Below the pieces are notes generated by a model. That model was not told where the DNA came from, ran no database searches, and saw nothing but the letters and a program-made list of their open reading frames with translations. A DNA stretch of 64,000 nt from positions 62,001-126,000 of the forward strand of contig NZ_RCNR01000006.1 in assembly GCF_009725985.1 (NCBI RefSeq), in the 5' to 3' direction. This stretch comes from Zobellia amurskyensis. GTDB lineage: Bacteria; Bacteroidota; Bacteroidia; Flavobacteriales; Flavobacteriaceae. Shown here piece after piece: positions 1 through 64,000 of the stretch (positions are counted from its first letter, which is position 1; every line of letters starts with the position of its first letter). The translations under genes were made by a program, and so were the position numbers.

Positions 1-878
1 CCGGCTCTTTAGGTCTTGATATTGCCTTAGGGGTTGGCGGTTACCCACGTGGTAGGGTTATTGAAATATATGGTCCAGAATCATCAGGTAAAACTACTTT
101 AACGCTGCACGCCATGGCAGAAGCTCAAAAAAACGGTGGTATTGCCGCATTTATTGATGCAGAACATGCTTTTGATCGTTTTTACGCGCAAAAGCTTGGT
201 GTAGATATAGACAACTTAATCATTTCGCAACCAGATAACGGTGAACAGGCATTAGAAATAGCCGATAACTTAATTCGTTCAGGCGCTATTGATATTGTTG
301 TTATTGACTCCGTTGCCGCTTTGACTCCTAAAAGTGAGATTGAAGGTGAAATGGGAGACTCTAAAATGGGGCTTCATGCAAGATTAATGTCACAAGCACT
401 TCGTAAACTTACCGGGTCTATTAGCAAAACCAATTGTACGGTTATTTTTATTAACCAGTTACGTGAGAAAATTGGCGTTATGTTCGGAAACCCAGAAACT
501 ACCACGGGAGGTAATGCATTAAAATTTTATGCTTCCGTTAGACTTGATATTCGCAGATCAACACAGATTAAAGATACGGACGGTGGCGTTCAAGGTAACA
601 AGACAAGAGTAAAAGTTGTAAAAAACAAAGTAGCCCCACCATTCAGAACTACTGAGTTTGATATTATGTACGGCGAAGGAATATCTAAGGTTGGTGAAAT
701 TATTGATCTTGGAGTACAGTATGAAATCATTAAAAAAAGTGGTTCATGGTTTAGCTATGGAGATACCAAGTTAGGACAAGGTCGTGATGCGGTCAAGTCT
801 TTGTTATTGGATAATCCAGAACTTTTTGAAGAGTTAGACGGAAAAATCAGGGATGCCATAAAAGCCCTAAAAGAATAA
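1..878 (+). CDS. recA: Recombinase A, 5' end cut off by the window
   Basis: RecA is the DNA strand-exchange ATPase of homologous recombination and the SOS response. The reading frame is open from base 3, so the start lies upstream of the window; 291 residues remain. The Walker A loop GPESSGKT is read at about 72-95, before the first internal ATG at 114. Further along are the Walker B region ([13 protein letters not shown]), the [22 protein letters not shown] segment (DNA-binding loop 2) and the conserved C-terminal core. The C-terminus is short and acidic, as is usual. A strong inverted repeat follows the stop codon. No SOS box can be judged because the promoter is outside the window. The identification is firm. 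Confidence 0.98.
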
Positions 879-902
879 GACAAAACCTCTTATTATAATT
901 TA

Positions 903-950
903 TTGCGCCGTTAAGAACCAACGATTGATCGTTGGTTCTTAACGGCGCAA
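903..950. repeat. 48-bp near-perfect inverted repeat after recA
   Basis: Two 23-base arms starting TTGCGCCGTTAAG are separated by only two bases (TG) and match perfectly. The repeat begins 24 bases after the recA stop codon and ends 80 bases before the next gene. There is no clear T-run after it in either direction, only a mixed CTTATTTATTTG on the plus strand. It may terminate or stabilise the recA mRNA, or extrude as a cruciform. A bidirectional role is possible, but both flanking genes point the same way. Confidence 0.7.
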
Positions 951-1029
951 CTTATTTATTTGAAGCTTAAGACCCCTACACGCAACCCTTGCAGTTATTT
1001 TTCATCTAATAAGAAAAAATTGAAGTACT

Positions 1030-1458
1030 ATGAGGAAATCATACCTTAAACTTTTTGGCTTAGCATGTATGCTAACTATTGTATCTTGTAGTCTGGATGA
1101 TGATCGTGTAAATTTTCAATATACACCGCTCCAAATTACCGGTGCAAGCTTACCTGATACATTTGAATTAGGTCGTGTGTATACGGTAGACGTAAATATT
1201 CTTAGACCAGATGACTGTACTTTACTTGATCAGTTTGACGTAAGACGATCATTTACGGACACCACTCAAATAAGAACCATATCGGCGGTGGGTATTGTAC
1301 TCGATAAAGATGAGTGTGCAGCGCTAAACGACAGCCTGCAAGATGCATTTCAATTTGAAGTGCTATATACCAAACCGTATATTTTTAGATTTTATACCAG
1401 CGATGATTCCGAGGGAGAGCCCGAATTTTTAGAAATAGAAGTGCCAGTAAAAGAATAA
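1030..1458 (+). CDS. Small putative lipoprotein of unknown function
   Basis: The 142-residue product starts with a lipoprotein signal: two basic residues, a hydrophobic stretch, and the lipobox IVSC with Cys20 as the expected lipid site. Aspartates at +2 to +5 (SLDDD) follow the cysteine. The mature part is acidic and beta-rich, with three further cysteines (in PDDCTLLD and in DECAALN). No catalytic motif is visible. It sits between recA and an ECF sigma factor with no obvious functional tie to either. I do not recognise a named domain. Similar short lipoproteins are common in Flavobacteriaceae, and its function is open. Confidence 0.8.
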   Translation: MRKSYLKLFGLACMLTIVSCSLDDDRVNFQYTPLQITGASLPDTFELGRVYTVDVNILRPDDCTLLDQFDVRRSFTDTTQIRTISAVGIVLDKDECAALNDSLQDAFQFEVLYTKPYIFRFYTSDDSEGEPEFLEIEVPVKE

Positions 1459-1541
1459 TTACCTTTAACCTAAGTCATAAAATGTTTCTAAAGAATTATT
1501 TATAGGCGTGTAGCACATGCTTTTAAAAACACCATACTACC

Positions 1542-2114
1542 TTGGGTCTAGAAGAACTCATAAATAACTGTAAAAAAGGTAACAGACAGGCACAAGAACA
1601 ATTGTACCGGGATTATTCCCGAACGTTGTTCGGTATCTGCCTTAAGTATTCACGTACCCGAATGGAAGCAGAAGATAATCTTCATGACAGTTTTATGGTC
1701 ATCTATGAAAAAATCGGTCAGTTTAAATTTAAAGGTTCTTTTGAAGGGTGGCTCAAACGGATAACGGTAAATACCGTACTTCAAAAATATCGTAAAGAAG
1801 AACATCTTAGTTTAGTAACAGAAAATATTGAGGAAGGAGAACCAGAACTAGAGGGTGATTACGAGAATATAAGTTTGTCCATTTTGTTAAATCATATTCA
1901 AGAATTACCGGACAAGTATCGTCTCACATTTAACCTTTATGTTCTTGACGGATACACCCATAAAGAAATCAGTGAACTTTTAGGCACCTCCCAGGGAACT
2001 TCAAAAAGTAACTTGGCCAGAGCCCGAAACCTTTTAAAAGAAAAAATAGAGATCACAAAGAATAAAGCCATCATTGGTCTGCTCATCTTCCTGTTATTAG
2101 GATTTTGCGTATGA
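1542..2114 (+). CDS. ECF-type RNA polymerase sigma factor with hydrophobic C-terminal tail
   Basis: This is a sigma-70 family factor of the extracytoplasmic-function type. Region 2 is at about residues 18-85 (AEDNLHDSFMVIYEKI and the following SFEGWLKRITVN). Region 4 is at about 118-168, with the helix-turn-helix around YTHKEISELLGTSQGTSKS. The frame has an in-frame stop at 1524 and no ATG before the core, so TTG at 1542 is the likely start. The last 17 residues are almost entirely hydrophobic (IIGLLIFLLLGFC), which is not part of a normal sigma factor and looks like a membrane tail anchor. The next gene begins 57 bases downstream and encodes a transmembrane protein, probably its regulator. 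The sigma-factor call is sure; tail anchoring is inference. Confidence 0.93.
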   Translation: MGLEELINNCKKGNRQAQEQLYRDYSRTLFGICLKYSRTRMEAEDNLHDSFMVIYEKIGQFKFKGSFEGWLKRITVNTVLQKYRKEEHLSLVTENIEEGEPELEGDYENISLSILLNHIQELPDKYRLTFNLYVLDGYTHKEISELLGTSQGTSKSNLARARNLLKEKIEITKNKAIIGLLIFLLLGFCV

Positions 2115-2170
2115 CCCTTGAAAAATAGTACATCAAAAAAACAAAATACCAAGTACCTAAGCATTGCAGA

Positions 2171-3763
2171 ATGAGTAAAAAAAATATAGATAATTTGTTT
2201 CAAGAGAAGTTTCGCGACTTTGAGGAAATTCCAGATGACAAAGTCTGGAATGCCATTGAAGCCTCTTTGGACAAAAAGAAAAAGAAAAGGGTCGTTCCTA
2301 TCTGGTGGACCATGGGCGGAGCTGCCGCGGCACTAGTTGTGGCTCTTGTAGCGCTTTATACTTTTTCGGAAAACAACAGAGCACCTGAAGGTGTAACAGA
2401 TACCGAAATCATTGACGACACCAATACCAATCCTTTAAAAAATACCAATGAGTTTATTTTGGAGGATTTGGAAAATCCAAATAAGAACGTTGTAATTAGT
2501 TCTGAAAAAGAATCTGACCCCAACAAAGCACTAGAATCTCCTCAGGGCACAAAAGAAAATAGAACTTTAAATACTTCTGACGAGGATATTATTCAAAATA
2601 ATGCAAAAAACAGAAGTGGTAAAACTCAATCTTTAAAACCCTCTCAAAACACCCAGCTTGTTCAAGTGGATAGAAGCGAGAAAATCATCAACAGGCAAAA
2701 CAATACTAGAAATTCAGACAAGGGTGATTATGTTTCTAGCTTTGATAAAGACAAATCACCTGTAACGGCATCAGATAATATTGAAACAAATGAGGATGCT
2801 AAATTACCCGAAAAAGAAAGCGTAGAGACCACTAGTTATGCTTCTACTGAAAACAATAAAGACGACGGTCTGAAAACAGCCCTGAAAAAGAATGCAAACA
2901 CAACTCCTGAAACGGTAATTGCGAAAAGCACCACAGATACAGTAGAAGAAAAGATTACAGAAAAAAAATCCATTTTTGATGAAATTGAAACTGAGGAAGA
3001 AATTGTAGCTACCGAAAAAAGTGGCCGCTGGTCTGCAGGACCCAATATTGCCCCGGTTTACTACAATGCCATTGGCGAAGGGTCTCCCGTTAATTCAATT
3101 TTTAATGAAAATTCAAAATCCGGTAACACCAATTTCAGTTACGGCCTTACGGTTGCCTATGCCCTAAATGATAAACTAAGTATTAGGTCCGGTCTTAATA
3201 AAGTAGACTACGGTTACGATACGAACGATGTTGGCTTTTCATCTACACTGCAAGAAGCTTCCACTGAAAAACTAAAGAATATTGATTATTCAAGTACTGC
3301 CAAAAACATAGTAGTTACTGGGCAAAGCAGTAACTTTAATAGTCTTTCTAATTCTGATGCCATGTTTGCATTTGAAGTATCCAGTACCAATAGCAGCCAA
3401 CGAAATGGCACAATGGCACAACAATTTGGATACCTAGAGGTACCTTTAGAACTAGATTACGCGCTAATAGATAGCAAGTTTGGGTTGAATATTCTTGGTG
3501 GGGTCAGTTCATTATTCTTGATAGATAATTCCGTGACTCTAACTTCTGGCGAACTAACTACCGAAATAGGCGAAGCGAACAATGTAAACTCCGTTAACTT
3601 TAGTACCAATATTGGTTTCGGTGTCAATTACAAGTTTACGCCCAAAATACGTTTTAATGTAGAGCCTGTTTTTAAGTATCAATTGAATACTTTTTCTGAT
3701 GTATCCGGTGATTTTAGGCCGTTTTCAATTGGGGTCTACAGTGGTCTTAACTTTAAGTTCTAA
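2171..3763 (+). CDS. Membrane protein joining an inner-membrane helix to an outer-membrane-type beta-barrel domain; probable partner of the sigma factor
   Basis: The 530-residue protein has three parts. Residues 1-40 are charged and would face the cytoplasm, ending in a run of lysines. Residues 41-65 form one transmembrane helix (WWTMGGAAAALVVALVALY). A long, polar, Asn/Lys/Glu/Thr-rich linker runs to about residue 280. The remaining 250 residues resemble an outer-membrane beta-barrel of the PorT/OmpW-like type, with alternating aromatic strands and a terminal phenylalanine (GLNFKF). The position 3' of an ECF sigma gene and the short cytoplasmic head suggest an anti-sigma or sensor role. The inner-membrane helix plus barrel in one chain is an odd topology. 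The barrel could instead be a soluble periplasmic beta domain. Confidence 0.8.
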   Translation: MSKKNIDNLFQEKFRDFEEIPDDKVWNAIEASLDKKKKKRVVPIWWTMGGAAAALVVALVALYTFSENNRAPEGVTDTEIIDDTNTNPLKNTNEFILEDLENPNKNVVISSEKESDPNKALESPQGTKENRTLNTSDEDIIQNNAKNRSGKTQSLKPSQNTQLVQVDRSEKIINRQNNTRNSDKGDYVSSFDKDKSPVTASDNIETNEDAKLPEKESVETTSYASTENNKDDGLKTALKKNANTTPETVIAKSTTDTVEEKITEKKSIFDEIETEEEIVATEKSGRWSAGPNIAPVYYNAIGEGSPVNSIFNENSKSGNTNFSYGLTVAYALNDKLSIRSGLNKVDYGYDTNDVGFSSTLQEASTEKLKNIDYSSTAKNIVVTGQSSNFNSLSNSDAMFAFEVSSTNSSQRNGTMAQQFGYLEVPLELDYALIDSKFGLNILGGVSSLFLIDNSVTLTSGELTTEIGEANNVNSVNFSTNIGFGVNYKFTPKIRFNVEPVFKYQLNTFSDVSGDFRPFSIGVYSGLNFKF

Positions 3764-3819
3764 AATTTTATTTAAACGCTACCAACTACTTCAATCTATT
3801 GATTTTCCTTAATTATGCA

Positions 3820-3827
3820 TAGGTTTA
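3820..3827 (+). promoter_or_regulatory. Possible promoter of the LysR gene
   Basis: TAGGTTTA matches seven of eight positions of the Bacteroidota -7 box TAnnTTTG. A TTG lies 18 bases upstream (3799-3801). The start codon is 47 bases further on. This is a weak call. Confidence 0.35.
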
Positions 3828-3836
3828 CTGTACAAA

Positions 3837-3851
3837 CCGTTTCTAAAACGG
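3837..3851. repeat. Short hairpin in the LysR leader
   Basis: CCGTTT and AAACGG are separated by CTA. It lies between the putative -7 box and the ATG of the LysR gene, where an autoregulator often binds. No T-run follows, so it is not a terminator. Confidence 0.4.
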
Positions 3852-3873
3852 AATTATTGATTGATTTAAGTTG

Positions 3874-4758
3874 ATGAAACAAAAACTTCAGATTTTTAAA
3901 GCGGTAGCGATTCACTCTAGCTTTACAAAAGCGGCTGAGCAGTTATTTATATCGCAACCTGCCGTTTCAAAGGCTATTCGTAGCATTGAAGACGAATACA
4001 AAACCACATTTTTCCTAAGGAAGCGAAATTCTATCGAACTTACCGAAGACGGCAAGGCTTTCTTGATATATACCAACAGAATACTAGAGATACATGCCGA
4101 AATAGAAAATCAATTTCTACATCAAAAAGAGCATATTCCTGATTCAATTCACTTTGGTGCTAGTACAACTTTGGTCAATCACATCGTTCCAAAAATCATT
4201 GCCAAATTCAGAACGCAACATCCGCGTACCAATTTTGATATCAAAAGCGGTAATTCAGAAGAAATTGAAGAGTTTATTTTAAACCAACAATTAGACTTTG
4301 GCATTACTGAAGGCAGCAACACCAATAGAAAGCTCCACTATGAAAAATTTATAAAAGACGAAATCGTTCTGGTTACCAGCGTTAAAAACAGTGCCTTCAA
4401 ACAAAATACCGTAAGTACGAATATCCTACAGCAGCTTCCAATAATTGAAAGGGAAATAGGCTCGGGAACCAGGGAAATCATTTATGAGTTTCTAAAACAA
4501 CATCAAATTAAAAAATTGAACAGCATTGTTACCCTCAATAGCACCGAAGCTATTAAGAACTACCTCTACCATTCAGATACCTTTGCCCTGCTCTCTATTC
4601 ACGCGCTAAATGATGACCTCGTTTCCAACAAGCTCAAAATCATAGACATAAAAAATGTAACAATAGAGCGTTGGTTTTATTTCGTATCAAGAACCGGCTA
4701 CCAATCTAATGTAATGGACTATTTTGAAAAATTTGCTAGAAACAACTATAACTTTTAG
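3874..4758 (+). CDS. LysR-family transcriptional regulator
   Basis: This is a LysR-type regulator. The N-terminal winged helix-turn-helix is at about residues 3-62 (SFTKAAEQLFISQPAVSKAI followed by RSIEDEY). The periplasmic-binding-protein-like effector domain runs from about 90 to the end. The frame could start at a TTG at 3871, but the ATG directly after it, at 3874, is preferred and gives 294 residues. The next gene encodes a YeiH-type exporter in the same direction, 77 bases away. This LysR-YeiH pairing is known in other bacteria (YeiE/YeiH), so control of that exporter is likely. The effector is unknown; sulfur-linked anions are a guess from the family name. Confidence 0.92.
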   Translation: MKQKLQIFKAVAIHSSFTKAAEQLFISQPAVSKAIRSIEDEYKTTFFLRKRNSIELTEDGKAFLIYTNRILEIHAEIENQFLHQKEHIPDSIHFGASTTLVNHIVPKIIAKFRTQHPRTNFDIKSGNSEEIEEFILNQQLDFGITEGSNTNRKLHYEKFIKDEIVLVTSVKNSAFKQNTVSTNILQQLPIIEREIGSGTREIIYEFLKQHQIKKLNSIVTLNSTEAIKNYLYHSDTFALLSIHALNDDLVSNKLKIIDIKNVTIERWFYFVSRTGYQSNVMDYFEKFARNNYNF

Positions 4759-4780
4759 TTATTTCGTATAGTATTTTAAA

Positions 4781-4813
4781 TTGCTTAAAAGTAATATGTT
4801 GAGTTTACTTTTG
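4781..4813 (+). promoter_or_regulatory. Promoter of the yeiH-type gene
   Basis: A TTG at 4781-4783 is followed after 22 bases by TACTTTTG at 4806-4813, a full match to the Bacteroidota TTG / TAnnTTTG promoter. The ATG is 22 bases after the box, leaving a leader of roughly 15 bases. Confidence 0.65.
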
Positions 4814-4835
4814 TATTACAAAAAAAGATGTTGAT

Positions 4836-5756
4836 ATGAAAGATAGAATGGCAAAAGCAGTATTTTTAGGTATAGCACTTATCGTTTTCAGCGGGTGGGT
4901 CAATAGCCCTACTGCCTTGCTACTCGGTTTTGGATTCACTCTATTCTTTGACAATCCGTTTAAAGCATATTGCCATAAGGCCATTCACACCTTTCTTAAA
5001 ATATCTGTAGTAGGTCTTGGTTTTGGAATGTTTTTGAAAGAGACTTTTGAAACAAGCAAAGAAGGTTTTACCCTAACCTTCCTCTCTATACTACTTACGG
5101 TAAGTCTAGGATTTCTTCTCACTAGGGTTTTGAAATTAGACACCAAATTAGGACATCTTATTACTTCTGGGACTTCAGTCTGTGGCGGCAGTGCCATTGC
5201 AGCTATATCTCCCGTAATTAATGCTAAGAGTAGGGTCATTAGCATTGCGCTCGCAGTTGTTTTTCTTCTAAACTCCGTAGCCCTTTTTGTATTCCCTGCA
5301 GTTGGTCATTACCTTAACCTGACCCAACACCAATTTGGCCTTTGGTGTGCGGTTGCCATTCACGACACAAGTTCCGTTGTAGGTGCAGCCATAGGTTATG
5401 GCGACGAAGCTTTGCGGATCGCAACAACCGTAAAATTATCTAGAATGCTATGGATTATACCTTTGTCTTTACTTTCTATGTTCGTTTTTAAGACAAAGGG
5501 CGAAAAAGTAAAAATGCCTTACTTTATTCTACTTTTTATAGGCGCTATTATAGCGAATAGCTATCATCTTATTCCCGCACCTGCTACAGGGTTTTTAGTT
5601 GCCACTTCTAAACACCTGTTAATATTAACTTTGTTTCTTGTTGGCTCAACTATTTCTATTGGTGATTTAAAAAAAACAGGAATACGCCCTATGCTATTGG
5701 CATTGCTTCTTTGGATATTCATCTCCGTCTTATCTCTAACATATATCCTCTACTAA
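4836..5756 (+). CDS. yeiH: YeiH-family (UPF0324) putative sulfate exporter family transporter
   Basis: This 306-residue polytopic inner-membrane protein has about nine to ten hydrophobic helices. It carries the family signature around TSVCGGSAIAAISPVI and the second-half motif AIHDTSSVVGAAIGYG. The family is annotated as sulfate-exporter-like, but transport has rarely been shown. It has its own good promoter and follows a LysR gene, as in the YeiE/YeiH pair. Its 3' end faces plsC, with only 11 bases between the stop codons and no strong terminator in the gap. Confidence 0.9.
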   Translation: MKDRMAKAVFLGIALIVFSGWVNSPTALLLGFGFTLFFDNPFKAYCHKAIHTFLKISVVGLGFGMFLKETFETSKEGFTLTFLSILLTVSLGFLLTRVLKLDTKLGHLITSGTSVCGGSAIAAISPVINAKSRVISIALAVVFLLNSVALFVFPAVGHYLNLTQHQFGLWCAVAIHDTSSVVGAAIGYGDEALRIATTVKLSRMLWIIPLSLLSMFVFKTKGEKVKMPYFILLFIGAIIANSYHLIPAPATGFLVATSKHLLILTLFLVGSTISIGDLKKTGIRPMLLALLLWIFISVLSLTYILY

Positions 5757-5767
5757 ATAATAGACGA

Positions 5768-6511
5768 CTATTGTTTGGTCTGAAGTTCTTTCAAAATAAC
5801 CGTCCTGACATTTTCTCTCAAGTTTGCCTTATCCGATTCGGAAAGACTCTCTGTCTTGAAAAACATATGTACTTTGGCACGAACACGACCGGGGCCTCCA
5901 CTAAAGAATGAAAAAGAAAATCGCTTTTTATTATCATGAAAGGTCATGGGGACAATCGGTATTTTATGAGCAATGGCCATTCTAAAGGCTCCGTCCTTAA
6001 AATTGTCCAAAAGAATACTTTCGTCATCCGGTACTCCTCCTTCGGGAAAAATACAGATACTCAACCCTTGACTTAGTCTTTTTTGAGCACGCCTATAAAC
6101 TGCCGTCCTGCTTTTAGCATCTCCACGATCTACCATGATACAGACCCGTTTAAAGAAAAACCCAAAAAGAGGAATTTTAGCTAACTCTTTCTTCCCCACA
6201 AAAACGAACGGGTTTTTACTAATGTAGAGCATCAGCATGATATCTAGCATACTCGTATGATTGGCTACGAGCATATAGCTTTCTCCCTTTTCTATCTTTT
6301 GTTCATAGAATACTTTTGGCGGGCATCCCATACCATACAAAATAGGCATCGCCCAGAGATTTCTAGCCATCCAAAAAAACTGGGGATACCACTTTTCAGA
6401 TAACGTACTCAACAACAAAAACGGAAAAAATAAAAGAATGGGCAAGGCAACCAAAATATAGAACCAAATGCGGTATACGGTGTAGCCTATTTTTTTAAGT
6501 AGTCTGGGCAT
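5768..6511 (-). CDS. plsC: 1-acyl-sn-glycerol-3-phosphate acyltransferase
   Basis: PlsC transfers the second acyl chain to lysophosphatidic acid in membrane phospholipid synthesis. The 247-residue protein has one or two N-terminal membrane helices (residues about 12-40). The catalytic motif NHTSMLD follows, with His85 and Asp90 as the HxxxxD pair, and the substrate motif FPEGGVPDD lies at about residue 150. It is divergent from trpS. A perfect -7 box sits directly upstream, so close to the ATG that the transcript may be nearly leaderless. Other lysophospholipid acyltransferases share these motifs, so substrate specificity is inferred. Confidence 0.93.
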   Translation of the reverse strand: MPRLLKKIGYTVYRIWFYILVALPILLFFPFLLLSTLSEKWYPQFFWMARNLWAMPILYGMGCPPKVFYEQKIEKGESYMLVANHTSMLDIMLMLYISKNPFVFVGKKELAKIPLFGFFFKRVCIMVDRGDAKSRTAVYRRAQKRLSQGLSICIFPEGGVPDDESILLDNFKDGAFRMAIAHKIPIVPMTFHDNKKRFSFSFFSGGPGRVRAKVHMFFKTESLSESDKANLRENVRTVILKELQTKQ

Positions 6512-6516
6512 AAAAT

Positions 6517-6524
6517 CAAAAGTA
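6517..6524 (-). promoter_or_regulatory. -7 box of plsC, possibly giving a leaderless mRNA
   Basis: On the minus strand this reads TACTTTTG, a full match to TAnnTTTG. Its last base is only six bases before the ATG at 6511, so transcription would start at or within a base or two of the start codon. Confidence 0.55.
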
Positions 6525-6554
6525 ACAATTTTACGAGGTATAATCCATTTCTTT

Positions 6555-6562
6555 TATCTTTG
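6555..6562 (+). promoter_or_regulatory. -7 box of trpS
   Basis: TATCTTTG matches TAnnTTTG fully and ends 21 bases before the ATG at 6584. It includes the TTG at 6560 that could be mistaken for a start codon. No exact TTG -33 element was seen. Confidence 0.6.
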
Positions 6563-6583
6563 GGCTTCTTTGAAAATAAGCAA

Positions 6584-7552
6584 ATGGCAAGAATTTTAAC
6601 AGGAATACAGAGTACAGGCACCCCACACCTAGGAAATATTTTAGGTGCGATCATGCCAGCAATAGAAATGGCGCAAGACCCAAAGAACGAATCATTTTTG
6701 TTCATTGCGGATATGCATTCGCTCACACAGATTAAAAATGCGGAAGAACTACGCAGAAACACCTATGCGATAGCTTCTACTTGGCTTGCTTTTGGATTAG
6801 ATATAGAAAAGACTGTTTTTTACCGTCAAAGTGATGTTCCACAGGCTACTGAACTTTCTTGGTACTTGAGCTGTTTCTTCCCTTTTCAGAGATTGACATT
6901 AGCTCACGGATTTAAAGATAAAGCGGACCGTCTTGATGATGTGAACGCAGGATTATTTACATACCCAATGTTGATGGCCGCGGATATTCTTTTGTACGAT
7001 GCCAACATCGTTCCCGTAGGAAAAGACCAGATGCAACACTTAGAAATGACTAGGGATGTAGCTTCTCGTTTCCATGCTCAAATGGGAGAAACATTTGTGC
7101 TTCCAAAAGGTAAAGTGCAAGAGAGCACCATGTACGTTCCCGGAACCGATGGTGAAAAAATGAGCAAGAGTAGGGGCAACTTGATCAATCTTTTTCAGAC
7201 CGATAAAAAACTGAGAAAACAAATCATGGGCATACAGACAGATAGTACGCCAATGGAAGAGCCAAAAGACCCAACTAACGATAATGTTTTTGCTCTCTAT
7301 AAAATTCTAGCGGCACAAGAACAGATTGAGGAAATGAGTGCCAATTACCTTGCGGGAAATTATGGTTATGGCCATGCGAAACAAGCACTTTACGAAGTCA
7401 TAGTAAACAAGTTTGGTGACGCCAGAGAGAAGTATGATTATTACATGAACAACACTCAAGAAGTAGATGAAGCTTTGGCAATAGGTGCAGAAAAAGCACG
7501 TAAAGTTGCCAACGGTGTACTCGAAAGAGTACGAACAAAACTGGGATATTAA
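6584..7552 (+). CDS. trpS: Tryptophan--tRNA ligase
   Basis: This class I aminoacyl-tRNA synthetase charges tRNA-Trp. The HIGH-type motif is TPHLGN at residues 13-18, and the KMSKS loop (GEKMSKSRGN) is at about residue 190; both ATP-binding signatures are intact. The tryptophan-pocket region (SFLFIADMHSLT) is also present. I choose ATG at 6584 (322 residues) over the TTG at 6560 because that TTG is part of the promoter box. The length fits bacterial TrpRS. A perfect stem-loop terminator follows the stop codon by a few bases, so the gene is probably monocistronic. Confidence 0.97.
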   Translation: MARILTGIQSTGTPHLGNILGAIMPAIEMAQDPKNESFLFIADMHSLTQIKNAEELRRNTYAIASTWLAFGLDIEKTVFYRQSDVPQATELSWYLSCFFPFQRLTLAHGFKDKADRLDDVNAGLFTYPMLMAADILLYDANIVPVGKDQMQHLEMTRDVASRFHAQMGETFVLPKGKVQESTMYVPGTDGEKMSKSRGNLINLFQTDKKLRKQIMGIQTDSTPMEEPKDPTNDNVFALYKILAAQEQIEEMSANYLAGNYGYGHAKQALYEVIVNKFGDAREKYDYYMNNTQEVDEALAIGAEKARKVANGVLERVRTKLGY

Positions 7553-7557
7553 AATTT

Positions 7558-7590
7558 AACAAAACCGACCACATGGTCGGTTTTGTTTTT
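7558..7590 (+). terminator. Terminator of trpS
   Basis: A perfect 13-base stem (AACAAAACCGACC, 7558-7570, and its complement, 7575-7587) has the loop ACAT and ends in a T-rich run. The core GACC-N4-GGTC resembles a TetR-type operator seen again elsewhere in the window. Confidence 0.9.
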
Positions 7591-7734
7591 ATGAAGTGTT
7601 TTGTGAATCTAAAATTGCTCCGTTTTTAGGAGGTTTTTAATCGATAAACCCCTATTAAAGCGATTATTTGTTCTTTGAAACTAATTTTACAAACCAATCA
7701 GTCGGTTGTTCTAACAGTTTATTTTCAGGTTTTG

Positions 7735-8838
7735 TTAAATAGCTTCATACAGTTTTCCCGGTAGGGGACGTATGACACCCTTCATTTCCATATTTAAAAG
7801 AGTAGAAGAAACTTTAAAGACGGGCAGCTTGCATTCCAAGGCCACACTATCCAACAATTGCTTTCCATTTTTCTGCAAGTAATCATAAATAGATTGCTCT
7901 GTAGGTTCAAGCTCTACGAAGAGTTGTTTTTGAATTGTTTTGGTTTCTTTCTCGGCAATATCCCATCCTAATAAATAAACTAAATCTGCGGCCGAAGTCA
8001 GCATGTGTGCCTTTTGTTGTTTTATAAGGTTATTACACCCTGAGCTGTATTTATCTTGTGCCCTTCCCGGCACGGCAAAAACATCCCGATTATAACTGTT
8101 GGCAATATCGGCCGTAACCAAACTCCCCCCTTTTTCCGCCGATTCTATAACTACCGTTACCTCACTCATACCCGCAATGATGCGATTTCGTTTTAAAAAA
8201 TTCTCTCGATCGGGATTACTTGTGCTTCGGAACTCAGTAAAGAACCCGCCATTTTTTTCTACATCTTGAACATATTTTTCATGTACTTTGGGGTACATTT
8301 GATTCAACCCATGTGCGAGACAACCAATAGTTTGTAAGCCATGCTTAACCGCCGCTTTTTGAGCGGTGATATCTACGCCATAAGCAAATCCACTTACAAT
8401 TATGGGGTTTAAGGGCGCTATATCTTCAATAAACTTTTCGCAAAAAGCAGTCCCATAACTGGTTATTTTGCGTGTCCCAACAAGACTAATAAGTTTACGA
8501 TTGTCTAAATTGATGTTTCCCCTTTTGTAAAGCAGGACCGGACTATCTATGCAATGTTTTAGATAACCGGGGTAATCTGCATCCATAAAATAAGAGAAAC
8601 CAATGTGGTTTTTCTTGATATATTCATACTCCTGTTCTGCAGCTTCTTGATGCTCGCCGTCATATAAACCTTTTAAAGCTTGCGTACCTATACCATCAAT
8701 TTTTAAAAGATTGTTTCGTTTTTCTTCAAAAACAGCTTGTGCATTTCCGCAATGGGCAATAAGTTTTTTGATAGTTACATCTCCTATTTTTGGAGCGCCT
8801 TGTAGGCGTAAAACCGCAAGCAATTCATCTGTAGTCAT
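7735..8838 (-). CDS. dprA: DNA-processing protein DprA
   Basis: DprA protects incoming single-stranded DNA and loads RecA on it during transformation; it is widespread even where competence is unproven. The 367-residue product has an N-terminal helix-hairpin-helix-like part, the Rossmann core with LVGTRKITSYG and VSGFAYGVDITAQKAA, and the RNRIIAGMSEVTVVIES segment. The short C-terminal winged-helix domain is at about residues 300-367. All typical parts are present. It is transcribed alone, divergent from the HU/SPOR gene, with a full TAnnTTTG box 13 bases upstream. Confidence 0.96.
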   Translation of the reverse strand: MTTDELLAVLRLQGAPKIGDVTIKKLIAHCGNAQAVFEEKRNNLLKIDGIGTQALKGLYDGEHQEAAEQEYEYIKKNHIGFSYFMDADYPGYLKHCIDSPVLLYKRGNINLDNRKLISLVGTRKITSYGTAFCEKFIEDIAPLNPIIVSGFAYGVDITAQKAAVKHGLQTIGCLAHGLNQMYPKVHEKYVQDVEKNGGFFTEFRSTSNPDRENFLKRNRIIAGMSEVTVVIESAEKGGSLVTADIANSYNRDVFAVPGRAQDKYSSGCNNLIKQQKAHMLTSAADLVYLLGWDIAEKETKTIQKQLFVELEPTEQSIYDYLQKNGKQLLDSVALECKLPVFKVSSTLLNMEMKGVIRPLPGKLYEAI

Positions 8839-8850
8839 TTATAAGTGCGT

Positions 8851-8858
8851 CAAAGTTA
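8851..8858 (-). promoter_or_regulatory. -7 box of dprA
   Basis: The minus strand reads TAACTTTG, a full match to TAnnTTTG, 12 bases upstream of the ATG at 8838. The implied leader is very short. Confidence 0.5.
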
Positions 8859-8929
8859 TCCACAAAATACACAAATTATAATGTTAATAAAAAGTTATGT
8901 GGACTCTGGTCTGACCCTATAATTTTCTC

Positions 8930-8937
8930 CATATTTG
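8930..8937 (+). promoter_or_regulatory. Possible -7 box of the HU/SPOR gene
   Basis: CATATTTG matches seven of eight positions of TAnnTTTG and ends six bases before the ATG at 8944. If used, the mRNA would be leaderless or nearly so. Confidence 0.4.
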
Positions 8938-8943
8938 CGGTAT

Positions 8944-9903
8944 ATGGGATTAGAACGCTATATATCTGAGTTAATGTACCGCTACAACTGTGTAGTCGTA
9001 CCAGGTTTCGGGGCATTTTTAACAGAGCAGAAATCTGCCGTTATTCACGAAAGCACCAATACTTTTTACCCTCCGGTAAAAACGGTTTCATTCAACCAAC
9101 AGTTATTGTCCAATGATGGACTTTTGGTTTCGTACGCCGCTGAAGCGGAGAATATTTCTTTTGAGCAAATGCTCAAAGAAGTAGGCGAAATCGTAACCGA
9201 ATGGAAAGCAGACCTTAAAAAAGGCAACCAACTAAAGTTGGCCGATATTGGAACCTTATGGTACAGCTCAGAAGATAAAATTCAATTTCAACCTTCAGGT
9301 AATGTCAACTATCTGACTGCTTCTTTTGGAATGTCTTCTTTTGTTTCCGCTCCGGTAACCCGTGAAATTTTAAAAGAAGAAGTAGTACAATTAGAAGAAA
9401 AAACTCCATTCGCATTTACACCTGAAAAACGCGAGACTCTTACATTTCGTCCTTATTTAAAATATGCTGCCGTTGCACTTATTGCTTTAACATTGGGCGT
9501 TACAGGGTTTCAGTTTTATAAATCTAACGAGAATAACCAACAATTGGCACGTCAAGAGGCCGAACAACAGGTTTCAAAACGCATTCAGGAAGCTACCTTT
9601 TTTGATGCTCAGCCGTTAGAATTACCTACAATTACGCTTAAAACTTCCAAAAAAGCGGTTTCCGATATAGCTGAAGAGCGTATGCACCACATTATTGCTG
9701 GAGCTTTTAGATACCGGACCAATGCCGACAAGAAGATTGAGCAGTTGAAACTTAAAGGCTTTAACCCTTCTTATATAGGCACGAATCCATTCGGTCTATA
9801 TTTGGTTGCCTATGACAGTTTTACTGACTCCAATAAGGCTTTAGAGGCACTTCGTGAAATTAAGCTTACACAAAAAGATGCTTGGTTGAAGTCAGGTCGT
9901 TAG
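8944..9903 (+). CDS. CCDC81-like HU-domain protein with membrane helix and SPOR domain
   Basis: Residues 1 to about 125 match the paired CCDC81-type prokaryotic HU domains (start GLERYISELMYRYNCVVVPG). One transmembrane helix lies at about 170-190 (YAAVALIALTLGVTGFQFY). A SPOR domain at about 245-318 (HHIIAGAFRYRTNADKKIEQ) would bind denuded peptidoglycan. The layout suggests a septum- or wall-linked inner-membrane protein with a DNA-binding-like cytoplasmic head; this is inference. I start at ATG 8944 and not at the TTG at 8935, which lies in the promoter-like CATATTTG. It is divergent from dprA, and a small hairpin follows the stop codon. Confidence 0.88.
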   Translation: MGLERYISELMYRYNCVVVPGFGAFLTEQKSAVIHESTNTFYPPVKTVSFNQQLLSNDGLLVSYAAEAENISFEQMLKEVGEIVTEWKADLKKGNQLKLADIGTLWYSSEDKIQFQPSGNVNYLTASFGMSSFVSAPVTREILKEEVVQLEEKTPFAFTPEKRETLTFRPYLKYAAVALIALTLGVTGFQFYKSNENNQQLARQEAEQQVSKRIQEATFFDAQPLELPTITLKTSKKAVSDIAEERMHHIIAGAFRYRTNADKKIEQLKLKGFNPSYIGTNPFGLYLVAYDSFTDSNKALEALREIKLTQKDAWLKSGR

Positions 9904-9932
9904 TAATTCATTCTTTTACCATTTTCGATAAA

Positions 9933-9954
9933 AAAAGCTTAGACACAAGCTTTT
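9933..9954 (+). terminator. Probable terminator of the HU/SPOR gene
   Basis: AAAAGCTT and AAGCTTTT form an 8-base stem with the loop AGACAC, 30 bases after the stop codon. The stem ends in TTTT, but no longer T-run follows. Confidence 0.5.
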
Positions 9955-10009
9955 AAATTATACCGTTTGCTACTTGCAAGAGGTTCTACCCCATGCCCAT
10001 TAAAAAAGG

Positions 10010-10017
10010 TATCTTTG
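10010..10017 (+). promoter_or_regulatory. -7 box of the thioesterase gene
   Basis: TATCTTTG is a full match to TAnnTTTG and ends 15 bases before the ATG at 10033. No clear TTG lies at the usual spacing upstream. Confidence 0.55.
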
Positions 10018-10032
10018 CCCAAAAATTGATTT

Positions 10033-10545
10033 ATGCAGGCTAAAAATCCACGTGATTCTAGAACCGTAATGACAGATATGGTACTCCCAAGCGAGACCAA
10101 CCCCCTTAACAACCTATTTGGTGGCGAGCTTTTGGCCCGAATGGATCGTGCCGCGAGTATTGCCGCACGCCGTCATAGCCGCCGTATAACCGTTACCGCA
10201 TCCGTAAACCATGTAGCCTTCAATCAATCCGTTCCTGTTGGAAGTGTACTAACAGTAGAAGCAGCCGTTTCACGCGCTTTTAGGACCTCTATGGAGGTTT
10301 ATATTGATGTTTGGATGGAAGATCGTTTCACTGGCGAAAGATCCAAAGCCAATGAAGCCATCTACACCTTCGTAGCCGTTGACGATACAGGAAGGCCTAC
10401 AGTTGTTCCACCTTTACAACCAGAAACCGAGCTTGAATCGGAACGCTTTGAGGGCGCCTTGCGCAGAAAACAATTAAGCTTGGTTTTAGCAGGCAAGATG
10501 AAGCCTAATGAAGCTACAGAATTAAAAGCTTTATTTACAAAATAA
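10033..10545 (+). CDS. Acyl-CoA thioesterase, hotdog fold
   Basis: The 170-residue protein is a hotdog-fold acyl-CoA hydrolase of the YciA/BFIT (4HBT) type. Diagnostic parts are the N-terminal VMTDMVLPSETNPLNNLFGG, with the catalytic Asn/Asp-region preceding the long helix LLARMDRAASIAARRH, and the VNHVAFNQSVPVGSVLTVEA strand segment. It would release free fatty acids from acyl-CoA in the cytoplasm. It has its own promoter box and is convergent with the aldo/keto reductase gene, with eight bases between stop codons and no visible terminator. Confidence 0.92.
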   Translation: MQAKNPRDSRTVMTDMVLPSETNPLNNLFGGELLARMDRAASIAARRHSRRITVTASVNHVAFNQSVPVGSVLTVEAAVSRAFRTSMEVYIDVWMEDRFTGERSKANEAIYTFVAVDDTGRPTVVPPLQPETELESERFEGALRRKQLSLVLAGKMKPNEATELKALFTK

Positions 10546-10553
10546 CATTTTTG

Positions 10554-11396
10554 CTAGAAATCAAAATTGTCAGGATCAGGTCCACTGCGCGCACCTTTAT
10601 CAAGACTATCCAAGTACGATACGTCGGCTTCTGAAAGTTCAAAGTCGAAAATATCCGCATTGGACTTGATCCTATTTTCGTGTACCGATTTTGGAATGGC
10701 AACTATACCTTTCTGCAAATTGTAGCGTAACACAATTTGAGCAATAGACTTGTTATACTTACCGGTTAGTTCATCAAAAACATCGGATTTTCCGTCAAAA
10801 AGTTTTCCCTGCATGAAGGGTGACCATGATTCATACTGAATTCCTTTAGCGTTACAGAAATCTATTAAACCTTGCTGAACCAAGTATGGATGAAATTCCA
10901 TTTGATTGACCATTGGAACAATTTCTGCAGCCTCCAATAAATCTTCTAAATGATGCTGTAAAAAGTTGCTCACACCAATGGCCCTAATACGTTTTTCACG
11001 ATATAGTTTTTCCATGGCACGCCATGTATCCTTATATTTTCCGGCAACTGGCCAGTGAATTAAATATAGGTCTAGATAATCAACACCTAAACGCTCCAAA
11101 GTCTCCTCAAACGCTTTTAAGGTACTTTCATAGCCTTGGTCTGCATTCCATAGCTTGGAAACCAAAAACACTTCTTCACGCGCTACATTGCTCTCTAAAA
11201 TTCCTTTACCTACTCCCTCTTCGTTTTTATAAGCCGAAGCTGTATCAACATGTCTGTAACCAGTGTTTAATGCATTTTTTACCGCATCAATCACTTCTTG
11301 CGCATTATCTGCCTGATACGTACCCAAACCTAGATACGGCATTTCTACATTATTGCTTAACCTAAATGTTCCCTGTAAATCTGTTATCTGTTTCAT
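10554..11396 (-). CDS. Aldo/keto reductase
   Basis: This NADPH-dependent oxidoreductase has a TIM-barrel fold, 280 residues long. The catalytic tetrad is visible: Asp and Tyr in RHVDTASAYKNE, Lys in VSKLW, and His in LIHWP. The family signatures LYLIHWPVAGKYKDTWRAME and IGVSNFLQHHLEDLL are intact, and IPKSVHENRIKSN near the C-terminus binds the cofactor phosphate. The substrate cannot be told. It starts seven bases after the EnvC-like gene and is probably the last gene of that operon. Confidence 0.94.
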   Translation of the reverse strand: MKQITDLQGTFRLSNNVEMPYLGLGTYQADNAQEVIDAVKNALNTGYRHVDTASAYKNEEGVGKGILESNVAREEVFLVSKLWNADQGYESTLKAFEETLERLGVDYLDLYLIHWPVAGKYKDTWRAMEKLYREKRIRAIGVSNFLQHHLEDLLEAAEIVPMVNQMEFHPYLVQQGLIDFCNAKGIQYESWSPFMQGKLFDGKSDVFDELTGKYNKSIAQIVLRYNLQKGIVAIPKSVHENRIKSNADIFDFELSEADVSYLDSLDKGARSGPDPDNFDF

Positions 11397-11403
11397 AACG
11401 TTT

Positions 11404-12633
11404 CTATAATTGGTACACCCACTCCTCTGGATTCAATTTTGAAGTGTTCTGGTGTAAATAAAACTTCAATTTTGTTTGTCCGTTAGACCGATTGGTATAA
11501 ATCTCGCCGAGCTCGGTCTTCGCCTCGACCCTATCTCCCTTTTTAACGTATAAGTTAGATAGATTATAATACGTACTGATAAAGTTACCATGCTTTAATT
11601 GAACCGCCTTGTTCCCCCCGGGTATAGAAAGAATCGCGATAACTTCCCCTCTAAAAATAGCACGAGCTTTAGCACCCTGGTCCGTAGTAATAACTACACC
11701 GTTGCTCTGATGTTTTATACCAGGATAAATTGCATCTGCATATACCCCAAAGCCTTGACTTTTAAATCCCTTTTCAACCGGCCATATTAATCTACCCTTA
11801 TTGGCCGTAAAACTATTTGCTACGATAGCGGCTTCAGGTGTTAAAAGAAACTTGCTAGGATCATCACCTTTCTTTCCGGCGTCCTTGTTTGAAGCAGCAA
11901 TAGCCTCACGAATAAGTCTTTCTATTTGGCGATCAATTTCTTTAGCTTGATTTTGTTTATCCCTAATCTGCGCCGCAAACTTTGTTTCGCTTTTTCTTAT
12001 GGTTCCTAAAAGTGCTTGATGGTCTTCTTTTTCCTGTGTCATAGCCTTTTTGGCTTTCAGGTTTTGAGCAACCAAACGCTCCTTTTCTTTACGTTGCGCA
12101 CTAAGGCTAATATTCAATTTGCTCAACTCTTCTGTCTTAACCACTATTTGCTCCCCCTGCTTTCTCCTAAATTCTGTGTATTGCTTTATATATTGAATTC
12201 GTTTAAAAGCTTGATAAAAATCATCCGATGACAGTAGGAACATTAATTTACTCTGTTGAATCTTACTTTGATACCCCTTTTGGATCATCATGGCATAATC
12301 ATCTTTAAGCTCATCTAATTCCTCCCTTAGTCCAGAAATGACTTTAATATTGGCATTGATTTTCCTATTGAGAAGATTGGATTGTTTATTGGTGACATCT
12401 ATGAGTTGTTGTCTTACCTTAATCTTATTATCCAAAGCTTCCATTTGGTCAAGTACATTACCTTTCTTTTTCTTTTGGTCAAAAAGTAAATAATTGATCT
12501 GCTCTATCTCCTTTTGTAACTTTTCACGTTTGGCCTCAAGTACTTCCTGCTCTTCGTTTTGAGCAAAAACGGAGCTCAATCCAAATAAACAGACAAATAA
12601 AAAAACAACGAAATAATGCTTGTTACCGCGCAT
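11404..12633 (-). CDS. envC: EnvC-like murein hydrolase activator (degenerate M23/LytM)
   Basis: The 409-residue protein has a signal peptide (residues 1-24, ending VFAQ), long coiled coils at about 25-240, and a C-terminal LytM domain from about 295. The M23 zinc residues are lost. The usual HxGxD site reads HQSNG, the HGxxTxYxHL site reads HGNFISTYYNL with Asn in place of His, and the last motif reads KLKFYLH. It should therefore be inactive, like EnvC, which activates amidases at division. It overlaps the DUF4292 gene by 11 bases. The fit to EnvC is by architecture; the amidase partner is not in the window. Confidence 0.88.
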   Translation of the reverse strand: MRGNKHYFVVFLFVCLFGLSSVFAQNEEQEVLEAKREKLQKEIEQINYLLFDQKKKKGNVLDQMEALDNKIKVRQQLIDVTNKQSNLLNRKINANIKVISGLREELDELKDDYAMMIQKGYQSKIQQSKLMFLLSSDDFYQAFKRIQYIKQYTEFRRKQGEQIVVKTEELSKLNISLSAQRKEKERLVAQNLKAKKAMTQEKEDHQALLGTIRKSETKFAAQIRDKQNQAKEIDRQIERLIREAIAASNKDAGKKGDDPSKFLLTPEAAIVANSFTANKGRLIWPVEKGFKSQGFGVYADAIYPGIKHQSNGVVITTDQGAKARAIFRGEVIAILSIPGGNKAVQLKHGNFISTYYNLSNLYVKKGDRVEAKTELGEIYTNRSNGQTKLKFYLHQNTSKLNPEEWVYQL

Positions 12634-13417
12634 CGTTTGTTAATAAGATTTCCTTGAAACCTTTCGGTATTTTATACGGAAAGTTCATGGGTTGGTCAAA
12701 TTCTATATTTTTATACTCTATATCTACCGTATTGCGGTCTTCCCCTTCAATAGCAGCAACAGCAATACGTTGCGGAAGAATATATTTACCAATTTTCTGA
12801 TAATCGGTGTAGTTCACTTGCAGTAATCTCTTCTTTAAAGGTTGAGATAATTGTTGTGAAGCCATCTTGAAATTTTTAGGTTCTATTTGAAACATCACCT
12901 TAAAAAGCTCCATGGTTTTCTTTGGCTTTAACTGATAATCGCCATTTATTACGGATGCATCATACTTTCCCTCTCTTAAGTTGAAAAGCGCCTGGCCCAT
13001 TAACAGGTTCTGCACCTGCTCAAAGTCTAGCTCGGTGCCCAAAAACTTGCTTAAGTAAGCAAAATCACCATCAAAATACTCGTTTTGCAATTTATTATAA
13101 AAAGTAACCCTACCCGGAGTAATATAGGCTTTGACCATGCCAAGGGGTGCACTCATCCAAATAGCTTTATCCTTTTCCATTCGTAAACTAACGGAAACTC
13201 CTTGGGACGATTCCCCATCAGAATAATCGATCCGCATTTTACCGCTTAACGTGTTAAAATTGGTCGTATTTGCATAATGATTTCGAACAATCGCTTTCGC
13301 AGAAAGATTGCCGTCAACCTTTCCATCGGCCAACACCTTTGTAGATTTACAGGAAAGAAAAAATGAAAGTGAGACCAACGCCATCAAGCGCAAGACAATT
13401 CGTAAGGGTAACGCCAT
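12623..13417 (-). CDS. DUF4292 lipoprotein
   Basis: The 264-residue protein carries a lipoprotein signal (LSFFLSCKSTK; Cys at about residue 23) and matches the DUF4292 family, which resembles the LolA/LppX fold. Conserved-looking parts include NFNTLSGKMRIDY, ISMSAPLG-like IWMSAPLGMVKAY and FPYKIPKGFKEI. It is probably a periplasmic or outer-membrane lipid- or lipoprotein-handling factor, but this has not been shown. It lies between a TPR gene (14 bases upstream) and the EnvC-like gene (11-base overlap), a common flavobacterial order that suggests an envelope role. Confidence 0.88.
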   Translation of the reverse strand: MALPLRIVLRLMALVSLSFFLSCKSTKVLADGKVDGNLSAKAIVRNHYANTTNFNTLSGKMRIDYSDGESSQGVSVSLRMEKDKAIWMSAPLGMVKAYITPGRVTFYNKLQNEYFDGDFAYLSKFLGTELDFEQVQNLLMGQALFNLREGKYDASVINGDYQLKPKKTMELFKVMFQIEPKNFKMASQQLSQPLKKRLLQVNYTDYQKIGKYILPQRIAVAAIEGEDRNTVDIEYKNIEFDQPMNFPYKIPKGFKEILLTNDAR

Positions 13418-13431
13418 AATCTTTGTAAAGT

Positions 13432-14373
13432 TTAAAACCCAGGTTTTATCTTACGAAGATACATATTTGCCTTGACTGAATTGTTAATGGAATTATAAGC
13501 ATCTGCCAGTTCCTGATAAAATTTATTGGCCAGTGCAATATCTCCCACAAGATAATCCAACCCAGTTTCCAAAGCCTCAATGGCCTCACGCGGTTTGGCC
13601 TTTTTGTTAAATGCATAGCCTTGAGCATAGTAAAAATAGGGTTGAGACGGGTAACTCTCCAAGGCCTCTTCCGCAACTTGGTCCAAAGCCAAATAGTGGT
13701 TGGCCCTAAGCATACCTTGAATCTGGGCCTTATATTGTTCAAAAGAGCCAGATTCTGCTCTGTTTTCATTGGTAATTGTAAACGAACTACTTGTGATTGC
13801 AGCTTGCTGGGTCTCGATCAAGTCTTCAACTTTAACAGAGAGCTGTTGTGTAAAACTAGATTTTGGAGTCTCCCTAAGGACGGATTGCGCAGCTTTTGCC
13901 TTACCTTTTCGGTAATAGACTAACGCCAAGTTTTCTTTAAATTTCGCATTATCAAAAGGCAGCTGTTCTTTATTTTCTTCAACAGACTTTTGCTGTTTTT
14001 GCAATATTTCAACATACGTGTTAGTGTACCATAAATTGTCCGGTTCGGCCAGTAACGCTGTTAAAGCATACGCTTCCGCAACAGGATACTTTTTTTCATT
14101 CAGATACAATTGAGCAAGCTCATGGTCTACCACATAATTAGCGGCATCCAATTGTTTGCATTCTAGCATAAGGTTGATGGCCCTATCGTAATTCTCAATA
14201 CCCTTTTGCTTTAGGGCATCAAAAAATTTGTCCTGAAAATCATCTGAATAGTCCTCCAGAAAAAGTTCCGCACTCTGATTTTCATTTATTTCAGGCGTTT
14301 CTTGGGCACAGACAGATAAGGTGATAAGAAAAAATCCCCCGAAAAAAGTCGATACAATTGGACTAGTTTTCAT
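13432..14373 (-). CDS. Periplasmic tetratricopeptide-repeat protein
   Basis: The 313-residue protein has a signal peptide ending near VCAQE (residue 24) and then helical repeats of TPR type. Examples are AQLYLNEKKYPVAEAYALTA, ALVYYRKGKAKAAQSVLRE and LADAYNSINNSVKANMYLRK. TPR proteins act as scaffolds; the partner is unknown. It is co-directional with, and close to, the DUF4292 and EnvC-like genes, so a shared task in envelope assembly is likely. There is no lipobox, so it is expected to be soluble in the periplasm. Confidence 0.85.
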   Translation of the reverse strand: MKTSPIVSTFFGGFFLITLSVCAQETPEINENQSAELFLEDYSDDFQDKFFDALKQKGIENYDRAINLMLECKQLDAANYVVDHELAQLYLNEKKYPVAEAYALTALLAEPDNLWYTNTYVEILQKQQKSVEENKEQLPFDNAKFKENLALVYYRKGKAKAAQSVLRETPKSSFTQQLSVKVEDLIETQQAAITSSSFTITNENRAESGSFEQYKAQIQGMLRANHYLALDQVAEEALESYPSQPYFYYAQGYAFNKKAKPREAIEALETGLDYLVGDIALANKFYQELADAYNSINNSVKANMYLRKIKPGF

Positions 14374-14414
14374 TTTAATATGCCTGTCTTTGTAGTATTA
14401 AAACTAAGAACTTG

Positions 14415-14849
14415 CTACTTTACACCCGTACTACCAAAACCACCCTCACCTCTTGAGGTTTCAGACAATTCATTTACCTCTTGCCACTCAGCACGTTCGT
14501 GTTTTGCTATAACCAACTGTGCAATACGTTCACCATTTTCTATAGCGAAGCATTCGTTAGATAGATTTACCAAAATCACACCAATCTCCCCACGATAGTC
14601 CGCGTCTACAGTACCAGGGGCGTTAAGAACGGTAATACCCTTTTTTGCCGCAAGACCGCTTCTTGGTCTTACCTGAGCTTCAAAACCTACCGGAAGTTCA
14701 ATAAACAAACCTGTTTTGATAATAGCGCGTTCCAAAGGTTGTAACGTTACCGTTTCGGTAATATTGGCTCTCAGGTCCATTCCTGCCGAAGCACCGGTTT
14801 CGTAATGCGGTAGAATATGTTGTGATTTATTGATGATTTTTATTTTCAT
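14415..14849 (-). CDS. dut: Deoxyuridine 5'-triphosphate nucleotidohydrolase
   Basis: This dUTPase hydrolyses dUTP to dUMP and pyrophosphate, keeping uracil out of DNA and feeding dTMP synthesis. All five trimeric-dUTPase motifs are present in the 144 residues: [46 protein letters not shown] and the C-terminal [10 protein letters not shown]. The length is typical. It lies between the flippase and the TPR gene on the same strand, with gaps of 77 and 41 bases, so it may share transcripts with them. Confidence 0.97.
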
Positions 14850-14926
14850 AGTATTTTGTTGATTGCGAAATATAAAATTGATTTTGTTTTCTCTATTACC
14901 GACCGGATGCAGCCTCTAAGGACAGC

Positions 14927-16393
14927 TTAGTTCTTCTGCCTTAGGAAAATTTGTTTCAACTTATCATTTTCAAGCCTATACACCAAACCTAAGTATGACA
15001 AAAGTAAGACACTACCAATAATTAAACTCCTATCGAAAACATAAAAGGAGAGAACGGAGAAGAAAATAGAAACCCCAAGATAAAACAGAATTTTCCTGAA
15101 ATTATAAGGCACCGGATAACGTGATTTGCCTAAATAGTATGAAAGCACCATCATACTACCATAAGCCATAACCGTTGCAATGGCACTAGCCATATAACCG
15201 ATATAAGGAATAAAGAAGTAGTTTATACCGATAGTTATAAATGCTCCGAATACGGATATAAAAGCACCATAACGTGTCTTGTCAGTTACCTTATACCAAA
15301 CTGAGAGATTATGGTAAATACCCAGAAAGAAACTCGCCAAGAGAATTATGGGAACGACGGACATTGCTTCCCAATAAGCCGGATTTTTAACAAAAAGCAC
15401 TTTTAAAACATCTGCAAAGACTACCACGCCCAACAGAATAACGCTACCCAAAACTACAAAGTAATTGGTTATCTGCGCATAGGCCTTTTGTGGGTTCTCC
15501 GTTCCGGCATGACTAAAAAAGAATGGCTCAATACCCATACGAAATGCCGTAGAAAATAAGGTCATGAATAAAGCAAGCTTTACACAGGCGTTATACATAC
15601 CCACCTCTTTGTTGGCGATATCCTCAGGTAAAAGCGCTTCCAGCATTACCCTATCAAAAACTTCATTAATGGTAAACGCAACTCCCGCAATCAAAACCGG
15701 AATAGCATATTTCATCATTTCCCCCCAAAGCTTCTTATCAAAAGTATATTTGCTGATCAAATATGGTTTTAACATTAATAGGAGCGTTACGGCACTAGCC
15801 ACTAGATTAGCTATGATTATGTATGTAATTTGAAAATTGGGCTTGTACAGCGCCGCCAAAAAGCTTTCTGGACTGTTTTTGGCCATGTTGGGCAATATCA
15901 AAAGAAAGAATAGCGTGAGACCAAAATTAATTACCACATTCAATATCTTGACCACCGCATACCGTAGCGGTCTCTCATTGGCACGCAACCAAGCAAAGGG
16001 TATGATGACCAGAGCATCTAACGAAAGAATAAAAATTACGTACTTGATGTATTTGGGGTCAATATTAAGCAGACTTGCCATTCCGTCCTGAAAAAGTAGC
16101 GAGAACACCATAAATAGCATGGTAGATGCCAAAATAGAGGTCAACGAAGTAGAAATTACACTTTCTTTATCATCAGATTTTGTATAAAACCTAAAAAATG
16201 CAGTTTCCATACCATAGGCCAACACTACGTTGAACATAGCAAAATAGGCAAATATTACAGCAAGCTCTCCGTATATCTCAGGAGGCATAGCGTCAGTATG
16301 CACTCTCACCAAAAAGAAAGAAATCATTCTGGGCAATACAGTGGCAAGACCGTAGATAGCCGTTTGTTTGAACAATTTTTTAAGCGGATTCAA
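14927..16393 (-). CDS. Polysaccharide flippase-like membrane protein (MATE/Wzx superfamily)
   Basis: This is a lipid-linked oligosaccharide flippase-type protein with about 12-14 hydrophobic helices. The N-terminus NPLKKLFKQTAIYGLATVLP is typical of flavobacterial members. The frame can be read from a TTG at 16414, but that TTG is the end of a promoter box. The next TTG, at 16393, gives the family-typical N-terminus and 488 residues, so I use it. It is far from the polysaccharide locus and has its own promoter, so it is more likely a general envelope flippase. The substrate is unknown. Confidence 0.88.
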   Translation of the reverse strand: MNPLKKLFKQTAIYGLATVLPRMISFFLVRVHTDAMPPEIYGELAVIFAYFAMFNVVLAYGMETAFFRFYTKSDDKESVISTSLTSILASTMLFMVFSLLFQDGMASLLNIDPKYIKYVIFILSLDALVIIPFAWLRANERPLRYAVVKILNVVINFGLTLFFLLILPNMAKNSPESFLAALYKPNFQITYIIIANLVASAVTLLLMLKPYLISKYTFDKKLWGEMMKYAIPVLIAGVAFTINEVFDRVMLEALLPEDIANKEVGMYNACVKLALFMTLFSTAFRMGIEPFFFSHAGTENPQKAYAQITNYFVVLGSVILLGVVVFADVLKVLFVKNPAYWEAMSVVPIILLASFFLGIYHNLSVWYKVTDKTRYGAFISVFGAFITIGINYFFIPYIGYMASAIATVMAYGSMMVLSYYLGKSRYPVPYNFRKILFYLGVSIFFSVLSFYVFDRSLIIGSVLLLSYLGLVYRLENDKLKQIFLRQKN

Positions 16394-16411
16394 TAGTGCT
16401 GCATTTAAATC

Positions 16412-16419
16412 CAAAAGTA
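16412..16419 (-). promoter_or_regulatory. -7 box of the flippase gene
   Basis: The minus strand reads TACTTTTG, a full TAnnTTTG match. Its position excludes the TTG at 16414 as the start codon and points to the TTG at 16393. Confidence 0.55.
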
Positions 16420-16473
16420 CCTATTTAAAGGCATGTAGCAAAGTGAAGTTAATCGCCCGCCACTTTCTTTTTT

Positions 16474-16920
16474 CTAGCGACTATTTTTTTCGCTCAAACT
16501 AGAATACGAAACAGGAAGGTTTTGTTGAATTCCGTTGATTTGATAATATTTAACCTTCTCCTTATGCACATAACTTATAACTGCTTGCGTCTCGGTCAGA
16601 CTAAAAGGAAATTCCTCAGGGCTTTCAACACCCCCTCCAAACTCTGCGATACCAATAATGCCCTTATCCGTTAATTGAATTGAAATAGGCGCCATTTTAC
16701 CTTTATGGTAAACGTTTTTAAGATCTGCCTTATCATTCTCCAGACTTAGTACCGAAACTACCAGTTCATAGCCCTTAGCATCACTCAGCTGGTCAACCGA
16801 CCATTGTTGCCCATAAGCTTCTCCTAAATTAAAAGGTGCAATGGTCTCCAACTTCTTTTTGGATGCACACCCCACAAGCATAACTAAGCTTAACCCAAAA
16901 ATATAAATGTATCTTTTCAT
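16474..16920 (-). CDS. Small putative lipoprotein
   Basis: The 148-residue protein has a lipoprotein signal with lipobox VGCA (Cys at residue 18), followed by ASKKKLE. The mature part is beta-rich and contains two glycine-rich segments (EFGGGVESPEEFPF). No named domain is recognised. An interrupted inverted repeat sits immediately before its start codon. It ends 80 bases before the flippase promoter region and may be separate from it. Confidence 0.75.
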   Translation of the reverse strand: MKRYIYIFGLSLVMLVGCASKKKLETIAPFNLGEAYGQQWSVDQLSDAKGYELVVSVLSLENDKADLKNVYHKGKMAPISIQLTDKGIIGIAEFGGGVESPEEFPFSLTETQAVISYVHKEKVKYYQINGIQQNLPVSYSSLSEKNSR

Positions 16921-16957
16921 ACTCGTCTCTATAATGTATTTGGGAATACATACGAGT
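16921..16957 (-). promoter_or_regulatory. Interrupted hairpin abutting a start codon
   Basis: Outer arms ACTCGT (16921-16926) and ACGAGT (16952-16957) enclose inner arms ATGTATT (16934-16940) and AATACAT (16945-16951), with the loop TGGG. The structure ends at the ATG of the small lipoprotein gene, so it would lie in the 5' leader and could affect translation. Confidence 0.4.
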
Positions 16958-16988
16958 AAAGTAGGCTATGAGACCACCACTAAAAAAG

Positions 16989-17012
16989 AAACCCCACATT
17001 TCTGTGGGGTTT
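16989..17012 (-). terminator. Terminator of the atp operon
   Basis: A perfect 10-base stem AAACCCCACA/TGTGGGGTTT with a four-base loop lies 49 bases after the atpG stop codon. On the minus strand it is followed by CTTTTTT, as in a standard intrinsic terminator. Confidence 0.9.
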
Positions 17013-17060
17013 ATTATTCTATAATTGACATGCTTTGATCAGGTCAAAATATGTAATCTA

Positions 17061-17921
17061 TTAATTATTCAATGCTTCCGCACCACCAACAATCTCTAAA
17101 ATCTCATTGGTAATGGCAGCCTGCCTTGCTTGGTTATACGACAATTTCAATTGATCTCTCAATTCTGTTGCGTTATCCGTTGCTTTATGCATAGCTGTCA
17201 TACGCGCACCGTGCTCACTAGCGAAAGAATCACGAATACCTTTGTATAACTGAGTCTTTAAAGACTTAGGAATTAAATGTTCTACGATTTCAATTTTTGA
17301 AGGCTCAAAAACATAGTCGCTGCTCAAGTTATCCGCGCCTTCAATAGGTACAATAGGTAAGAACTGTTCCGTCATTACAATCTGCGTAGCCGCATTCTTG
17401 AACTTGTTATAAACAATATCAATACGATCGTAATTACCTAATGTGAACTGCTCCATTAAATCCTCGGCAATAGCGGATACATTATCAAAAGTCAAATCAT
17501 CGTAAAGGCTACTGTGATTTGCTATTACCTTAGAACGCTTTGTCAAGAAATCATTCGCCTTCTTACCAATAGCAACAAAATCTACTTGCTTACCCGCATA
17601 CTTTTCGTTAATTAAAACAGTACACTGCTTTAAGATGTTAGAGTTAAAAGCACCTGCCAAACCTCTATTTGAAGTTATAGCAACTACCAAAACTTTCTTC
17701 ACCTCTCTATTGTCAGCATATACGCTACCAGAATCAGAATCCAAGCTTGCACTCAGACCTTGTAATAACTCGGTAAGCTTATCGGCATAAGGTCGCATTG
17801 CAGTAATAGCGTCTTGTGCTTTCTTCAACTTTGCAGCAGACACCATTTTCATGGCACTGGTAATCTGCATGGTTGATGATACCGACGATATTCTGTTTCG
17901 TATTTCCTTTAAGTTCGCCAT
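17061..17921 (-). CDS. atpG: ATP synthase F1 subunit gamma
   Basis: The gamma subunit is the central rotating shaft of F1. The 286-residue protein has the conserved N-terminal helix ANLKEIRNRISSVSSTMQIT with AMKMVSAAKL, and the C-terminal helix with EHGARMTAMHKATDNA and the RQAAITNEILEIVGGAEAL signature. It is the last atp gene of this operon, 99 bases after atpA, and is followed by a strong terminator. The beta and epsilon genes do not follow, as is usual in Bacteroidota. Confidence 0.98.
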   Translation of the reverse strand: MANLKEIRNRISSVSSTMQITSAMKMVSAAKLKKAQDAITAMRPYADKLTELLQGLSASLDSDSGSVYADNREVKKVLVVAITSNRGLAGAFNSNILKQCTVLINEKYAGKQVDFVAIGKKANDFLTKRSKVIANHSSLYDDLTFDNVSAIAEDLMEQFTLGNYDRIDIVYNKFKNAATQIVMTEQFLPIVPIEGADNLSSDYVFEPSKIEIVEHLIPKSLKTQLYKGIRDSFASEHGARMTAMHKATDNATELRDQLKLSYNQARQAAITNEILEIVGGAEALNN

Positions 17922-17958
17922 TCTATTAAATAGTATTTAGTGATAAGTAGTTAGCACT

Positions 17959-17988
17959 TAGTAAAGACGGATTTAAAACCGTTTACTA
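17959..17988. repeat. Hairpin between atpA and atpG
   Basis: TAGTAA (17959-17964) and ACGG (17967-17970) pair with CCGT (17979-17982) and TTACTA (17983-17988), leaving a two-base bulge and an 8-base loop. Related ACTTAGT words occur on both sides. It may be an mRNA processing or stability element. Confidence 0.4.
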
Positions 17989-18020
17989 ATTACATTTTCC
18001 TCAATACTTTGTACTTAGTC

Positions 18021-19601
18021 CTAATTTCTATATTTACCTGAAAGGTCTTTTGCTACAGCTGTCAAAGTATCCGTTACCTCATCGGTAAGTTTACCTGACT
18101 TTAATGTATCCAATACATCTCTGTGCTTAGCATTCAAGAACTCCAAATAATCTCTTTCAAATTCCTTTACCTTTTCAACAGGAACGTCACGTAACAAGTT
18201 CTTAGAACCTGCATAGATAATCGCTACCTGATCTTCTACAGTGTAAGGATCGTTTTGAGCTTGCTTTAAAATCTCTACGTTACGACGTCCTTTTTCAATA
18301 ACGTTCAACGTAGCAGCATCTAAATCAGAACCGAACTTCGCAAAAGCTTCCAATTCACGGAACTGAGCTTGATCCAGTTTCAAAGTACCTGCAACTTTTT
18401 TCATCGATTTAATCTGAGCGTTACCACCAACACGAGATACAGAAATACCTACGTTAATTGCTGGTCTTACACCTTGGTTGAATAAATCTTGCTCCAAGAA
18501 AATCTGTCCGTCAGTAATAGAAATTACGTTCGTAGGAATATATGCGGATACATCACCTGCTTGTGTCTCAATAATAGGAAGTGCAGTTAAAGAACCACCA
18601 CCTTTTACCATTGGTTTCAATACTTCAGGCAAATCATTCATGTTCTTAGCGATTTCGTCATCATTGATAACTTTTGCCGCACGCTCCAATAATCTAGAGT
18701 GAAGGTAGAAAACATCACCTGGATATGCTTCACGTCCCGGTGGTCTTCTTAAAAGAAGAGATACCTCACGATAAGCAACCGCTTGTTTTGATAAATCATC
18801 ATAAATAATCAAAGCTGGACGACCTGTATCACGGAAGTACTCACCTATAGATGCACCTGCAAAAGGAGCATAAACCTGCATTGGTGCAGGATCGGAAGCA
18901 TTAGCAGCAACAATAGTCGTATATGCCATAGCCCCTTTATCTTCTAAAGTCTGCGCAATGGCAGCAACGGTAGAGGCTTTTTGGCCAATAGCAACATATA
19001 TACAATATACTGGCTCACCAGCATCGTAAAATTCTTTTTGGTTCAAAATGGTATCGATACAAACGGTAGTTTTACCAGTTTGACGGTCACCAATTACAAG
19101 TTCCCTTTGACCACGGCCAACAGGAATCATTGCATCAATTGCCTTAATACCTGATTGCATTGGCTCAGTTACCGGCTCTCTAAAGATTACACCAGGAGCT
19201 TTACGCTCTAATGGCATCTCATAAGTATCACCAGCAATAGGTCCTTTACCGTCTATTGGAGTACCTAAAGTATCTACCACACGACCAACGATGCCTTCAC
19301 CTACTTTGATAGAAGCAATTCGTTGTGTACGTTTTACAGTAGCACCTTCTCCAATAGTCTTGGAATGTCCTAAAAGAACTACACCAACGTTATCTTCTTC
19401 AAGGTTAAGAACGATACCTTCTAGGCCACCTTCGAATTCCACCAATTCCCCGTATTGGGCATTTGATAGACCGTAGACTCTGGCGATACCATCACCAACC
19501 TGCAGTACAGTTCCCACCTCGTCCAATGTAGCGGTGGCTTCAAATCCTGATAATTGTTTCTTTAAAATTGCTGATACCTCAGCGGCTTTTACTCCTGCCA
19601 T
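18021..19601 (-). CDS. atpA: ATP synthase F1 subunit alpha
   Basis: The alpha subunit forms the non-catalytic nucleotide sites of the F1 hexamer. The 526-residue protein has the Walker A loop GDRQTGKT at about residue 170, the [20 protein letters not shown] segment, and the family signature [17 protein letters not shown], which includes the arginine that completes the beta-subunit active site. The length is normal. It lies 54 bases after atpH and is co-transcribed with the other atp genes. Confidence 0.99.
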
Positions 19602-19655
19602 TTTGATAGATATAAGACATCGAACTTAAGAAATACACCTAAGCCCTAGTTATTA

Positions 19656-20195
19656 TTATAAACTACTAGTAAACTCTCTTTTTAAATTATTCAATTTGTT
19701 TGAAATGCTAGCGTCATATTGTAAATCGCCAACTCGTAAAACAAATCCGCCAATAATGCTTTCATCGATTTTATTTTCGATGGTAACCGCATTACCGGTT
19801 ATCTGAGCTATTTGCTTAAGAACTTTCTTCTCAAGATCAGCACTTAAAGGAACAGCGGTAGTAACGTAAGCTACACCCTCTCCTTTTAAATCCTCATTAA
19901 GAATAATATACTTTAAAGCAACCTCGTTTAAAATAGATATTCTTTTGTTAGAAGCAAGTGTGTTGATTAAACCAAGTGTAATCTGATCACTGCCTTCAAA
20001 AACAGCGGCCAAAGCTTTCTTCTTGGTCTCCCCATTTACCACAGGGCTAGCCAACATTGCTCTCAACTCCTTACTATCGGCAATAGTTGCCACAATAGAA
20101 CGCATGTCTTTCTCAACTGCACTCGTAGCCTTGTTTTCTACCGCTAGGTCCAAAACCGCTTTTGCGTAACGTATTGCTGCTCTAGAATCGCTCAT
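19656..20195 (-). CDS. atpH: ATP synthase F1 subunit delta
   Basis: The delta subunit (OSCP) links F1 to the peripheral stalk. The 179-residue protein has the N-terminal helical domain (AAIRYAKAVLDLAVEN) and the C-terminal signature IDESIIGGFVLRVGDLQYDASI. The gene order F-H-A is standard. Confidence 0.96.
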   Translation of the reverse strand: MSDSRAAIRYAKAVLDLAVENKATSAVEKDMRSIVATIADSKELRAMLASPVVNGETKKKALAAVFEGSDQITLGLINTLASNKRISILNEVALKYIILNEDLKGEGVAYVTTAVPLSADLEKKVLKQIAQITGNAVTIENKIDESIIGGFVLRVGDLQYDASISNKLNNLKREFTSSL

Positions 20196-20262
20196 CTTTT
20201 ATTTTGTTTTATTGTCTTGCTATACCGAAACTCACCGGCGTAACAAAAAGCAATATAGCTAC

Positions 20263-20763
20263 TTAATTTAATTTAACATCACCCAACATACTTTCAACCA
20301 ACTTTAATTGTTGATCCTTGTTGGCTAGTTGCTCTTTTAAAACCTTCTCTGCAATCTCAATAGAAAGTTCTGCTACTTGATTTTTGATATCGGCAACGGC
20401 AGCCTTCTTTTCACTTTCAATAGCAGCTTGAGCTTGCTTCAGCATTTTATCACCTTCAACTTTAGCTTGCTCTTTAGAATCCGTGATCATCTTATCTTTG
20501 ATCTCACGAGCTTCTTTCAACATAGCCTCACGTTCAGCACGAGCATCTTTTAACAATTTCTCGTTATCCGCTTGAAGGTTCTGCATTTCAGCACGAGCTT
20601 TTTCAGCCGCTTCTAAAGCACCATGAATTCCCTCTTCACGTTCGTTCAATGAAGTCAAGATCGGTTTCCATGCAACTTTCACCAATAGAAAAATCAAACC
20701 CAACAATAATATAGTCTGAACTATGAAAAGACCTGGCGAAAAATCGTTTAATAAAGTTTCCAT
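20263..20763 (-). CDS. atpF: ATP synthase F0 subunit b
   Basis: Subunit b is the peripheral stalk. The 166-residue protein has one N-terminal membrane helix (LFIVQTILLLGLIFLLVKVA, residues about 12-31) and then a long charged coiled coil. WKPILTSLNEREEGIHGALE directly after the helix is typical. It lies 88 bases after atpE, and that gap holds a hairpin. Confidence 0.97.
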   Translation of the reverse strand: METLLNDFSPGLFIVQTILLLGLIFLLVKVAWKPILTSLNEREEGIHGALEAAEKARAEMQNLQADNEKLLKDARAEREAMLKEAREIKDKMITDSKEQAKVEGDKMLKQAQAAIESEKKAAVADIKNQVAELSIEIAEKVLKEQLANKDQQLKLVESMLGDVKLN

Positions 20764-20804
20764 ACTTTTTGTTTTTAAATACTAAATCAATAATTAAAAA
20801 CATT

Positions 20805-20827
20805 TCCTGCAACCAACCGTTGCAGGA
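20805..20827 (-). promoter_or_regulatory. Hairpin after atpE, possible expression-setting element
   Basis: A perfect 9-base stem TCCTGCAAC/GTTGCAGGA has a five-base loop and lies 24 bases downstream of the atpE stop codon. On the minus strand AATGTTTTTAATT follows, so it could act as a partial terminator or as a 3' stabiliser of the atpE message. Confidence 0.55.
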
Positions 20828-20851
20828 GAATGTCTTTTGGTTTTGTAGTTC

Positions 20852-21064
<213 letters not shown>

Positions 21065-21084
21065 TTAAATTAAAAAACTCTCTT

Positions 21085-22263
21085 TTAGATGAAATCCCCT
21101 CTAACGTCTTCCGCATCAGGAATATCATGTCCGTTTGCATCGTGTTCATGCTCGTGATCGTGCTCTGCAACGGCCATACCAATAAACAATGCTGATAACA
21201 TAGTAAAAATATAAGCCTGTAAAAAGGCTACCAATACTTCAATAAGCGTAATGAAAAATGACAGCACCAATGATAATCCTGTTGCACCAACCACACCTAG
21301 GCTTTTCTTAAGTGTAAACATAATGGCAACTAAGCTCATTACTACAATGTGACCCGCAGATATGTTTGCGAACAAACGTACCAACAATGAAAATGGCTTG
21401 ATTATAAAGGCACCTGCTAATTCTATAATGGCAAGAACCGGTCTGATCAAAACAGGCACACCTGGCATCCACAACATGTGCATCCAATAATCTTTATTTC
21501 CACTGAACGTATAAATAATCAAAGTAAAAATTGCTAAAGCAGCGGTAACGGCCAACTGTCCCGTTACATTGAAACCTAGCGGAGTTAAACCTAAAAGGTT
21601 CAAAATCCATATAAAGAAAAATACCGTTAAAAGGTAACCTGTAAATTGTCTGTATTTTTTCTCACCAATATTTGGTTTAGCAATTTCATCCCTAACATAA
21701 ATCACTAGAGGCTCCAACACTCTACCGAATCCGGTAGGCACTTTTTTGCTAGCGTATTGTTTTGCCAATGAAGAGAATGCCCAAAGCATAAGAAGACCCA
21801 CTAACAAAATTCCAAAAACACTTTTAGTAATAGAAAAGTCCAAAACCTTAGCAGCATTTTCTGCATGATGGTGTTCATCAAATTGAACTTCGGAAGCACC
21901 AGCGTTCAACTCATAAATCTTACCGTGAAGCTTTACGAATTTAGACCCACCTTTTTCTACAATAACCTTTCCGGCATCATCATGGTGAAATTCAGAAGAC
22001 ATAAAAGTTGCCAACCCATTGCTAGACCAAAGAATAACCGGTAACGGGAAACCTACATGTTTGCGTTCGCCATTGTCTCCTGTATATGAAAACAAATGAA
22101 AATCATGAGCATCTTTGATGTGATGCAAAATATATGCGTCCACCTCATCTTTTGTGTCAACTGCTCCTTGATCACCTCCTTCTGAGATCGCAAAACCCTG
22201 AAGAGAAATGCAAAGTGTACAAAGTAAAACTAGTGTTCTGATCATTTTTGAAACTTCCTCCAT
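21085..22263 (-). CDS. atpB: ATP synthase F0 subunit a, with extended N-terminus and His-rich tail
   Basis: Subunit a forms the proton half-channels. The 392-residue protein is much longer than the E. coli form. It begins with a signal-like helix (MIRTLVLLCTLCISL) and a domain of about 110 residues outside the membrane, as in other Bacteroidota. The essential arginine is in KPFSLLVRLFANISAGH, and the final helices contain ITLIEVLVAFLQAYIF. The C-terminus is histidine-rich (AEHDHEHEHDANGHD), which could bind metal. Starts at 22263 or at the internal ATG at 22245 are both possible. Confidence 0.96.
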   Translation of the reverse strand: MEEVSKMIRTLVLLCTLCISLQGFAISEGGDQGAVDTKDEVDAYILHHIKDAHDFHLFSYTGDNGERKHVGFPLPVILWSSNGLATFMSSEFHHDDAGKVIVEKGGSKFVKLHGKIYELNAGASEVQFDEHHHAENAAKVLDFSITKSVFGILLVGLLMLWAFSSLAKQYASKKVPTGFGRVLEPLVIYVRDEIAKPNIGEKKYRQFTGYLLTVFFFIWILNLLGLTPLGFNVTGQLAVTAALAIFTLIIYTFSGNKDYWMHMLWMPGVPVLIRPVLAIIELAGAFIIKPFSLLVRLFANISAGHIVVMSLVAIMFTLKKSLGVVGATGLSLVLSFFITLIEVLVAFLQAYIFTMLSALFIGMAVAEHDHEHEHDANGHDIPDAEDVRGDFI

Positions 22264-22358
22264 TATTTTTTATCAAAAAATTATGCTCCTGAAATTTTGC
22301 GCAAAAGTAGGTAATCTTGCTGTAATACAAAGCATTTTTATTCCATAAAATTTTGAAA

Positions 22359-22745
22359 CTATCTACGCTGCATAATTTTTGAAACAAAAAAGACTTCCAA
22401 GCCTAAAAAAACAAACACGGGAATTAAAAGTGAAGCCCTGTAGAATCTCGGTAAATACTGATCTCCCATGAGTTGCGGGTAGCACATAGCAGTATATGCA
22501 GCAATTTTGAATACCAAAAGTCCAATGTAAATAAAACCCAATTGAACAAAAACTTTTTCGTTTTTTGAAAGCAGTTGAAAGGAAATAATTACCGATAACG
22601 AGAATATAAAATGAAAGATATAGGCTTTTTTGAGTAGTGAGTTAAAGCCTAAATTATTATCGGTCAATAAAAATTCATGAAGAAAAAAAGAAGCCGTGCC
22701 CACCAAAATGAACACGACTATATATTGTACTATTTGTTTTATCAA
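22359..22745 (-). CDS. DUF6168-like membrane protein of the atp operon
   Basis: This 128-residue protein has four predicted membrane helices and no catalytic motif. It sits between atpZ and atpB, where other bacteria often have atpI. I believe it belongs to the flavobacterial DUF6168 family, but the family number is from memory. An assembly or Mg2+-related role like that proposed for AtpI is a guess from position. It starts two bases after atpZ ends, so it is in the same transcript. Confidence 0.75.
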   Translation of the reverse strand: MIKQIVQYIVVFILVGTASFFLHEFLLTDNNLGFNSLLKKAYIFHFIFSLSVIISFQLLSKNEKVFVQLGFIYIGLLVFKIAAYTAMCYPQLMGDQYLPRFYRASLLIPVFVFLGLEVFFVSKIMQRR

Positions 22746-22747
22746 TG

Positions 22748-22972
22748 CTACTTATTTAATGTCATCACTTTTTTGATAACGATATACATTGACAAAAATA
22801 CGGCAAGTAAAGTAATTGTATCCTCTAGAAACGTTTTTTCAAACTTCACATCTAACCAAGCCCCCAAAAGATTGCCCAAATAGATGGTTGCACCCATTTG
22901 TATGGCAATGCCTGAAAAACTAGCCGCAGTACGTATTAAGCTTGAATTATCACGAGGCTTTTGCTGGCTCAT
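22748..22972 (-). CDS. atpZ: AtpZ/AtpI family protein
   Basis: The 74-residue protein has two membrane helices and the family signature (GIAIQMGATIYLGNLLGAWLD). Members help in F0 assembly or Mg2+/Ca2+ supply to ATP synthase. It overlaps the end of the bactofilin gene by 23 bases and is followed two bases later by the DUF6168-like gene, which shows tight coupling to the atp operon. Confidence 0.9.
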   Translation of the reverse strand: MSQQKPRDNSSLIRTAASFSGIAIQMGATIYLGNLLGAWLDVKFEKTFLEDTITLLAVFLSMYIVIKKVMTLNK

Positions 22973-23396
22973 TGCTGCTGTTAGAACTACTTAGAGATGA
23001 CTTAAAGTTGCTAGAAGCACTATTTAACGAACCACCCTTACCCTTCATAGTACATGAAGCGTTAAACGTAGCACCTGGCTCTACGGCCAATTTAGTTACG
23101 GAAACAGTTCCTTCTATTACGGCCGAAGATTTTAGAGAAAGTAGGTCGGATACTAAAAGTTCACCGTTAAAACTACCTTCTATATCTGCATTTACACATT
23201 CTACTTTGCCATGAATATAGCCGTCTTTACCAATAACTACCTTACCAGTAGTTTTTACGTTACCGTCTAATTTTCCGTCAATTCTGAAGTCTGCTTCAGA
23301 TTCAATATCACCTTTAATTTTTGTGTGCTTGGAAATCCTGTTAGGTTGTGCGCCAATTTCGTTCATAGTTCTTGGTTTTTTGTTGTCAGAAAACAT
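22950..23396 (-). CDS. Bactofilin (polymer-forming cytoskeletal protein)
   Basis: Bactofilins form nucleotide-free beta-helical filaments at the membrane that guide cell-shape or envelope processes. The 148-residue protein has the central repeat core at about residues 18-115 (TKIKGDIESEADFRIDGKLD and GYIHGKVECVNADIEG). A serine-rich C-terminal tail follows. It lies three bases after sprE and overlaps atpZ, so it is translated as part of the sprE-to-atp run. Confidence 0.94.
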   Translation of the reverse strand: MFSDNKKPRTMNEIGAQPNRISKHTKIKGDIESEADFRIDGKLDGNVKTTGKVVIGKDGYIHGKVECVNADIEGSFNGELLVSDLLSLKSSAVIEGTVSVTKLAVEPGATFNASCTMKGKGGSLNSASSNFKSSLSSSNSSNEPAKAS

Positions 23397-23399
23397 TGT

Positions 23400-25955
23400 T
23401 TAAGGTTTTGGGGTTAAAATTTGATTTTTATAAGATTGTAGGTTTTTATGTACCTGAATTATTTTATAGTTGGTAGATAAAATTACAAAATTCTCATTCT
23501 CAATGCGGTAATCCTTGTTAAACTTTATAAGCTCAGCAAAGCCCAATGCATAATCTTTGGACTTAAAGCCGTGTACAACCACAAATTGGTCTTCTAAGGT
23601 ATAGATATCTTTTGAAACTATATTCTTGTATCTTAAATCTACAATAGCTTCTTCCAGTGCTTTCTTCACCCTTTTGGCTATTTCATCATTACTTCTTCTA
23701 AATGGAAAAACGACCTTCCAGTTTCCTGTTCCGGATGAGCCCAACTCAGTAGAAAATTCTTTGACCGCCAATTTTGGGAGCTGTTCCGCAACCATTTTCT
23801 CTGCCTTCTTGCCTTCCGGATTGTTAGGGTAGGTCAGTGCTACATAATTAAGTGCCTCTTCAAAAGGTTCAAAGCCATTTAATCTGCCAATTGCATTTGC
23901 TTTCAACATTTCAAACTTGGGAACAATGGGGTCGCCCGTATACTTCTCTATATTCTCCTCAGAGCCGGTAATTGTCTCTAAAAACTCTTGATTTTTGTAC
24001 TTACGATATAAAGCCGCGTAACGCGCATCTGGACTATCTGCATCATCCTCAAGAACAGCTCTAGGGTTTAGTATAATTTCCGCATAGCGGGAATCCCCGT
24101 GATTGCTAAGGATATTTTCTTTCATTGATGCCAATAGCGGACTTCCTTCTTCTTCGTATATTTTATAAAGATTGTATTTAGACGGAAGAATCAATCGCTC
24201 TTCTGGTTCGGAGTCCAATACATTCTCTAGTTTTCCGGCCGCCAAAAGATTTTCTTTGAACTTCTCCTTATAAATCAACCCAAGTTGATAGTTGGCAAAA
24301 TTCCTTTCGTTCTTTAAGCTATCTATTACTGCTACATCGGTAGGCACTCGGTTTAAATAATAATCTAAAGAGAGTTTTTCGTCCTCACCAACCTCATCTA
24401 CAATACTGTCATTCGCGGCAAGGGCATCATCCGTAGTTTCCTGTGGCAAAGTCCTTTTCTTATTGCTCCACCTCCAATCATCTTCCAACTCCCTTTTACC
24501 CCATCTTTGGACAAAATCATTCTTACCATAACCCAAGCTTGTTAGGTTATAAAAGTAGAATTTACCTTTGTTCTCCTTACCTCCCTTGCTTTTGGCAAAC
24601 TCGGCAAAACCAGATGCTATTCTTCTTTCTTCCTTCTTGGCCGCTGCTTCTTTTGCTGCCTGTAATTTAGCTATATGATTTTCAAAATAGGCTGTACGTT
24701 CAGCTAAAGGCAGGTTGTACAGGGTAATAATACTGTCTGTATGTTGGGCAATATCCTCATATTTAATAACGTCCTCAAGGTTATCCAGTTTTTTCTTGGT
24801 AGACCTGTATTTCTTTGTATTCTCATCCAGATTAGGCATCACACTATCATAATATGCTCCAGCAAGTCTGTAATCATTCTTGTCAAAATTGTATTCTGCC
24901 AAGTTCTCATAGTTCAAGGCATTTAACTTTGGTTCGTTCTGGGTGGCCCGAAGCGATTTATTAAAATATACGATAGCCATACTATCATTCTCTTTCTCCA
25001 AATGATACTCGGCAACCTGACGGTAAATTATATCTAAAAAAGGACGATTCTCACGATTCTCTTCCATATCCGTAAGATACTCTAGCATTTCCTCGCTATT
25101 TTCAGAAGTAATTTGGGTATTCCTTATCTTCTGAATCTCCGCATTGATCATATACACCCTTGGCGATTTTCTGTTCAGGTCTATAACTTTATCAAAAGCA
25201 TAGTTAGCACTATCCTTATGGTCCATTTGATTGTACAACTGACCAATGATATAGTAGTAACGACCTTTTTCTTTGTTCTTCTTGGTATAATGAGACGCTA
25301 CCTTAAGATGTTGTACAGCTGTATCAAGCACCTGCTCATTTATATAGGCCTGCGCAATCATAGCACGTGCATCTGCATATTCCTGATCCGTAAGTTGTTC
25401 AAACTTTAAAAGCCGCTTCAGGTTTCTAATGGCCAATTCTTCATTCTCTAGGCGAATGTTCACTTTCTCTCTCCAAATATGTGCTTCGTTCAGCTTATCA
25501 CTATAATCGTATTTCTTGATTACATAGTTGAAAGCCTCTAGTGCCGGCATATAGCGCTGATCAAAATAACGTGCCTTGCCTAGAAGTAAAAAAGCTTCGT
25601 CCGTCTGGGGATTTCGCTCTATATCTTTAATATCCATACTGTGCTTCTGTATGGCCTTGGTGGCTTTTTCTTCGGCAATGATAAAGTTAGGGTTGTTGTC
25701 TTCCGAATCTAATTTGATGTCTTCCGTTACTTCTAAACGCTCTATAGGCAGAACTTCCCAATAATCATCATGATAATTAAAATTGAGTTCCTCCCTACCT
25801 TCTTCAAAGGCAATATTACCATTGTACAGCGTGTTGTACTTGGTGTTGAGCGCATGCCAATTACGATTGACAAATGCATTCTTTTTGGTAGAACATGCGC
25901 TTAAAACGATGCCCGCCAGAATTGAAAATATGATAAGTTTATAGTGCAGCTTCAA
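23400..25955 (-). CDS. sprE: Type IX secretion / gliding motility lipoprotein SprE (PorW)
   Basis: SprE (PorW in Porphyromonas) is a TPR lipoprotein needed for type IX secretion and for gliding. The 851-residue protein has a lipoprotein signal (LSACST; Cys at about residue 21), the family N-terminus KKNAFVNRNWHALNTKYNTL, and many TPR-like repeats. A distinctive middle region follows (KGKFYFYNLTSLGYGKNDFV, then RWGKRELEDDWRW). The length is close to that of F. johnsoniae SprE. It is the first gene of the minus-strand run into bactofilin and atp; whether they share a promoter is not known. Confidence 0.93.
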   Translation of the reverse strand: MKLHYKLIIFSILAGIVLSACSTKKNAFVNRNWHALNTKYNTLYNGNIAFEEGREELNFNYHDDYWEVLPIERLEVTEDIKLDSEDNNPNFIIAEEKATKAIQKHSMDIKDIERNPQTDEAFLLLGKARYFDQRYMPALEAFNYVIKKYDYSDKLNEAHIWREKVNIRLENEELAIRNLKRLLKFEQLTDQEYADARAMIAQAYINEQVLDTAVQHLKVASHYTKKNKEKGRYYYIIGQLYNQMDHKDSANYAFDKVIDLNRKSPRVYMINAEIQKIRNTQITSENSEEMLEYLTDMEENRENRPFLDIIYRQVAEYHLEKENDSMAIVYFNKSLRATQNEPKLNALNYENLAEYNFDKNDYRLAGAYYDSVMPNLDENTKKYRSTKKKLDNLEDVIKYEDIAQHTDSIITLYNLPLAERTAYFENHIAKLQAAKEAAAKKEERRIASGFAEFAKSKGGKENKGKFYFYNLTSLGYGKNDFVQRWGKRELEDDWRWSNKKRTLPQETTDDALAANDSIVDEVGEDEKLSLDYYLNRVPTDVAVIDSLKNERNFANYQLGLIYKEKFKENLLAAGKLENVLDSEPEERLILPSKYNLYKIYEEEGSPLLASMKENILSNHGDSRYAEIILNPRAVLEDDADSPDARYAALYRKYKNQEFLETITGSEENIEKYTGDPIVPKFEMLKANAIGRLNGFEPFEEALNYVALTYPNNPEGKKAEKMVAEQLPKLAVKEFSTELGSSGTGNWKVVFPFRRSNDEIAKRVKKALEEAIVDLRYKNIVSKDIYTLEDQFVVVHGFKSKDYALGFAELIKFNKDYRIENENFVILSTNYKIIQVHKNLQSYKNQILTPKP

Positions 25956-26382
25956 AATTGTATATCTACGTACTTTACTTTAACTAAAAAAGAACGGTAT
26001 TATTATGCAGTTGGTCGATAAAAAGTTTATGGTTCGGGGTTTACGTAAGAAAACAAAAATATGATATTAGAAAATAGGTCCCTCTTTAGTTTGTTTCAAT
26101 TCTTTAATGAACCTCTTAATTATTTTTTTTCCGACAAAGAACTCAATGTTCACTTTATAGAGCCCTTACTTTTTTAAAAGGAGCATGAAGTTTTGATAAA
26201 ATTGAAGTAGTAGTTTTTACTTTTCACAGACCAAGTGGTCTGTGATTTTTCTTTTCATCGATGAGCCTCATATTTTATTACTCCTTAACAGAGGAAAAAG
26301 GCAGGTAATCGACAAAAATCTATACCCGGTTAAAGGTTGGAACAACAAAAATAGACCAGGTAGTCGGTTTTGGTATGTGCCA
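25956..26382. other. 427-bp intergenic region before sprE
   Basis: No convincing protein-coding frame is visible. The region should hold the sprE promoter, but no full TAnnTTTG box was found near the start. It contains a perfect 8-base hairpin at 26225-26244 and an imperfect GACC-type repeat at 26354-26365. Confidence 0.6.
26225..26249 (+). terminator. Orphan terminator-like hairpin
   Basis: CACAGACC and GGTCTGTG form a perfect 8-base stem with the loop AAGT, followed on the plus strand by ATTTTTCTTTT. No plus-strand gene lies upstream. It could end an unannotated small RNA or be an operator (GACC-N4-GGTC). Confidence 0.5.
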
Positions 26383-27111
26383 TTATGATACAGGAATATC
26401 ATCCTGCGGCACCTCTTTTCCACTGAAAAACATCTCTAATTCTTTTAAAGTAGCTTCAGAGGTTTCAATATCTTTTACAATTTCTCCCTTGTTCAATACT
26501 ACAATACGTTCACATACTTCGGTTACGTGGATAAGGTCGTGACTAGAGACCAAAACCGTGACCCCTTGTTTTGATGCCAAGTCCTTAATAATGTCTTTCA
26601 ATCGTATTTGGGTGGTAGGGTCTAGATTAGCAAATGGTTCATCTAAAATGACTACTTCAGGGTTTCCGATAAACGAAGCGACAATTCCCGCTTTCTTTTG
26701 ATTTCCTTTTGAAAGGTCCCGCAAGTACTTTTTCTGGTTCAAGATTTCACCATGGAAAAAATCTTCAAAATTTAACAGTAACGCATCAACATCTGCCTTA
26801 TTTTGATTCCGTAACTCGCCAATAAAATAGAAATATTCCTCTGGTGTTAAATACCCAATTAAAAAGGTCTCATCAATAAAAGATGACGTATTTGTTTTCC
26901 AAGCTTCACTTTGGTTCACCTGTACACCATTGTTTATGATATGACCCGTTGTTGGCTGAATCAAATCCAGTAAAAGGCTAAAAAAAGTAGTTTTACCGGC
27001 GCCATTGTTACCAACAAGACCAAAACTTTGTCCTTTTGGTATTTCTAAATGTTCAATGCTCAACACGGCCTTGCCAACGTACTTTTTAGTAAGGTTCTCT
27101 ACTATTATCAT
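26383..27111 (-). CDS. ABC transporter ATP-binding protein
   Basis: This is a cytoplasmic ABC ATPase of 242 residues. The Walker A loop is GNNGAGKTT at about residues 35-43, and the ABC signature is diverged (RDLSKGNQKKAGI), as in exporters of the CcmA/NatA type. Walker B is EVVILDEPFANLDP, and the switch His is in VSSHDL. It is followed upstream in the same operon by a DUF5687 membrane protein that is its likely permease. The substrate is unknown. Confidence 0.93.
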   Translation of the reverse strand: MIIVENLTKKYVGKAVLSIEHLEIPKGQSFGLVGNNGAGKTTFFSLLLDLIQPTTGHIINNGVQVNQSEAWKTNTSSFIDETFLIGYLTPEEYFYFIGELRNQNKADVDALLLNFEDFFHGEILNQKKYLRDLSKGNQKKAGIVASFIGNPEVVILDEPFANLDPTTQIRLKDIIKDLASKQGVTVLVSSHDLIHVTEVCERIVVLNKGEIVKDIETSEATLKELEMFFSGKEVPQDDIPVS

Positions 27112-27164
27112 ATTATATAAATAAGATTCTTAATTGAATTTAAGTTTGTCCAATGCATATCTTA

Positions 27165-28634
27165 CTACCCATTTTGCTCTTTAAAACCGGCAATCATACC
27201 ATATTTTTTCTTTCGGTAAGCACTTGTAATTTGATCCAAGAGCCTATTTCTAAATGCAAAACCAATTATTCCTAGAACACATAATGTAATTAGGGCAACT
27301 TCAAAAGAAACGAAAAAAGCTATTACACCATAAATGAGCAAAGGAATACCGAATAAAGGAATACCTACTATAAACTGTGTAGCGCTTGTACCCTGCATGT
27401 TACCTAAAGCGCTTTTATTTAAATCTATACGCTTTTTGTTTTTTGAACCGAAGAAAAGAATAACTGGAACATTCACCCCCAGATTATATAAAGCACAGCT
27501 AAAATTAATAGCAAGGGCCTCCCATCCAAAATACACATAGGGAACGGAAAGTAAAAACATTACCCCTATACTAACATAAATTAGTGCCGCCTTAGCTTCA
27601 AGATATTTCCTTAGCGGAATGTTCTGAGACATCATCATGCTGTAATAAGAACTATCCCAAGCAGGAATGAACTGTCCAAAGTTCATTAAGAATATGCCTG
27701 TCATAAAAATACCAACAAAAACCAACATACCGGACCCCATGCCAAAATCTTCCATGGTATAAAATATTAATCCGTAGAAACCGAAAGCAAGCGACATAAA
27801 AACCTGCGTCTTGGTCCGTTTGTTCCTCCATATCAGCTTTAAATCCAATTGCAAAAATGGAGCTATAGCACCAAAACGCTTGATCCAGGATAAATCTGAC
27901 GAAGTGGCTTCAGCCGTTTTCTTTTTCAGGGAAGCATCAAGGAAAATCCTATTTCGTATAAATGAATAATTAATATAATATGATACCCCAGCTACGACCA
28001 ATGGTAAAATAGCATAGAACGGATTTTCATAAAGCGCATAAAATATATTGCCGCCATATTGCTTTATAGGAAGAACCTGAAAATAATCCAAGCCGTAAAA
28101 GGCTAACAAAAGAACCCCGATACCAACTAAAGCCTTGTCGCTCTTATTTACAATAAAATTGATATAATTAATACTTAACACAATGCCTATCATGGCCAGT
28201 AACCAAAACAAAACATTTAATAGAGCATACCCTTTTATGAGTAATACCACACCAAAGGGAACAAAGAAAAATAAAGCCAAAAAATTATAGAACGATATGG
28301 CAGACCTCCCTAAAATATAATGTGCAATACTGCTTTTCTTAATGGGAAGGACCAAAAATGGTTTCACATCCATAACCGGAAGCTTTTGCATGAAATACCT
28401 AAGAAATAATTCTGCAAGAATCCAATACAGCAAAAACTGACTTACAACAATTAATGGATCTGTATCTGGAATTGCCCTTTCTAAAATAAAGAACAACGCT
28501 GAACCAAAAAAGGCCAACATACCCATTAAATAAAGTGCAAGAAAACCCATGACAATCTTAACACCAAGGCTTTTGCCCATGGACGAAGAACGAAAGAAAG
28601 ATTTCCATTGAAGCTTGCTGAAGCTTTTAAACAT
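27165..28634 (-). CDS. DUF5687 family membrane protein, probable ABC permease
   Basis: The 489-residue protein has about 12 hydrophobic helices, and the DUF5687 family is commonly paired with an ABC ATPase in Flavobacteriia. Recognisable parts are the cytoplasmic N-terminus MFKSFSKLQWKSFFRSSSMG and the loop LPVMDVKPFLVLPIKKSSIA, which resembles the coupling regions of ABC-2 permeases. It precedes the ATPase gene by 53 bases on the same strand. The role as an export permease is inferred from this pairing. Confidence 0.85.
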   Translation of the reverse strand: MFKSFSKLQWKSFFRSSSMGKSLGVKIVMGFLALYLMGMLAFFGSALFFILERAIPDTDPLIVVSQFLLYWILAELFLRYFMQKLPVMDVKPFLVLPIKKSSIAHYILGRSAISFYNFLALFFFVPFGVVLLIKGYALLNVLFWLLAMIGIVLSINYINFIVNKSDKALVGIGVLLLAFYGLDYFQVLPIKQYGGNIFYALYENPFYAILPLVVAGVSYYINYSFIRNRIFLDASLKKKTAEATSSDLSWIKRFGAIAPFLQLDLKLIWRNKRTKTQVFMSLAFGFYGLIFYTMEDFGMGSGMLVFVGIFMTGIFLMNFGQFIPAWDSSYYSMMMSQNIPLRKYLEAKAALIYVSIGVMFLLSVPYVYFGWEALAINFSCALYNLGVNVPVILFFGSKNKKRIDLNKSALGNMQGTSATQFIVGIPLFGIPLLIYGVIAFFVSFEVALITLCVLGIIGFAFRNRLLDQITSAYRKKKYGMIAGFKEQNG

Positions 28635-28670
28635 AAGAAATAGATTACTAGTCAGGTAAGTTAGTGCTTC

Positions 28671-28678
28671 CGAAGGTA
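28671..28678 (-). promoter_or_regulatory. Possible -7 box of the DUF5687-ABC operon
   Basis: The minus strand reads TACCTTCG, a one-mismatch form of TAnnTTTG, 36 bases before the ATG at 28634. The same variant precedes the patatin gene. Confidence 0.35.
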
Positions 28679-28865
28679 AGGTTTGTTACAAAAAAAGCGG
28701 AAAATTTTTGTTCCTAATTAATTTTCTTCCAAAATTATCTCGTTTTCAGGAAGCTAAACTTCACCTGAATAAAAAGTAGTAAACAATCTAAAAGTATCAT
28801 CAATTAAAAATAAAATTTAAGTTCCTTTTTTTATGGTTTCCGTTCCATAAAGCTATATCAATGCT

Positions 28866-28873
28866 TATTTTTG
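28866..28873 (+). promoter_or_regulatory. -7 box of the ferredoxin-type reductase gene
   Basis: TATTTTTG fully matches TAnnTTTG and ends 28 bases before the ATG at 28902. Confidence 0.5.
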
Positions 28874-28901
28874 CGGACACATTAGACCAAAAAATTACAT
28901 A

Positions 28902-29951
28902 ATGGTGCATTTTCATAAATTGACCGTAAAACACATCAAACCGCTCACACCTAGTTCGGTTGCCATAACTTTTACGATACCTAAAGACCTTATACAAACA
29001 TTTGATTTTGTTCCTGGGCAATATATTACCATTAAAATGGAGCTTAAAGGAAAAGAAATCAGAAGAGCCTATTCTATCTGTTCTTCACCAAAAAGCGACT
29101 GCTTCACCATTGGAGTCAAAAAAGTTGATAAAGGCGGATTTTCAGATTATGCCCATACCAAACTTAAAGCTGGAGACGTACTGGAAGTTATGCCTCCTGA
29201 AGGTAGGTTTACATTTCAACCCACTGGAAAGGTGAAAAACATAGCTGCCTTTGCTGCCGGTAGTGGTATTACTCCTATCATGAGCATTGCCAAATCGGTT
29301 CTAGCAGATAATCCAAAAAGTAAATTTGTTCTTGTATACGGAAATAAATCTCAGAAGGAGACCATGTTCTATACGGATTTGGCCAAATTGGAATTAGATT
29401 ACGCAGGCCGGTTCAACACTTACTTCATTAACAGTCAGACACAAGAAGACGAATCGCTTTTTGGTCGTATTGATGTTTCCACTGTTAATTATGCCTTGAA
29501 AAACAAGCATAAAGACGTAGGTTTTGATGGTTACTACCTATGTGGACCAGAAGCTATGATTCATTTGGTTTCCGATACATTGAAAGAAAACGATGTTCCA
29601 AAAGACAAAATACACTTTGAGCTTTTTACGACTACTGAAATTTTAGATGAGATGCCTGCTCAACCAGAAGGTAAGACTCAGGTTTCAATTGTAGTGGACG
29701 ACGAGGAGTTTTCATTGACCATGGACAAAAAGGAAATTGTTCTTGATGCGGTTCTGAAACAAAACATAGACGCCCCTTACTCTTGCCAAGGTGGTGTTTG
29801 TAGTAGTTGTATTGCCAGAGTAACCGAAGGTAAGGCCGAGATGGTAAAAAACCAGATTCTTACCGATGGGGAAATTGCAGAGGGCTTAATTCTTACGTGT
29901 CAAGCTCACCCAACAACACCTACATTAAAAATTGATTATGACGATGTTTAA
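28902..29951 (+). CDS. Ferredoxin--NADP reductase-type oxidoreductase with 2Fe-2S domain (PaaE-like)
   Basis: The 349-residue protein has an FAD domain (residues 1-105; RAYSICSSP binds flavin) and an NAD(P) domain at about 110-235 (FAAGSGITPIMSI and YYLCGPEAMI). The C-terminal plant-type 2Fe-2S domain has cysteines in CQGGVCSSC and a fourth Cys near LTCQAH. This is the layout of PaaE, the reductase of phenylacetyl-CoA epoxidase. No paaABCD genes are nearby, so a general reductase for fatty-acid or other di-iron enzymes is equally likely. It has its own promoter and shares a bidirectional terminator with the patatin gene. Confidence 0.9.
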   Translation: MVHFHKLTVKHIKPLTPSSVAITFTIPKDLIQTFDFVPGQYITIKMELKGKEIRRAYSICSSPKSDCFTIGVKKVDKGGFSDYAHTKLKAGDVLEVMPPEGRFTFQPTGKVKNIAAFAAGSGITPIMSIAKSVLADNPKSKFVLVYGNKSQKETMFYTDLAKLELDYAGRFNTYFINSQTQEDESLFGRIDVSTVNYALKNKHKDVGFDGYYLCGPEAMIHLVSDTLKENDVPKDKIHFELFTTTEILDEMPAQPEGKTQVSIVVDDEEFSLTMDKKEIVLDAVLKQNIDAPYSCQGGVCSSCIARVTEGKAEMVKNQILTDGEIAEGLILTCQAHPTTPTLKIDYDDV

Positions 29952-29979
29952 AATCTACATCGATTAAAAATAAAAAGAG

Positions 29980-30010
29980 CCCCAATTGTAAATTACAATT
30001 GGGGATTTTT
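29980..30010. terminator. Bidirectional terminator covering a stop codon
   Basis: CCCCAATTGTAA (29980-29991) pairs with TTACAATTGGGG (29993-30004). ATTTTTT follows on the plus strand and CTCTTTTTATTTTT on the minus strand. The right arm contains the stop codon of the patatin gene (29993-29995). Confidence 0.85.
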
Positions 30011-30778
30011 TAGTAGTTCTTCTAGCCTACGAGCAGTATTTTCATATCCTACGAGGTATGCTTTTTCTAATCCTTTTCGGTCTAAAACACCTATATTCTC
30101 CAATTCTTTGAACTCCATTAACAAGTCACAGGCATTAAGCTTTGTACGGTTAATGGCGTAAATCATAAGTCCGGTTACCCTTCCTGTAAGTTGCAAAGAA
30201 TTTTTAAGTGCATTCTTGTTCAACTCACCTACGACCGATACATTGCTTCCTATTATAAAATCCGCTTTGCCCATAACCGGTTCTAAGGGGAAATTATTCA
30301 TAATGCCACCATCTGCATAAAGCTGGCCGTCCATTTCTACCGGACTAAAAACCGGAGGTAAGGCAGCAGAGGCCAACAAAGGTCTAATAAGCTCTCCCTC
30401 GGAAAAATACTCTAGGTCGCCCTTTTGTAAATTCGTGGCAACAACATGTAGTTTTTTCTGAAGTACCTCAAAAGTATCCTCTGGAAAATAAGCTTTAAAA
30501 ACATCAAAATACCTATCGGTATCTATAAATCCGGGTTTTACAATAGTCAGGAAATTATATCGAAATAAAGGTGTTTCCTTAAAAAAAGCCATCATTTCTA
30601 CTACCGAATTGCCATTGGCATACAAGGCGCCAACCAATGCACCTACACTACTTCCACCAACAACATTGGCCGAAAGTCCAAACTCGTTCATCGCTTGTAT
30701 GAGACCAATATGCGCCATACCGCGCACCCCTCCGCCCGAAAGCACAAGCCCTATGGATTTTGTTTGTATATCGTTCAT
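29993..30778 (-). CDS. Patatin-like phospholipase
   Basis: This patatin-type serine acyl hydrolase (261 residues) cleaves phospholipid or other acyl esters. The oxyanion motif GGGVRGMAHIG is at about residues 14-24, the nucleophile elbow is GGSSVG (Ser about residue 43), and the catalytic Asp is in YADGGIMNNFPLEP. There is no signal peptide, so it is expected to be cytoplasmic or membrane-associated. It has a possible promoter inside the end of the nucleoside hydrolase gene, so it need not be part of that operon. Confidence 0.93.
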   Translation of the reverse strand: MNDIQTKSIGLVLSGGGVRGMAHIGLIQAMNEFGLSANVVGGSSVGALVGALYANGNSVVEMMAFFKETPLFRYNFLTIVKPGFIDTDRYFDVFKAYFPEDTFEVLQKKLHVVATNLQKGDLEYFSEGELIRPLLASAALPPVFSPVEMDGQLYADGGIMNNFPLEPVMGKADFIIGSNVSVVGELNKNALKNSLQLTGRVTGLMIYAINRTKLNACDLLMEFKELENIGVLDRKGLEKAYLVGYENTARRLEELLKNPQL

Positions 30779-30811
30779 TAATTGTAACCAGAATTTGTAA
30801 AACCAGCTTTA

Positions 30812-30819
30812 CGAAGGTA
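30812..30819 (-). promoter_or_regulatory. Possible -7 box of the patatin gene
   Basis: The minus strand reads TACCTTCG, one mismatch from TAnnTTTG, directly after the nucleoside hydrolase stop codon and 33 bases before the patatin ATG. Confidence 0.35.
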
Positions 30820-30820
30820 T

Positions 30821-31738
30821 CTATTTCAAGAGACTATCCATTAACTTTTTATGATAGCCCGGAACTACATCATAGCAGTACTTAACCGGAAAACCTTCCT
30901 TCTTATCACATAATAAATATGACTTGAATACCTCTTTTACGTTAGTTTTAACCGTGTCATCTTGGTGTATCTCTAGTCGTGCGTTCAAATATTCCGATAT
31001 AATATCTTCCGGAGCTATAATGTAGTGGCTCGCCAGCACATCAAACGGATTGAAACCTTCTGCACCTTGGTCTACCCATTGCTGTAACCATGCTCGTGAA
31101 GCCTCTGCCAACCATTGGTTGCCTTTATCTCCTTTTGCCAAAGCATCCAAATCCTCTGCCTTAACCCAAACCTTGTTGGAAATCTCAAACGGACATAATG
31201 TTACTGGAACACCATGTTCGAACATTAATCGAAACGCATCATTGTCCAGATCAAAATTGAGGTCTTGTGCGTGGTTCCCTTTATTACCGATTTTAAAGTA
31301 ATCCTGAGCAGTTCTACGACCTGCAACAAGAACCACTTCCTGTATTTTATTCTTTAGCTCAGGGTATTTTAAAAGCAACAGACCAACATTGGTTGCGGGA
31401 CCAATGGCCATAATAATCATAGGTTGCTTTTGGAGCGCTTCCGCCAAGGCTTCTACCGCTTCATTACTCTTCACCTCTCTTAAGTTTATAGCTTCTCCTG
31501 CTCCTCTAAAAACAGGTATTTCACCCAAAGCAAAATCTGAACTCATCTGTTTGCTCAGCGGGTATGAGTTCTCGATAAGGGTATTACCAAAAACAGCGCT
31601 GATACCGCATATTTCAATATTGTCCGCTTTCATCAATTGCAAGACGGCATAGCCATCATCTACATCACAGTAACCATCGCGCTTATGCCTTGTCATCCCA
31701 ACCGAAAGATCGGTGTCTATCCATACCTTTTTCTTCAT
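30821..31738 (-). CDS. Nucleoside hydrolase family protein with an insertion in the metal site
   Basis: Members hydrolyse the N-glycosidic bond of nucleosides using a Ca2+ held by an N-terminal DxDxxxDD motif. Here the motif is split: WIDTD at residues 6-10 is followed by about a dozen extra residues (LSVGMTRHKRDGYC) before DVDDGYAV. Other family parts remain, such as IMAIGPATNVGLLL, a DLNFDLDNDAFR segment and HYIIAPEDI late in the chain. The second of two start Met codons (31738) is used here. It follows the ABC ATPase gene by about 30 bases on the same strand, so it is likely to act on the imported compound. The substrate is unknown. Confidence 0.88.
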   Translation of the reverse strand: MKKKVWIDTDLSVGMTRHKRDGYCDVDDGYAVLQLMKADNIEICGISAVFGNTLIENSYPLSKQMSSDFALGEIPVFRGAGEAINLREVKSNEAVEALAEALQKQPMIIMAIGPATNVGLLLLKYPELKNKIQEVVLVAGRRTAQDYFKIGNKGNHAQDLNFDLDNDAFRLMFEHGVPVTLCPFEISNKVWVKAEDLDALAKGDKGNQWLAEASRAWLQQWVDQGAEGFNPFDVLASHYIIAPEDIISEYLNARLEIHQDDTVKTNVKEVFKSYLLCDKKEGFPVKYCYDVVPGYHKKLMDSLLK

Positions 31739-31772
31739 CATTCTCTATGAATTATATTTTTCCTTCTTTGTA

Positions 31773-32492
31773 TTACTTCAATCCGCCCCAGAATTCAATT
31801 TCACTTTGAACGCCAGTTTGCGGGTCCTGAATAAAATCTTTCTTATCCTCGTATACTTTCAAAACTCCATCTTGCATAAAACCAATTTGATTGCCCATCA
31901 GTACCGCTTCTTTTAAATCATGGGTTACGAAAAGTGATGTAATATCAAATTCTTCAGTCAACTTTTTAAATAGCTCTTGCATCCGTTGTCTTGTGCCCGT
32001 ATCTAAACTTCCAAAAGGTTCATCCAATAAAAGCAGTGAAGGATTCGTACTTATGGCACGACCAAACGACACCCGTTGTCTTTGCCCTCCAGAAAGCTGG
32101 GTTGGCATTTTGTCCGCCTGTCCTTCCAATTCAAGGCTATGTAGCATGTGCTGGACCTTTTCCTTTATTAAACCTTCCGGTATTTTTTTAATCCTCAACC
32201 CAAAAGCAATATTTTCAAAAGCATTTAAATGCGGAAATAATAGGTCTTCTTGATAGAGATATACGATATTCCGTTTCTCTGGTTTGGTTTCTGTAATATC
32301 AACACCGTTCAAAAGTATCTTACCAGAATCGGGTGAAATTAGTCCTCCAATAGTTTTAAGCATAGTGGTCTTGCCACAACCAGATTTTCCCAAAATACTC
32401 AAAGTCTGTTTTGCTTGCAGCGAAAAACTCAGGTCTTTGACTACCTTTTCGGCACCAAAACTTTTTACAATATGTTGTACCTCAAGAAACAT
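31773..32492 (-). CDS. ynjD: ABC importer ATPase, YnjD-like
   Basis: This 239-residue ABC ATPase has Walker A GKSGCGKTT (about residues 33-41), signature LSGGQRQRVSFGRA, Walker B LLLLDEPFGSLD and the switch His in FVTHDLKEA. The sequence is typical of importers for Fe3+, thiamine or polyamines. Its ATG overlaps the stop codon of the permease gene (TGATG), so translation is coupled. With two permeases and a YnjB-like binding protein it forms a complete importer. Confidence 0.94.
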   Translation of the reverse strand: MFLEVQHIVKSFGAEKVVKDLSFSLQAKQTLSILGKSGCGKTTMLKTIGGLISPDSGKILLNGVDITETKPEKRNIVYLYQEDLLFPHLNAFENIAFGLRIKKIPEGLIKEKVQHMLHSLELEGQADKMPTQLSGGQRQRVSFGRAISTNPSLLLLDEPFGSLDTGTRQRMQELFKKLTEEFDITSLFVTHDLKEAVLMGNQIGFMQDGVLKVYEDKKDFIQDPQTGVQSEIEFWGGLK

Positions 32493-33265
32493 CAGACCAA
32501 TTTTTTAAATACATAACGTTTATTAAAATACAACAAAACTACGGGTGGAAAAATCAATAAACAACAACTTAGAGCTCCATAATAATAGTTAGTCTCCTTA
32601 ATGAACAAGAACACCTTTATAGTAAGTGTCTGTACCTTTCCGATACCAATGATAGACGTTAGTCCATATTCGAACCAAGAAATCAGAAAGGTTTGAAAAA
32701 AGCAGATAAGTAAAAGACCTTTTGCTAACGGCAACAATACCTTTGTATAGGTCTGCCACTTATTTCCGCCCAAAGTGGCTACCAAATCTTCATAGCTCTT
32801 TACTTTTTCGTTCCAAAAACTACTGAAAAATAGCAGTGCATAGGGAAAAGCAATAATGAACTGAGCCACAACAACTCCAGTCATGTTTCCAAAAAGACCC
32901 ATTTTCAAAAAGAAAAAACTAAGACAAGCGGCAAAAACTACAGGGGCCAATATGTATGGAAAATAAGCCAACAAGGTTAAGGTTCTTTTCTTTGGGTGAT
33001 AAAAAACTGCTTTACTGATTAAAAATCCTGAGGTAGTAGAAAATATGGCCACCGACAGTGATATTAATAATGATGAGAAAAAACTTTGCAAAAGTCCCGT
33101 TTCTGAACCAAAAACCGTAACCCAGTTTTTAAAGCCAATATAAGACGGCAAAACATCTGGAAAACGCCATTCCGATGCCAATGACAAAAATACGAGGTAC
33201 ACGAACGGAAATAGAATTAACAGCACCGCGAGACTCAAGACAAAGGGTTTCCAGTTAATTCGCAT
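32492..33265 (-). CDS. ABC importer permease, YnjC-like second subunit
   Basis: This inner-membrane permease of the BPD_transp_1 family has about six helices. The coupling motif (EDLVATLGGNKWQTYTKVLL) contacts the ATPase. A longer frame begins at 33316, but ATG at 33265 gives a normal N-terminus (MRINWKPFVLSLAVLL) and an 11-base overlap with the previous gene. In E. coli YnjC is one fused protein with two permease halves; here the halves are separate genes. It works with the adjacent permease and ATPase. Confidence 0.9.
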   Translation of the reverse strand: MRINWKPFVLSLAVLLILFPFVYLVFLSLASEWRFPDVLPSYIGFKNWVTVFGSETGLLQSFFSSLLISLSVAIFSTTSGFLISKAVFYHPKKRTLTLLAYFPYILAPVVFAACLSFFFLKMGLFGNMTGVVVAQFIIAFPYALLFFSSFWNEKVKSYEDLVATLGGNKWQTYTKVLLPLAKGLLLICFFQTFLISWFEYGLTSIIGIGKVQTLTIKVFLFIKETNYYYGALSCCLLIFPPVVLLYFNKRYVFKKLV

Positions 33266-34109
33266 AAGCTCTATTCTTTTTTGGAAGAAATAGTACAATT
33301 GCAGCAATTGAAACAATTAGCGTGTATAGTACGGCAACCACGTATCCCTCCGAAATTTTATCCAAATCGTATTGTTTTATTTCTTGTATGATGAGTACCG
33401 ATAGCATTTGCGGCGATTCCTGACCTAAAATTAATGGTACTTCATATGCTCCTAGCAAAAAAATAAAATAGAGTACAATTAGCACCCAAGTCTTTTTGAT
33501 GAGAATAGGTAGAAAAACCCGTTGTGTAATCTGATTGGCACTTGCTCCAAGGGACTGTGCCAATATTGAGAGTTCTTCAACTCGCTCGTTTTTGTAAACA
33601 TTTAAAAAAAGCAGCACAAAGAAGGGCATAATCATGGTGATAAAAGAGAATATAATCCCAATTGCCAAACCATCATTTACTAAATCCGGGAATTGTGAAG
33701 CCTCTGTAATGAAACCTAATTTATGACTGATACGAGCGAAAAAGCCTCCTTTAGAAAACAATTGAAACGTAAAAAATCCGGTAACAATACCCGGTATTGC
33801 CAATGGTAAATAAATTATAAAAGATAGAAATCTCTTTTCCAGTTGTTCCCTGAATTTTAATGTGATCCACAGTGCCCCACCCACTGAAATGAGTACTGCT
33901 ACCAATGCAATCATGAAGCTATACCTCAAGGAGGTGAAAAAAGTACCTGAAGCTAAAACAGATTCCCAAAACTGGAAGGTAAAGCCATTATTGGCTACAC
34001 CGATTACCCCAAAACTATACAATAGGGCATATACAAAAGCTGCGGCAAAAGGCACTACACCTACCAACACGAACAACAGAATTCCTATGTTTGGTTTTTT
34101 AATTTTCAA
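33255..34109 (-). CDS. ABC importer permease, YnjC-like first subunit
   Basis: This is a 284-residue BPD_transp_1 permease with six helices and the EAA-type coupling loop RVEELSILAQSLGASANQIT followed by QRVFLPILIKK. It overlaps the binding-protein gene by 11 bases at its start and the second permease gene by 11 bases at its end. The pair would form the membrane channel of the importer. Confidence 0.92.
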   Translation of the reverse strand: MKIKKPNIGILLFVLVGVVPFAAAFVYALLYSFGVIGVANNGFTFQFWESVLASGTFFTSLRYSFMIALVAVLISVGGALWITLKFREQLEKRFLSFIIYLPLAIPGIVTGFFTFQLFSKGGFFARISHKLGFITEASQFPDLVNDGLAIGIIFSFITMIMPFFVLLFLNVYKNERVEELSILAQSLGASANQITQRVFLPILIKKTWVLIVLYFIFLLGAYEVPLILGQESPQMLSVLIIQEIKQYDLDKISEGYVVAVLYTLIVSIAAIVLFLPKKNRAYAN

Positions 34110-35322
34110 TTACTTTTTTTCTAAAGTCTTCATACAACCGTATCATATATTCGGGAGCGGGCTCTGCAATGGCATTAACTTCCAACTGCTTTAGCGTTGG
34201 GCCATATTGGCGTTTTCTTGCCTCTAAGAATTTATCTTTCCATTCCAGGTCTAACTTATCCATGGCTAAAACCGTATTGGAATCCATTCCGTTGGCATCC
34301 GCTTTTTTTAGTTGCGCCTCTGGAGATAGCAAAAAGTTAATAACCTGCATGGCTCCCGATTTTTGAGGTGAATTATGGAGGATTCCTAAGTAATTTGAGT
34401 TTCTTATGGTACCATTTTCCCATGCATAGCCCTTGGTTGTTTTAGGATAAAGACCGTTCAGTACTTTATCTTCAATACCACCTTCACTAAAACCATAGGC
34501 AATAAGTAATTCTCCATTGGCATAAAGCTGATTCATCTTGGATTGTTCCTTTGGAAAAGTGCGTCCTTCTTTCCAAAAATACTGTTTGTTATCGTTTATA
34601 AAACTCCAAAGTTTTTCAGATAGTTGATTGTACTTTTTTTCATTGAAAGGGCCGTCCAGAACATTAGGTTCACCGCCCAATTCCGCCAATAAACTTTTCA
34701 AAAGGGTCATACCCGTAAAATCATTTGAAATTGTAAAGGTTCCTGGATGCTGTTTAATGAAATTTTCAAGTTCGGGAATGCTTTTAGGAGGGTTGGGAAC
34801 TTTTTCATAATCGTATACGATTGCAAATTGATTAATGCTCCACGGGGCTTCCATACCGTTTACAGGTTGCTGAAAATCAGTATTGATGAATGCATCCTCA
34901 AAATCAATTAGAGAGGCATTAGGAAGCTGTTCTACAAACGGACCCCATAGTCCATCAACCTTTCTCAATTGAAAAAACGTCTCCCCATTTATCCAAACCA
35001 TGTCTACTTGACCTTCATAAATATTTGCCTGCTTCTCCCCCATAACCAATTGGACGATTTCAGGTCCCTGACCACCACTAATCTGTAAATCGATATTGTA
35101 CTTTTCCTTTACACTGGGTACTACGTAATTATTGATATAATCATTAATGGCCGTGCTACCTTGCCACATCATAAAATTAACGGTAGTGCCATTAGCTTTG
35201 GCTTCTACTTCCTCCCATGGCGCACTCTTTAGCTTTTCATCATCTTGCTTTGATTTCTCACCGCAAGAAAGCACCATTAAACTCAATAAAAAACCGAAAA
35301 GTATATAATAAATTTTCTTCAT
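34099..35322 (-). CDS. ynjB: YnjB-like ABC substrate-binding lipoprotein
   Basis: This extracytoplasmic binding protein resembles E. coli YnjB, whose ligand is unproven (thiamine has been proposed). YnjB-like segments are VDMVWINGETFFQLR, GMEAPWSINQFAIVYDYEKV and PKSIPELENFIKQHPGTFT. It carries a lipoprotein signal (LMVLSCGEKS; Cys at residue 20 from the chosen ATG). I use ATG 35322 because it gives a compact signal peptide; an ATG at 35343 would add seven polar residues. It lies directly after the SusD gene on the same strand. Confidence 0.9.
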   Translation of the reverse strand: MKKIYYILFGFLLSLMVLSCGEKSKQDDEKLKSAPWEEVEAKANGTTVNFMMWQGSTAINDYINNYVVPSVKEKYNIDLQISGGQGPEIVQLVMGEKQANIYEGQVDMVWINGETFFQLRKVDGLWGPFVEQLPNASLIDFEDAFINTDFQQPVNGMEAPWSINQFAIVYDYEKVPNPPKSIPELENFIKQHPGTFTISNDFTGMTLLKSLLAELGGEPNVLDGPFNEKKYNQLSEKLWSFINDNKQYFWKEGRTFPKEQSKMNQLYANGELLIAYGFSEGGIEDKVLNGLYPKTTKGYAWENGTIRNSNYLGILHNSPQKSGAMQVINFLLSPEAQLKKADANGMDSNTVLAMDKLDLEWKDKFLEARKRQYGPTLKQLEVNAIAEPAPEYMIRLYEDFRKKVIEN

Positions 35323-35404
35323 TGAAAATGTTTCTGTTTGCATTATGGTTCACTTGGTCGTTTACTATATTCTAACCTTTAAAAGATATCGTTGAAATTC
35401 TCAC

Positions 35405-36847
35405 TTATTCTTTTTCCCACCACCCTTTACTATTAATATTATCGCCTCCTATGCGTTCAGCAGCCACCTTGTAATTTACACTGTTGGTGGCCTGTTCAGA
35501 CTCAGGGTATAAATACCGAACGGGATATTTATTGTCGTTCAAGTTATCAGGCCCTGGTTTTAAGCTGGGAATACCCGTTCTACGTACATTAAACCAAGCT
35601 TCGTGTCCATTTGAAATTAAGCTGAACCACTTCTGAGTTAAAATCTTGTTGAGATTATCCGTTCCGTTAAGGGCAATCGCTTCTTGAACAAGGTATCCTG
35701 CAGGAACCTCAACACCGTAATATGCAAAACTAGCTCTAACACCCGTTTCATAATAGGATTGTACATCGCCTGTGATATAACCTCTTTCTGCAGCTTCCGC
35801 CAATGCAAATTGCACCTCTGAGTATTGCATAAACTGCGCATCAACCCCATCAGGCACATCCCTAAAAATAGCTCCGAACAAAGAAACGTCATTTAAATCA
35901 ATTCCCTTTTCCGCAATGGTCTCTCGGTCCTGACCATTCATTAAACCCTTAAATTCCGGTGTTCCTGAATTAACACTTACTTGAGTAGGTTTGTACAGAA
36001 CGTTCGCCCTTGGGTCGTTCCATAACGTTAATACAGAATCTACCGTAGTAGTCATACGGTGTTCCTGATACAATCCCAAAGACGACAAAGTCATAGGGTA
36101 TTGGTTGGGTGCAGACGTTAAATAAGGCAAGACAGCGTTATCTTCATTTGATTGCATTAGTTTGCCAGATAAAGCCAACGCTTGAATCTCCGAATAATCC
36201 GTTAACCGTTTGCTAATGCGCATAAGGTAGCGTAGACGTAAAGAATTGGCAAAACGCATCCACTTATTAAGGTTTCCGTTAAAAAGTACATCTCCATTAA
36301 TTGTGGCATTGGAATTTTCCAATGTTGCTGCAGCGCGTTCTAAAACGGCCAAAATACCAGTATCAGGATCCGTGTAAATACTTTCCTGCGTGTCATAAGC
36401 CGGTGTAAATTGTCCGTCTAGTGCATTTACGGCTTCGGTATAAGGAACATCGCCCCACATATCCGTAAGTTGAGAGAACAGAAAACTCTGCATAACATCA
36501 CCTACTGCGTTATAAGCTTCATTGGAACCTTGTAATTCCCGCATCGATTTGATATCGCTCAATAACTGAAAAATAGTATTCCAGTACTCGCTATTTGTAC
36601 CCATCTCGTAACGGTCAATCCTTTCAAATTCTACACTAGCTGCAAATTGCTGAATGTAATTTGCCAAGCGAAACCCTTGGTAAAAAGCATTTTGGTCTGC
36701 TTCCACCGAAATAACGTTCGCCAACAAAAATTGTGGGTCTACAGCTTCAGGCGAATTGGGGTTTTCATTGAGTTCATCAAACTCGTCTGTACAACTGCCC
36801 AAAAACAGGACAAAACTCGTGAGACCTAATATATATAGTTTATTCAT
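35405..36847 (-). CDS. SusD/RagB-family outer-membrane lipoprotein
   Basis: This surface nutrient-binding lipoprotein forms the lid of a SusC transporter. From ATG 36847 the signal is MNKLYILGLTSFVLFLGSCT, with Cys at residue 19. An ATG at 36874 would put nine residues before it and is less likely. The sequence resembles the SusD-like type 2 group (NPNSPEAVDPQFLLAN near the start, and AEAAERGYITGDVQSYYE with the TPR-like helices). It lies 13-40 bases after SusC and before the ABC binding-protein gene. The ligand is unknown. Confidence 0.93.
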   Translation of the reverse strand: MNKLYILGLTSFVLFLGSCTDEFDELNENPNSPEAVDPQFLLANVISVEADQNAFYQGFRLANYIQQFAASVEFERIDRYEMGTNSEYWNTIFQLLSDIKSMRELQGSNEAYNAVGDVMQSFLFSQLTDMWGDVPYTEAVNALDGQFTPAYDTQESIYTDPDTGILAVLERAAATLENSNATINGDVLFNGNLNKWMRFANSLRLRYLMRISKRLTDYSEIQALALSGKLMQSNEDNAVLPYLTSAPNQYPMTLSSLGLYQEHRMTTTVDSVLTLWNDPRANVLYKPTQVSVNSGTPEFKGLMNGQDRETIAEKGIDLNDVSLFGAIFRDVPDGVDAQFMQYSEVQFALAEAAERGYITGDVQSYYETGVRASFAYYGVEVPAGYLVQEAIALNGTDNLNKILTQKWFSLISNGHEAWFNVRRTGIPSLKPGPDNLNDNKYPVRYLYPESEQATNSVNYKVAAERIGGDNINSKGWWEKE

Positions 36848-36886
36848 TGTTCTAATTTTTTGTATTCCTATCATGATTCCTTCGTC

Positions 36887-39800
36887 TTAAAAATCGGTTT
36901 TAATGTTAAATCCGAAACTTCGGGTAGAAGGATATGAAAAGTCTTCCACACCATAAACGATACGCTGTCCCTGCAAGGCATTCAGCTCTGGGTCAAAATG
37001 AGGGTTTTCGGTAAACAATAATAAATTGCTACCAATCAATCCCAGTTTTATATTCTGAAAACCTATAGACTTTGATAATTTTTTAGGGAAGTTATAGTAC
37101 AACCCAACTTGCCGCAGCTTTACATAAGACGCACTGTACAATGCGCTGTCTTCATTACCACGGTCAAAAAAGTTGTTGTAAAACTGACTTGCAGGTACCG
37201 AGGTGGTATTAGCAACATACTGCGGGCTATCCACCGTACCAACATTCACTACACCATTACCAATAACACCGTCTTCACGACCTACCAAAGTTTCTTGCAA
37301 AACACCGGAAGTACTTCCCAAAGCCTTAATTCTAGAAACAATAGTCCCACCTTTTCGCCAATCGAAAAGGATAGTCATATCAATATTTTTATAGGAGAAC
37401 TTATTATTGAAGCCTACCGTAAAATCTGGATTATAATTCCCTAGAAGTCGTAAGTTTCCGTCTTGCACAGGCAGACCATTAGCCCCAAAAACGGTTTGGC
37501 CATCTACTTCTAGAAAACCAGTACCGTACATATCGCCAACGCGACCATTTTCCCTTGCGATATAAAAAACGGTATTAGAACCACCACCACCCGAAAAAAT
37601 ATCCGCAGTACCCGTTACAAACTGATCTACACCATCTGGCAATTTGGTTACCTCACTTCTGTACGTAGAATAATTTACAGATGATTCCCAACTGAAGTCT
37701 TCCGAACGAACCACTTCTGCACTTATTAAAGCCTCAAAACCTCTTGTTCGTACCTCACCACCGTTAACATTAAAGTTTGAAAAACCACTGGTCTGCGATA
37801 TAGGTCTTGAAATGATCTGGTCAATACTGGTATTCTGATATCCTGCAAGATCTAATTGAAATCTTCCGTTAAAAAACCATGCTTCCAAACCAGCTTCAAG
37901 CGCATTCAAACGTTCCGGTCTTAGATTGGCATTCTTTAAAACTGTTTCATTGGTTACCCGAAAACTGGACCCGTAATTCTGATTAAAAACAAAGTTTTGT
38001 ACATTTTGGTATGGGTCTGTATCGTTACCAACACTAGCCGCACTAAATCTCAGATTCAGGTACGAAACAGCTTCGGGCAACGTAAACATATTACTTACCA
38101 CATAGCTAAGCCCTGCCGAATAATAGCCAAAAGAATTACTATCACTAGGTAATGTACTACTCCAATCATTTCTAAAAGTAGCATCAAAATAAAGTGAATT
38201 TTTATAGGAAAGGTTTCCACTAGCGTAGACACTATTGATGCGCTTATTTAACTTTTGACTATCTCCTTTTAACGGTGTTCTTGAATTGGCCAAAGTATAA
38301 ATACCAGGAATTGCCAATTGGGAGGCTTCGGAAAATTTATATTGAATGTCCTGATCAAAACGGTTGGCACCTGCCGATATATTGTATTTCCAATCGGCAT
38401 TGATTTTATCCGAATAGGAAAGCAAAACATCCGTATTCAGTTCCCTAAAACGAACATCATCCTCACGATACGTACCCAACGGATTCTGATTGGTACTTAC
38501 TGCACGACGGAATTCCCTTTTATCATCATAGGTATCAATACCGGCACGAACACTTAAACTTAACTTGTCCGTTATATCATAGGTGGCCGAAGCATTCCCT
38601 AAAATTCGGTTTTTATTAAAGCTATTGGTGTTTTCATAAACCGTTAGATAGGGGTTGGTCAGCCATAGGTAATTAAAATCATAATGCTGAATGCCTTCTT
38701 GGCCTGCCTGCCAATAGTTCTTTAACGACTCAACGTTTGTGTTTCTGCCAGTCCAGTTAAACCCATAAAGCGGATTTTCATAACCATAGCCCAAATTAGG
38801 TCTGTTACCACTGCGGGTATTGATATAGTTCAAGAAAGCTTTGACTTTAAACTTTTCATGTACATTTTGGTCTATACTAAGAGCCAACCCGTTTCTTTTT
38901 AAGTCCGTATTGGGTACAATACCGTCGTTCTTTAAATTGCTATAAGACAATCGTGCACTTCCTTTTTCTCCGCCTGTGCTAATGGATATGTTGTTTTGAT
39001 AGGTTACGCCCGTTTCAAAGAAATTACGAACGTTGTCCGGTCTGGACACCCAAGGTGTAGCCGTTATATCCGTAAATGAACCATCTGGTCTGGTACGAGA
39101 AATGACATCACCCGCACGAACTGGGTTTCCATCAATATCTACGGAAGGACTATCAAACTGAGCTATAAATTGACCTTGGTCCAAACGCGGTCCATAACTA
39201 CTAATTCCGCCGTCGTTTACACCGGCTCCAATTCCGTTTTGAAAAGCATACGCACCATTAGAACCTCCACCATACTCATTTTGATAATCAGGCAAGGTCA
39301 ATAAACTCTCTACCGTTAATGTACTGTTAATACTGATACCAAGTCCCTTTTTCTTTCCACCTCTCTTTGTGGTAATAACTACCACTCCATTTGCTGCCCG
39401 TGCACCGTACAAGGCTGCCGAACCCGCTCCTTTAAGAATGGAGATAGAAGCAATATCATCAGTACTAATATCAGCTCCGCCATTACCAAAATCCACTTCT
39501 TGGAGCGCGCCATCATTTACAAGGTTACTCGTGATTTGCTCATTACTTACAGGAACCCCGTCAACCACAAACAAAGGCTGGTTGCTTCCGCCTAAGGAGT
39601 TCTCTCCTCTAATAACTATACGAGATGAAGACCCTACTCCTGATGAGCCGTTCGTAATCTGAACACCCGCCACACGTCCGGCAAGACTGTTTACCATATT
39701 GGTAAGGGGTACTTCCGTTAGTTGTTCTGCCTTTACGGTTGTTACGGCAGAAACTAAGGATTGCTTTTCCCGCTCAATTCCCAAAGCGGTAACAACAATT

Positions 39801-40105
39801 TCATCTAGTTGTTCAGAAGACAGTTCCATTACGATTACTTCGGGCAGGCTTCCGTTAACCGTCGCAGTTTCTTTTGTTATATATCCAATAGATGCAATAC
39901 TGACCGTAAAATTTGTGGCTTCGGTCTGTAGCGTAAAAAATCCTAATTCATCCGATACTACATAATTATTGGAGCCTAACTCGTTCACCGTGGCATAAGG
40001 CACAGGTTGGTTATCAGTATCCATTATTTTTGCAGTGTATGAATTGGTTTGGCCATATGCCAATATTGTACATAGCTGCATAAGCGCTATTATAGCTATT
40101 TTCAT
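36887..40105 (-). CDS. SusC/RagA-family TonB-dependent receptor
   Basis: This is an outer-membrane TonB-dependent transporter of 1072 residues. It has a signal peptide (ending YGQT), a carboxypeptidase-regulatory-like domain at about 22-95, a plug at about 105-230 (VTALGIEREKQSLVSAVTTV, RGENSLGGSNQPLFVVDGVP, and ARAANGVVVITTKRG), and a beta-barrel ending in phenylalanine (GFNIKTDF). It forms the SusC/SusD complex with the next gene. The start is ATG 40105; a TTG at 40108 is an artefact. A 9-base-stem hairpin lies in its leader. TonB-ExbBD are not in the window. Confidence 0.96.
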   Translation of the reverse strand: MKIAIIALMQLCTILAYGQTNSYTAKIMDTDNQPVPYATVNELGSNNYVVSDELGFFTLQTEATNFTVSIASIGYITKETATVNGSLPEVIVMELSSEQLDEIVVTALGIEREKQSLVSAVTTVKAEQLTEVPLTNMVNSLAGRVAGVQITNGSSGVGSSSRIVIRGENSLGGSNQPLFVVDGVPVSNEQITSNLVNDGALQEVDFGNGGADISTDDIASISILKGAGSAALYGARAANGVVVITTKRGGKKKGLGISINSTLTVESLLTLPDYQNEYGGGSNGAYAFQNGIGAGVNDGGISSYGPRLDQGQFIAQFDSPSVDIDGNPVRAGDVISRTRPDGSFTDITATPWVSRPDNVRNFFETGVTYQNNISISTGGEKGSARLSYSNLKNDGIVPNTDLKRNGLALSIDQNVHEKFKVKAFLNYINTRSGNRPNLGYGYENPLYGFNWTGRNTNVESLKNYWQAGQEGIQHYDFNYLWLTNPYLTVYENTNSFNKNRILGNASATYDITDKLSLSVRAGIDTYDDKREFRRAVSTNQNPLGTYREDDVRFRELNTDVLLSYSDKINADWKYNISAGANRFDQDIQYKFSEASQLAIPGIYTLANSRTPLKGDSQKLNKRINSVYASGNLSYKNSLYFDATFRNDWSSTLPSDSNSFGYYSAGLSYVVSNMFTLPEAVSYLNLRFSAASVGNDTDPYQNVQNFVFNQNYGSSFRVTNETVLKNANLRPERLNALEAGLEAWFFNGRFQLDLAGYQNTSIDQIISRPISQTSGFSNFNVNGGEVRTRGFEALISAEVVRSEDFSWESSVNYSTYRSEVTKLPDGVDQFVTGTADIFSGGGGSNTVFYIARENGRVGDMYGTGFLEVDGQTVFGANGLPVQDGNLRLLGNYNPDFTVGFNNKFSYKNIDMTILFDWRKGGTIVSRIKALGSTSGVLQETLVGREDGVIGNGVVNVGTVDSPQYVANTTSVPASQFYNNFFDRGNEDSALYSASYVKLRQVGLYYNFPKKLSKSIGFQNIKLGLIGSNLLLFTENPHFDPELNALQGQRIVYGVEDFSYPSTRSFGFNIKTDF

Positions 40106-40138
40106 CAAAATTCAATAAAGGGTTGTTATTTGTTTTAT

Positions 40139-40176
40139 GAAAAGGAGAATGCCATACTATTACGATGCTCCTTTTC
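40139..40176 (-). promoter_or_regulatory. Hairpin in the SusC leader
   Basis: On the minus strand GAAAAGGAG and CTCCTTTTC form a perfect 9-base stem with a 20-base loop, 33 bases before the SusC ATG. AGGAG in the stem resembles a ribosome-binding sequence. No T-run follows. It could be regulatory or an mRNA stabiliser. Confidence 0.4.
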
Positions 40177-40196
40177 TAGCCCAAGTAAGACTTAGA

Positions 40197-40907
40197 CTAT
40201 GCTGCAAAAAGAATTGCAGGCGGACCTCTTAATTGAAAAGAAGATGAATAGGTATCTGAAAAGAAAAATGTTCTTGACTGAAAGGCACGGTTTGTGAAGA
40301 CCGTTAAATGCTTCAAGATGAAGTCTACTAGAATAACATCATCGGAACTATATAAAAATTGATGTAAGGCATGAGTGGTATCAATATCCGAAAGTTCATC
40401 AAAGTAATAGGCTTTCCCCTTTTTCCAGAAAACGCCGTTTACTAGCGTATTGAACAAAGTATCCTGCAGCCAAGGCAGTGCCTTAAATTCATTTAAGTTG
40501 AAGAATTCACGATGCATCCCCAACAAATAAACCCCTCCGTCTGTTGCAGGGCCAATAACCAAATCATTATTCTGAATACGGTCAACTGCCTGCTCAAGCA
40601 CACTGGCGGTCAAATCCGGCGTATCGTTACCAATAGATAACACTTTGGTATACCCTTGGTCAAAAAGCTCTTGAAAAGCGTTGGCATAACGTTCTCCAAA
40701 TGATGTTCCTTTCTGTAAACTTTCGTCTATTACAAAAACATCTGCCTTTGTGGAGGTTGCAATTTCATGGGTGCGGTTAATAAGGATATCAAAAAATCCT
40801 TTAGAAGATTTTTTGTTGCGTTTACCAAAAAGCGACTTCCGTTCTGCTTCCAGCTGTGCCGAAAGCGAGAATATTAATATCGCCGTATCCTTAAGTGTTT
40901 GCCCCAT
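40197..40907 (-). CDS. DUF2064 family glycosyltransferase-like protein with unusual C-terminal tail
   Basis: Residues 1 to about 175 match the DUF2064 (TIGR04282) family, with the fold of GT-A nucleotide-sugar enzymes: SIGNDTPDLTASVLEQAVDR, VIGPATDGGVYLLGMHREF and DELSDIDTTHAL. The remaining 60 residues are not usual for the family and end in FQLRGPPAILFAA. I recall similar endings in small proteins encoded just before TonB-dependent receptors in flavobacteria. It lies 92 bases upstream of SusC on the same strand, divergent from the TetR gene. Its link to the uptake locus is unclear. Confidence 0.8.
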   Translation of the reverse strand: MGQTLKDTAILIFSLSAQLEAERKSLFGKRNKKSSKGFFDILINRTHEIATSTKADVFVIDESLQKGTSFGERYANAFQELFDQGYTKVLSIGNDTPDLTASVLEQAVDRIQNNDLVIGPATDGGVYLLGMHREFFNLNEFKALPWLQDTLFNTLVNGVFWKKGKAYYFDELSDIDTTHALHQFLYSSDDVILVDFILKHLTVFTNRAFQSRTFFFSDTYSSSFQLRGPPAILFAA

Positions 40908-41270
40908 TTACCAACTTTCGTCGTAATAGTTTTTCAACCTTACTCAACTTTTGAGTGCAAGATACTAAAGAAGGGGTGACTGTTCGCCTTACTTGTGTGC
41001 ATTTTCTTACAATATGTATTATGCTTCTAATGGCTCATTTGATGACCAACACTATTACTTTCTATTACGCTCAACTGATTTTTGCTCGGTAATCGGCACC
41101 TATTTACCGACCACGTGGTTTGTAGGTCACTCGTTGAATAACGTCATATTAAACGATTTAGGTCTTTTAACGAAAAATTTGGTCAGACAACCCCTCATTC
41201 CTAACATAGCCTTCCCTGCTGCGGTTCTTTGTATGAGACCCAACGGTCTGTTTAACCCAAATCTAAAATT
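40908..41270. promoter_or_regulatory. 363-bp divergent regulatory region between DUF2064/SusC and tetR
   Basis: The region has no convincing coding frame; an ORF at 40993-41274 overlaps the tetR start and looks spurious. It contains two GACC-type inverted repeats, at 41109-41120 (GACC-ACGT-GGTT) and at 41236-41249 (AGACC-CAAC-GGTCT). The second is 21 bases before the tetR ATG. These are candidate TetR operators. Confidence 0.5.
41236..41249. promoter_or_regulatory. Candidate TetR operator in front of tetR
   Basis: AGACC and GGTCT are perfect 5-base arms around CAAC, 21 bases upstream of the ATG. This is the usual place for an autoregulatory operator. Confidence 0.45.
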
Positions 41271-41888
41271 ATGACTAAGAGTTTAAAACGCATGGCTACC
41301 ATGCAAAGAATGCAAATAACCGGATTAGACCTTTTTTACAAAAACGGATATTTTAATACGAGTGTAGATGATATATTAAAAGAGTTGTCCTTATCTAAAG
41401 GAGCCTTTTATTATCACTTTGAATCTAAGGAGGATTTCTTTATCCAAATTATAGAAAATCTGTTGGTAAGAAAAATGTACAGCCAGCTTATAGAACCTAT
41501 TGAAGGCCATGATAACACATTAGACCTTATTACCCAATGTTTTGAGGAAGCTTTGGAAACAGCTGTTCATAATGAGTTCGACTTTGGTTTTGTGCTGAGT
41601 AATTTCATTAATGAGTTTAATGGAAAGAACGAGACTATTATGAAACACCTTAACGACATTCTTCGCATTTGGGAAGTAAATTTAGTATCTGCCGTACAAC
41701 GTGGTAAATTCAACGGACATATTGATAGACATGTAGACAGCGAAGGCGTTGCCGTTTATCTTATGAGCTCTTATATTGGTGTAAGAACCTTAATGGTAGA
41801 AACTGCTCCAAGCGCACGTAAGTACCGCTTTATGTCTCAATTAAGACAGTACTTTAAGTCTTTGGAACCTAGAAGAGCTACTGTATAG
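41271..41888 (+). CDS. TetR-family transcriptional regulator
   Basis: The 205-residue protein has the TetR N-terminal helix-turn-helix (TSVDDILKELSLSKGAFYYH followed by FESKEDF) at about residues 25-60 and a variable helical ligand domain. It is transcribed divergently from the DUF2064-SusC-SusD run and converges with the glycosyltransferase 9 gene eight bases away. Possible operators lie just upstream. Candidate targets are itself and the uptake locus, but many flavobacterial TetR proteins control lipid or efflux genes, so this is open. Confidence 0.93.
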   Translation: MTKSLKRMATMQRMQITGLDLFYKNGYFNTSVDDILKELSLSKGAFYYHFESKEDFFIQIIENLLVRKMYSQLIEPIEGHDNTLDLITQCFEEALETAVHNEFDFGFVLSNFINEFNGKNETIMKHLNDILRIWEVNLVSAVQRGKFNGHIDRHVDSEGVAVYLMSSYIGVRTLMVETAPSARKYRFMSQLRQYFKSLEPRRATV

Positions 41889-41896
41889 AAACAATT

Positions 41897-42946
41897 TTAC
41901 GCGCCGTTTAATATGCTTTTAATTTTATCTATGACATGTTCCGGTAGAATGGTACGCATAGCCATTTCATAACCCTCAGGCATTTTATTGCCGTACACCG
42001 ATGTTGGAATAAGCGGAAATTTTTCCCGATCGGAACATAGAGCATTATCTGCATCTTGACCAAAGGGGACGAACCCGGCATATGGGTGAGTAACTCCCCA
42101 GAGTGTAATTACCGGAATGCCGAACATAGCGGCCAAGTGGGCGTTACCACTGTCCATAGATAACATGACATCCAAATTTGAGATAAGGGCAAGCTCTTCG
42201 TTAAATGAAAGCTTACCGACCATATTCAGACAATTTTCAAACTTATTTTTTAAAGTTTCGAGCTGCTTTTCCTGGAGTGGACCTCCCCCAAAAAGGAAAA
42301 TTTTATAGTTTTCACTTTTATTTAGCTTAGATACAACCTCTTCCATTAGTTCTAACGGATAGGTTTTTCCTTCAAATGCTGCAAAAGGAGCAATCCCAAT
42401 CCATTTTTTTGAATCAGCTCCTACTATTTTAAGGGTTTCATCAGACAAACTTACTTTGGACAATACAGGAGTATTTGATAAATCGATAGGAAAGCCTAAA
42501 TTCTGAAAAACATCCGTGTAGCGTTGGTGTGTACTTTTTAAAGGTTTAAAGACTTTTGACTTACTAGAGATAAGCGCTTTTTTCTCTGCCCTACCTTTAT
42601 CAATTTGCTCAACAGGAATTCTACCAAACTTAAAATATTTCTTTAATACTTTACTTCGCAGCACATTATGCAAGTCGGCTACTGCATCAATTTTTAGCTT
42701 TCTAAGTTCTCTGTATAATTTCCACAGCCCAAATGCTCCTTTGTGCCTTCCCTTTACATCAGCTTCAAAAACACTGACGTTAGGTAATTTATTGAACATT
42801 GGACTAAAGAACTTGCGCGTAAGCACCGTTATTTTTAGCCTAGGGTATTGTTTCGTTAATGCGATAAGCACAGGCACGGTCATAGCTACATCGCCCATAG
42901 CCGAAAGCCTTATAACTAATATATGTTCGGGATTATTTTTGCCCAC
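41897..42946 (-). CDS. Glycosyltransferase family 9 (heptosyltransferase-like)
   Basis: This is a GT-B glycosyltransferase of the ADP-heptose:LPS heptosyltransferase type, 349 residues. It has the N-terminal ILVIRLSAMGDVAMTVPVL and the C-terminal SMDSGNAHLAAMFGIPVITL, where the nucleotide-sugar site lies, plus LWGVTHPYAGFVPF. It would add a sugar to the lipopolysaccharide core on the cytoplasmic face. The donor in Bacteroidota is not necessarily ADP-heptose. It overlaps the DUF4254 gene by 14 bases, a pairing common in flavobacteria. Confidence 0.93.
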   Translation of the reverse strand: MGKNNPEHILVIRLSAMGDVAMTVPVLIALTKQYPRLKITVLTRKFFSPMFNKLPNVSVFEADVKGRHKGAFGLWKLYRELRKLKIDAVADLHNVLRSKVLKKYFKFGRIPVEQIDKGRAEKKALISSKSKVFKPLKSTHQRYTDVFQNLGFPIDLSNTPVLSKVSLSDETLKIVGADSKKWIGIAPFAAFEGKTYPLELMEEVVSKLNKSENYKIFLFGGGPLQEKQLETLKNKFENCLNMVGKLSFNEELALISNLDVMLSMDSGNAHLAAMFGIPVITLWGVTHPYAGFVPFGQDADNALCSDREKFPLIPTSVYGNKMPEGYEMAMRTILPEHVIDKIKSILNGA

Positions 42947-43535
42947 GGAGAACAGGGTTCATCTCATCGTCATTATACATTTTCATCTGCTTATATACCT
43001 TCATATACTTGTCTCCAGCCTCAATATCTGCCAATAGTTGGTCTATTGCCGAAGAAAGGTCAGTAAGTTGCTCAAGTAGTACGTTCAGCTTTTGAGTGCA
43101 TTTTTCGATATGCTCAACAGAAGCATCCGTTCGGACCACTTCTTCCTGCATGTGATAGATTTTCAATGCTAAAATAGAAAGTCTATCTATAGCCCAAGCA
43201 GGGCTTTCTGTATTGATAGTTGCATTTTCCTTAACCGTAACATCTTTGTATTTATTTAAAAAATAGCTATCAATAAACTCTACCAAATCCGTCCGATCTT
43301 GATTACTGGCATCAATCTTTCGTTTGAGGACCAAAGCGTCCGTAGGTGCAATTGCGGGGTCGCGAATAATATCCTCATAATGCCATTGCACCGTATCTAT
43401 CCAATTTTTACGATAGAGCAAACGGGCAATATCATCTTTAGGGTAGGGGTTTGTAAAAGTCTGATACACATCATCCTTTATATGGTATTTCTGAATACTT
43501 TCCTTAAAAATGGTATAGGCGAATTTGCTGAACAT
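42933..43535 (-). CDS. DUF4254 protein
   Basis: The 200-residue protein is alpha-helical and matches DUF4254 (KNWIDTVQWHYEDIIRDP, then SPAWAIDRLSILALKIYHMQ). It has no signal peptide and is expected in the cytoplasm. Its function is not known. It overlaps the glycosyltransferase 9 gene, so a role in lipopolysaccharide core synthesis is suggested. It has its own promoter box between the DUF6427-like gene and its ATG. Confidence 0.88.
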   Translation of the reverse strand: MFSKFAYTIFKESIQKYHIKDDVYQTFTNPYPKDDIARLLYRKNWIDTVQWHYEDIIRDPAIAPTDALVLKRKIDASNQDRTDLVEFIDSYFLNKYKDVTVKENATINTESPAWAIDRLSILALKIYHMQEEVVRTDASVEHIEKCTQKLNVLLEQLTDLSSAIDQLLADIEAGDKYMKVYKQMKMYNDDEMNPVLRGQK

Positions 43536-43553
43536 CTTTTATTGCTTTAATCG

Positions 43554-43561
43554 CAAAGTTA
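43554..43561 (-). promoter_or_regulatory. -7 box of the DUF4254-GT9 operon
   Basis: The minus strand reads TAACTTTG, a full TAnnTTTG match, 18 bases before the DUF4254 ATG. Confidence 0.5.
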
Positions 43562-43568
43562 TTCATAA

Positions 43569-44507
43569 TTATTTTATCGCAATAGAAGTCATCAATACCA
43601 AAAACGGAATAATTACTGCGGCCATGAGTATAATCTCTCGGATATTGGCTTTCCGTAGCGACTCGATATACTTGGTCATAAAAACAACAGATGGAAAGAA
43701 GGTAACCATAACAGGGTATACGTTATCGGTCAATTTAAAAACATTGAGTACCAACCCTATTACAAAAGAGAGAGCGATCAAACGCATAGTAATTACTTTT
43801 CCAAAACCCGCCTTTCCTAATTTCACGAAGGCCAAAACGCCCGCTACAAAAGTTACTAGAGCAAATAAAACAAGTTTGGTACTATGCCCCCAATATGAGA
43901 AATGGGTTATTTTAAGCGAAATTGCAAATTGATAATGTTCTACAAAAAACTGCTCATTTCCAGATAAAACAAGAACACATTCTGTAATCATAAGCGCTGT
44001 GAAAGCTGCAGCAAAAGGAACCAACCAGTTTCTGATATTTTTGGGTTCATAAAAATATATAGCAGCAAACACTAAAATCATGAACAACAGTGCCCAATCA
44101 TAAAAAAGGCTGGATACCAGAATCCAAATGGTGGCATCAAAAATTTTAAACTTGATATCTTTTAGGGACCTAATACTTATTAGTCTTCTAGTAGCCAATA
44201 AAAGAAAAAAACTACAGAGAATGGCATTGGGGTCTACCAACGTTTCTGGAAATACAACCATTAACAAGCCATAAAAGAGTATGGTGAAGGAATTAACGCC
44301 GGTTACTTTATTACGCTTAACAATAAAATTGACAACGAATACACTAAAGAACAAGACCGCTAGAATAAATATTTGCCAAAAAATTTGACTCAGAGAATAA
44401 ATCCTATCGAACATAGAAAAATGTGCGTACCAATAGAAAACGAACAGGAACGAAAGAACTATTATGTAATTAATTGGCTTTGTTTTGCCAAAAATGATTG
44501 ATATCAT
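43569..44507 (-). CDS. DUF6427-like integral membrane protein
   Basis: The 312-residue protein has about ten hydrophobic helices and no enzymatic motif that I recognise. It resembles the flavobacterial DUF6427 family (start MISIIFGKTKPINYIIVLSF; middle PETLVDPNAILCSFFLLLAT). It lies upstream of DUF4254 and GT9 and is divergent from a small DUF6341-like gene, an order seen in several Flavobacteriaceae as far as I recall. It may be a polysaccharide-related membrane protein, but this is speculation. The family number is from memory. Confidence 0.78.
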   Translation of the reverse strand: MISIIFGKTKPINYIIVLSFLFVFYWYAHFSMFDRIYSLSQIFWQIFILAVLFFSVFVVNFIVKRNKVTGVNSFTILFYGLLMVVFPETLVDPNAILCSFFLLLATRRLISIRSLKDIKFKIFDATIWILVSSLFYDWALLFMILVFAAIYFYEPKNIRNWLVPFAAAFTALMITECVLVLSGNEQFFVEHYQFAISLKITHFSYWGHSTKLVLFALVTFVAGVLAFVKLGKAGFGKVITMRLIALSFVIGLVLNVFKLTDNVYPVMVTFFPSVVFMTKYIESLRKANIREIILMAAVIIPFLVLMTSIAIK

Positions 44508-44682
44508 TTGAAAAATTATCTAAGTTTTGACCGGTCGGTATTATTTTTACCCGCTACAATTTGGCATTTTATTTCTGTAAAATATACTATAGTCCATTGG
44601 CTATATCCATACTTTGACTTTCTATTCCAATTCACAATCTAAATCATCAAAATTAAAATTTAGAAAGTTCCTGAGCTTTTTA

Positions 44683-44690
44683 TACTTTTG
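44683..44690 (+). promoter_or_regulatory. -7 box of the small DUF6341-like gene
   Basis: TACTTTTG fully matches TAnnTTTG and ends 20 bases before the ATG at 44711. Confidence 0.55.
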
Positions 44691-44710
44691 CAGTTGTAAA
44701 TATAGCTAAG

Positions 44711-44932
44711 ATGACATCATTTTTTGAAGGAATAGGAGATTTGTTCGTAAACCATTTATTTTGGCCATTGGATCAGTTGCGTCATATGCATAGCTGGTGG
44801 GGGGCCAATTTTATAAACTGGATTCTTGCTATAATCGGTTTTGCCGGTTTTATATATTGGATGCTACAACTTAAGGGTTATAGCGACAATAATGAAGAAG
44901 ATAAATCTATCTCTTCTCACTCCTACCTATAA
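44711..44932 (+). CDS. DUF6341-like small membrane protein
   Basis: The 73-residue protein has one clear membrane helix (NFINWILAIIGFAGFIYWML, residues about 36-55) after an amphipathic N-terminus (FFEGIGDLFVNHLFWPLDQL). The tail is acidic. It resembles the DUF6341 family, sometimes misnamed uracil phosphoribosyltransferase. It has its own promoter and a small terminator, so it is a single-gene unit. Function unknown. Confidence 0.8.
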   Translation: MTSFFEGIGDLFVNHLFWPLDQLRHMHSWWGANFINWILAIIGFAGFIYWMLQLKGYSDNNEEDKSISSHSYL

Positions 44933-44948
44933 ACCTATTTAGGTTTTT
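44931..44948 (+). terminator. Small terminator after the DUF6341-like gene
   Basis: AAACCTA pairs with TAGGTTT around TT and is followed by TTC. It overlaps the stop codon of the gene. The stem is short, so this is a moderate call. Confidence 0.5.
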
Positions 44949-44963
44949 CTACAGTTTATACAT

Positions 44964-45008
44964 AAAGATATTGGATTCTTTCTTCTAAAGATCGAATCCA
45001 ATATCTTT
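44964..45008. repeat. 15-base-stem hairpin over the 3' end of purD
   Basis: The left arm (44964-44978) starts AAAGATATTGG and pairs perfectly with the right arm (44994-45008) around a 15-base loop. It spans the purD stop codon and its last codons. No long T-run follows in either direction, so it is a weak terminator or an mRNA-protecting end. Confidence 0.6.
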
Positions 45009-46256
45009 TCTATAGTTCATTTTATCGAACTTGATTTTCTCAATGTTCTTATAGGATGTAGCTAATGCTTCCTTAAAATTATCTCCGTAGGAAGTAATTG
45101 CCATTACCCTACCTCCACTTGTTACAACTTTACCATCTTTTAATTGGGTTCCTGCATGGAAGACCAACGAGTCTTCTACTGAATCAAATCCAGTAATTTC
45201 TTTACCCTTATCATAGGCCTCAGGATAACCTCCTGACACAAGCATAACCGTAGATGCGGTTCTTGGGTCTAACTCTAAATTTATATCGTCTAAAGTTCCA
45301 TTGGCAACGGCCTCAAAAACCTCAACTAAATCGTTCTTAATTCTAGGAATGACGACTTCCGTCTCCGGATCTCCCAAGCGTACATTGTATTCAATAACCT
45401 TAGGTTCATCACCAACTTTTATAAGACCAATGAATATAAAACCTTTATATGGTAAATTATCCTTTTTAAGGCCTTCTACGGTAGGTTTCACAATACGCTG
45501 GTGTATCTTATCCATTAAAACCTCATCGGCGAAAGGAACCGGTGAAATAGCGCCCATACCGCCTGTATTAAGTCCAGCATCACCTTCACCAATACGTTTA
45601 TAGTCTTTTGCAGTTGGTAGAACCTTATATCCACTACCATCTGTTAAAACAAAAACACTTAATTCTATGCCAGCTAAAAACTCTTCTATAACTACTGTTG
45701 CACTGGCTTCACCGAATTTCGCGTCTACCAGCATGGTTTTCAATTCTTCCTTAGCCTCTTCAATATTTTCAAGAATCACTACCCCTTTGCCTGCGGCTAG
45801 TCCGTCTGCTTTTAGTACATATGGCGGTTGTAAGGTTTCAAGGAAATCAAACCCCTGCTGAAGCGTTTCAGAAGTGAAACTCTCATAAGCTGCAGTTGGA
45901 ATGTTATGTCTAATCATGAACTTTTTAGCAAACTCTTTACTGCCTTCAAGTTCGGCACCTGCTTTTTGAGGCCCTATTACGGGTATGTGCTTCAACTCCG
46001 AGTCATTGAGAAAGAAATCATGAACACCATTTACCAATGGGTCCTCAGGGCCAACTATGACAATATTTACGTTATTATCTAGAACTGCCTTCTTAATACC
46101 CTCAAAATCGTTTACACCAACTGGTATATTAGTTGCGATTTTATAAGTACCTGCATTACCAGGTGCTACGTAAAGGTTTTTTAATTTTGAGCTTTGACTT
46201 AGCTTCCAAGCTAAAGTGTGCTCGCGACCGCCAGCACCTAAAATAAGAATATTCAT
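44985..46256 (-). CDS. purD: Phosphoribosylamine--glycine ligase
   Basis: PurD (GAR synthetase) joins glycine to phosphoribosylamine with ATP, the second step of purine synthesis. The 423-residue ATP-grasp enzyme has the N-terminal ILGAGGREHTLAWKLSQS, the ATP-grasp segment VLKADGLAAGKGVVI, and the signature VRLGDPETEVVIPRIKNDL. It is a single gene with its own promoter box and a 3' hairpin. It sits next to the polysaccharide locus by position only. Confidence 0.98.
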   Translation of the reverse strand: MNILILGAGGREHTLAWKLSQSSKLKNLYVAPGNAGTYKIATNIPVGVNDFEGIKKAVLDNNVNIVIVGPEDPLVNGVHDFFLNDSELKHIPVIGPQKAGAELEGSKEFAKKFMIRHNIPTAAYESFTSETLQQGFDFLETLQPPYVLKADGLAAGKGVVILENIEEAKEELKTMLVDAKFGEASATVVIEEFLAGIELSVFVLTDGSGYKVLPTAKDYKRIGEGDAGLNTGGMGAISPVPFADEVLMDKIHQRIVKPTVEGLKKDNLPYKGFIFIGLIKVGDEPKVIEYNVRLGDPETEVVIPRIKNDLVEVFEAVANGTLDDINLELDPRTASTVMLVSGGYPEAYDKGKEITGFDSVEDSLVFHAGTQLKDGKVVTSGGRVMAITSYGDNFKEALATSYKNIEKIKFDKMNYRKDIGFDL

Positions 46257-46271
46257 GTTCTAAGGTTTGCG

Positions 46272-46279
46272 CAAAAATA
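46272..46279 (-). promoter_or_regulatory. -7 box of purD
   Basis: The minus strand reads TATTTTTG, a full TAnnTTTG match, 15 bases before the purD ATG. Confidence 0.5.
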
Positions 46280-46349
46280 CGTTTTGAAGTGGAAATAATA
46301 GTTATAAGTATTGAATAATCTACCCAATCCGAACAACCGATTCTTAAAA

Positions 46350-47717
46350 TTATACCCCTCGAGAGAATAAAACCGTGGTAACCGTCTTGAAAATAATCCG
46401 TAAATCTATAGTAATAGATTTGTTCTTAATATAATACAGGTCATACTCAAGCTTTCTAATAGAATCTTCAAGGTTCTCCCCATATTTATACTTTACCTGA
46501 GCCCAACCCGTTATTCCAGGCTTTATAAGATGTCTTGCACTGTAGTAGGGAATCATCTCATTTAGCTGATCAACAAACACTTTCCGTTCTGGTCTAGGGC
46601 CAATAAACTGCATATCACCTTTAATTACGGATATGATTTGCGGTAATTCATCAATTCTAAACAACCTTAATATTTTTCCAAAGGGTGTAATTCTTGCATC
46701 ATTTGTAGTGGCCATTGCCGCACCAGATTTTTCTGCATCTACTACCATAGACCTAAACTTATAAATACTGAATTCTTTACCGTGAAACCCAACTCTTTTT
46801 TGAGTGTAGAATAACGGACCCCTATTAAAAAATAAATTCCCGAACCAAACAAAAGGAATACAGACGATAAATACCAGACCCGCAAATAGCGACAAAATAA
46901 AATTTACACCGAAAGTGAAAATTCGCCCCAAGTATCTAATTTTACGATTCCGTAATTGTAGTATTTCGTAAAAACTATCGTTACGAGACCTAATGGGTAG
47001 AGCTTGATATACATCCTCATAAAAAGAGGTAAATGTCACAACTTCTTTTCCTAACAATATAGCCCTAAGTAATACCTTCTCAACATCTTTAGGAATATCA
47101 TTATAACTCTGCATGTTTATAATAAAGACATCAATTTTATCCACAGCAGACATGAACAACTTTTTTTTAATATAATCTATCTGCTCCAAGGGATACGTGA
47201 GTTTAACGCGGTAAAACGTTTTTAACTCTTCGCCATTAATAACAGCTATATCATCTTTGAGTAAACCAGCCGCCTGTTCATCATATATGTACAGAACATT
47301 TTTTGTTACTGGAATTATTCTAAAAATATTTCTAAAAAATAAACGCCATAAACCAATTTCCAAAGGTGTCAACAATAAAAAATAGAGTAATGGCATTCTC
47401 CAAAAACTCACATCATAAACAATTACCAAAAATATGAATACTATAAACACGTACATGGCACTTATATAAAGTGACTGTGAAAATACGTAACGACGCTTTG
47501 AAACTTTCTCTAGGTTGTAAAACTCCAAAATATAAGCAAGAATCAAATAGCTTGCCACCCCAAAAGAAAAGACAACCACCTTTAGCCCCATTAAAATATA
47601 CTTGGCGTCAATAGCATTGTTCACCAATACGTTCAGCGAAGCCAACACGATAATCAAATCGCCTACAAGCAATATAAACTTGCGTTCTACAGAATTTAAT
47701 ACGGAGGGCCTAGGCAT
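46350..47717 (-). CDS. Initiating sugar transferase (polyprenyl glycosylphosphotransferase)
   Basis: This enzyme moves a sugar-1-phosphate onto undecaprenyl phosphate and starts synthesis of each polysaccharide unit. The 455-residue protein has several N-terminal helices, a middle cytoplasmic domain and a C-terminal bacterial sugar-transferase domain from about 265. That domain has YTQKRVGFHGKEFSIYKFRS, IDELPQIISVIKGDMQFIGP with PRPE, and RHLIKPGITGWAQVKYKYG. It is the last gene of the polysaccharide locus in transcription order. The sugar it uses is not known. Confidence 0.95.
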   Translation of the reverse strand: MPRPSVLNSVERKFILLVGDLIIVLASLNVLVNNAIDAKYILMGLKVVVFSFGVASYLILAYILEFYNLEKVSKRRYVFSQSLYISAMYVFIVFIFLVIVYDVSFWRMPLLYFLLLTPLEIGLWRLFFRNIFRIIPVTKNVLYIYDEQAAGLLKDDIAVINGEELKTFYRVKLTYPLEQIDYIKKKLFMSAVDKIDVFIINMQSYNDIPKDVEKVLLRAILLGKEVVTFTSFYEDVYQALPIRSRNDSFYEILQLRNRKIRYLGRIFTFGVNFILSLFAGLVFIVCIPFVWFGNLFFNRGPLFYTQKRVGFHGKEFSIYKFRSMVVDAEKSGAAMATTNDARITPFGKILRLFRIDELPQIISVIKGDMQFIGPRPERKVFVDQLNEMIPYYSARHLIKPGITGWAQVKYKYGENLEDSIRKLEYDLYYIKNKSITIDLRIIFKTVTTVLFSRGV

Positions 47718-47732
47718 TTTACCAATTTAGAA

Positions 47733-48498
47733 TTACCAAAAGTAACTTTTCAATTTTAAAATAATTGCCGAAACGGTATAAAATATAGATTGTAGCAGAG
47801 ACAAGCCTTCCACCTCTCTATAGATTTGCCATTCATACTTTACCAATTTAAACTTATTAGAAGATATGGATTCATTGCCCACACGATACGTCGAAAGCAC
47901 TTGATTTAGACCATAAGCGTTTGATTTCTTTAACAACTTCAGCCATAATGCATAATCTTGGCGCTTACGAATGGATGGCATATACTGTTTCCCAAAAAAA
48001 CGAACATCATACATCGCAGTTAGACACCCTATTGGATTTTTATATAATGCGGAATAATAAGTCACCTCTTTTTTTGACTTAATAATATCATTGATACTTC
48101 TTCCGTTAGCATCCATTTTATCATAATCCGAAAATGTAAAAGGGTAGTTATTGTCATTCATGAACTTTAACTGCGCTTCTAACTTATGAGGATACCATTT
48201 ATCATCACTGTCCAAAAAAGCAATGTAATCTCCTTTGGCAAATTCTATAGCCTTATTTCTAGCAACCCCCGCTCCGGAAGTTTTTTTTTAACTGATAATA
48301 TTTGATTCTCGGGTCATTTTCTTGAAACGACCTTATTAAGTCCTCACTGCTATCAGTAGAACAATCATCTACCAAAATATGCTCCCAGTTATTGTGGGTT
48401 TGGGCCTGTACCGATGAAATATTATCGGTCAAGTATTTTTCGGAGTTGTATACTGGCGTAATTATGGAAACAAGAAAACCTTTGTCAATTTCAACCAT
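47733..48498 (-). pseudogene. Glycosyltransferase family 2 gene with a frameshift at a run of nine A
   Basis: Two frames make one GT2 enzyme. The upstream frame (from ATG 48498; a TTG at 48522 is less likely) encodes VSIITPVYNSEKYLTDNISS and ILVDDCSTDSSEDLI, then runs into a stop 88 codons after the TTG. The downstream frame opens with DSDDKWYPHKLEAQLKF, which is the second half of the GT2 nucleotide-sugar site. The break is at 48281-48289, nine A on the coding strand. With eight A the frame reads KTSGAGVARNKAIEFAKGDY straight into DSDD, the expected family sequence. It may be a true inactive gene, a phase-variable gene, a product of polymerase slippage, or a sequencing error. Confidence 0.85.
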
Positions 48499-48610
48499 AC
48501 TATTGTACTTTTTAGCGCTCAAGTCCCTCCTCTGTCATAGAGTTTGAAAAAAAAGACTTAAGACCGTAAACCGGATACATTAAAACAATTCCCGTCAAGC
48601 TACTGGAAGT

Positions 48611-49405
48611 TTATGATTTAGAATAAGAAATAAAACCATTAATCCCACATTGAAAGGCATGTAAACCTTTTTTCGAAAATGGTAATCCTTGTTTTTTAAA
48701 AACAAATAAGATTAGAAACAATACCCCTCCATATCCATAAAGTCTTCTAAACATAGCCCCTTTTGAAAAAATCAAGTCAGCTGTAATCTGAGATCCTGAA
48801 CTTTCCTTTGGATGAATTACCATAGGTTTGGGTATGCTGCGAATAGCATAACCTTTTTTCAATAAATCATTCAAAAATATATTCTCTTCACCTGTTGGGA
48901 ACTTTGCGCCAAGGCCAAATCTTTCATCAAAATAGATATTATCAGACTTAACACTCTCAACATGAATCACTGTCGAGATTGACGATACTCTTAATATCGA
49001 TCTCCAGCTGTGAGCAAATCCTTTTGGTTTATATTCCTTGTATGCACCCCCTTCTGGTGTTTCTATTTGAAAAGTGAATATATGTATGTTGGGATGCTCC
49101 GCAATAGCCTGCCTAATAGTTTTTTCGAATCCTGAGACATAACTAACATCATCATCTGCAACGATTCCAAACCCCTTTTTAACATTCAGGAAAGCAATAT
49201 TACGACTTTTTGATAGCCCTCTAGTTGTGGAATTGATAACAGTAATGAAAGGTAAATCTATTACTAATTTTTCATGATTGTTTATTTGTTGATTAACTAC
49301 CAACATTTTCAAATTTTTATGAAGTTTAGTTTCCAGTAAACGGCTATTCTGAAGAATTCTACAGTCCACTGTTGATACTAAAATAGTAATATTAGTTTCT
49401 GACAT
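48611..49405 (-). CDS. Glycosyltransferase, GT-A (family 2-like)
   Basis: The 264-residue protein has a GT-A-type fold: TTRGLSKSRNIAFLN ahead of the metal-binding VADDDV motif at about residues 84-89, and a late segment with GLGAKFPTGEENIFLNDLLK that fits the acceptor-side loop. It has no family-typical N-terminal signature (ITILVSTVDCRIL is diverged). It overlaps the polymerase-like gene upstream by 14 bases. It would add one sugar of the repeat unit; which one is not known. Confidence 0.85.
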   Translation of the reverse strand: MSETNITILVSTVDCRILQNSRLLETKLHKNLKMLVVNQQINNHEKLVIDLPFITVINSTTRGLSKSRNIAFLNVKKGFGIVADDDVSYVSGFEKTIRQAIAEHPNIHIFTFQIETPEGGAYKEYKPKGFAHSWRSILRVSSISTVIHVESVKSDNIYFDERFGLGAKFPTGEENIFLNDLLKKGYAIRSIPKPMVIHPKESSGSQITADLIFSKGAMFRRLYGYGGVLFLILFVFKKQGLPFSKKGLHAFQCGINGFISYSKS

Positions 49406-50615
49406 ATAAACTTCTAAGATTTATGTTAAAAAAAATATAGGAGACTAAGGGCATCAAGAAAACGATGGCACTTATCCTATGACGATAGGCACCTGAAATA
49501 TTAGTTTCAAACAAGGCTGGAATAATTAAAAAAACCAAAAACAACAATAACCAACCCTTCATATATTTTTTATAAAACAGCAGAACCGGTGTAATAAGCA
49601 CAAAAATAATATAGATTGAATCAATTAATGGAATTAATTTATTCATGGTTACCGTTGGGGAAACCAGAATAGGTAAAGGAGACAGTAAATACTGTAAAAC
49701 TAAAAACATAACATTCTTAACGTAGTCAAAAGGTCCTGACCAGTTCATCGTAGAATAGCCTTCCGTTCCAAACTTTGCATTAGAAGCGTCACGATAAGAT
49801 ATAAGCCAAGCCATATTAAAGTCCAACTGGTATAAATTTGAAACCACTGTCTTTATACTAAAAATCACAACTACAATTATTACGGCCAACCAAATAAAGT
49901 TCTTTAAGGAATAGAGTTTGTTCTTATAACAATACCCCAAGAAAAGGGCGATTACCGAACACACCCCAGTTAGTGGCCTAGTTACAAAAACAAGGGTTAA
50001 AACAAAAAGAGCCATTAGCATCGTGCCTTTTTGGGCTACGATATATCTAATCAACAAATAACTAAATATTGCCAAGAACATAAGAGCCATAGATTCCCTT
50101 AAAATACTGGCATTAATAATGACTGTGATTGGATAAAACGAAGACAAAACGACAAGTATAGCATAAAACTTTCGCTGGTCCACCATTTTGTTGTGGTAAA
50201 CAAGAAAGGTCTTAAATGCCTTATAAATAAATAGAACGGCAACCTGATAATAGAAAATGTTAAAGACAACAAAGACAAAGGGCCTTTTAAAACAAAGTTG
50301 ATACTGAAGGAAATTAAGGATAGAATACCCTTTTACACCAAACGAGTAAAAATTGAAATAAGTGCCAAAATCTTGTATTATACTTGCGTATACCACGCTA
50401 TCAGGTGGGGTTGATTTGAAATTTACCACCTCATTCACAATGAAGAAAAAAAGGGGCCACAAAAAAGAAGCCATAACCAATATACAAACGACAAGGGAAT
50501 TAAGTTTTTCTCTTTTTAGCAAAACAAAAAACAGTGCAAACAAGAAACAGGAATATACCCCCATCAAGAGCAATCCCAGAGCATCTAAAGTGAAAACCTT
50601 ATCTAATTCAATCAT
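49392..50615 (-). CDS. Wzy-like polysaccharide polymerase candidate
   Basis: The 407-residue protein has about ten to eleven membrane helices and one larger loop (about residues 265-300), as in EpsG/Wzy-type polymerases. Sequence identity in this group is low, so the call rests on topology and position between glycosyltransferases. It starts with a 4-base ATGA overlap with the upstream ligase-like gene. It may be the true Wzy, with the neighbour acting as ligase. Confidence 0.7.
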   Translation of the reverse strand: MIELDKVFTLDALGLLLMGVYSCFLFALFFVLLKREKLNSLVVCILVMASFLWPLFFFIVNEVVNFKSTPPDSVVYASIIQDFGTYFNFYSFGVKGYSILNFLQYQLCFKRPFVFVVFNIFYYQVAVLFIYKAFKTFLVYHNKMVDQRKFYAILVVLSSFYPITVIINASILRESMALMFLAIFSYLLIRYIVAQKGTMLMALFVLTLVFVTRPLTGVCSVIALFLGYCYKNKLYSLKNFIWLAVIIVVVIFSIKTVVSNLYQLDFNMAWLISYRDASNAKFGTEGYSTMNWSGPFDYVKNVMFLVLQYLLSPLPILVSPTVTMNKLIPLIDSIYIIFVLITPVLLFYKKYMKGWLLLFLVFLIIPALFETNISGAYRHRISAIVFLMPLVSYIFFNINLRSLYVRN

Positions 50616-51850
50616 CTAACCGGTTTTTTCAAATTCAACAAATGCAGTTGAAAAATAAATGCCATATATATTACCCCCATTTCCCGAACTAAGGTGCTTT
50701 CGGTCAGGGAAAATAACAGAAAGATTAAAAGTACGCCCAAGAAAAGGAAATCTTTGTATTTAATAAAGAAATAAAAGCAAACTAGAACGAATAAAAACAA
50801 GACAATTATCCCCAATACTCCGTATCGCAGACCGAACTCGAGAAAATTATTGTGTGCGTTTTTTTCGACTAATTCTTCCTTGTTCGTTTTATCAAGTTGA
50901 GACCATATTTGTTCTTTGGTGTCCATACAGAAACGGCCAAAAGGGTTCTCTTCAATAAGCGTAATACTGGTACGCCAAATATGAATTCGCTCAGAAGCCG
51001 GACTGTTATTGTCTAAAACAAAATTTTTAGAAGCAAAGGTGCGATAATCTACGGTAATCCTATCTTTAATTGACGGTAAGGTATGGTACAACACGGATAT
51101 CAGAACAACAAACACAAATAAAATACCTCCAACCCATTTCAATTTATTCGCTACAATTAGCCTAACTACGAATAGAGCGAATAAAACAACTAAAATTAAA
51201 TATGCCATCTTAGATGATAACAGCACAAGAAAAGTGAGGTTCAAGGCAAATACCCCTAATGACAGCCCAGTAACTTTATTCTCCAATATGCTCCTATACA
51301 ATCGCTCTAAATTTCCATTAATGGCAACCAAAACGAGCATTGAAACATAACTTGGGTGAAGGTTCAAAACAGAGACCAAGGAACGGTGGACAAACAAATT
51401 CCACCAATATTTAGGAACATTATGGCTTAAGTCCAAAATAACATCCCCTATGCATAATACAAATACAATTGCGATAATAACATTCAACGATTCGTACAAA
51501 AAGTGAATCGTTCTATTTTCGGAAAAACTCTTTGAACCAAATATGAAGAAAAATAAGGGGACAATAATATTAAGAACTACTACTTGGCCGCTACAATAGT
51601 TAACAAGAAAAAAAAGTAACGGCAAAACGAATAAAAACTGCAGAAGAAAAGAGGATGCCTTAAAAGAAACATCTCTTTTTTGTGAAACATAATCAAATAT
51701 TGAAAAAAGCAGCATTCCCCCAAGGGCTATTCTATTGGGCACTAAGGTTTGCTCCAGTAAAAAAATGGATAGCACATACAGAAATACGAATAACCGAACG
51801 AATCCCTTCCTTAATCCTGGTGTATAGTATTTTTTAAGTTCCGTTTTCAA
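50612..51850 (-). CDS. O-antigen ligase/polymerase family membrane protein (Wzy_C)
   Basis: The 412-residue protein has about 11-12 helices and the large periplasmic loop typical of the Wzy_C/WaaL family: SERIHIWRTSITLIEENPFG followed by KNAHNNFLEFGLRYGVLG. This loop holds the conserved Arg and His used by ligases and polymerases. It is in the middle of the polysaccharide locus and overlaps the next gene by four bases. Ligase and polymerase functions cannot be told apart from sequence. Confidence 0.85.
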   Translation of the reverse strand: MKTELKKYYTPGLRKGFVRLFVFLYVLSIFLLEQTLVPNRIALGGMLLFSIFDYVSQKRDVSFKASSFLLQFLFVLPLLFFLVNYCSGQVVVLNIIVPLFFFIFGSKSFSENRTIHFLYESLNVIIAIVFVLCIGDVILDLSHNVPKYWWNLFVHRSLVSVLNLHPSYVSMLVLVAINGNLERLYRSILENKVTGLSLGVFALNLTFLVLLSSKMAYLILVVLFALFVVRLIVANKLKWVGGILFVFVVLISVLYHTLPSIKDRITVDYRTFASKNFVLDNNSPASERIHIWRTSITLIEENPFGRFCMDTKEQIWSQLDKTNKEELVEKNAHNNFLEFGLRYGVLGIIVLFLFVLVCFYFFIKYKDFLFLGVLLIFLLFSLTESTLVREMGVIYMAFIFQLHLLNLKKPVR

Positions 51851-51916
51851 AAAGAAGGTCTATTCTAATTAATTACTTTGACGAAGAGCGTAATGACGCC
51901 AAAAATCAATATTTTA

Positions 51917-53047
51917 CTATTTTGTTTTTAAGAAAAAATCAAGTCTTCTTTTCTCGAGAAAAGACACATCTATATATTGTAGAACATCTTCTTGCTTAAT
52001 ATCAAATGTGCCACACTGCATTAAGAACTTTTCTATTTTCGACGCATTCTCGGCTATCGAATAATTCTGAAAATCAACATTCAAAACCCACTCCGGGTAG
52101 CCATTAATTTCAAATGCCGTATCCTTATAAGGCAGGATCAGCGGTAGACAACAAGCTATATACTCCCTTACCTTAAGCGGGCAGGCTTCTTCCATTCTAT
52201 TTCTAAACAGGGCCAATGAGCCAAGAGCAGCCGATGAATTCAATAAAATTTTCATATAATCTTCCTTGTCCAAAAAGCCGTGTAAAATTACATTTGGGGA
52301 AACATCTTTAACATCCCCTTCCTTGTAACCTATAAGATTAAAATCAACAAGAGGGAGCTCTTTCGCTAGATCCCTTAATATATCAATACCATGCCAGGCC
52401 ATGCCAGGGGTGCCCAAAAAAACAATACTGGGCTTTTTGGATCCGACAGGAACTTCACTCAATTCATAATTAGATACTTTTAGAGAGTTCGGCACCACTG
52501 CCACGGGTAGACCTTTATATTTTTGGGCGATTTCAGTGGTCACAGCAACTACACCTGAAACACTTTTTAAAAATAAAGAGTCTGTGCACTTAAAATATAG
52601 AAACCTAAGATACCTTTTAAGGTTTTCCTTTCGTATCAGATAGTACTCCGACGCAAAATCTGTGTTAATTTCAACTATGAGTTTAAATTTTTCGCCAATC
52701 CTACGGTAAAAAGGTTGAAACATACTGTATCTAGCATAAACTACATCAGGATGATAATCATCAAGAACCTTGCGTGCTTTTTTAAAAGATGAAGGTAAGC
52801 ATAACCAATCACCAATAACATCCGTAGGAATCAAGCCTAGGCTCTTAACCTTGTATAGTTTTACCATGCCGCTTTTAGCCAATGAAGAAAACGAGGTGCT
52901 ATCTAGGTCTACTTCACTATCCCCTGTCATTATAATTAGCTTTACCTCATGTCCCATTGACTGCCAAGCTTCAACTTGATTTCTAATTTTATTGATAACC
53001 CCATTGTTTTTATAAAGGTTAATTTGGGCGAAATAAGCAATTTTCAT
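51917..53047 (-). CDS. Glycosyltransferase family 4
   Basis: The 376-residue GT-B glycosyltransferase has an N-terminal acceptor domain (IAYFAQINLYKNNGVINKIR) and a C-terminal donor domain with SIVFLGTPGMAWHGIDIL and the ECPLKVREYIACCLPLILPY region, equivalent to the E-x7-E site. It is expected to be retaining and cytoplasmic. It lies between the acetyltransferase and the ligase-like genes. The sugar is not known. Confidence 0.9.
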   Translation of the reverse strand: MKIAYFAQINLYKNNGVINKIRNQVEAWQSMGHEVKLIIMTGDSEVDLDSTSFSSLAKSGMVKLYKVKSLGLIPTDVIGDWLCLPSSFKKARKVLDDYHPDVVYARYSMFQPFYRRIGEKFKLIVEINTDFASEYYLIRKENLKRYLRFLYFKCTDSLFLKSVSGVVAVTTEIAQKYKGLPVAVVPNSLKVSNYELSEVPVGSKKPSIVFLGTPGMAWHGIDILRDLAKELPLVDFNLIGYKEGDVKDVSPNVILHGFLDKEDYMKILLNSSAALGSLALFRNRMEEACPLKVREYIACCLPLILPYKDTAFEINGYPEWVLNVDFQNYSIAENASKIEKFLMQCGTFDIKQEDVLQYIDVSFLEKRRLDFFLKTK

Positions 53048-53130
53048 ATTGAACGGTTTTAGAAGTAGGCACTTTTGGATTAGGACTTGAATTACCTTAA
53101 TATCCTATTAGGGCAATTTGGGCTAGGTTT

Positions 53131-53676
53131 TCACTCAATTGATTTAATAATCTTCGCAGGGTTCCCCGCTATGACCAAACGTCCCTGAGGGAAGCTTTTT
53201 GTAACAACAGAACCCGCTCCTACAACGGTATGATCTCCAAGGTGGACACCTGGCAATAAAACGGCATTCATACCTATCCAACACTTTTTACCTAAAACAA
53301 TATCCTTACCTTCTAAATGCTTGTCTAAATCGTTTAAATCGTGGTTCGTTGTTATCAGGCCAACGTTAGGAGCGATATAGCAGCCTTTTCCTAAAATAAT
53401 TTTGGCCGAAAAATTTTGAAAATAGCAGCCTGGTGATTGAAAATTATTCAAATCGTCTACATGGAAATCTATATTTCTCCAATTTGAAAGCGTTGAAGTA
53501 TGGTTCATGGGCCAGGGTATGGACTTATTAAACCCTAGAATTTTCTGTTTGAATAAACTATGGGCAACCCATCTCCAACCAATTTTTGAATCTTCAAAAT
53601 ATTTTCCCTTAAGATATTCCTTTTTAAAAAAAACAGGGGCCATCAGCTTTACAAAAAAAAACAAGATATTTTTCAT
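53131..53676 (-). CDS. Left-handed beta-helix acyltransferase
   Basis: The 181-residue protein has hexapeptide repeats in its second half (AKIILGKGCYIAPNVGLITT, then VLLPGVHLGDHTVVGAGSVV) with the WIGMNAV segment and the ending IAGNPAKIIKSI. Such enzymes are usually O- or N-acetyltransferases; a likely task is acetylation of the polysaccharide. It is next to the Wzx gene in the locus. Confidence 0.88.
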   Translation of the reverse strand: MKNILFFFVKLMAPVFFKKEYLKGKYFEDSKIGWRWVAHSLFKQKILGFNKSIPWPMNHTSTLSNWRNIDFHVDDLNNFQSPGCYFQNFSAKIILGKGCYIAPNVGLITTNHDLNDLDKHLEGKDIVLGKKCWIGMNAVLLPGVHLGDHTVVGAGSVVTKSFPQGRLVIAGNPAKIIKSIE

Positions 53677-53700
53677 ACTTCATAAAATTTTCAATAAAAC

Positions 53701-54978
53701 CTATGCACCTATTAAACTATTTCGTTTAAACGAACTATAGATATATCCTAGAATCAAAATGTAAACCACACTTAAACCTATTGCATATAGTTCAATGGCG
53801 TTTTTAATGCTCATTTCATAGATATATGCAAATAACCAGATTAAGACTGTGCCTATAATGATCGCAACGTGCATCAATAATTCTTTGTCCTGCTTTTCCA
53901 TAACTGTTAGCGATATTGACAATGTTGAGACAATAAACCTAACGCCCATCAAAGGTGTCAATATTTTAGCATATTCTCCCGCAACGACCCATTTTTCTCC
54001 AAAGAAAATTGGGAAAAAATCTTCTATAAAAAAATACGCCGGCAAGAAAACGACAATAGCTATCAGAATTATTTTTTTTAAACTACCCAAAAAAATCTTC
54101 TCCATAGATTTGGCATTCCCATGTTGAGAAGAAAGTTTTTGGAAATAAACCTGACCTATTGATCTGCCTATTAAAGTGATGGGGACCGTTAAATATCTAT
54201 AAGCATGAGCATATTGACCTAATATCACCATCGAATAGAACCAAGAAACAAAGAAGTTGGTCACATTAATAGCCAGTGTATTAAGAAAAATACCCCACAT
54301 TGAAAATTTAGGAAAATTAATATATCTCTTCGCCAAAACTTTCAAATCTAATCTGGAAGTACTTCTAATTTCTTCCTTATACTTCAAAAAAGTCTTTGCC
54401 ATTTTAATATTCCCAAAAAGATGAGACACTACTTGACCAATGATTAGCCCCCCACTTGTAAATTTTGCAAGTCCCAGGAGAAGTTGTGTTAAATTACCTC
54501 CGAATGATTTAAAAATATTTGCCTTAGCAATATTTTTAAACTTCTTCTTTCGCGTGTTGAAGTAATTCAAAGCATTAAACAACCCCATTAACAAAACACT
54601 AAGAGGAACTAAATAAAGCCACTCTGACAACTTTGGATCCCCAAGAGCAATGGCTATGTCATTCGAAAAGAACAGAACAGCCAATAGAGTAATTGTTGAA
54701 AATATAAAAGTAATTATAATAGAAAGCAGTGTAACCTGAACTCCTTCCTTTTGCTTTTTAGGCAACATTATGGCCAACTCATAACGCCCACTTGATACTA
54801 CTCCTAAAATTTGAACAATTGATAAATATAAAGCTAGTCTACCAAACTCCTCAGGGTTATAAATTCTAGATAAAAATGGGGCTAGTAATAATGGTATTAA
54901 CTGAGCAAACGCCGTACCAGATGTCAACGTCAGAACATTCCTAACAAACTCAGATTTAATTGTGAACTTTTTAGCCAA
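53701..54978 (-). CDS. wzx: O-unit flippase Wzx-like
   Basis: The 425-residue protein has about 12 hydrophobic helices of the MATE/Wzx type (FVRNVLTLTSGTAFAQLIPL, then LAPFLSRIYNPEEFG near the N-terminus). It would flip the undecaprenyl-linked repeat unit to the periplasm. It follows the 2-epimerase gene by eight bases. Wzx substrate specificity cannot be read from sequence. Confidence 0.9.
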   Translation of the reverse strand: MAKKFTIKSEFVRNVLTLTSGTAFAQLIPLLLAPFLSRIYNPEEFGRLALYLSIVQILGVVSSGRYELAIMLPKKQKEGVQVTLLSIIITFIFSTITLLAVLFFSNDIAIALGDPKLSEWLYLVPLSVLLMGLFNALNYFNTRKKKFKNIAKANIFKSFGGNLTQLLLGLAKFTSGGLIIGQVVSHLFGNIKMAKTFLKYKEEIRSTSRLDLKVLAKRYINFPKFSMWGIFLNTLAINVTNFFVSWFYSMVILGQYAHAYRYLTVPITLIGRSIGQVYFQKLSSQHGNAKSMEKIFLGSLKKIILIAIVVFLPAYFFIEDFFPIFFGEKWVVAGEYAKILTPLMGVRFIVSTLSISLTVMEKQDKELLMHVAIIIGTVLIWLFAYIYEMSIKNAIELYAIGLSVVYILILGYIYSSFKRNSLIGA

Positions 54979-54986
54979 ACTCCAGT

Positions 54987-56036
54987 TTATTGCAAAAATT
55001 GAATAATCTTATCAATCATTTTTAATCCACTAGCGCCATCACCATACAAGGTTTCATCCCATTTTTTTGGGAGTTTTTGCAATTCCTCTTTTATTTTTGA
55101 CAAATCCGTAAATACAAGAACATTTGCGTTGTCTTCCAAGGTTTCCCTCCACTCTGTCTCTTTTCGTATGGTCACACATTTCTTTTTAAGCCAAAAAGCT
55201 TCTTTTTGCATGCCCCCACTATCTGTTATAAGACCATCCGAGTTTTGAAGGTACCCTAAGTTGGAGAAATAGGATTGTGGTTCTATAAAATTGATATTGG
55301 TATAGTCTTCTAGGTTTAAGCCATAGCCAGAAGCCAAGTTTTTCGTTCTTGGATGAAGTGAAAAAACAACTTTTTTATCCAGTTGTTCAAGAACGTCTAA
55401 CACATGTTTTAGTCGACCTTTTTCATCAGTATTATAGGGCCTATGTATAGTTGCATAATAAAAGTTCTTTTCTTTTGGAACATGTTCCTTCAATAAATCG
55501 TTTTGGGTTACATATTGCACTAAATCCTTCATTATATCCCCAACTACATGTACTCCTTTTTGAACCCCTTCGTTTTCAAGGTTCTGTACAGAAATAGCAC
55601 TAGGTACGAACAGTAAGTCTGAGATATGATCGGTAAGCACGCGATTCACCTCTTCGGGCATTTTTTTATTAAAGCTTCTCAAACCCGCTTCGATATGAAA
55701 CAAAGGAATATGCATTTTTGATGCCACCAATGCACCAGCTAGAGTTGAATTGGTATCGCCATAAACAACCACCCCATCCGGCTTCGTCTCTTCTATGATT
55801 TTTTCTATTTCAATCATCATCTTCCCCGTTTGCTCACCGTGGGCACCACTTCCAACATGTAGCGTATAATCGGGCTGGGTCATTTTCAGTTGATTGAAAA
55901 AAACCTCACTCATATTTGCATCATAATGTTGCCCCGTATGAATCGTTACCAGTTCAACCTTCCCCTTACAGGCCAGTTCAAATGGAAAATGTTTGATAAA
56001 CTGGGGCCTTGCTCCAATTATGGCTACTATTTTCAT
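54987..56036 (-). CDS. wbpI: UDP-N-acetylglucosamine 2-epimerase family enzyme (WbpI/WecB type)
   Basis: This non-hydrolysing 2-epimerase has 349 residues: IIGARPQFIKHFPFE at the start, IHTGQHYDANMSEVFF, the VYGDTNSTLAGALVASKMHI segment, and LITDSGGMQKEAFWLKK near the C-terminus. The family includes WecB (UDP-GlcNAc) and WbpI (UDP-GlcNAc3NAcA). Because it directly follows wbpD, wbpE and wbpB, the WbpI role, making UDP-ManNAc3NAcA, is favoured. It starts 12 bases after wbpB. Confidence 0.88.
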   Translation of the reverse strand: MKIVAIIGARPQFIKHFPFELACKGKVELVTIHTGQHYDANMSEVFFNQLKMTQPDYTLHVGSGAHGEQTGKMMIEIEKIIEETKPDGVVVYGDTNSTLAGALVASKMHIPLFHIEAGLRSFNKKMPEEVNRVLTDHISDLLFVPSAISVQNLENEGVQKGVHVVGDIMKDLVQYVTQNDLLKEHVPKEKNFYYATIHRPYNTDEKGRLKHVLDVLEQLDKKVVFSLHPRTKNLASGYGLNLEDYTNINFIEPQSYFSNLGYLQNSDGLITDSGGMQKEAFWLKKKCVTIRKETEWRETLEDNANVLVFTDLSKIKEELQKLPKKWDETLYGDGASGLKMIDKIIQFLQ

Positions 56037-56048
56037 AAAATTTATTTA

Positions 56049-56987
<939 letters not shown>

Positions 56988-58082
56988 TTATAAGTTTTTT
57001 ATCAAATTTGAAGTTATATATTCTATTTCGTCGTTGGTTAAATATGGATTCATGGGAAGGCTCATTACCTCTGCAGCACAAGTTTCACTTACTGGAAAAT
57101 CACCTTTTTTATGTCCTAAGTAAGCAAAGCATTCCTGTAAATGCATAGGTATAGGATAATGAACTGCCGTAGGAATACCTGCTTCTTTTAAATACAACTG
57201 AACTTGTTCTCTATTCTTAATTCTTACCGTGTATTGGGCCCAAACCGAAGTCCTATCTTCTTTTACGCTAGGGATTGAAACATAATTTTTTAGTAATTGG
57301 GTATACATTTCTGCTACGTTCTGCCTTCGCTCAATATCTTTTTCATAGTGTTTGAGCTTAACGTTTAGAATAGCCGCTTGAAGGTTGTCTAATCGTCCAC
57401 CCATTCCTATGTATTTATGAGTATAACGTTTTACTTGCCCATGGACACGCATGGCTTTAATTTTATCATAAAGTTCCGCGTCTTGAGTAAAGACTGCTCC
57501 ACCGTCACCAAAGCAACCCATTGGTTTTGCAGGAAAGAAACTCGTACAACCAATGGTTGACACGGAACAACTGCGTTTTCCTTTATATAAAGCTCCAAAA
57601 CTCTGCGCGGCATCCTCAATTACAGCTAAATTATGTTTTAATGCAATTGCGTTGATTTCATCCATATCCGGCATTTGCCCGTACAATGAAACCGGCATGA
57701 TAGCCTTAGTTTTATCGGTTATTGCATTTTCAATACGTGATGCATCTATATTGAAAGTTTCTTCATCAATATCAACAAAAACAGGCTTAGCTCCTAGACA
57801 GGCAATTGTTTCAGCTGTTGCTATAAAAGTAAAAGGTGTAGTTATGATTTCATCTCCTCCGCGGATACCCAATGCCATCATAGCCAATAGCAAAGCATCA
57901 GTACCAGAAGATACCCCTAAAGCATAATCGCTTTTGACATAATTTTGCAAAGAAGCCTCAAATTCATCAGTTTCTTTGCCCAAAATATAGCGGGCAGAAG
58001 ACATTACGTCCAAAGCTACTTTTTCAAATTCAGAACTATGTTCTTCATACGCCTTGGTAAGGTTAGCAAAATCAATCTTCAT
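56988..58082 (-). CDS. wbpE: UDP-2-acetamido-3-oxo-glucuronate aminotransferase (WbpE/WlbC)
   Basis: This is a PLP-dependent sugar aminotransferase of the DegT/DnrJ/EryC1/StrS family, 364 residues. The PLP lysine is in TSFFPAKPMGCFGDGGAVFT; VIEDAAQSFGALYKGK holds the Asp-Gln pair that contacts the cofactor. It uses the 3-keto product of WbpB to place an amino group at C3. The N-terminus (MKIDFANLTKAYEEHSSEFE) fits the family start. Confidence 0.93.
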   Translation of the reverse strand: MKIDFANLTKAYEEHSSEFEKVALDVMSSARYILGKETDEFEASLQNYVKSDYALGVSSGTDALLLAMMALGIRGGDEIITTPFTFIATAETIACLGAKPVFVDIDEETFNIDASRIENAITDKTKAIMPVSLYGQMPDMDEINAIALKHNLAVIEDAAQSFGALYKGKRSCSVSTIGCTSFFPAKPMGCFGDGGAVFTQDAELYDKIKAMRVHGQVKRYTHKYIGMGGRLDNLQAAILNVKLKHYEKDIERRQNVAEMYTQLLKNYVSIPSVKEDRTSVWAQYTVRIKNREQVQLYLKEAGIPTAVHYPIPMHLQECFAYLGHKKGDFPVSETCAAEVMSLPMNPYLTNDEIEYITSNLIKNL

Positions 58083-58098
58083 AAATAGTTGCTTTTTT

Positions 58099-58680
58099 TT
58101 ATTTCACACGGACAACCTGATGGTCTTCCAATTTATATTCTTGACCACTTTCCGGGCATACGGCAAGATTATTTTCGTTAAATTCAAGACGATGTCCGTA
58201 TTCACCAACCCAACCTATTTGCCTACCAGGATTACCTACAATAAGAGCATAATCAGGCACTTCTTTAATCACTACAGCACCTGCACCTATCAAGCAGAAT
58301 TTACCGAGGGTATTGCCACAAACAATAGTAGCATTAGCCCCTACTGATGCTCCTTGTTTAACAAGCGTCTCTTGATAGCTATCACGGCGAATAATGGCGC
58401 TTCTAGGATTTATAATGTTAGTAAATACCATTGAAGGGCCAAGAAAAACATCATCTTCACAAACAACACCAGTATATATAGAAACGTTATTCTGAACTTT
58501 TACGTTCTTGCCCAAAACTACTCGTGGGGAGACTACTACATTTTGACCAATATTGCATTTTTCTCCAATTTTACAATCGGACATAATATGTGAAAAATGC
58601 CATATTTTAGTACCTGTCCCTATAATGCAGCCCTTATCAACAACTGCAGTTTCGTGGGCAAAAAATGTATCGGTAGACAT
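58099..58680 (-). CDS. wbpD: UDP-2-acetamido-3-amino-glucuronate N-acetyltransferase (WbpD/WlbB)
   Basis: The 193-residue left-handed beta-helix acetyltransferase closely matches WbpD: IWHFSHIMSDCKIGEKCNIG, FLGPSMVFTNIINPRSAI, VKQGASVGANATIVCGNTLG and the IVGNPGRQIGWVGEYG end. It adds the 3-N-acetyl group after WbpE. It is the first of the four-gene set in transcription order. Confidence 0.93.
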   Translation of the reverse strand: MSTDTFFAHETAVVDKGCIIGTGTKIWHFSHIMSDCKIGEKCNIGQNVVVSPRVVLGKNVKVQNNVSIYTGVVCEDDVFLGPSMVFTNIINPRSAIIRRDSYQETLVKQGASVGANATIVCGNTLGKFCLIGAGAVVIKEVPDYALIVGNPGRQIGWVGEYGHRLEFNENNLAVCPESGQEYKLEDHQVVRVK

Positions 58681-58698
58681 ATCGGAAAGTTAATTCTA

Positions 58699-59475
58699 TT
58701 ATTTTTTTAAGACGCTATATTTCGGCCTTCTAGCAAAAGTACGATAATTCTTCGCTTTCTCAAGTCGCACCTTGTCTGACAGATTGTTTTCCCTAAGTAT
58801 TTTCTCGGCAAAGCCATACCAACTTAGAATTTCCTCATCGGTAAAATGATGGATTCCGTAGTCCTTACTTTCACCAACTATTAAATCCAAAACATATTTA
58901 GCCAAATTTCCTGCGTGTGTTGGACAACCCATCTGATCATCTGTCACACTGAGATCGGCTCCTTCTCTTGCCTTTTGCAGTATGGTTTTATAAAAATTTT
59001 TTCCAAACTCAGAATACAACCAAGAAGTTCTTACAATAAAATACGTGTTCATCAATTCTTGAATACGCTTTTCTCCCTGAAGTTTGGATGCTCCGTATAC
59101 ATTAATAGGGTTAGTGGGGTCACTAACTACATACGGAGTTCCTTTTTCCCCATCAAAAACGTAATCTGTAGAAATATGAATCAGGACTGTTTGCTGCTCC
59201 TTACAAACTAACGCCAAATTATTGGCGCCTTCCGAATTAACCTTAAAGGCCTTTTCAGGCTCTTTTTCAGAATTTTCAACGTCTGTATAGGCCGCGCAAT
59301 TAATACAGTAACTAAAAGCCCTATTTGAAAAGCTTTTTTTAATTGATTTAATATCTGTGATATCTAAATCTGTTGAACTTGAAAAAACAAAATGTAATTG
59401 AGGATAGCTAGAAGTCAATTTCTGAATACTTTTTCCCAACTGACCATTAGCTCCGGTTACGAGTACAGATTTCAT
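58699..59475 (-). CDS. rfbD: dTDP-4-dehydrorhamnose reductase
   Basis: RfbD reduces dTDP-4-keto-L-rhamnose to dTDP-L-rhamnose with NAD(P)H. The 258-residue short-chain reductase has the glycine motif TGANGQLGKSIQ, TDYVFDGEKGTPY with the NVYGASKLQGE catalytic Tyr/Lys, and the end RRPKYSVLKK. It is about 25-40 residues shorter than typical, but the family motifs are in place. Its start overlaps the rfbC stop codon by four bases. Confidence 0.94.
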   Translation of the reverse strand: MKSVLVTGANGQLGKSIQKLTSSYPQLHFVFSSSTDLDITDIKSIKKSFSNRAFSYCINCAAYTDVENSEKEPEKAFKVNSEGANNLALVCKEQQTVLIHISTDYVFDGEKGTPYVVSDPTNPINVYGASKLQGEKRIQELMNTYFIVRTSWLYSEFGKNFYKTILQKAREGADLSVTDDQMGCPTHAGNLAKYVLDLIVGESKDYGIHHFTDEEILSWYGFAEKILRENNLSDKVRLEKAKNYRTFARRPKYSVLKK

Positions 59476-60017
59476 TTAAAAAATTCTTTAAAGGTAGGAA
59501 GCTGCTCATCCTTTTCAGATATAATAGGACTTGCAACAGGGCATTGCCAGTCAATTTGTAAATCTTCATCATTATAAATTACACCGCTTTCCGAAGCTGA
59601 ATTATAAAACGCATCACATTTATACATAAACGTAGCTTCCTCACTCAAAGTAACAAAACCGTGAGCCATACCTTTTGGTATGAAAATAGCGGTTCTATTT
59701 GCGCTAGAGAGTTTAAGCTTGTAATGTTTACCAAAAGTGGTGCTATCTTTTCTTAAATCTACTATTACATCTAAGACCTCACCATGAACAACTTGCACCA
59801 ATTTAGCTTGAGCATGAATGCCAGTTTGAAGGTGAAGCCCCCTAAGCACTCCTTTTTTTGACACCGAAATGTTATCTTGAACAAAGTTGATCTGCTCACC
59901 TACTGCGTTTTCAAATTTTTTCTGCTGGTAAGATTCAAAAAATACTCCCCTTTCGTCTTCAAACAGTCTTGGCTGTAAGACAAAACAGCCTTTTAAACTG
60001 GTTTCCGTTATTTTCAT
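59472..60017 (-). CDS. rfbC: dTDP-4-dehydrorhamnose 3,5-epimerase
   Basis: RfbC epimerises C3 and C5 of dTDP-4-keto-6-deoxyglucose. The 181-residue cupin has FEDERGVFFESYQQKKFENA-type signature RLFEDERGVFFESYQQ, the catalytic His in RGLHLQTGIHAQAKLV, and the FIPKGMAHGFVTLSEEATFM segment. It is immediately downstream of rfbA with an 18-base gap. Confidence 0.96.
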   Translation of the reverse strand: MKITETSLKGCFVLQPRLFEDERGVFFESYQQKKFENAVGEQINFVQDNISVSKKGVLRGLHLQTGIHAQAKLVQVVHGEVLDVIVDLRKDSTTFGKHYKLKLSSANRTAIFIPKGMAHGFVTLSEEATFMYKCDAFYNSASESGVIYNDEDLQIDWQCPVASPIISEKDEQLPTFKEFFK

Positions 60018-60035
60018 GCTATTGTTTTCAGCAAT

Positions 60036-60890
60036 TTATAGCTCTAATAAATAGTTTCCGTAACCACTTTTAACAAGAGGTTTGGCGAGTTTGTGTAATT
60101 GTTCTCTAGAAATATACCCCATGGTATATGCTACTTCTTCAATAGAGCCTACTTTTAGACCTTGACGCTCTTCAATGACCTCAACAAATTGTGATGCTTG
60201 CATTAAGGAGCTAAATGTACCCGTATCCAACCACGCAGTACCACGGTCTAGAATGCTTACAGTTAATTTTTTATCCTCTAGATACACTTTGTTAATGTCA
60301 GTTATTTCAAGTTCCCCTCTTGAACTTGGCTTAATTTTTTTTGCAATTTCCACTACTTGGTTATCATAAAAATAGATACCAGGAACCGCATAATTAGATT
60401 TTGGCTTATCTGGTTTTTCCTCAATTGAAATTGCCTTACCATTTTCATCAAACTCAACAACCCCATATCGTTTTGGGTCCTGTACGTGATACCCATAAAT
60501 AATTCCACCGTCAGGGTCGTTATTGGCTTGAAGCAATTTTGCCAGACCAGACCCATAAAATATATTATCGCCCAAGATAAGAGCAACTTTATCTTTTCCG
60601 ATAAAATTTTCTCCAATTATAAAGGCTTCGGCCAATCCGTTCGGGTTCTCTTGTACCGCATATTGAAAATTACAGCCCAACTGACTGCCATCTCCCAACA
60701 GCTTTTTGAAAAGCGGAATGTCTTGCGGTGTGGTAATAATTAGTATTTCTTGGATACCAGCGGATAGAAGCGTAGCCAACGGGTAGTAAATCATCGGTTT
60801 ATCATAAATAGGCATTAATTGCTTGCTAACAGCCAAAGTAAGTGGATGTAAGCGAGTTCCTGAGCCTCCAGCTAAGATGATTCCTTTCAT
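60036..60890 (-). CDS. rfbA: Glucose-1-phosphate thymidylyltransferase
   Basis: RfbA makes dTDP-glucose from glucose-1-phosphate and dTTP. The 284-residue protein has the nucleotide loop [58 protein letters not shown], and [18 protein letters not shown]. It is complete and lies four bases after rfbB, coupled to it. Confidence 0.97.
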
Positions 60891-60894
60891 ATTT

Positions 60895-61917
60895 TTAACT
60901 CTTCTGATATTTACTAAGATACCATGAAACGGTTTTTTTCAATCCCGCATCGAAATTGAACTGTGGTTCCCACCCCAATTCAGTTTTTATTTTACGTGCA
61001 TCTATGGCGTATCTAAAATCATGTCCCAAACGGTCTTTTACAAATGTAATTTGTTCGCCATAACTACCATTTTCTTTAGGATGGACCTGATCTAAAATGG
61101 CACATATTGCCTTAGCAATTGAAATATTATTATGCTCATTATCCCCACCTATAACATAGGTTTCGCCCACTTCTCCTTTACTAAATGCAGCATCTATGCC
61201 TGTACAATGGTCAAGGACATATAACCAATCCCTAACATTCTTTCCATCACCATAAATAGGAATATCTTCACCTGCGAGTGCCTTCCTAATAATAGTGGGA
61301 ATAAGCTTCTCATCATGTTGCTTAGGACCGTAGTTATTGGAGCAATTGCTAGTAACTACATTCAAGCCATAGGTATGGAAACAACTTCTCACTAAAAAAT
61401 CAGAAGCTGCTTTGGAGGCACTATATGGACTGTTAGGCGCATAAGCTGTGTCTTCATCAAAGAAACCCGATTCCCCTAAACTGCCGTATACCTCATCCGT
61501 AGAAATATGATGAAAGCGAGATGATTCAAATTGTTTTTTAGGGTTATTTGCTGAATTGAACCAATGCTTTCTTGCTGCTTCCAACAATGTAAAGGTTCCA
61601 TTTATATTGGTTTTGATAAAAGCCTCAGGGCCCTCAATTGAATTGTCTACATGAGATTCTGCCGCAAAGTGTATTACATCTGAAATCTGATATTCAGCAA
61701 AAATAGATTGCACTAAACCTGCGTTGCAAATATCTCCTTGCACAAACTTATACCGTTTGTTATCTTTAATGTCCTCTAAATGCTGAAGATTGCCGGCATA
61801 CGTGAGCTTGTCAAGATTCACCACAGAAACTTCTTGATGGTTTTCAAGAAAAAATGGTATAAAATTACTCCCTATAAAACCCGCTCCCCCTGTAATAAGA
61901 ATTGTTCTATTAGACAT
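60895..61917 (-). CDS. rfbB: dTDP-glucose 4,6-dehydratase
   Basis: RfbB converts dTDP-glucose to dTDP-4-keto-6-deoxyglucose. The 340-residue extended SDR has the glycine motif [42 protein letters not shown] and the [14 protein letters not shown] active-site Tyr/Lys. Ten bases after the Wzz-like gene. Confidence 0.97.
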
Positions 61918-61927
61918 GAAATATTTT

Positions 61928-62932
61928 CTATAGTTGTAATTCTTTGGCTTTCTTGTTTAAAAAGAGAATAAAAGATATGATGAAAAACAATACAACCAGT
62001 ACCATAGGTATCAAGAAAAAAGTATTGTTAAAAAAAGGCTTTTTGAATACCTGGGTCTTACCCATATTAATGACACTCAAAATTTCGGTCTGTTCTGTAA
62101 GTTCCGATTTCTTCTCTTCAATTTCCTTTAAAAATCTATTCTTAAGCGTAAGTAAACTAGCTATGTTAAGAGCACTTTCATTCTCCATATAAACAGAACC
62201 TTGAGCTTTATCCGAACCGTCCCGCAAGAGCGTTTTCGTATAATTGTCTATGAGGTTATCAATCTGAGAAATAAGCAACGTGTTTTTGGTTATTCTTAGT
62301 TGAGCGTTTTCCCTTGAGGTATTCTTGACCCTATCATAATAAGAATTGTAGTTAATGTAATCCAGTAATTTTTCTGCAATCAAATTACCTTTTCCCGCAT
62401 CGATATAGGTAAATGTAATACGGTGTGCAATGATGCTTTTTTTGGTTAATTCCGATCGGACAATATCAACTACAAAGCTTTCTTCTTTAAAATCCTGAAG
62501 CAACTCTAAGTATCGTAATTCTTGTTCCGCTTCCTCTTTCGTTTCCTCTGGATCTTCTATAGGTTGAATTTCCATTCGAAACCCTTGTAAATCCTGGACA
62601 GAGAGACCTATTTTTTGAAAAAATGCAGTGTCTTGACTATATATGTTGGATTGAATCTCGTTAATAACATCATATACATAATCTGTGCTATCAAAATTAG
62701 GTCGTACAATCGCCTCTGTTTTCAACTTTTTATTAACGAACGAACTTAAAATAAAGCTAATGATTATACCTAGCGCAATGAGACCTATCAATATGAGTGC
62801 ATTTTTCTTGAGGTACAAGAACACGCGTAAAAAAGCGATACCAATTCGATTAAACCCATTGGCAATCATCTTAAACAACTGCCCCAAGTCAATCTCATCT
62901 GAGGTGGAGGTGTTATTTGGTTTGTCTGACAT
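61928..62932 (-). CDS. Wzz-like chain-length determinant
   Basis: This 334-residue protein has a cytoplasmic N-terminus, one helix at about 46-68 (LILIGLIALGIIISFILSS), a long periplasmic coiled-coil part and a second helix near the C-terminus (FFLIPMVLVVLFFIISFIL). That is the topology of Wzz/polysaccharide co-polymerases. No kinase domain is attached. It sits at the head of the rfb genes. Chain-length control is inferred. Confidence 0.82.
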   Translation of the reverse strand: MSDKPNNTSTSDEIDLGQLFKMIANGFNRIGIAFLRVFLYLKKNALILIGLIALGIIISFILSSFVNKKLKTEAIVRPNFDSTDYVYDVINEIQSNIYSQDTAFFQKIGLSVQDLQGFRMEIQPIEDPEETKEEAEQELRYLELLQDFKEESFVVDIVRSELTKKSIIAHRITFTYIDAGKGNLIAEKLLDYINYNSYYDRVKNTSRENAQLRITKNTLLISQIDNLIDNYTKTLLRDGSDKAQGSVYMENESALNIASLLTLKNRFLKEIEEKKSELTEQTEILSVINMGKTQVFKKPFFNNTFFLIPMVLVVLFFIISFILFLNKKAKELQL

Positions 62933-62936
62933 TAAA

Positions 62937-64000
62937 TTATGAATTAAAAATTTGTTCCAATATTTTTTCTGTAATGAGATAGGTTGGTTTAACCCCTGTT
63001 GTACCTAAACCTCCGGATGCCAATGTGCTTCCCGTTTCTAAGGGGTTGTCTGAGGCATAATAGGCGTAACGCACCTTTATATCCTCGCGAACACTCTTTC
63101 GTATCTTAGAGGCCGATTGTACTGCTTTTTGATAGTGCACGCCTTCCATCTCAAGACCAACAACGTTCCAAGTAGATTGGTGGAAAAATTTGAGTACATC
63201 TTTATTCTGTAATGACGTCCCTAACACGGTAATCATGGTTCCTTCAAAAACTTTAAGCCCATGACCCTTAAAATCCTCAGCGCATAATTCATTTTTAAAT
63301 GGATAATTATCTGCAGTACCTTCAAAAATATGTGCAGAAGGTATCATTAAGTCCCCTTTGCCTCCTTCTAGAATACCAGCTTTACCCATAATAGAAATGG
63401 AAGCCACATCTAATAAAACAGAATCATCAGCCATCCCCTTATAAGGCTTAAGTAATTCGTCAATAGTTTCATAGGCTTGTTCACCAAAGGCATAGTCCAT
63501 AACAAAGATTACGGGCTTTTCATCCTCATTTAAATTTTCGGGCAATTTATAACAACAAACGTCCGAACCCATTTTAGCGGTGTCAAACAATTGTACATCT
63601 ATGTTTGTTCCTGAGAAGTCATCAATAGCGATCATCCCGTTCTTAATAGCAATTTTTGTTACTTTTGAACGAAGTTCTTCATTTAAAGATGAGCTTAACG
63701 CTTCGTATATCTTTAACGATTCTTTATCTGCAAACTCTTTTTTAAGTGCATTCTTGGCAAATAGCGAATTCATTACACTGTGCATATTGGCACTGATGAT
63801 ATGAATTGGACGGTGCAAAAGGTCATTTTTCTTTAAGACTTCCTTAATGGTATCTGCCCAACGCTCTCCATGAATGTGGTGCCCTAAGCGCTCTCGTAGC
63901 AAAGCACTAAATGTAATTGCCCTTTTATCACCAGTAATTTCTTCTTCTATCGCCAATTTACCTAGCCAATACACAATTTCCAAAAACCGATCCGGATGCT
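62937..64000 (-). CDS. Conserved flavobacterial protein (DUF6909-like), start outside the window
   Basis: The frame stays open to the edge, so the start lies beyond 64000; a TTG at 63983 is probably internal. The visible part has 354 residues. It resembles the DUF6909 group, as far as I recall. The C-terminal half has features of nucleoside-phosphorylase-like folds: GTMITVLGTSLQNKDVLKFF, VVGLEMEGVHYQKAVQSA and ASDNPLETGSTLASGG. A nucleoside or nucleotide ligand is therefore possible, but unproven. It ends five bases before the Wzz-like gene, so it may be the first gene of the locus or just upstream of it. Confidence 0.7.
   Translation of the reverse strand, partial: HPDRFLEIVYWLGKLAIEEEITGDKRAITFSALLRERLGHHIHGERWADTIKEVLKKNDLLHRPIHIISANMHSVMNSLFAKNALKKEFADKESLKIYEALSSSLNEELRSKVTKIAIKNGMIAIDDFSGTNIDVQLFDTAKMGSDVCCYKLPENLNEDEKPVIFVMDYAFGEQAYETIDELLKPYKGMADDSVLLDVASISIMGKAGILEGGKGDLMIPSAHIFEGTADNYPFKNELCAEDFKGHGLKVFEGTMITVLGTSLQNKDVLKFFHQSTWNVVGLEMEGVHYQKAVQSASKIRKSVREDIKVRYAYYASDNPLETGSTLASGGLGTTGVKPTYLITEKILEQIFNS

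Follow-up and report, generated by a model that had tools for sequence, protein, structure and literature searches.

Gene content of the Zobellia locus

A co-directional block on the minus strand of Zobellia amurskyensis encodes SusC, SusD, a YnjB-type lipoprotein, two permeases, an ATPase and a nucleoside hydrolase, and lies within a 64-kb window (the whole stretch of DNA analysed, 64,000 nucleotides). Zobellia is a seaweed-associated marine bacterium. ORF, Pfam and NCBIfam matches bear out the gene set, order and shared direction given for the block in an earlier note on this DNA. The unit begins one gene before SusC, with a DUF2064 gene upstream (40907-40197), and no glycoside hydrolase gene is found within the block.

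40197..40907, minus strand: DUF2064 gene (TIGR04282-like), first of the unit; PF09837 83 bits, TIGR04282 96.7 bits, below the cut-off of 134
40108..40200, minus strand: hairpin-forming gap between DUF2064 and SusC; MFE -23 kcal/mol, z -3.5
36887..40105, minus strand: SusC/RagA-type TonB-dependent outer-membrane transporter; TIGR04056 589 bits against a cut-off of 368, TIGR04057 signature
35405..36874, minus strand: SusD-like outer-membrane lipoprotein (SusD-like_2); PF12771 298.5 bits, lipobox GSC in the translation
34099..35343, minus strand: YnjB-type solute-binding lipoprotein; NF008633 366 bits against a cut-off of 203, lipobox LSCG, Cys27
33255..34109, minus strand: ABC permease 1, TTG start; PF00528 (BPD_transp_1) 35.2 bits, gene order conserved
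32492..33316, minus strand: ABC permease 2; PF00528 (BPD_transp_1) 31 bits, gene order conserved
31773..32492, minus strand: ABC ATPase; PF00005 124 bits
30821..31741, minus strand: nucleoside-hydrolase family enzyme (IU_nuc_hydro); PF01156 114.8 bits against a cut-off of 34.2

The SusC ORF is called from a TTG at 40108, with an alternative ATG at 40105, the start adopted in the earlier note. A gap of 12 bp separates SusC from SusD, and the TIGR04056 score above cut-off beside a SusD neighbour identifies a SusCD/RagAB pair. The binding protein exceeds the curated NF008633/PRK11622 cut-off, which assigns the ABC genes to the YnjBCD importers; its gene probably starts at an internal ATG at 35322. 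The overlaps previously described within the ABC part are real: the binding-protein gene and permease 1 overlap by 11 bp, permeases 1 and 2 by 62 bp as called, or by 11 bp from the more likely ATG start of permease 2 at 33265, and permease 2 and the ATPase gene have 1 base in common. When the gap between DUF2064 and SusC was folded in four relatives, three showed a hairpin at the same place (z -2.5 to -3.5) and the fourth gave z -1.5; the hairpin is possibly a partial terminator or processing site.

YnjBCD-like transporters carry old annotations that suggest thiamine or a related vitamin, and this set of binding protein, permeases and ATPase belongs to the broad class that also includes ThiBPQ. 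The ATPase falls below the cut-off for each of the 25 NCBIfam families listed, out of 186 matched, and scores 156.8 bits against a ThiQ cut-off of 245. No Rfam family reaches its gathering score within the 64-kb window, the TPP riboswitch included, and Pfam or NCBIfam scans of neighbouring genes, covering part of the loci's ORFs, show no thiamine gene. The small ribosyl compound in the ligand class of the earlier note is upheld, and the vitamin finds no support in the Rfam and ThiQ results; uptake of thiamine or a related vitamin has a next to negligible probability.

Conservation of the block

Conservation was counted over 26 loci found via the binding protein. SusCD lies at the same locus in 22/26 and the hydrolase in 20/26, frequencies that set the block far from chance; a kinase is adjacent in 14/26. 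The core genes are not scattered in relatives but stay together in many Bacteroidota, among them three genera from outside Flavobacteriaceae (Marivirga, Portibacter and Membranihabitans). This conservation supports the earlier proposal of a complete two-membrane route that ends in a riboside-cleaving enzyme. In two Pricia genomes (L005; L022 and L050, which are one genome) the permeases have neither ATPase nor hydrolase beside them. The patatin gene downstream appears to be a local neighbour: of the 26 loci, only four from Zobellia, that of Kriegella and one from Pricia have it close to the block. In a second architecture, TBDR-YnjBCD-rSAM, hydrolase and kinase are both absent.

SusCD/RagAB pairs serve glycan and peptide uptake. 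The Zobellia pair resembles these Bacteroidota importers in its adjacent SusC (TIGR04056) and SusD-like lipoprotein, but a complete ABC importer and an enzyme of riboside-hydrolase type come after it. The ABC part resembles E. coli ynjBCD in its NF008633 binding protein and in the order of binding protein, permease and ATPase. In a Shewanella relative the permease is a single fused protein of 570 aa, whereas Zobellia has two separate permease genes. Unlike its E. coli counterpart, the block is linked to SusCD, a hydrolase, a kinase and arsenosugar-pathway genes; E. coli, one of the control genomes, has no TIGR04283 match.

The hydrolase and its kinase partner

The hydrolase retains the motifs DTD/DVDD, GPATN, NFDLDN and NPFDVLA, which place it in the nucleoside hydrolase family and whose Asp/Asn residues we take to be metal- and ribose-binding. 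Its structure model matches RihA and ZmNRh2b, and no signal peptide is seen in its sequence; it is predicted to be a cytoplasmic riboside hydrolase.

Salvage of queuosine or queuine would pair a QueK-like hydrolase with a protein like the queuine lyase QueL, itself a radical SAM enzyme, and a radical SAM gene belongs to 6/26 loci. Experimental characterization of QueK as a nucleoside hydrolase of queuine salvage is described in one paper, which lists an ABC transporter family as an untested candidate (PMC11130926). The radical SAM query has no match among 21 genomes from Zobellia and its relatives, in a search run without a positive control, and queuosine leaves the kinase, the arsS replacement and DUF2064 unaccounted for. 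We regard this route as improbable.

In many relatives a methylthioribose-kinase-like gene follows the hydrolase gene. The Zobellia block locus lacks this partner, which is present elsewhere in the same genome at the head of a separate operon with rhodanese, TIGR04282, nucleoside phosphorylase, DUF547 and TIGR04283 genes. TIGR04282 and TIGR04283 there (G000:C5) score 215.9 bits (cut-off 134) and 231.1 bits (cut-off 182), respectively; the arsenosugar names of both are NCBIfam labels rather than functional tests. All 41 kinase loci examined carry a riboside hydrolase gene (L006 and L051 are from one genome): the KIN loci adjoin a nucleoside hydrolase in 18/18 cases, and the KINz loci (23/23) have either a secreted nucleoside hydrolase next to them (10) or, no more than 12 kb away, an ADP-ribosylglycohydrolase-like gene (13).

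The kinase aligns with methylthioribose kinase 2olc (E 4.7e-12) and retains HGD, DPEF and IRR-GLA. The L006 kinase, the one scanned against NCBIfam, reaches 103.7 bits for TIGR01767 against an MtnK cut-off of 275, so the kinase is only MtnK-like. Methylthioribose kinase is nonetheless its nearest relative, and a nucleosidase with a kinase is the logic of methylthioadenosine salvage; another 5-substituted riboside (5-methylthioribose, methylthioadenosine, 5'-deoxyadenosine or another heteroatom sugar) could enter the same pathway. The Zobellia genes would resemble that salvage in riboside cleavage followed by a methylthioribose-kinase-like enzyme, but differ from it in a nucleosidase of the nucleoside hydrolase family, in the low kinase score and in MtnA, the next methionine salvage enzyme, which is absent in 29/30 genomes, Zobellia included (8/14 control genomes exceed the cut-off). 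Such a ligand also leaves the ArsS replacement described below unaccounted for, unless the pathway is not about arsenic, and we consider it quite unlikely.

Co-occurrence with arsenosugar genes

Published work describes ArsS as adenosylating arsenic and working together with ArsM on the first steps towards arsenosugars (PMC12159101; PMC8552651). Zobellia amurskyensis has no ArsS above the TIGR04167 cut-off (best match E 3.6e-6) and no arsenosugar-ArsM (NF038099) at E <= 1e-20, and the latter is found in 0/9 genomes of the genus. Like the ArsM-ArsS route (Synechocystis; NF038099, TIGR04167), Zobellia has the downstream TIGR04282, nucleoside phosphorylase, DUF547 and TIGR04283 genes; unlike it, Zobellia would use import, hydrolase and kinase in place of synthesis.

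Across 299 Flavobacteriaceae genomes, counted by eye, TIGR04283 is present in 203, and 187 of these have ArsS. The 16 without ArsS have the kinase in 14 cases and YnjBCD in the other two. Kinase frequency is 14/16 without ArsS against 18/187 with it (Fisher p 3e-11, uncorrected for relatedness), and ArsS is missing from 7/9 YnjB genomes against 9/194 others in the TIGR04283 set (p 1.5e-7, likewise uncorrected). In 25 named YnjB genomes, at least three of which are also among the 299, TIGR04283 occurs in 25/25, the kinase in 22/25, ArsS in 4/25 and arsenosugar-ArsM over its cut-off in 2/25.

The kinase is also found in 5/96 genomes without TIGR04283, which, with the 18/187 ArsS-positive genomes, suggests that the kinase-ribosidase pair may have a wider use. 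General scavenging of nucleosides or ribosides, in which the block would import ordinary nucleosides, the kinase would yield ribose-1-phosphate or a similar sugar phosphate and the ArsS link would be indirect, for example through shared ecology, draws on these pairs away from arsenosugar genes, and on the nucleoside-hydrolase motifs and the RihA and ZmNRh2b matches. It leaves unaccounted for the presence of TIGR04283 in 25/25 and of ArsS in only 4/25 named YnjB genomes, as well as the same-site arsS replacement and the shared DUF2064 gene. We judge it unlikely.

Replacement at the same chromosomal sites

At shared chromosomal positions the block takes the place of arsS and, in one pair, of arsM as well. 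Two genomes of one genus (G080 and G289) have both flanks in common around arsS in the first and DUF2064-SusC-SusD-SBP-PM1-PM2 in the second; G289 is one of the two Pricia genomes without ATPase and hydrolase beside the permeases. Another congeneric pair (G042 and G263), again with both flanks in common, has arsS, with arsM inside the operon, against DUF2064-TBDR-YnjBCD-rSAM. In G032 the site of the window block is occupied by DUF2064-arsS. DUF2064 lies within 12 kb of arsS in 5/19 arsS loci by a strict criterion that misses a divergent copy at L045. An importer at the sites of arsenosugar-making genes in several relatives suggests uptake of ready-made arsenosugars rather than their making. 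Three features that the earlier note missed point to an arsenosugar-type riboside: the kinase partner, DUF2064 and the arsS/arsM replacement.

The pattern has exceptions. ArsS is retained in 4/25 YnjB genomes, two of which also have arsenosugar-ArsM. ArsM, ArsS and YnjBCD all occur together in G288, arsS lies in YnjBCD's own gene row in G063 (L045), and G199 has YnjBCD with both ArsS and TIGR04283 absent. The SusCD pair that adjoins arsS and arsM in G010 (L082) is a more distant one. Outside Flavobacteriaceae, TIGR04283 mostly does not adjoin TIGR04282 or the phosphorylase.

Proposed function

We give about even chances to a salvage role for the block: it would take up a 5-substituted riboside already made elsewhere, most likely an algal arsenosugar, and pass it into the arsenosugar pathway as a substitute for de novo synthesis. 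The putative salvage role has good comparative support, with the exceptions above. Gene content, order, conservation, co-occurrence and the arsS replacement are observed; arsenic, the reactions and the direction of flow are what we infer for this route. The compound would cross the outer membrane via SusC/SusD, and the YnjB-type lipoprotein would hand it to the two-permease/ATPase importer for intact entry into the cytoplasm, where the nucleoside-hydrolase-family enzyme would cut the ribosyl bond. The methylthioribose-kinase-like enzyme would then phosphorylate the freed 5-substituted ribose at C1. The resulting sugar-1-phosphate would be identical to the one that arsenite and SAM otherwise yield through ArsM, ArsS and the phosphorylase.

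The likeliest ligand would be an algal dimethylarsinoyl riboside; thiamine, methionine salvage and queuosine fit worse than algal arsenosugar import. Against an arsenosugar, the algal compounds are O-ribosides and the nucleoside hydrolase family is known for N-ribosides. One source states that, apart from a few brown species, algae turn most inorganic arsenic into arsenosugars, which greatly exceed inorganic arsenic in most macroalgae (PMC5387034). Among the titles and abstract openings of a literature search, no arsenosugar importer or salvage route in bacteria was found. More tentatively, at somewhat under even chances, algae-associated and other marine Bacteroidota may have repeatedly dropped arsM/arsS to import algal arsenosugars via SusCD and a YnjBCD-type importer, re-entering the pathway by a dedicated riboside hydrolase and sugar-1-kinase. 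If so, organoarsenic sugars would be a shared good that passes from algae to bacteria and is used in the receiving cell.

The replacement pattern offers a testable ligand for a conserved SusCD/ABC system and its YnjB-family binding protein, and proposes a step for the hydrolase and the kinase. The pattern also suggests that bacteria value the end product of the ArsS pathway highly enough to switch between making its precursor and importing it; such a switch would open the bacterial role of arsenosugars to experiment. The earlier hope of defining the ligand of E. coli YnjB finds no support: among 14 control genomes TIGR04283 occurs only in Synechococcus elongatus, so the ligand of E. coli YnjBCD may be a different one.

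The binding-protein structure model (pLDDT 89) has a fold of sugar-binding-protein type and matches SmoF (7ofy; Z 27.1, 3.0 Å over 328 residues) at 11% identity; that identity, and a tie with many other sugar-binding proteins, mean that no ligand can be read from the fold. Sulfoquinovosyl-glycerol uptake by SmoF and its ABC importer offers a parallel in the shared binding-protein fold, and the proposed ligand would likewise be a modified sugar on glycerol.

Organization of the import block

The import block lies in the window, which covers positions 62001-126000 of contig C6 in the Zobellia amurskyensis genome (G000), and its genes follow one another in transcription order:

Minus strand: DUF2064 gene
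Minus strand: SusC gene
Minus strand: SusD gene
Minus strand: YnjB-type binding lipoprotein gene (SBP)
Minus strand: two permease genes (PM1 and PM2)
Minus strand: ATPase gene
Minus strand: nucleoside-hydrolase-family gene

The earlier note described a SusCD pair followed by a YnjBCD-type importer and a nucleoside hydrolase; its gene coordinates and order are correct, and the observation is upheld. The DUF2064 gene upstream of SusC also belongs to the unit. The downstream patatin gene and the PaaE-like, TetR, and glycosyltransferase-9 neighbours were considered as members and rejected as flanks of the chromosomal site, because such flanks enclose other contents in relatives. No signal peptide is visible by eye in the hydrolase, which fits delivery of an intact riboside by the ABC importer.

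A strong hairpin (z -3.5) separates DUF2064 from SusC at 40108-40200 of the window (minus strand). Hairpins occupy the equivalent place in L003, L006, and L019, some with different stem sequences, and a weaker one is present in L004; the structure may be a partial terminator or mark a processing site. Upstream of DUF2064, TTTA(G/C)TATCTTGC and TTACGAC (approximately 40918-40970, minus strand) are kept in the window and five aligned Zobellia relatives, the former resembling a Bacteroidota -7 element.

Conservation across bacterial genomes

Searching bacterial genomes with the binding protein yields 26 loci, distributed among Zobellia, Pricia, Kriegella, Maribacter, Leeuwenhoekiella, Christiangramia, Marivirga, Portibacter, Membranihabitans, and Cryomorpha, as well as several metagenome assemblies and a single distant Shewanella. 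The closest named loci are all from Zobellia (84-89% binding-protein identity). SusCD is found at 22/26 loci, the hydrolase at 20/26, and DUF2064 at 23/26 by a loose criterion or 19/26 by a stricter one, bearing out the conservation that the earlier note had proposed to check. Spacing between the core genes is mostly short or overlapping. A methylthioribose-kinase-like gene (the kinase) directly follows the hydrolase at 14 of the 26 loci, and a radical SAM gene is present at six. In two Pricia genomes (L005, and L022, which is the same genome as L050), the block stops after the second permease, and the ATPase and hydrolase are not adjacent.

In the Shewanella locus (L026), the gene row around the YnjB-like gene includes genes for a fused permease, a CDP-alcohol phosphatidyltransferase, a VTT-domain/reductase fusion, and a fatty-acid-hydroxylase-like protein. 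L045 also has a hydroxylase-like gene of this sort, as does L068 when judged by eye.

Replacement of arsS and arsM

What is new here is the replacement of arsS and arsM by the import block. Flavobacteriaceae frequently arrange the pathway genes as arsS, rhodanese, TIGR04282, phosphorylase, arsM, DUF547, and TIGR04283, with all seven genes within 12 kb at 9/19 arsS loci (L058, L059, L061, L065-L069, and L079); 14 arsS-centred stretches were hand-chosen from the ArsS search matches. Three site comparisons place the import block where arsS otherwise sits. Within one genus, G080 and G289 match on both flanks (49-95% and 72-86% identity), yet the intervening space holds arsS in G080 and DUF2064-SusC-SusD-SBP-PM1-PM2 in G289. 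In a second congeneric pair, G042 and G263 share four left genes (66-71%) and the right side from rhodanese to TIGR04283; the insert is arsS plus one unmatched 259-aa ORF in G042, whereas G263 carries DUF2064-TonB receptor-SBP-PM1-PM2-ATPase-...-radical SAM and is also without arsM. At the window's own site, G032 has DUF2064-arsS between the same flanks. G203 has DUF2064-SusC-SusD-hydrolase-kinase at this site, without the ABC part.

By genome content only, a further congeneric pair agrees, with arsS and arsM in G010 versus YnjBCD and neither ars gene in G242. Two other same-genus pairs depart from the pattern. G063, which holds arsS and YnjBCD in one gene row and lacks arsM, follows it part-way at most relative to G279 (arsS and arsM). 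G288 is an exception that combines YnjBCD, ArsS, and arsenosugar-ArsM and does not follow the exchange pattern against G077 (arsS and arsM).

A SusCD pair can also neighbour arsS itself: in L082 (G010), arsS-arsM-DUF2064 is followed by a more distant SusC/SusD (42% and 37%) and, by eye, a symporter look-alike. L083 and L093 carry a 372-aa phosphate-permease look-alike (by eye) between arsM and DUF547 of the arsenosugar operon, and L083 has a 119-aa kinase remnant beside that operon.

Genome-wide co-occurrence

Of 299 Flavobacteriaceae genomes, 203 have TIGR04283 and 214 have ArsS over its cut-off. The tally takes TIGR04283, ArsS at E < 1e-40, and the kinase at E <= 1e-20, and was counted by eye and recounted; G292 (ArsS E 1.5e-50) is taken as ArsS-positive, and the count of the other ArsS-positives equals the 214 that are over cut-off. 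ArsS accompanies TIGR04283 in 187 genomes, leaving 16, seven with YnjBCD and nine without it. The kinase is found in 14 of these 16 versus 18 of the 187 ArsS-positive genomes (Fisher p 3e-11, relatedness ignored), and the two ArsS-less genomes without a kinase (G242 and G263) carry the receptor-YnjBCD-radical SAM form. Every TIGR04283 genome (203/203) thus has ArsS (187), the kinase (14), or YnjBCD (2).

When YnjB is set against ArsS in the full set of 299 genomes, a simple test gives p 9e-4, with two weak matches (G253 and G298) left out of the YnjB-positive set. Ten genomes have a strong YnjB match; eight lack ArsS, nine lack arsenosugar-ArsM, and nine have TIGR04283. The 25 named YnjB genomes, which represent the 26 loci minus Shewanella L026, comprise TIGR04283 in 25/25, the kinase in 22/25, arsenosugar-ArsM over cut-off in 2/25, and, contrary to the replacement pattern, ArsS in 4/25. 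This set and the 299 genomes are not independent, since at least three genomes are common to both (G313, G318, and G334 have coordinates identical to G001, G129, and G289). Arsenosugar-ArsM is found in none of nine genomes of the window's genus. G199 is an exception in which YnjBCD is present and TIGR04283 absent, and in most cases beyond Flavobacteriaceae neither TIGR04282 nor the phosphorylase adjoins TIGR04283.

The kinase partner and the putative ligand

The kinase is nearest to 5-methylthioribose kinase, yet it falls under that family's curated cut-off. Aligned with 2olc, the Bacillus enzyme, it keeps the HGD, DPEF, and IRR-GLA segments. In Zobellia the gene stands away from the window locus:

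G000:C5:7965-9161: methylthioribose-kinase-like gene

It is followed by genes for an ADP-ribosylglycohydrolase-like lipoprotein, rhodanese, TIGR04282, purine nucleoside phosphorylase, DUF547, and TIGR04283; TIGR04282 and TIGR04283 are both over cut-off and are named by NCBIfam as arsenosugar biosynthesis glycosyltransferases. A riboside hydrolase gene is present at all 41 kinase loci examined (L006 and L051 being one genome), so the most likely substrate of the kinase is the free sugar that riboside cleavage yields. At loci of the cluster type the hydrolase is adjacent in 18/18, while the 23 loci of the other type comprise ten with an adjacent secreted nucleoside hydrolase and 13 with an ADP-ribosylglycohydrolase-like gene within 12 kb. 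Hydrolases paired with this other type have, by eye, signal-peptide-like starts.

Methylthioribose import for methionine salvage is unlikely despite the kinase's nearest family, because MtnA, the next enzyme of that pathway, is absent in 29/30 chosen genomes (L017, L024, and L025 excluded). YnjBCD is often linked to thiamine. Thiamine import is nonetheless unlikely, as the family scores of the transporter do not fit, and an Rfam search of the 64-kb window returns no match over the gathering score. The earlier note's guess of a small ribosyl compound is right in outline, and its vitamin option finds no support.

AlphaFold models, built from alignments of only 23 sequences for the binding protein (pLDDT 89) and 18 for the hydrolase (pLDDT 86), have the expected folds but point to no ligand. 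A sequence search for solved structures of the binding protein finds no match. Its fold search returns many close binders of sugar, polyamine, iron, hexose-phosphate, and others, and with such differing ligands no ligand is readable from the fold.

Given the replacement of arsS and arsM, arsenosugar salvage becomes the leading, testable reading of the block, with an arsenosugar as the putative ligand. Zobellia species live with macroalgae. Most macroalgae contain little inorganic arsenic relative to arsenosugars, a few brown algae excepted (PMC5387034); titles of papers cited there give the name of one algal arsenosugar as a dihydroxypropyl 5-deoxy-5-dimethylarsinoyl riboside. ArsS adenosylates arsenic (PMC12159101) and shares the opening steps of arsenosugar biosynthesis with ArsM (PMC8552651). 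De novo, a phosphorylase acting on the ArsM/ArsS nucleoside would give 5-deoxy-5-dimethylarsinoyl-ribose-1-phosphate. In salvage, a ready-made riboside would be imported, hydrolysed, and then phosphorylated by the methylthioribose-kinase-like enzyme; the same sugar-1-phosphate would result because 5-methylthioribose and 5-dimethylarsinoyl-5-deoxyribose are similar in shape. The strongest competing explanation is scavenging of ordinary nucleosides. Arsenosugars are O-ribosides and the nucleoside-hydrolase family is known to act on N-ribosides, a misfit to the salvage reading.

A second architecture with a radical SAM gene

In L025 and L045-L049, and in L024 at a contig edge, a TonB receptor other than SusC precedes YnjBCD and a radical SAM gene, without hydrolase or kinase. 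This architecture may handle the imported compound differently, and its radical SAM protein might be an alternative to ArsS. A sequence search for solved structures gives one weak match for this protein. Queuosine salvage through QueK/QueL, considered in view of the hydrolase and the radical SAM gene, fits badly: the kinase suits it poorly, it leaves the arsS replacement unexplained, and the radical SAM query has no match in 21 genomes in a search without a positive control.

The radical SAM gene of L045 and that of L048 lie directly 5' of rhodanese-TIGR04282-phosphorylase. L048 also contains, at 12839-14108, two adjacent genes of approximately 215 aa that match no Pfam or NCBIfam family at E 0.001; they separate the ATPase gene from one for an ArsM-like methyltransferase, and L024 has look-alikes by eye.
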